NCBI GenBank assembly: GCA_021732945.1
Contig: JAKFWB010000473.1
Coordinates: forward strand, 1 to 12,562
Length of the DNA: 12,562 bases
From: Porphyrobacter sp.
GTDB lineage: Bacteria > Pseudomonadota > Alphaproteobacteria > Sphingomonadales > Sphingomonadaceae
Reading direction: 5' to 3'
Shown here: positions 1 to 12,562 of the stretch, in pieces
Position numbering within the stretch: the stretch's first letter is position 1
Layout of the letters: each line of letters begins with the position of its first letter
Program-made: the position numbers and the translations under genes
Notes under the pieces: model-generated
The model's input: the letters and a program-made list of their open reading frames with translations, nothing else
The model's database searches: none
Told to the model about the DNA's origin: nothing

Positions 1-24
1 GGGGCGGCACTGCGGTGCCGCCCC
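1..24 (-). terminator. GC-rich hairpin just downstream of ssb
   Basis: A perfect 10-bp inverted repeat (1-10 with 15-24, 4-nt loop) starts 7 nt past the ssb stop codon on the minus strand. Its position and strength fit a transcription terminator for ssb. The window ends at base 1, so the T-tract expected on the minus strand cannot be checked. Confidence 0.45.
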
Positions 25-31
25 TGCGAGG

Positions 32-367
32 TCAGATGAACATCACGTTCTCGGCGATGATCTCGGTGCCGTAGCGTTCGGTGCCGTCGGCGTCCTTCCA
101 GCGCGAGTAGTGGATGCGCCCGGTTACGGCGAGCTGGTCGCCCTTCTTCTTGTGCTCGCGGAGCGGCAGCCCCATGCAATTGAAGACGGTGACCTTGTGG
201 AATTCGGCGTCCTTGAGAGCGTAGCCACTCTCGGCATCCTTCTGGACCTTGCCGTCGCGGATGACGGGCCGCTCGGTGACCAGGATCAGCTCGGTGACGC
301 GGGTTTCGCCGGTGTCGCGGGCGACGGGGTCCTTGGCGAGACGGCCGACGAGATTGACGTTGTTCAT
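32..367 (-). CDS. ssb: Single-stranded DNA-binding protein, short plasmid type
   Basis: This 111-residue protein carries the SSB OB-fold signature. It opens with MNNVNLVGRLAKDP, has a VTVFN strand near residues 59-63, and ends with KKGDQLAVTGRIHYSRWKD followed by ERYGTEIIAENVMF, which matches the family pattern. It should coat single-stranded DNA during replication or transfer. Usual bacterial SSBs run about 150-180 residues and end in an acidic tail (DDDIPF-like) that recruits partner proteins. Here the protein stops right after the OB fold, so that tail is absent. The ATG start is supported by an AAGGAGG ribosome site at 375-381, 7 nt upstream. A hairpin lies just upstream of that site and another follows the gene, so it appears to be its own transcription unit. 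Plasmids and integrative elements often carry such an extra ssb. Confidence 0.93.
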   Translation of the reverse strand: MNNVNLVGRLAKDPVARDTGETRVTELILVTERPVIRDGKVQKDAESGYALKDAEFHKVTVFNCMGLPLREHKKKGDQLAVTGRIHYSRWKDADGTERYGTEIIAENVMFI

Positions 368-385
368 GATAAAGCCTCCTTGTGG

Positions 386-501
386 CCGGCGGCTCGTCCG
401 CCGGTGCCCTTATCGCGCCTCGGCGGGAGAGGTGGGACACCGCGCGCATGCGCGGGAAACCTCGAAAATCGAGGTGGTGCGGGCAGCTCGGCTTGCCGAG
501 C
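386..501. repeat. Cluster of four perfect inverted repeats upstream of ssb
   Basis: Four perfect palindromic elements lie within 116 nt. They are a 7-bp stem at 386-392/398-404, a 12-bp uninterrupted palindrome at 443-454, a 7-bp stem at 459-465/469-475 (loop AAA), and a 7-bp stem at 486-492/495-501. The first falls in the ssb leader, about 5 nt upstream of the ribosome site. Such a cluster could fold in single-stranded DNA or in the ssb leader RNA. Confidence 0.6.
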
Positions 502-990
502 AACACGGCTCGCATTTTCGCAGGTTGGCCCTAACCGCGACCAGAGAGGCAGGGGCACTGGCGGCGGACGGGCTGTCGGACACGAGGGGCCTTGATTGGG
601 CTGAACAGCGTGATTTTCGTCGGGCGCAGGCTCGCCGGGGGAACACCTTGGGGCTCGCGATACTGGACAGAAACACTTGGAGTTAGCGAGCGGTGGTCCA
701 CGGGAGGCCTGCCGCGATGGCGGCTGAGGATGTCGAAGGGGCTGCGCCGGACGCTTAGATTTCGCAAGCCGTATGCTTCGGCATGGAGCTGTTCGCTTCG
801 TCTGCATGCAAGGGCGGCCAGCTTGCTGGCTCGGGGTGCTCCAAGGCGCTGGAGAGGCGCCGGCGCCGTATGCGGCAGTGCCCATCGTCGGACCGAGGTC
901 GTCATGTTCGTCCCCGACAGGGGCAGCGCGGTCCTGCTGGGCTCGCCTCATCCGGAGACGAGTGGTTGTCATTGCGTCTGGGTCGCTCTT

Positions 991-1007
991 CAGCGCCGGA
1001 GGCGCTG
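991..1007 (-). other. Hairpin after the 1013-1255 gene
   Basis: A perfect 7-bp stem (991-997 with 1001-1007, loop GGA) begins 5 nt past the stop of the upstream minus-strand gene. Its place suggests a 3' end signal. The minus-strand sequence after it (AAGAGCGACC) has no T-tract, so a standard intrinsic terminator is not supported. Confidence 0.35.
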
Positions 1008-1012
1008 TATCA

Positions 1013-1255
1013 TCAATCCACCGCTCGCTGGATCGCGCGGAGCGTGGCTCTGGCGGACAGAATAATGCCAAGCGGGGCCTCATCGAGCCCGTCGGCATAA
1101 TGGGCTGCGTCATTGGCCAGTTCGCCAACCGCAGGATCGCCGGGATCGATGAAATAATGAGATTTGGTCTCACGAACGATCGCAGGAGCCGGGAGGTCGC
1201 GCTCCAGATGATCGTTCAGGAAGCGCTTCGGGATGCGGATCAGGACATCAGGCAT
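1013..1255 (-). CDS. Small conserved-looking protein, function unknown
   Basis: I do not recognise this 80-residue protein. It has a balanced composition: a basic N-terminal part (PDVLIRIPKRFLNDHLERD), a central segment with SHYFIDPGDP, and a helical C-terminus ending RATLRAIQRAVD. No signal peptide or membrane segment is visible, so it is probably cytoplasmic. The ATG is preceded by GGAG with a 6-nt gap, a good ribosome site. It lies 130 nt downstream of the 1386-2114 gene on the same strand, and two small hairpins sit between them. A short hairpin follows the stop codon. The residue make-up and ribosome site suggest a real gene. Confidence 0.7.
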   Translation of the reverse strand: MPDVLIRIPKRFLNDHLERDLPAPAIVRETKSHYFIDPGDPAVGELANDAAHYADGLDEAPLGIILSARATLRAIQRAVD

Positions 1256-1273
1256 GGTGGTCTCCGTATGGCA

Positions 1274-1308
1274 GCGCCAAGTAAGGCGCGGTGCCCGGTC
1301 AGGGCACC
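1274..1308 (-). other. Two tandem hairpins in the 1256-1385 spacer
   Basis: A 5-bp stem (1274-1278/1285-1289) is directly followed by a perfect 7-bp stem (1290-1296/1302-1308, 5-nt loop). They lie between the stop of the 1386-2114 gene and the start of the 1013-1255 gene. They could be a weak terminator or a leader structure. No T-tract follows on the minus strand. Confidence 0.35.
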
Positions 1309-1385
1309 TGGTGCACTTTGACCGGTGGTCGGGTCTCAGCGGGACGTGCGGCGGCGCTGTCAGCTGCGAGGTCGTCTAGGGATGA

Positions 1386-2114
1386 TCAGCGCTGTGCGCG
1401 GCGGCGGACCCGTGAAAACCATCGGGCTATACCGCGCGGCGGGCTGTCGTCGTTGTCGAGATCGACAAAGCTCACGAAGTCCTTGATGGCGACATGAACA
1501 CCGGCTTCTCGCAACAGGATCCCGCCGGCCAGCTCGATGGCGTTGAGAGCTCTGCGTCCGGCTGCGCGATCTCCCTTGCCGAGGACAAATTCGTAGCTTG
1601 CGTTCATTGGAACGAGCGTGTCAGGATCGAGATAAAGCAGCTCATCTAGGGTTTCGGGATCGGCGTATTGTGCGCCCGATGAAGCGGGTTTGGCGAGCCG
1701 CGCGATATCGCGCATATCGACGGTGAAGCGCGGCGTGCGATCGCAGAGTTCGATGAACTTGCGGCGGTCGGTGAAGATGGAGAGCAGCCGTAGGCCTCCA
1801 TCCAGGTGATAGTAGCGCTCGAGAAAACCGATATCGTCGTCGGTGAGACCGAGGTAGGCGATGACATCGTCGATAGTGTCTTCGGTTTTGCCGAGGTGCA
1901 CATCGCTGGCGGGAAGGTTCCAATTCGTCCGCAGATGAGGAGGTGGCCCTCCCTCGAGGAGAAACGCTGCAGCCATTGAGGAAGCGAAGAGATGGTTCGG
2001 GATGCGCGTTCCGTCAGACGCCCTGACTTGCCGCCAATGTCTGGCGATCGCGAAGAGAAAGACGGCGATGCTCGCTGTCGAGCGTCTCTCGCTGATGCTG
2101 TCGTCAGCTGGCAT
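1386..2114 (-). CDS. Unknown 242-residue soluble protein
   Basis: I do not recognise the family. The N-terminal half (residues 1-60) has a hydrophobic helix around SIAVFLFAIARHW. The middle is acidic (KTEDTIDDVIAYLGLTDDDIGFLERYYHLDGG, roughly 75-107), and the C-terminus is basic (ARWFSRVRRRAQR). The single hydrophobic stretch near residues 15-25 contains charged residues nearby and is weak as a membrane segment. The ATG is preceded by GCGGAG about 6 nt upstream. The stop of the toxin gene lies 51 nt upstream, so the two may share a transcript. Length, composition and ribosome site support a real gene. I cannot assign a function. Confidence 0.72.
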   Translation of the reverse strand: MPADDSISERRSTASIAVFLFAIARHWRQVRASDGTRIPNHLFASSMAAAFLLEGGPPPHLRTNWNLPASDVHLGKTEDTIDDVIAYLGLTDDDIGFLERYYHLDGGLRLLSIFTDRRKFIELCDRTPRFTVDMRDIARLAKPASSGAQYADPETLDELLYLDPDTLVPMNASYEFVLGKGDRAAGRRALNAIELAGGILLREAGVHVAIKDFVSFVDLDNDDSPPRGIARWFSRVRRRAQR

Positions 2115-2165
2115 GGCGTACTCCGCAGGTATAGGGCCGATCGGGATTGCCTTTTGTCGCCCCTC

Positions 2166-2579
2166 TCAGGGACGGAAGACGATGTCACAGGTGCGTCCGG
2201 TCATCGCGGCAGCGATCTCCTCGAGCAGCTGCTTCGAGGCTTTGTGGGTCCTGACAAGGCTGCGATCTGGTTGGGGTTGAAGGTGGGGCCCGGGCCACAG
2301 AAAGACGTTCGCTTCCTCGAAAACGACATCGGCTGTGTGCTCGAGCCCCAGCGCTGCGCGTTCGGCGGGGGATATTGCGACCCGTGCCCCGGTGGCGCCC
2401 GAGAGGATGGGCAGCACGGCCACCAGCTGAAGCGCCTCGATCGCACGGACATTCCATATGAGGCACGGACGAACGTCCAGCTGGCCGTTGGCTTTGCGCT
2501 CGGCGTTCCGCTGTTCAAGATAGCGGAAGTCGATGATTGCGCCTGTTTCAGGGCGGTTTAATGGATCATTCTGCTGCAT
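2166..2579 (-). CDS. PemK/MazF-like toxin of a type II toxin-antitoxin pair
   Basis: The 137-residue protein follows the PemK/MazF layout. A GAIIDFRYLEQRNAE start (residues 13-27) is followed by RPCLIWN (37-43), a VAVLPILS strand (53-60), and AALGLEHTADVVFEEANVF with WPGP (75-98). As I recall, the last block, with its WPGP-D/H-L ending, resembles the alphaproteobacterial YifN/PemK branch rather than classical MazF. Such proteins are usually ribosome-dependent or free mRNA endonucleases, though catalytic activity is inferred only from the family. It overlaps the antitoxin gene upstream by 14 nt, the typical arrangement of antitoxin first and toxin second with coupled translation. A GGAAAGG ribosome site lies inside the antitoxin gene. 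An alternative is a toxin-fold protein that has lost activity. Confidence 0.68.
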   Translation of the reverse strand: MQQNDPLNRPETGAIIDFRYLEQRNAERKANGQLDVRPCLIWNVRAIEALQLVAVLPILSGATGARVAISPAERAALGLEHTADVVFEEANVFLWPGPHLQPQPDRSLVRTHKASKQLLEEIAAAMTGRTCDIVFRP

Positions 2580-2841
2580 CGTCGTACCTTTCCGGCGAAT
2601 GCGGGTGCGCTCCGGGTCGGCCCGCGCTCAGCTCCTTGACGATGTCTGCGAGAGCGCTCGATTGCATGGCGCGGCCGACAAGCGCCCGCAGCGAAGCATA
2701 TTCATCGGCCGGAACCAGGACGGCCAATACTGCGCCCTTCTCCTCGATCCCGATGGCGCGCGTAGCGGCTGCCTTGAGGGTTTCATCAAGGTTCTTGTGC
2801 AAGGTCGCACTGGGTATCGTTTCGGTGAAGGGGCTTTCCAT
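2566..2841 (-). CDS. Phd/YefM-like antitoxin
   Basis: The 91-residue protein has the Phd/YefM layout. IPSATLHKNLDETLKAA (residues 9-25) is the DNA-binding N-terminal fold, followed by a short strand AIGIEEKGAVLAVLVPADEYASL (29-51) in which VLVPADEYASL matches the family consensus. The C-terminus (from about residue 65) is flexible and proline/histidine rich, fitting the toxin-binding tail. It should bind the promoter and neutralise the PemK-like protein encoded directly downstream. Start choice: GGAG sits about 10 nt upstream of the ATG. The 118-nt upstream gap holds a candidate promoter and an inverted repeat, consistent with autoregulation. Pairing a Phd-type antitoxin with a PemK-like toxin is a mixed combination, although such swaps are known among type II modules. 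Confidence 0.75.
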   Translation of the reverse strand: MESPFTETIPSATLHKNLDETLKAAATRAIGIEEKGAVLAVLVPADEYASLRALVGRAMQSSALADIVKELSAGRPGAHPHSPERYDDAAE

Positions 2842-2855
2842 GAGGGCATTGCTCC

Positions 2856-2910
2856 GGGGTGCGGTTGTTTCGTCTCAGGCAGGATAGTGTGAAGCACCCC
2901 GCCCTCGCAA
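2856..2910 (-). promoter_or_regulatory. Candidate promoter and operator of the toxin-antitoxin pair
   Basis: On the minus strand a TTGCGA box (2905-2910) and a TATCCT box (2881-2886) are separated by 18 nt, placing a start about 33 nt upstream of the antitoxin ATG. A 7-bp inverted repeat (2856-2862 with 2894-2900) brackets the -10 box and could be the antitoxin's binding site. Both boxes are imperfect, so this is a plausible reading only. Confidence 0.35.
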
Positions 2911-2959
2911 TCAGCATCGGCGCAATTTGTCGTTATGGACGGGGCACTTGCTCGGGCCA

Positions 2960-3208
2960 TCATGCAATCTCGATCGCGATGGTCTTGTCGAGGGTTGGTA
3001 CGAAACCGAGCGCGCTCAGTTCGTCAAAGGTGAGGTCGCGGTGCGTGCCGTCGGTCTCCTCGATCTCCCATGTGATCCATGGGCGGACGCGCCGGCCGTC
3101 AGCGAGCTTGATCCCGCCGATCGTACCGATCGGCGTGAGCTCGATGGTCGCATTGCCGGGCACCCCTGTGTGTTCGCGCACATCCACGATGGCGGTGATG
3201 ATGGTCAT
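2960..3208 (-). CDS. Small unknown protein, 82 residues
   Basis: The family is not recognised. The protein reads as a small beta-rich domain: MTIITAIVDVREHTGVPG, then ATIELTPIGTIGG, WITWEIEETDG and TFDELSALGFVPTLDKTIAIEIA. It has no membrane segment. The ATG at 3206-3208 was chosen over upstream extensions because GGAAAGGA lies about 8 nt before it and because the upstream extension would run through the terminator hairpin. Only 41 nt separate that terminator from the start, with no clear promoter, so expression may depend on read-through or on a promoter inside the hairpin tail. It sits 118 nt upstream of the antitoxin gene on the same strand. Confidence 0.65.
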   Translation of the reverse strand: MTIITAIVDVREHTGVPGNATIELTPIGTIGGIKLADGRRVRPWITWEIEETDGTHRDLTFDELSALGFVPTLDKTIAIEIA

Positions 3209-3249
3209 AACCCGTCCTTTCCAAGGGCACGGCTCCGGGCTGTGTCTGC

Positions 3250-3290
3250 AAAAGGAAGGGCCCGTCTCTCGGGGGGAGAGAGACGGGCCC
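3250..3290 (-). terminator. Strong intrinsic terminator after the DUF736 gene
   Basis: A perfect 13-bp GC-rich stem (3258-3270 with 3278-3290, 7-nt loop) is followed on the minus strand by a T-rich run (TTCCTTTT, 3250-3257). It lies 57 nt past the DUF736 stop codon. This is the clearest intrinsic terminator in the window. Confidence 0.8.
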
Positions 3291-3347
3291 CGAAGGGGCG
3301 CAAGGCGGCCGGAGGACTGGGAGCCGCCTTGCGCTGGGAGAGCTGGT

Positions 3348-3803
3348 TCAGCTGGCGAATTCGGCGGTGGATTCGCCGAGACCGTCGGACGTGCTGGCGC
3401 CGCCGGTATCGCCGGGAGCGTCGCCCATGTCGAAGGCGGGCATGTCGTCCTGCTTGGCGGCGAGCTGCGAGGTGACATCGCGGCGGCGCGTCGGGCGCGA
3501 CCAGACGATGTTGTAGCTGCCATCGTCCTGGCTGAAGGCCGAGATCTGCAGCGGCGCGGTCATCGACGGATCGTCGATCTTGCCGTTGAGGAAGGCCTCG
3601 CCGGTGTTGTTCGAGAAGAGCTCGAACAGCGCGCCGACCTGGATCCACTTGCGCGCCGGGGTCAGCGCATGGATTTCGAAGCGCGGGGCCTTGGGATTGT
3701 TGCTGGCGACCGGCTTCAGCGCGATCGTCATCGCGACTGCCATGGTGTCAACGCGGCCGATGAAAACGCCGCTGTCGTTCTGCTTGATGGAACCGATGTT
3801 CAT
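3348..3803 (-). CDS. DUF736 family protein
   Basis: This 151-residue protein has the DUF736 pattern: MNIGSIKQNDSGVFIGRVDT at the start, MTIALKPVASNN..APRFEIHA (25-46), an IQVGALFE..FLNGKIDDPSMTAPL block (54-85), and DGSYNIVWSRP (94-104). DUF736 proteins are small proteins typical of alphaproteobacterial plasmids and integrative elements. Their biochemical role is not established. Residues from about 105 on form a low-complexity acidic tail (DMPAFDMGDAPGDTGGAST) that extends beyond the usual domain. The ATG is preceded by AGGAG with a 7-nt gap. The gene has a strong terminator of its own and a hairpin-filled leader, so it looks like a single-gene unit. Like ssb, it is a marker of mobile DNA. 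Confidence 0.88.
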   Translation of the reverse strand: MNIGSIKQNDSGVFIGRVDTMAVAMTIALKPVASNNPKAPRFEIHALTPARKWIQVGALFELFSNNTGEAFLNGKIDDPSMTAPLQISAFSQDDGSYNIVWSRPTRRRDVTSQLAAKQDDMPAFDMGDAPGDTGGASTSDGLGESTAEFAS

Positions 3804-3875
3804 GATGCTTCTCCTGAGATTGCGTCTCGGACACCCTGTCCTCGACACCCTTCTCAATCCCCCTCCTCTCCTCGG

Positions 3876-3945
3876 CCCGCCTGCGGGACGAGCAGGCGCG
3901 CGTGCCGCGCGCCCTCCATTGGCCACGCTTCTGGCGTGCCAATGG
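3876..3945 (-). repeat. Three consecutive hairpins in the DUF736 leader
   Basis: Three inverted repeats follow one another. They are a 5-bp stem at 3876-3880/3883-3887, a perfect 8-bp GC-only stem at 3895-3902/3906-3913 (loop TGC), and an 8-bp stem at 3916-3923/3938-3945 whose interior adds four more pairs around a one-base bulge. They lie 70-140 nt upstream of the DUF736 start codon. They could fold in the leader RNA or in single-stranded plasmid DNA. Confidence 0.6.
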
Positions 3946-4137
3946 GATCGCTTCAGGGAGCTCTGGGGGCTTTGGTTATGCGGAGCGGAGGTCGGGCATT
4001 CGGGAAAGCAAGCTCAGAAGCCGTGCCTGTTTTCATTGCGCCGACCGAATAGTTGCCGGAGGGCCGATGAATTCGCGAAAGGCTAAAATGACGCGCCGGT
4101 CCATGCGCCGCAGATGGGTAGGAAAAAAATTCCCGGA

Positions 4138-4166
4138 TTGACCCCACTGGGGGTGCGTGGGATTTT
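4138..4166 (+). promoter_or_regulatory. Weak candidate promoter for the plus-strand gene pair
   Basis: TTGACC (4138-4143) is followed after 17 nt by GATTTT (4161-4166), about 34 nt before the ATG at 4200. The -35 box is good but the -10 box is poor (three of six matches). Offered as a possibility only. Confidence 0.25.
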
Positions 4167-4199
4167 CTCCGTCCTGGTTCCAATTGCCGGTTGCTCGAT

Positions 4200-4784
4200 A
4201 TGGTCTCAGTCGCAATCTATCCCCCGCCTCGCGTCGTCGCGCTTCGTGCGCGCAGGCTTGAGCACCGCGAACGTCGTGTCGCGATTCGGGCTGCGATCGA
4301 GGAAGAGGGAGAAGCTCTGGCAACTCAGGAGGAAGCCGAGGAAAACGCCATCCATTGGGAAGAGCTTCGCCACGAGAGCGAAGCGCTGCGGTTGCAGCAG
4401 GCTCTTGTTGAGGTGCGTGCGCGCCGGGCGTGGACGCCGGGCTTTCTGATCCCTCCGCTCCTAGCCGGGGTGCTGGCGATTGTCGGTGTTGGCAGCCTTG
4501 TGTACTTTTCGAGCAATCCGGTCGGCGCGTACTACGGGTCAATGCTGGGGTTGGCGATACCGGCGGTGCTTTTGATGGCGATCTGTATCGCTGGGCCCTG
4601 GGTCGTCCTGTCGCTGGAGCCCTGGATGGGACGAAACCGTGACGAGGAAGTTACGTTTCGGCAGATCGAGCAGCTTGAAGACCGAAAGCAGGCGCTTGCG
4701 TCAGGCGAGTTTTGGTTCGACTGGTACGAACACCCTGATGGCGAGGAATATTGCAGGATCAACTATGATATGAGCACTGGCTGA
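4200..4784 (+). CDS. Coiled-coil protein with two membrane segments, unknown
   Basis: I do not recognise this 194-residue protein. Residues 11-77 are a charged helix rich in Arg, Glu and Ala (RARRLEHRERR, EEEGEALATQEEAEENA), probably a coiled coil. Two hydrophobic stretches follow, about 82-103 and 115-138, with a short loop between them. The C-terminus (140-194) is polar, with FWFDWYEHPDGEEYC near 171-185. With both ends probably cytoplasmic, this is an inner-membrane hairpin protein. I chose the ATG at 4200; a TTG three codons earlier is also in frame, and neither has a strong ribosome site. It lies 93 nt upstream of the sigma-region-4 membrane gene on the same strand. Both share the plan of a charged helix plus a membrane pair, which suggests they work together. 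Confidence 0.72.
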   Translation: MVSVAIYPPPRVVALRARRLEHRERRVAIRAAIEEEGEALATQEEAEENAIHWEELRHESEALRLQQALVEVRARRAWTPGFLIPPLLAGVLAIVGVGSLVYFSSNPVGAYYGSMLGLAIPAVLLMAICIAGPWVVLSLEPWMGRNRDEEVTFRQIEQLEDRKQALASGEFWFDWYEHPDGEEYCRINYDMSTG

Positions 4785-4877
4785 TCCTCATGTCACAGCG
4801 CTCAGTATGCCTGCGGTTGTCATGGGTCGGTCGTCGCCATCGAGCGTCATCTGCGCCGATTCAAGAGTGCTGATCGT

Positions 4878-5738
4878 ATGGGGCGGCGACGATCGGTGGT
4901 GGATGACGACCACTACGTAGTGGAGCGCCTGGTACATGGGATCGAGGCGCTTTCAGAACTCGAAGATGCCACCGTCGAAATGGATGAGAGCTTCGCTGAT
5001 CGCGACCGGCTCAACGCTGCACTTTTGTCACTGCCCCCACGTCTGGAGCGTGCGATCCGCCTGCGATATGGATTATGCCGCGCCGGTGGCGACGGCCCCA
5101 TGACCTTCGCCGAGATCGGCGAAGTCTTCGGCGTGACGCACAACCGTGCTATGCAGATGGTGACGAAGGCGCAGCGCAAGATGCGCTGGTTCCTTCATGC
5201 GAGCGGCCGTGTAACGCCCGAGGAGTGGGACGATCTGAATAGACGGCGCGCGATCTATGAAGCCCAGGAAAGGGTCGCGCGCGAAAGGTATGCGGCGTGG
5301 CAGGATGCACGCGCGGCGCAGGAGCGGGCGGAGCGTGAACGCAGGGCTGGCGAAATCGAGCAGGCTATGGCGGCGCAGTGTCGGCGGAATGCGGAAGAGT
5401 TGGCGCGCAGTCAGGAAAGGGGATCTGGGCGATTGCCTGTTATTGAGGGGCTTTCCGGTTCTGATCGTCGCGTGGTTCGGTCAGACCATTCATTCGACGG
5501 CGTCTCTGACGATCGCCTATCGCCTCGTTGGACCGTTAGCGTGGTCAAAAAGATCACTGAGATGATCGATCTTCGGTTTCCGCTTCTGATGCTCTGGGTG
5601 CCTGCTGTTGCAGGCTTGCTGCTGGTTTTGACATCTGAGGCTGCCGTCGTGTTTCTTGTGACATTTGTCGCCGTTATCTGGCTGCCCTGGGAGCTCACGG
5701 TCTTTCAGCGCTTCGGGATGGCCCATCATCCCGTTTAG
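4878..5738 (+). CDS. Membrane-anchored sigma-70 region-4-like DNA-binding protein
   Basis: This 286-residue protein combines parts not usually found together. Residues 45-106 match sigma-70 region 4: LNAALLSLPPRLERAIRLRYGL, then MTFAEIGEVFGVTHNRAMQM and KAQRKMRWF, where the helix-turn-helix (about 75-103) aligns with the EIGE..GVTRERIRQI..KALRKLR consensus. There is no region 2, so it cannot act as an ordinary sigma factor. Residues 115-185 are a long charged helix, probably a coiled coil. A polar linker (186-225) leads to two hydrophobic segments (about 234-251 and 253-272). The DNA-binding end would sit in the cytoplasm, tethered to the inner membrane. It may regulate transcription from the membrane, perhaps with the upstream membrane protein. 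The ribosome site (AAGAG) is weak. It ends 20 nt from the convergent gene at 5759. Confidence 0.82.
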   Translation: MGRRRSVVDDDHYVVERLVHGIEALSELEDATVEMDESFADRDRLNAALLSLPPRLERAIRLRYGLCRAGGDGPMTFAEIGEVFGVTHNRAMQMVTKAQRKMRWFLHASGRVTPEEWDDLNRRRAIYEAQERVARERYAAWQDARAAQERAERERRAGEIEQAMAAQCRRNAEELARSQERGSGRLPVIEGLSGSDRRVVRSDHSFDGVSDDRLSPRWTVSVVKKITEMIDLRFPLLMLWVPAVAGLLLVLTSEAAVVFLVTFVAVIWLPWELTVFQRFGMAHHPV

Positions 5739-5758
5739 CGTGGCCGATGTTCAGACCC

Positions 5759-6262
5759 TTACAGGGGCCGGTCGAGCAGCTTGCGGCGTGCGGCCGAGAG
5801 ATTGTTGATGCCGGCCTGAAGGATACGGGCCGCGCTGGAATCGGCCCCGGCCTGGCCGAGCGTTTTCCAGAATTCGGTCGAGCGCGCTTCACAGGCTTCG
5901 ACCAGTGCAAGGACTTCGTCGCTGGTCAGGCGGTATTCGCGGGCACAGGCCGACATTTCTGATCGGAGCGTAGCAAAATCGGCAAGTGCCTCTGGTACCG
6001 GGAACCCGTGTCGGTAGGCTTCGTCCACTGCAGCGCGGATTTGCCGTGCGCTATGATGGCTTTCGGTAAGGATGGCTCTGCGCGTCGTCCCGAAAAAGGG
6101 TTTGAACGGTCCTGTACGGGCAGTGATGGCTCGGGGCGGATTGCTTGCAAGTCCGACGATGCAGTCGGGTGCTATGATCAGTACCGACCCGGCGATGACA
6201 TCGCCGTTGTCGCAGGCGCGCAGGGCTGCGCTTGCCGTGTCGAAGTGATACACGATCTCCAT
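5759..6262 (-). CDS. Unknown 167-residue protein, last gene of the minus-strand run
   Basis: The family is not recognised. The N-terminal part (MEIVYHFDTASAALRACDNGDVIAGSVLIIAPDCIVGLA) looks like an alpha/beta domain. The C-terminal half is helical (YRLTSDEVLALVEACEARSTEFWKTLG, about 110-136) and ends in a basic helix (NNLSAARRKLL). The hydrophobic stretch near 22-38 is short and interrupted, so a membrane location is unlikely. I chose the ATG at 6262 because GAAGGGG lies 6-7 nt upstream; a longer upstream frame has no such site and a different composition. It is separated from the next gene upstream by 139 nt, so it may have its own promoter. It faces the sigma-like gene tail to tail. Confidence 0.72.
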   Translation of the reverse strand: MEIVYHFDTASAALRACDNGDVIAGSVLIIAPDCIVGLASNPPRAITARTGPFKPFFGTTRRAILTESHHSARQIRAAVDEAYRHGFPVPEALADFATLRSEMSACAREYRLTSDEVLALVEACEARSTEFWKTLGQAGADSSAARILQAGINNLSAARRKLLDRPL

Positions 6263-6401
6263 GATGCGCCCCTTCAGATTAGAGGGTTTGAATCTAAAAA
6301 CGATTGCAGTGCAAGGTCTTGTTTCAGGACCTGCCGATTTGTCCTTTTCGGGGACGGACGTTGTCGCCGGTTGCGGCGTCGCCGCGGACGGCTTCCGGCG
6401 G

Positions 6402-6686
6402 CTAGCTTCCGTTGCGCGTGAGGTGTGCGCGGATCGCTGCTTGCTGGCGGTCCAGTTTGGCTGTGAGCGCCCCGATGTCGTTGCGGTTTCGGTACCGCAG
6501 CTCGGCCAGAGCGGCCTGGTAGGCTGCCTCGTCGCTTTTGCGCCATGCGCTGTCACCGCGATGCACGGCGGGTGAGTTGACGGCGGCGTTGGCGTCATGA
6601 CGCAGGCGCCGGTCAAGTTCCCGGAGGCGGGCATCGGTCGCATCGCGTGCAGCGATCATGCGGGCATATTCTGGCGATGAGCTCAT
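6402..6686 (-). CDS. Small helical protein, unknown
   Basis: This 94-residue protein is almost wholly helical and charged: ARDATDARLRELDRRLRHDANA (residues 13-34) and DEAAYQAALAELRYRNRNDIGALTAKLDRQQAAIRAHL (52-89), separated by a small polar loop. It may form a helical hairpin. No known family is recognised. Its ATG overlaps the stop of the PP-loop gene by 4 nt (ATGA, 6683-6686), so translation is probably coupled to that gene, and a functional link to it is reasonable. It ends in TAG. Downstream is a 139-nt gap with no clear terminator. Confidence 0.75.
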   Translation of the reverse strand: MSSSPEYARMIAARDATDARLRELDRRLRHDANAAVNSPAVHRGDSAWRKSDEAAYQAALAELRYRNRNDIGALTAKLDRQQAAIRAHLTRNGS

Positions 6687-7846
6687 GGCCGTGCCTCATG
6701 CGGCCGTGGCTGCCCGCCGGTTGCGGGAGCGCGGCGGGCGACGAGTTCGGCAAACCGGGCTTTCACGGCAGACCCGTCGGGATACCGGTCGAAAAGCTCG
6801 TGCCTGCGCAGGATCGGCGCTCGGGCTGCTGCGATGAGAGAGGCCTCGCTGGTTGTGGGGATGCGTGGCGGCCAACCGCGCTGGAAACGCAGGTCGGATG
6901 GCATGCCGGATTCGAGCTGTCGTCGGCGCATCGCATCGTGCTTGGCGCGCTCGATATCGCTGGCGAGGCTTGCCGGCAGAAGGTGCGGTGCGCTGTCGGC
7001 AAGCCAGCGACCGGGTTGGAACGAGAATGTCGAGCGGGCTTCGAGCGCGACCAGATGGATGAAGGCCTCTTGGTTTGAAGGGCAGGATGCGGCGGCTTGC
7101 TGGTCGGCGAGCGATTGCAGGACACAGTATCTGCAGGACAAGCGGCTCGACCCATGGCGCGTGTACGCTTCATGCAGTGGGATGCCGTGCGTCTCGTGAA
7201 AGGCGAACACATCGGCGGTCGACCAGTCGATGACCGGATGCCAGATCATCATCTTGGTGCCTGCGCGATTTCCGTCGGCTGCAAAGCGAGTGTCGCGTTT
7301 CCAGTCCGGCGCTGCGGCTCGCGCGCTGCTTTCGTCACGGCGGATCCCGATGACCTGGATGATGGTCTCGCCTGCCAGCTGCCTGGCGAGATAAGGACCG
7401 ATCACCTGTGCCTTTTGCTCTGAAGTACAGAAGCGGAGCGATGCCGACGACCAGGGTCCTATCAGATTATAGGTCGAGAGCTCTTCGTAGCGTGCCTTAC
7501 CGGCCTCGAAACGCTGGTGCCAACGGTCGAACAGGTCACCGCTCTGGCGGCGGCGGATCGTGAGCGTGATGCTGGCTAGTGCAGCGATGGTTGCTACTGT
7601 TTCTGCGGTGCTGTCCCATTCGGCTCTGCCGAGGTCGGCATGGATGGCAATGCGCCGTTCACGCGGGTGGCCGAGCGCATCGAGCACTGGCATCGCGGCA
7701 AAGAGTGCCGCTGAGGAATCCTTGCCGCCGGACAGGTTGAAGACGAGCCAGGCTCCCGCGCGGATGGCGTGCTCGATCGTGGGCGGCAATGCGATTGTCG
7801 GGTGTATCGGTGAATTGCGGGCCCGCAATGCGTTCAGGGAACTCAT
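6683..7846 (-). CDS. PP-loop enzyme of the PAPS-reductase superfamily
   Basis: This 387-residue protein has the N-type ATP pyrophosphatase loop, NLSGGKDSSAAL (about 37-48), followed by HADLGRAEWDST (70-80), RFCTSEQK (138-145) and a late motif HGSSRLSCRYCVL (231-243). These match the PAPS reductase/DndC-like superfamily, whose members activate a substrate with ATP or handle sulfonucleotides. Cysteines at about 140, 238, 241 and 255 could bind a metal or an iron-sulfur cluster. It is longer than CysH (about 240 residues). No sulfate-assimilation or dnd neighbours are present, so neither role is supported. I chose the ATG at 7846, which overlaps the preceding stop by 4 nt, over a GTG nine codons upstream. 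The substrate is unknown; nucleic-acid or tRNA modification is one possibility. Confidence 0.85.
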   Translation of the reverse strand: MSSLNALRARNSPIHPTIALPPTIEHAIRAGAWLVFNLSGGKDSSAALFAAMPVLDALGHPRERRIAIHADLGRAEWDSTAETVATIAALASITLTIRRRQSGDLFDRWHQRFEAGKARYEELSTYNLIGPWSSASLRFCTSEQKAQVIGPYLARQLAGETIIQVIGIRRDESSARAAAPDWKRDTRFAADGNRAGTKMMIWHPVIDWSTADVFAFHETHGIPLHEAYTRHGSSRLSCRYCVLQSLADQQAAASCPSNQEAFIHLVALEARSTFSFQPGRWLADSAPHLLPASLASDIERAKHDAMRRRQLESGMPSDLRFQRGWPPRIPTTSEASLIAAARAPILRRHELFDRYPDGSAVKARFAELVARRAPATGGQPRPHEARP

Positions 7847-8535
7847 GGCATGCCTGCCGGGCACGCGAGCCACTCGGGTTCGTCAAATGCGATGGGGACA
7901 TCGAAATTGGCAGCTTCGTTTTCGGTGAAGAGCGTCGCTGAAGCGAAATTGCCGAATCCGGCTTCGTTGTTCCAAAACAGCAGGCCATGCTCCGCATCGC
8001 GGGTCGTGAGCACAAGGCGCGTGGTCTCAGCAGGTTGTTTAGTTGAGAGTGCATTGGTGACGATGGCGTGCGTGCTGTGATAGTTGATCGCGTCAGCCTT
8101 GATGATGACCGCGCCGCCGCCGAATTCGTCATTGCGTAGCTTGTCGCAGGTGTAAGCGTATTCGAAACCGATCGGCAGCGCCGATTTCGCACAGGCGAAG
8201 AGTAGGTTCGCCACCTGTTCGATGCCGAATTGGTCGCCCGAGAACGTCACAACCTTGGTGGTGTGATCTTGGCCGTCTTCGATGGTAATCGTGGCATCAA
8301 GGCAGGGGAAGTCTTTGTCCGGGAAGATCGGTATGAAACCGGAGAACGGGTCGTCGCTGATCGGCGGAAAGGCATTGGCAAATTCCGGCCCAAGCGCCTT
8401 GTATGCCTCGCGACGGCCTTCACCTTGAAGATCCTCCTCGATCGCATCGATGGCGGTTTCCGCTGCGGCGATCAGCGCGGCTTCGGACGCTGTGACGGTT
8501 ACCGCGAATGCGGCATGGATGTAATTGTTGGCCAT
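7843..8535 (-). CDS. Unknown 230-residue acidic protein
   Basis: I do not recognise the family. It begins MANNYIHAAFAVTVTASEAALIAAAETAIDAIEED, a helical N-terminus. A proline- and phenylalanine-rich central piece follows (FANAFPPISDDPFSGFIPIFPDKDFPCLD, about 52-80). The second half mixes strands and short helices (TTRLVLTTRDAEHGLLFWNNEAGFGNFAS). The whole is acidic and soluble, with no membrane segment. AAGGA lies 8 nt before the ATG. Its stop overlaps the start of the PP-loop gene in an ATGA, so the two should be made together, and it may be a partner or substrate-binding subunit of that enzyme. That link is inferred only from the gene arrangement. Confidence 0.77.
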   Translation of the reverse strand: MANNYIHAAFAVTVTASEAALIAAAETAIDAIEEDLQGEGRREAYKALGPEFANAFPPISDDPFSGFIPIFPDKDFPCLDATITIEDGQDHTTKVVTFSGDQFGIEQVANLLFACAKSALPIGFEYAYTCDKLRNDEFGGGAVIIKADAINYHSTHAIVTNALSTKQPAETTRLVLTTRDAEHGLLFWNNEAGFGNFASATLFTENEAANFDVPIAFDEPEWLACPAGMP

Positions 8536-8559
8536 TGGAGTTGTCCTTGGATTGGCTGA

Positions 8560-8904
8560 TCAGGGCGCCATGAGCAATTCGAGCGTGGGCTCGATCGCAA
8601 AGCCGAGTTTGCGCGCGAGAGTGACGGCCCTCAACATTGAAGCAGGTTCGACGCCGAGCGAGGTGGCAAGCTGGTCGAAGGTGTCGCCGGACTTCGGGGC
8701 TACCTGATGCAGGTGACCTGCTTCGGCCGTCACCGCAAAGGGCCATGTCATGGCAACGCCGACGACGGCCTCGTCCATCACCGGCAGCAAATCGCCGGTC
8801 GCGATGCGATCATCGGTTTGAACGGCGTCGTAAGCGTTGCCGCTCGTTTCGAAGCCATGGATCCGGTAGGGCACGAAGGCGAAGCGTTCGCTGTCAGTCA
8901 GCAT
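8560..8904 (-). CDS. Small unknown protein, 114 residues
   Basis: This protein opens MLTDSERFAFVPYRIHGFETSGNAYDAVQTDDR and ends in helices (SGDTFDQLATSLGVEPASMLRAVTLARKLGFAIEPTLELL). It resembles conserved hypothetical proteins that I recall from sphingomonad mobile DNA, but I have no family name for it. It is soluble, with no signal peptide. AAGGAG lies 8 nt upstream of the ATG. Its start overlaps the end of the DUF6915-like gene by 11 nt, and 24 nt separate it from the next gene downstream, so it sits well inside the presumed operon. Confidence 0.77.
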   Translation of the reverse strand: MLTDSERFAFVPYRIHGFETSGNAYDAVQTDDRIATGDLLPVMDEAVVGVAMTWPFAVTAEAGHLHQVAPKSGDTFDQLATSLGVEPASMLRAVTLARKLGFAIEPTLELLMAP

Positions 8905-9286
8905 GGTGCAACTCCTTGCCGCTTGGGTCAGTCACCGACGGATCAAGCCCCGGCGAACCTTTGGGATTGCCGCGCAGCATCCACGCTTCGGGACGGATGG
9001 CGCGGGCCCAGTCAGCGAACGACGGGATATGGCCGAGATCCTCCAGCACATGTTGTTCGCCGATGAGGCGAACCGGAACGATGCGCCCGTCGCTGTTTTT
9101 TATGGTCTGCCCGAACAGTGCTTCGAGCATGAAGATCCCTTCGGCATGGTGCCGCAGCGCGCGGTGGCGCGGGTCAGCGATGATCGCCTTGGACTGGTCG
9201 AACCAGTCGTGAAGCGGCCGGTAGTCGCCGACGCACCCACCCCAGCGCTTCACCGATGAGACCGCGTGATAGTAGCAGTGGGACAT
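8894..9286 (-). CDS. DUF6915-like protein
   Basis: The 130-residue protein has a clear conserved-looking core: MSHCYYHAVSSVKRWGG at the start, YRPLHDWFDQSKAIIADPRHRALRHHAEGIF (22-52), then GEQHVLEDLGHIPSFADW (76-93). From memory this matches DUF6915, a family of unknown function. The repeated histidines (H41, H46, H47 in the RHRALRHH block, plus H79) could bind a metal, but no enzyme activity is known. The last 35 residues after RPEAW look divergent. It lies 3 nt after the DUF6878-like gene and overlaps the next gene by 11 nt, with no room for a promoter, so it is surely co-transcribed. Confidence 0.78.
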   Translation of the reverse strand: MSHCYYHAVSSVKRWGGCVGDYRPLHDWFDQSKAIIADPRHRALRHHAEGIFMLEALFGQTIKNSDGRIVPVRLIGEQHVLEDLGHIPSFADWARAIRPEAWMLRGNPKGSPGLDPSVTDPSGKELHHAD

Positions 9287-9289
9287 GGC

Positions 9290-9748
9290 TTAGCACTCCC
9301 ATTCATAGGCGGTGCTGCCGTAGGAGACATAGCGCGTGTTGTGGTCGTGTGTGGCACGGCCGGCCTCGACATCGATGATCACCTCTCCAAACGCACCCTC
9401 GCCGTTTTCCCACCCGGCGTGGTTCTGCGCGATCAGTTCATAGCCGAGATCATCGAGCGCGCTTTCGAAGGTCGACTCAATCGCGACAGCGTCGCCGCGG
9501 TATGGCACCGTCCATGTCGAACATGGCACGTCGGGCATCGCGATTTCGGGTGCCGGTTGGCCTTCTTCACCGCGAGGGCCCGTCAGGGTCACTGCGTCGA
9601 TGGCGCCGTCGTCGCCGCTCCCGTCATAGCTGATGGTGATGGTCGCGATGCCGTGCAGTTTCGCGCAGGCGCAGATCGCAGCAAGCATCAGCTTGGGGGC
9701 CTTTTCGCGCCCGATAGGTTCACGGTTGGATTGCACAGTCGTCGTCAT
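9290..9748 (-). CDS. DUF6878-like protein
   Basis: This 152-residue protein contains ITISYDGSGDDGAIDAV (37-53), then STFESALDDLGYELIAQNHAGWENGEGAFGEVIIDV (92-127) and a final HDHNTRYVSYGSTAYEWE. As I recall, the paired motifs YDGSGDxGxI and GWExxxGAxGE match DUF6878, a family of unknown function found in alphaproteobacterial mobile DNA. The protein is acidic and soluble. Its ATG overlaps the upstream stop in an ATGA, and its own stop lies 3 nt before the next start. The ribosome context before the ATG (GGGAGAACTCGC) nearly repeats that of the upstream gene. Confidence 0.76.
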   Translation of the reverse strand: MTTTVQSNREPIGREKAPKLMLAAICACAKLHGIATITISYDGSGDDGAIDAVTLTGPRGEEGQPAPEIAMPDVPCSTWTVPYRGDAVAIESTFESALDDLGYELIAQNHAGWENGEGAFGEVIIDVEAGRATHDHNTRYVSYGSTAYEWEC

Positions 9749-10251
9749 GCGAGTTCTCCCTGAAGAGCGGCAAAGCGGGTGGCCTCGGCCTTGTAGGCCG
9801 CCGAGAGGTTGCCGTGGATGGTTGCGAAAGCCGGGATGCGGAAGTGGCCGTCATCATCGGGCCGCGTGCTCATCAGCACGCCGAACACGACGTCAGATGC
9901 GGTACGCTTGTGCCAGCGCGCGATGCCTTCGCGGTAGGTGATGGGAGGCGCCATCGCGGCCTCGGTCCAGTTGCCAAGACCGCTTTCGACGGCTGTTATG
10001 TAGGCATGTGCGGCGCTGACAGAGGCCTCGTCCGAGACGATCAGCGTCAGCGAGCAATAGCTGCCGAAATCGTGGTGGCTGCTTTTCGGCTGCAAACGGC
10101 AGCCATTGGGCGGCGTGCCATGAACGGCGATGATGGCCGCGCGGTAGGCAAGCACCTCGAGGCGGTTTGCTGCGCCAAAGTCGGGGGTGATGCCGAGCTG
10201 CGCACAGTCTTCGTTCGCCGGCGCAACGCCGATATCGATGATAATGGGCAT
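9745..10251 (-). CDS. Unknown 168-residue protein
   Basis: The family is not recognised. The protein begins MPIIIDIGVAPANEDCAQLGITPDFGAANRLEVLAYRAAIIAVHG, has a central LTLIVSDEASVSAAHAYITAVESGLGNW, and ends FRIPAFATIHGNLSAAYKAEATRFAALQGELA. It looks like a soluble alpha/beta protein, with no signal peptide or membrane helix. A good ribosome site, AAGGAG (10259-10264), precedes the ATG by 7 nt, and a perfect hairpin overlaps the edge of that site. Its stop overlaps the next start as ATGA. The gene directly upstream is the one interrupted by the IS3-family element, so expression of everything from here down may now depend on the insertion sequence or on local promoters. Confidence 0.76.
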   Translation of the reverse strand: MPIIIDIGVAPANEDCAQLGITPDFGAANRLEVLAYRAAIIAVHGTPPNGCRLQPKSSHHDFGSYCSLTLIVSDEASVSAAHAYITAVESGLGNWTEAAMAPPITYREGIARWHKRTASDVVFGVLMSTRPDDDGHFRIPAFATIHGNLSAAYKAEATRFAALQGELA

Positions 10252-10262
10252 GGGAGTTCTCC

Positions 10263-10284
10263 TTCGATCCTATGTTGGATCGAA
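10263..10284 (-). other. Hairpin overlapping the ribosome site of the 10251 gene
   Basis: A perfect 8-bp stem (10263-10270 with 10277-10284, 6-nt loop) reaches two bases into the AAGGAG site that precedes the ATG at 10251. In RNA it could partly hide the site and lower or control translation. Upstream on the minus strand is a purine run with three G-blocks (10287-10302). Confidence 0.5.
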
Positions 10285-10303
10285 AGCCCCCTCCCCCTCC
10301 CCT

Positions 10304-10596
10304 TTAACTGCCCGGCTTTGGCCGGGGTGGTTCGGCCTCGCCGATGATGAGGGCGCGCTTTGCGGCTTGCTGGTTCGGGCCATCAGCCTGCGCGAGGGTG
10401 GCAAGGCGATCGGTCTCCAGTTGCCTTGCAAGGTCTTCGGGCACATCGCAGTAGTCCTCGATCAGCGCGATCGCGCTGCGCGGGGTCGGCAGTTCGCCTG
10501 GATATGTGCCCTGCCAGATCACGCAGTTTTCTTCGCCGTCCGCATCGATGGCGATGGCCTGCGCAAAGAAGGTTCCGAGGGGGCGGTCATAGCCGA
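10304..10596 (-). pseudogene. 3' part of a small conserved gene split by the IS3 element
   Basis: This is the downstream piece of a 116-residue gene. It reads GYDRPLGTFFAQAIAIDADGEENCVIWQG near its start, then a helical C-terminus with YCDVPEDLARQLE and a proline-rich end. Joining base 10596 to 11864, which removes the insertion sequence and one CCGA copy, restores one open frame from the ATG at 11921 to the stop here. The frame and length (351 nt, 117 codons with the stop) fit exactly. The family is unnamed to me, though proteins with this YDRPL..FFAQ pattern seem common in sphingomonad mobile DNA. The piece as it stands reads into the insertion sequence and lacks the original first 19-20 residues. 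Confidence 0.85.
10593..10596. repeat. Target-site duplication, left copy (CCGA)
   Basis: The four bases CCGA directly flank the left inverted repeat and are repeated at 11860-11863. A 4-bp duplication is what the IS407 group of the IS3 family produces. Confidence 0.9.
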
Positions 10597-10635
10597 TGGT
10601 CTGAGCCCCTAGATTTCCTCCATTGATAAGTAGAG
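10597..10635. repeat. Left terminal inverted repeat
   Basis: It shares the outer 12 bases perfectly with the right end, then an imperfect middle, then GTAGAG at 10630-10635. The pairing with 11822-11859 needs a one-base offset in the middle. Confidence 0.88.
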
Positions 10636-10661
10636 TCCGGCCCTGACAAGGAGACGGACGG

Positions 10662-10928
10662 ATGAAGCGGAGCAGGTTCAGCGAGGAGCAGATCATCGCT
10701 GTGTTGAAGGAGCAGGAAGCGGGGATGGCGACAGCGGACGTGTGCCGCCGTCACGGGATCAGCTCGGCGACCTTTTACAAGTGGAAGTCCAAGTATGGCG
10801 GGCTGGAGGTGTCCGATGCCCGTCGGCTGCGCCAGCTGGAGCAGGAGAACGAGCGGCTGAAGAAGCTGCTGGCGGACTCGATGCTCGACAACGCCATGCT
10901 CAAGGAGATCAGCGCAAAAAAATTCTAG
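10662..10928 (+). CDS. Transposase OrfA of the IS3-family element
   Basis: The 88-residue protein has the IS3 OrfA layout: a helix-turn-helix (residues 1-60, with MKRSRFSEEQIIAVLKEQEAG, ADVCRRHGIS and FYKWKSKYGG) that binds the terminal repeats. A leucine-zipper-like helix follows (RLRQLEQENERLKKLLAD, about 58-75) that lets it pair with itself and with OrfAB. The ATG is preceded by AAGGAG (10648-10653). It ends six bases after a run of seven A that serves as the frameshift site, so OrfA alone is made by ordinary translation and the fused OrfAB by slippage. OrfA usually regulates transposition. Confidence 0.94.
   Translation: MKRSRFSEEQIIAVLKEQEAGMATADVCRRHGISSATFYKWKSKYGGLEVSDARRLRQLEQENERLKKLLADSMLDNAMLKEISAKKF
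10916..10922 (+). promoter_or_regulatory. Programmed -1 frameshift site (A AAA AAA)
   Basis: Seven A bases are set in the OrfA frame as A-AAA-AAA, two codons before the OrfA stop. Slipping back one base enters the OrfB frame at ATT (10922). This is the classic arrangement for IS3-family elements. Confidence 0.88.
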
Positions 10929-11833
10929 CGCCCGGTGCCAGGCGGCAGGCGGTGGCTCATCTCCAGGAGGTCTTCGAGGTGAGCCAGCGTCGTGCCTGCG
11001 CGGTGCTGGGCGCGGACCGGACCATGGTGCGCTGCGTCAGTCGTCGGCCCGACGATGCGAAGGCGCGCGAGCGCATTAGGGATCTGGCCAGTCAGCGTCG
11101 TCGGTTCGGCTACCGGCGTCTGCATTGGCTGCTATGCCGGGAAGGCTGGGCCATGAACCATAAGAAGTTCCGGCGGCTCTATCGCGAGGAGCGGCTGCAG
11201 GTGCGCCGTCGTGGCGGGCGCAAGCGGGCCTTGGGCACGCGGGCACCGATGACGGTCCCGCATAGCCCCAACCAGCGCTGGAGCCTGGACTTCGTATCGG
11301 ATGCCTTCGCCTGCGGCCGTAGGTTCCGCATCTTTGCCGTGGTCGATGACTACAGCCGGGAGTGCGTGCGCCTGATCGCCGACACGTCGATCTCTGGTGC
11401 GCGGGTAGGGCGTGAACTCGATGCAGCTGTGTTCGAGAGGATGGCGCGGCCGCATACGATCGTCAGCGATAACGGCACCGAACTGACCAGCATGGCGATC
11501 CTGCGCTGGTCGAAGGAGCGCAATGTCGAGTGGCACTACATCGCGCCGGGCAAGCCCTACCAGAACGGGTTCATCGAGAGCTTCAATGCGCGTCTCAGGG
11601 ACGAGTTCTTGAACGAGACGATCTTCACCAGCCTCGCCCATGCCCGTCAGGAGCTGGAAGCCTGGCGGCACGACTACAACCACTTCCGGCCCCACTCGAG
11701 CCTCGGGAACAAAACCCCGGCCGAGATCGGGGCTGGATCGAACGGCAAACCGTATTGGGGGCATGCCCCCAATACGGTTGTTGCCATCACGCCCAGCGAC
11801 GGGCATCAAAACGGCCCAAGGCTCTACTCGTAG
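10922..11833 (+). CDS. Transposase OrfB (catalytic part of OrfAB), DDE type
   Basis: The 303-residue OrfB frame is read after the -1 slip, giving a fused protein of about 390 residues. Its integrase core has D123 (WSLDF), D183 (SDNGTE) and E219 (FIES), with 35 residues between the last two: the DD(35)E spacing of IS3-family enzymes. A HTH_21-like segment (RRRFGYRRLHWLL, 59-71) precedes it. RPHSSLGNKTPAEIG near 256-270 marks the usual end of the domain. About 33 further residues follow, and their DNA contains a perfect 32-bp palindrome. The enzyme cuts and joins the element ends. All catalytic residues are present, so it is probably active. Confidence 0.94.
   Translation: MLAPGARRQAVAHLQEVFEVSQRRACAVLGADRTMVRCVSRRPDDAKARERIRDLASQRRRFGYRRLHWLLCREGWAMNHKKFRRLYREERLQVRRRGGRKRALGTRAPMTVPHSPNQRWSLDFVSDAFACGRRFRIFAVVDDYSRECVRLIADTSISGARVGRELDAAVFERMARPHTIVSDNGTELTSMAILRWSKERNVEWHYIAPGKPYQNGFIESFNARLRDEFLNETIFTSLAHARQELEAWRHDYNHFRPHSSLGNKTPAEIGAGSNGKPYWGHAPNTVVAITPSDGHQNGPRLYS
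11748..11779. repeat. Perfect 32-bp palindrome inside the end of orfB
   Basis: Bases 11748-11763 are exactly the reverse complement of 11764-11779, with no loop and the centre at CATG. It lies after the conserved transposase domain and 80 bases before the right end of the element. In RNA it would form a very stable hairpin, perhaps limiting transcription into or out of the element. Confidence 0.9.
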
Positions 11834-11859
11834 ATGGTAGAAACTTCGGGCTCAGACCA
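11822..11859. repeat. Right terminal inverted repeat
   Basis: Complement of the left repeat: CTCTAC at the inner end, the perfect 12-base match at the outer end. The OrfB stop (11831-11833) falls inside it. Confidence 0.88.
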
Positions 11860-11921
11860 CCGACGACCACTCGTGAGATGTGGGGGCTCCTTTTGTTGAT
11901 GGGGACTTCGCGTCTGCTCAT
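11860..11921 (-). pseudogene. 5' part of the split gene, with target-site copy at 11860-11863
   Basis: This short piece encodes the first 19-20 residues (MSRREVPINKRSPHIS...) of the gene whose remainder is at 10304-10596. The ATG at 11921 has a weak AGGTGA site about 7 nt upstream. An AAAAGGAG inside the piece is too far from any start to be its ribosome site. The insertion-sequence right end joins directly, and the right CCGA copy occupies 11860-11863. On its own it can only make a short peptide running into the element. Confidence 0.8.
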
Positions 11922-11985
11922 TGAGTATCACCTATGTGTTATGGACTAAGTGCTGACAGGGGCCGTGGTGGAGGAGTTGAGTTAA

Positions 11986-12186
11986 TCAGGCATTCGCGTT
12001 TGTACGCGCGTGTCGCCGCTTTGCGTGTCGAACCGCTCCTTCGGCACTCTTGATGGCCGTTTGGATTGCCGCGAGGGTTTTCGGAGAGTCTGCTTTGCGT
12101 GCGAAGGTTCGTGCGTCGCGAAGCGCATTCACTGCGTCCTTGGCGGCCTGCAGATGGGCTTTTTGGGCTGGCCTGAGCTTGGGCAT
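11986..12186 (-). CDS. Small basic helical protein, 66 residues
   Basis: The family is not recognised. It is lysine-, arginine- and alanine-rich (MPKLRPAQKAHLQAAKDAVNALRD, then TFARKADSP and AIKSAEGAVRHAKRRHARTNANA) and likely all helical. A role in binding nucleic acid or another protein is possible from charge alone. A GGAG ribosome site lies about 9 nt before the ATG. Its start is 2 nt from the stop of the next partial gene upstream, so the two are probably coupled. The downstream neighbour, 64 nt away, is the start of the gene split by the IS3 element. Confidence 0.65.
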   Translation of the reverse strand: MPKLRPAQKAHLQAAKDAVNALRDARTFARKADSPKTLAAIQTAIKSAEGAVRHAKRRHARTNANA

Positions 12187-12188
12187 TG

Positions 12189-12326
12189 TCAGTACTCCGA
12201 GGCAAGCATGATCGTCACCACGCGCGCGGTGATCGACGCATCGGCCGGATCTTCGGACCCGTACTCGAGGTTCAGGTCATAATAGATCCTATGCAGGCCG
12301 GATCGGCTATGCCGTTGTTCCGTCAA
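12189..12326 (-). pseudogene. C-terminal remnant of a gene cut off near an IS110-like element
   Basis: The minus-strand frame ends TGA at 12189-12191 and reads [16 protein letters not shown] and then [14 protein letters not shown] before stopping, which looks like the C-terminus of a real protein. Going upstream, the frame meets a TAG at 12330-12332, and the IS110-like gene starts at 12346 on the other strand. I infer that the N-terminal part was lost when that element inserted. An intact 45-residue protein from a TTG at 12324-12326 is possible but less likely. The exact junction cannot be seen from this side alone. Confidence 0.5.
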
Positions 12327-12345
12327 ACCCTACGGAGAACGCTAC

Positions 12346-12562
12346 ATGGAGAACTCGTCGTCAGATTACTGCCCCAAGACTTCTGTCATTGTCAGCGTTG
12401 AGCTCAGCAAGCGCAACTGGCTTGTTGCGTCGCTGTCGCCAGGAGCGGCGAAGCCTTCGCTGCGGACAATTCCTGCCGGGAACAGCGCGGCACTGATCAG
12501 TCACCTTCGCAATCTTGAGTGCAAGGCCGCTGATCGTATCGGTGAACCTGCCGCCATTCGCC
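12346..12562 (+). CDS. IS110-family-like transposase, N-terminal part, runs off the window
   Basis: Only the first 72 residues are present and the frame is open to the end of the window. The opening reads MENSSSDYCPKTSVIVSVELSKRNWLVASL, resembling the first strand of IS110-family RuvC-like DEDD transposases, whose usual motif is G-[IV]-D-[VL]-[SA]-K. Here the acidic residue is Glu (SVELSK), not Asp. A CGGAGAAC ribosome site precedes the ATG by about 8 nt. IS110 elements leave no target duplication and insert with the help of a structured RNA encoded at one end. The family call rests on this short piece and on recall, so it is moderate. Confidence 0.62.
   Translation, partial: MENSSSDYCPKTSVIVSVELSKRNWLVASLSPGAAKPSLRTIPAGNSAALISHLRNLECKAADRIGEPAAIR

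What the first reader, a model, noticed from the sequence alone, without database searches (positions are those of the whole stretch)
4878..5738. A sigma-70 region-4 domain tethered to the membrane
Residues 45-106 match sigma region 4.2 closely, yet the protein lacks region 2 and continues into a coiled coil and two membrane segments. Region 4 binds -35 promoter elements and touches RNA polymerase. A membrane-bound version without region 2 could mask promoters, recruit polymerase to the membrane, or act as a sensor. I do not know a described family with this order of parts.
Basis: partly seen in the sequence, partly recalled or inferred. Interest (0 to 1): 0.78.

Follow-up and report, generated by a model that had tools for sequence, protein, structure and literature searches.

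The report
Membrane-anchored piece of sigma factor
A mobile genetic element in Erythrobacter-type bacteria carries a protein that joins the promoter-reading end of a sigma factor to a membrane hairpin, probably a membrane-bound gene regulator of an uncommon make, with similar proteins on other conjugative elements.

Summary
The 286-aa ORF at 4878-5738 is a real gene: 20 of 22 homologues found span both ends, and dN/dS against Erythrobacter colymbi is 0.19. Residues 48-103 match Sigma-70 region 4 (E=1.1e-8), without regions 2 or 3. A charged 69-residue helix, a disordered linker and a predicted membrane hairpin follow. The 'coiled coil' is not supported (no heptad register), nor is a periplasmic sensor (the hydrophobic runs are one residue apart).

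The gene lies near ssb and DUF736 genes; the E. colymbi copy shares a contig with a TrwC/MobF relaxase, TrwB-type coupling protein and ArdC. Region-4 sites aligned with sigma-70's -35-reading residues are among the most variable; 34 of 63 sites are invariant.

Best reading: a membrane-tethered one-component regulator with diversified DNA specificity, an uncommon variant of transmembrane transcription regulators. Binding, targets, sign and signal are untested.

The parts
4878..5738 (+). Gene for the region-4 membrane protein (286 aa)
5001..5189 (+). Sigma-70 region 4 domain, residues 42-104
   Evidence: Pfam E=1.1e-8 at residues 48-103; PDB sigma region 4 matches; AF2 helices 42-51, 54-64, 77-84, 88-108
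5133..5168 (+). Recognition helix region, residues 86-97; most variable at 88, 89, 92, 96, less so at 86, 90, 97; invariant at 87, 91, 93-95
5217..5423 (+). Long charged alpha-helix, residues 114-182, probable spacer
   Evidence: AF2, 10-residue block pLDDT 70-96; no heptad register
5424..5525 (+). Variable, mostly disordered linker, residues 183-216
   Evidence: AF2 pLDDT below 50 for 184-219; highest mean entropy of the five segments
5526..5717 (+). Predicted membrane hairpin, residues 217-280
   Evidence: conserved in the family
4191..4784 (+). Upstream same-strand ORF (197 aa): charged N-terminal part and a 63-residue charge-free stretch; possible partner, kept next to the region-4 gene in E. 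colymbi with the same 93-nt gap
   Evidence: dN/dS 0.63, so coding constraint is weaker
3804..4190 (.). Intergenic region upstream of the pair (left edge set by the DUF736 start seen in E. colymbi); 93-100% identical to E. colymbi per 60-nt bin; possible promoter/operator site (inferred)
   Evidence: no consensus sigma-70 promoter found

Best explanation
The protein is a membrane-anchored one-component DNA-binding regulator of a conjugative element. Its isolated sigma region 4 faces the cytoplasm, reads a -35-like sequence whose specificity differs between copies of the element, and probably still touches RNA polymerase through the region-4 core. A long charged helix and a flexible linker hold it away from a two-helix hairpin in the inner membrane. 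Because it lacks region 2 it cannot open promoters itself, so it should act on promoters used by host holoenzyme, by occluding or assisting them. Input would come through the membrane, a partner membrane protein (perhaps the gene just upstream) or proteolysis. Shown by computation: domain content, purifying selection, mobile-element setting, variability at the DNA-facing sites. Inferred: topology, DNA binding, polymerase contact, targets, sign and signal.
For: Region 4 above the Pfam cut-off and no other sigma region. Hairpin predicted and conserved. Positions 88, 89, 92 (sigma-70 R584, E585, R588; the numbering and their role are recalled, the correspondence aligned by eye, the sites chosen after I had seen the alignment) have mean entropy 1.53 against 0.25 for other region-4 sites; 5 of 20000 random triples reach it. 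All 11 residues 55-65 are invariant in 22 rows. Purifying selection in all segments. Three more sets of region-4-only proteins with hydrophobic tails; their located members begin 8, 391 and 557 nt after TrwC/MobF relaxase genes. CadC, a membrane-bound regulator, finds its DNA target (PMC7888679, abstract).
Against: No operator, promoter or target gene was identified; no consensus promoter near the pair. Variable recognition-helix sites could also mean relaxed constraint, the rows are related, and position 88 is still R in 9 of 22 rows. The region-4 and helix part has higher dS (0.52, 0.49) than the rest (0.11-0.27), so part of the variability may come from exchange of a diverged segment. The pCAR3 gene is replaced by other DNA in an otherwise closely similar backbone, so that backbone can do without it. 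0 of 60 other sampled relaxase-downstream stretches hold such a gene. Lone region 4 is not always membrane-bound: P0090, P0094 and P0113 have PF04545 without region 2 and no hydrophobic segment.
Confidence: 0.52

Rival explanations
1. A DNA-membrane tether rather than a transcription regulator: the HTH holds the element's DNA near the inner membrane for conjugation, segregation or replication.
For: Mobile-element setting of the located members of all four sets; the located B, C and D genes lie within 8-557 nt after TrwC/MobF relaxase genes; long spacer helix in the window protein.
Against: The window-type gene is about 16 kb from the relaxase in E. colymbi; the pCAR3 gene is absent from a closely similar backbone; a sigma-type fold is not needed for tethering.
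Confidence: 0.16
2. A polymerase decoy: the region 4 core binds the RNAP beta-flap and holds or masks polymerase (anti-sigma-like), with DNA reading lost.
For: All 11 residues 55-65, in the part that in sigma-70 meets the beta flap (recalled), are invariant, while DNA-facing sites vary.
Against: The invariant core is also what the fold needs; varied DNA-facing sites alone do not show polymerase binding. P0029 and P0030, of set C, keep R and E at the first two -35-reading sites (read by eye).
Confidence: 0.14
3. Half of a split sigma factor that works with a separate region-2 protein.
For: Region 4 alone is present; split sigma factors are known (SigO/RsoA in Bacillus, recalled).
Against: The neighbouring ORF 4191-4784 has no Pfam or NCBIfam match and only PHROG matches of E 0.31 or worse; none of the ten window proteins scanned has region 2. 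The rest of the element was not scanned for region 2.
Confidence: 0.06
4. A decaying fusion with no function.
For: P0021 is annotated from inside the recognition helix and P0017 lacks 33 residues of the helix.
Against: dN/dS 0.19; 20 of 22 homologues span both ends.
Confidence: 0.05

Closest known systems
Transmembrane transcription regulators (TTRs; PMC10269533: abstract, outline and passages seen)
   Same: One protein with a DNA-binding domain and membrane segments; forms with two segments are 17% of TTRs in that paper.
   Different: A term search of the held main text found no 'sigma'; its list of DNA-binding domains is in a supplement that I could not read, so region 4 may be in it. Here the DNA-binding part is a lone sigma region 4.
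ToxR/CadC family (PMC7888679 abstract; others from the listing)
   Same: Membrane-anchored DNA-binding activators; ToxR has a co-activator, ToxS.
   Different: ToxR and CadC have a winged helix and a periplasmic sensor (recalled); here the HTH is sigma region 4, and the hairpin has almost no loop.
ECF sigma factors with fused membrane domains (ECF48, ECF52, ECF53, IutY; PMC8999054, passages seen)
   Same: Sigma domain N-terminal, membrane segments C-terminal.
   Different: Those are sigma factors with region 2 (recalled); this has region 4 only and no anti-sigma domain match.
Unannotated pCAR3 ORF after mobF (NC_008308.1, 144560-145543) and similar ORFs in G196, G116, G474
   Same: Only PF04545 above its cut-off (E 6e-8 to 1.8e-15), hydrophobic tail, mobile element.
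   Different: Tails not detectably related to the window protein's (hhalign E 0.15-0.56, shallow alignments); no long charged helix seen by eye; close to the relaxase gene.

Membership tests
Transmembrane transcription regulators | DNA-binding domain | tested here: met
   PF04545 above cut-off; binding itself not tested
Transmembrane transcription regulators | Transmembrane segment(s) | tested here: met
   hydropathy and AF2; prediction only
Transmembrane transcription regulators | Alters transcription from the membrane | not testable with these tools
   needs experiment
Sigma-70 family sigma factor | Region 4 | tested here: met
Sigma-70 family sigma factor | Region 2 | tested here: not met
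   no Pfam match; residues 1-40 are low-confidence in the model
Sigma-70 family sigma factor | Conserved -35-reading residues | tested here: not met
   of 22 rows, position 88 is R in 9, position 89 is never E, position 92 is R in 1; sigma-70 R584, E585, R588 recalled
ECF sigma factor with fused membrane anti-sigma | ECF region 2 plus anti-sigma domain | tested here: not met
   no Pfam match; NCBIfam TIGR02937 38.1 bits, below its cut-off of 42.9
ToxR/CadC family | Winged-helix DNA-binding domain | tested here: not met
   above cut-off only region 4 matches
ToxR/CadC family | Periplasmic sensor domain | tested here: not met
   charge-free runs 234-253 and 255-271 are one residue apart; topology predicted only

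The most novel reading that the evidence does not exclude
A mobile-element class in which a lone sigma region 4 has been joined at least three times to unrelated membrane tails, with diversifying -35-reading residues over a conserved core: membrane-bound promoter selectors that let each conjugative element address its own promoters from the membrane.
Probability: 0.3. Interest if true: 0.72.

Novelty: new variant of a known kind. Interest (0 to 1): 0.5.

Why it matters
Region 4 is known chiefly as a part of sigma factors. Finding it without region 2 on a membrane anchor in several sets of mobile-element proteins suggests it can work as a free-standing regulator. It would give conjugative elements a way to address chosen promoters from the membrane, and a natural set of variants for studying how region 4 reads DNA.

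Tried and rejected
Frameshift or chance fusion: rejected. Classical coiled coil: rejected. General association with relaxases: 0 of 60 sampled relaxase-downstream stretches (L059-L118, picked from the list, where 120 of 397 genomes had a match; G116 and G196 not among the 60) had a region-4 ORF at E up to 1, and tblastn gave only matches of E 0.22 or worse, so the link is occasional. Wide spread: the window-type full-length protein was found only in the own genome among 199 family genomes and 396 order genomes (E up to 1e-9); in 385 class genomes 27 matched a mixed profile at E up to 1e-20: the own genome, and 26 whose matches centre on region 4, 24 of them in open frames over 600 aa, consistent with RpoD; the other two (207 and 365 aa) were not inspected. 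No relative in viral contigs (a pattern scan with two short peptides). Common ancestry of the tails: only B and C match (E=5e-10); A-B, A-C, A-D, B-D and C-D do not, with shallow alignments. Of the plasmid region-4 hits (5, 159 and 3 records) I looked at five beyond pCAR3: four are sigma factors with region 2; the Rhizobium sp. NXC14 protein (748 aa) has region 4 alone. Rfam: no match at gathering thresholds. Papers: listings of searches showed no description of lone region 4 with membrane segments; other searches. A first region-4 profile held wrong-strand training rows and was replaced. The AF2 model of set D was weak (pLDDT 49.5). The crude hydropathy test also fired once inside region 4 of the pCAR3 protein (45-63), so single weak peaks are not reliable.

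Full report
The ORF and its parts. The window ORF 4878-5738 (+) encodes 286 residues. Above its cut-off Pfam finds only Sigma70_r4, residues 48-103, E=1.1e-8 (two weak matches below cut-off, Sigma70_r4_2 E=0.015 and COX7B E=0.04); NCBIfam's sigma70-ECF superfamily model matches below its cut-off; PHROGs gives a sigma-factor family at E=1.3e-7. The closest solved structures are region 4 of RpoD and SigA. AlphaFold2 with 22 sequences gives mean pLDDT 65.4 and pTM 0.31: residues 1-40 below 50, region 4 at about 42-108, one helix 114-182 mostly with high confidence, a disordered stretch 184-219, and two helices 217-250 and 253-280. The last two hold charge-free runs 234-253 and 255-271; 0 of 5000 shuffles reached the 44-residue hydropathy peak and 31 of 5000 the 19-residue peak. 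With one residue between the runs there is little room for a periplasmic sensor. The middle helix lacks a heptad register and is rich in opposite i,i+4 charges, so I read it as a charged single-helix spacer.

It is a real gene. One search returned 22 homologues, 20 of which span both ends (67-96% identical); the other two are shorter pieces. A crude hydropathy test finds at least one membrane segment in 20 of 20 and two in 6 of 20; in the others one peak straddles the hairpin. Against E. colymbi (L002) dN/dS is 0.19, and 0.06-0.20 in the five segments; substitutions by codon position are 19, 17, 62. The upstream ORF 4191-4784 shows weaker constraint (0.63; 14, 10, 17).

Setting. In E. colymbi the same genes lie in the same order around it, on a 61.6-kb contig (G621:C7) with a TrwC/MobF relaxase, a TrwB-type coupling protein, a ribbon-helix-helix protein and ArdC; the region-4 gene is about 16 kb from the relaxase. 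The window contig is only 12.6 kb, but another contig of its own assembly (C24) is 85.6-90.5% identical to the E. colymbi relaxase region; that the two contigs belong to one element is inferred.

Relatives with the same plan. Four sets of region-4-only proteins with hydrophobic tails appear: A (window), B (pCAR3 and G196), C (G116, P0029, P0030) and D (G474, P0025-P0028). The four B-D proteins scanned have only PF04545 above its cut-off. The pCAR3, G116 and G474 genes begin 557, 391 and 8 nt after a TrwC/MobF relaxase gene; the starts of C and D were chosen from homologues, that of B is the first start codon of the listed frame, and two annotated small genes lie in the B gap. The place of P0026-P0030 in their genomes is unknown. 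Profile comparison aligns region 4 in all six pairs of sets, but of the tails only B and C match. In G590:C3, whose relaxase is 97% identical to pCAR3's, a different stretch lies where pCAR3 has the gene. In 60 sampled relaxase-downstream stretches no such gene was found. So the link to relaxases recurs but is not general. As a control, among the 120 best of 517 proteins, P0090, P0094 and P0113 have region 4 without region 2 and no hydrophobic segment, so lone region 4 is not always on a membrane anchor; P0040 (region 3 and 4) has one N-terminal hydrophobic segment.

DNA-facing variability. In the 22-row alignment, the positions aligned with sigma-70 R584, E585 and R588 (numbering and role recalled; sites chosen after seeing the alignment) have mean entropy 1.53 bits against 0.25 for the other region-4 positions; 5 of 20000 random triples reach this. 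Position 88 is R in 9 of 22 rows, 89 is never E, 92 is R in 1. Positions 90 and 96 of the same helix are also variable, as is 46 outside it; 87, 91 and 93-95 are invariant, and 34 of 63 region-4 positions are invariant, among them 55-65. The rows are related and the test treats sites as exchangeable. The region-4 and helix segments also have higher dS than the rest, so exchange of a diverged segment may contribute. Set C is mixed: P0029 and P0030 keep R and E at the first two sites, the G116 protein does not (read by eye).

Mechanism. I favour a membrane-tethered regulator that reads element-specific -35-like sites and may contact polymerase; without region 2 it should not act as a sigma factor alone. 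DNA tethering for conjugation or segregation, and a polymerase decoy, are the main rivals. None was tested.

Known kinds. Transmembrane transcription regulators are widespread (PMC10269533; abstract, outline and passages seen), and ECF sigma factors with C-terminal membrane parts exist (PMC8999054; passages seen). A term search of PMC11541004, on plasmid leading regions, found neither sigma nor DUF736. The listings of searches showed no paper on a lone region 4 with a membrane anchor; one search listed 12 of 204 papers, and the library lacks most subscription journals. I therefore call this a new variant of a known kind.

Noticed in passing
window 4191-4784: Upstream ORF with a 63-residue charge-free stretch; one weak plasmid relative (Sphingobium yanoikuyae, 30% over about half its length, near recombinase and ssb genes).
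   Followed up: partly
window 3541-4500: Block 92-100% identical per 60-nt bin to E. colymbi, while much of the sequence on either side is 70-90%: recent exchange or constraint.
   Followed up: no
window 6683-7873: PAPS-reductase-family protein with partial resemblance to DndC, well below that model's cut-off.
   Followed up: no
window 2166-2841: Two small adjacent ORFs; the first weakly resembles PemK/MazF-type toxins (E=0.02, below cut-off).
   Followed up: no
window 10662-11833: Two overlapping ORFs with transposase HTH and integrase-core (rve) domains, an insertion-sequence transposase pair.
   Followed up: partly
L022 7860-8846 (pCAR3, NC_008308.1): ORF without a listed gene, for a region-4 protein with a hydrophobic tail, after mobF; other DNA lies there in a closely similar backbone in G590.
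   Followed up: partly
L136 2671-4917 (Rhizobium sp. NXC14 plasmid pRspNXC14a): 748-aa protein with region 4 as its only Pfam match and one hydrophobic segment at 616-634: perhaps another lone region 4 near a membrane.
   Followed up: partly
G621:C7 45825-50656: Three adjacent long ORFs, one a Phage_integrase-family recombinase; possibly a recombinase trio.
   Followed up: no
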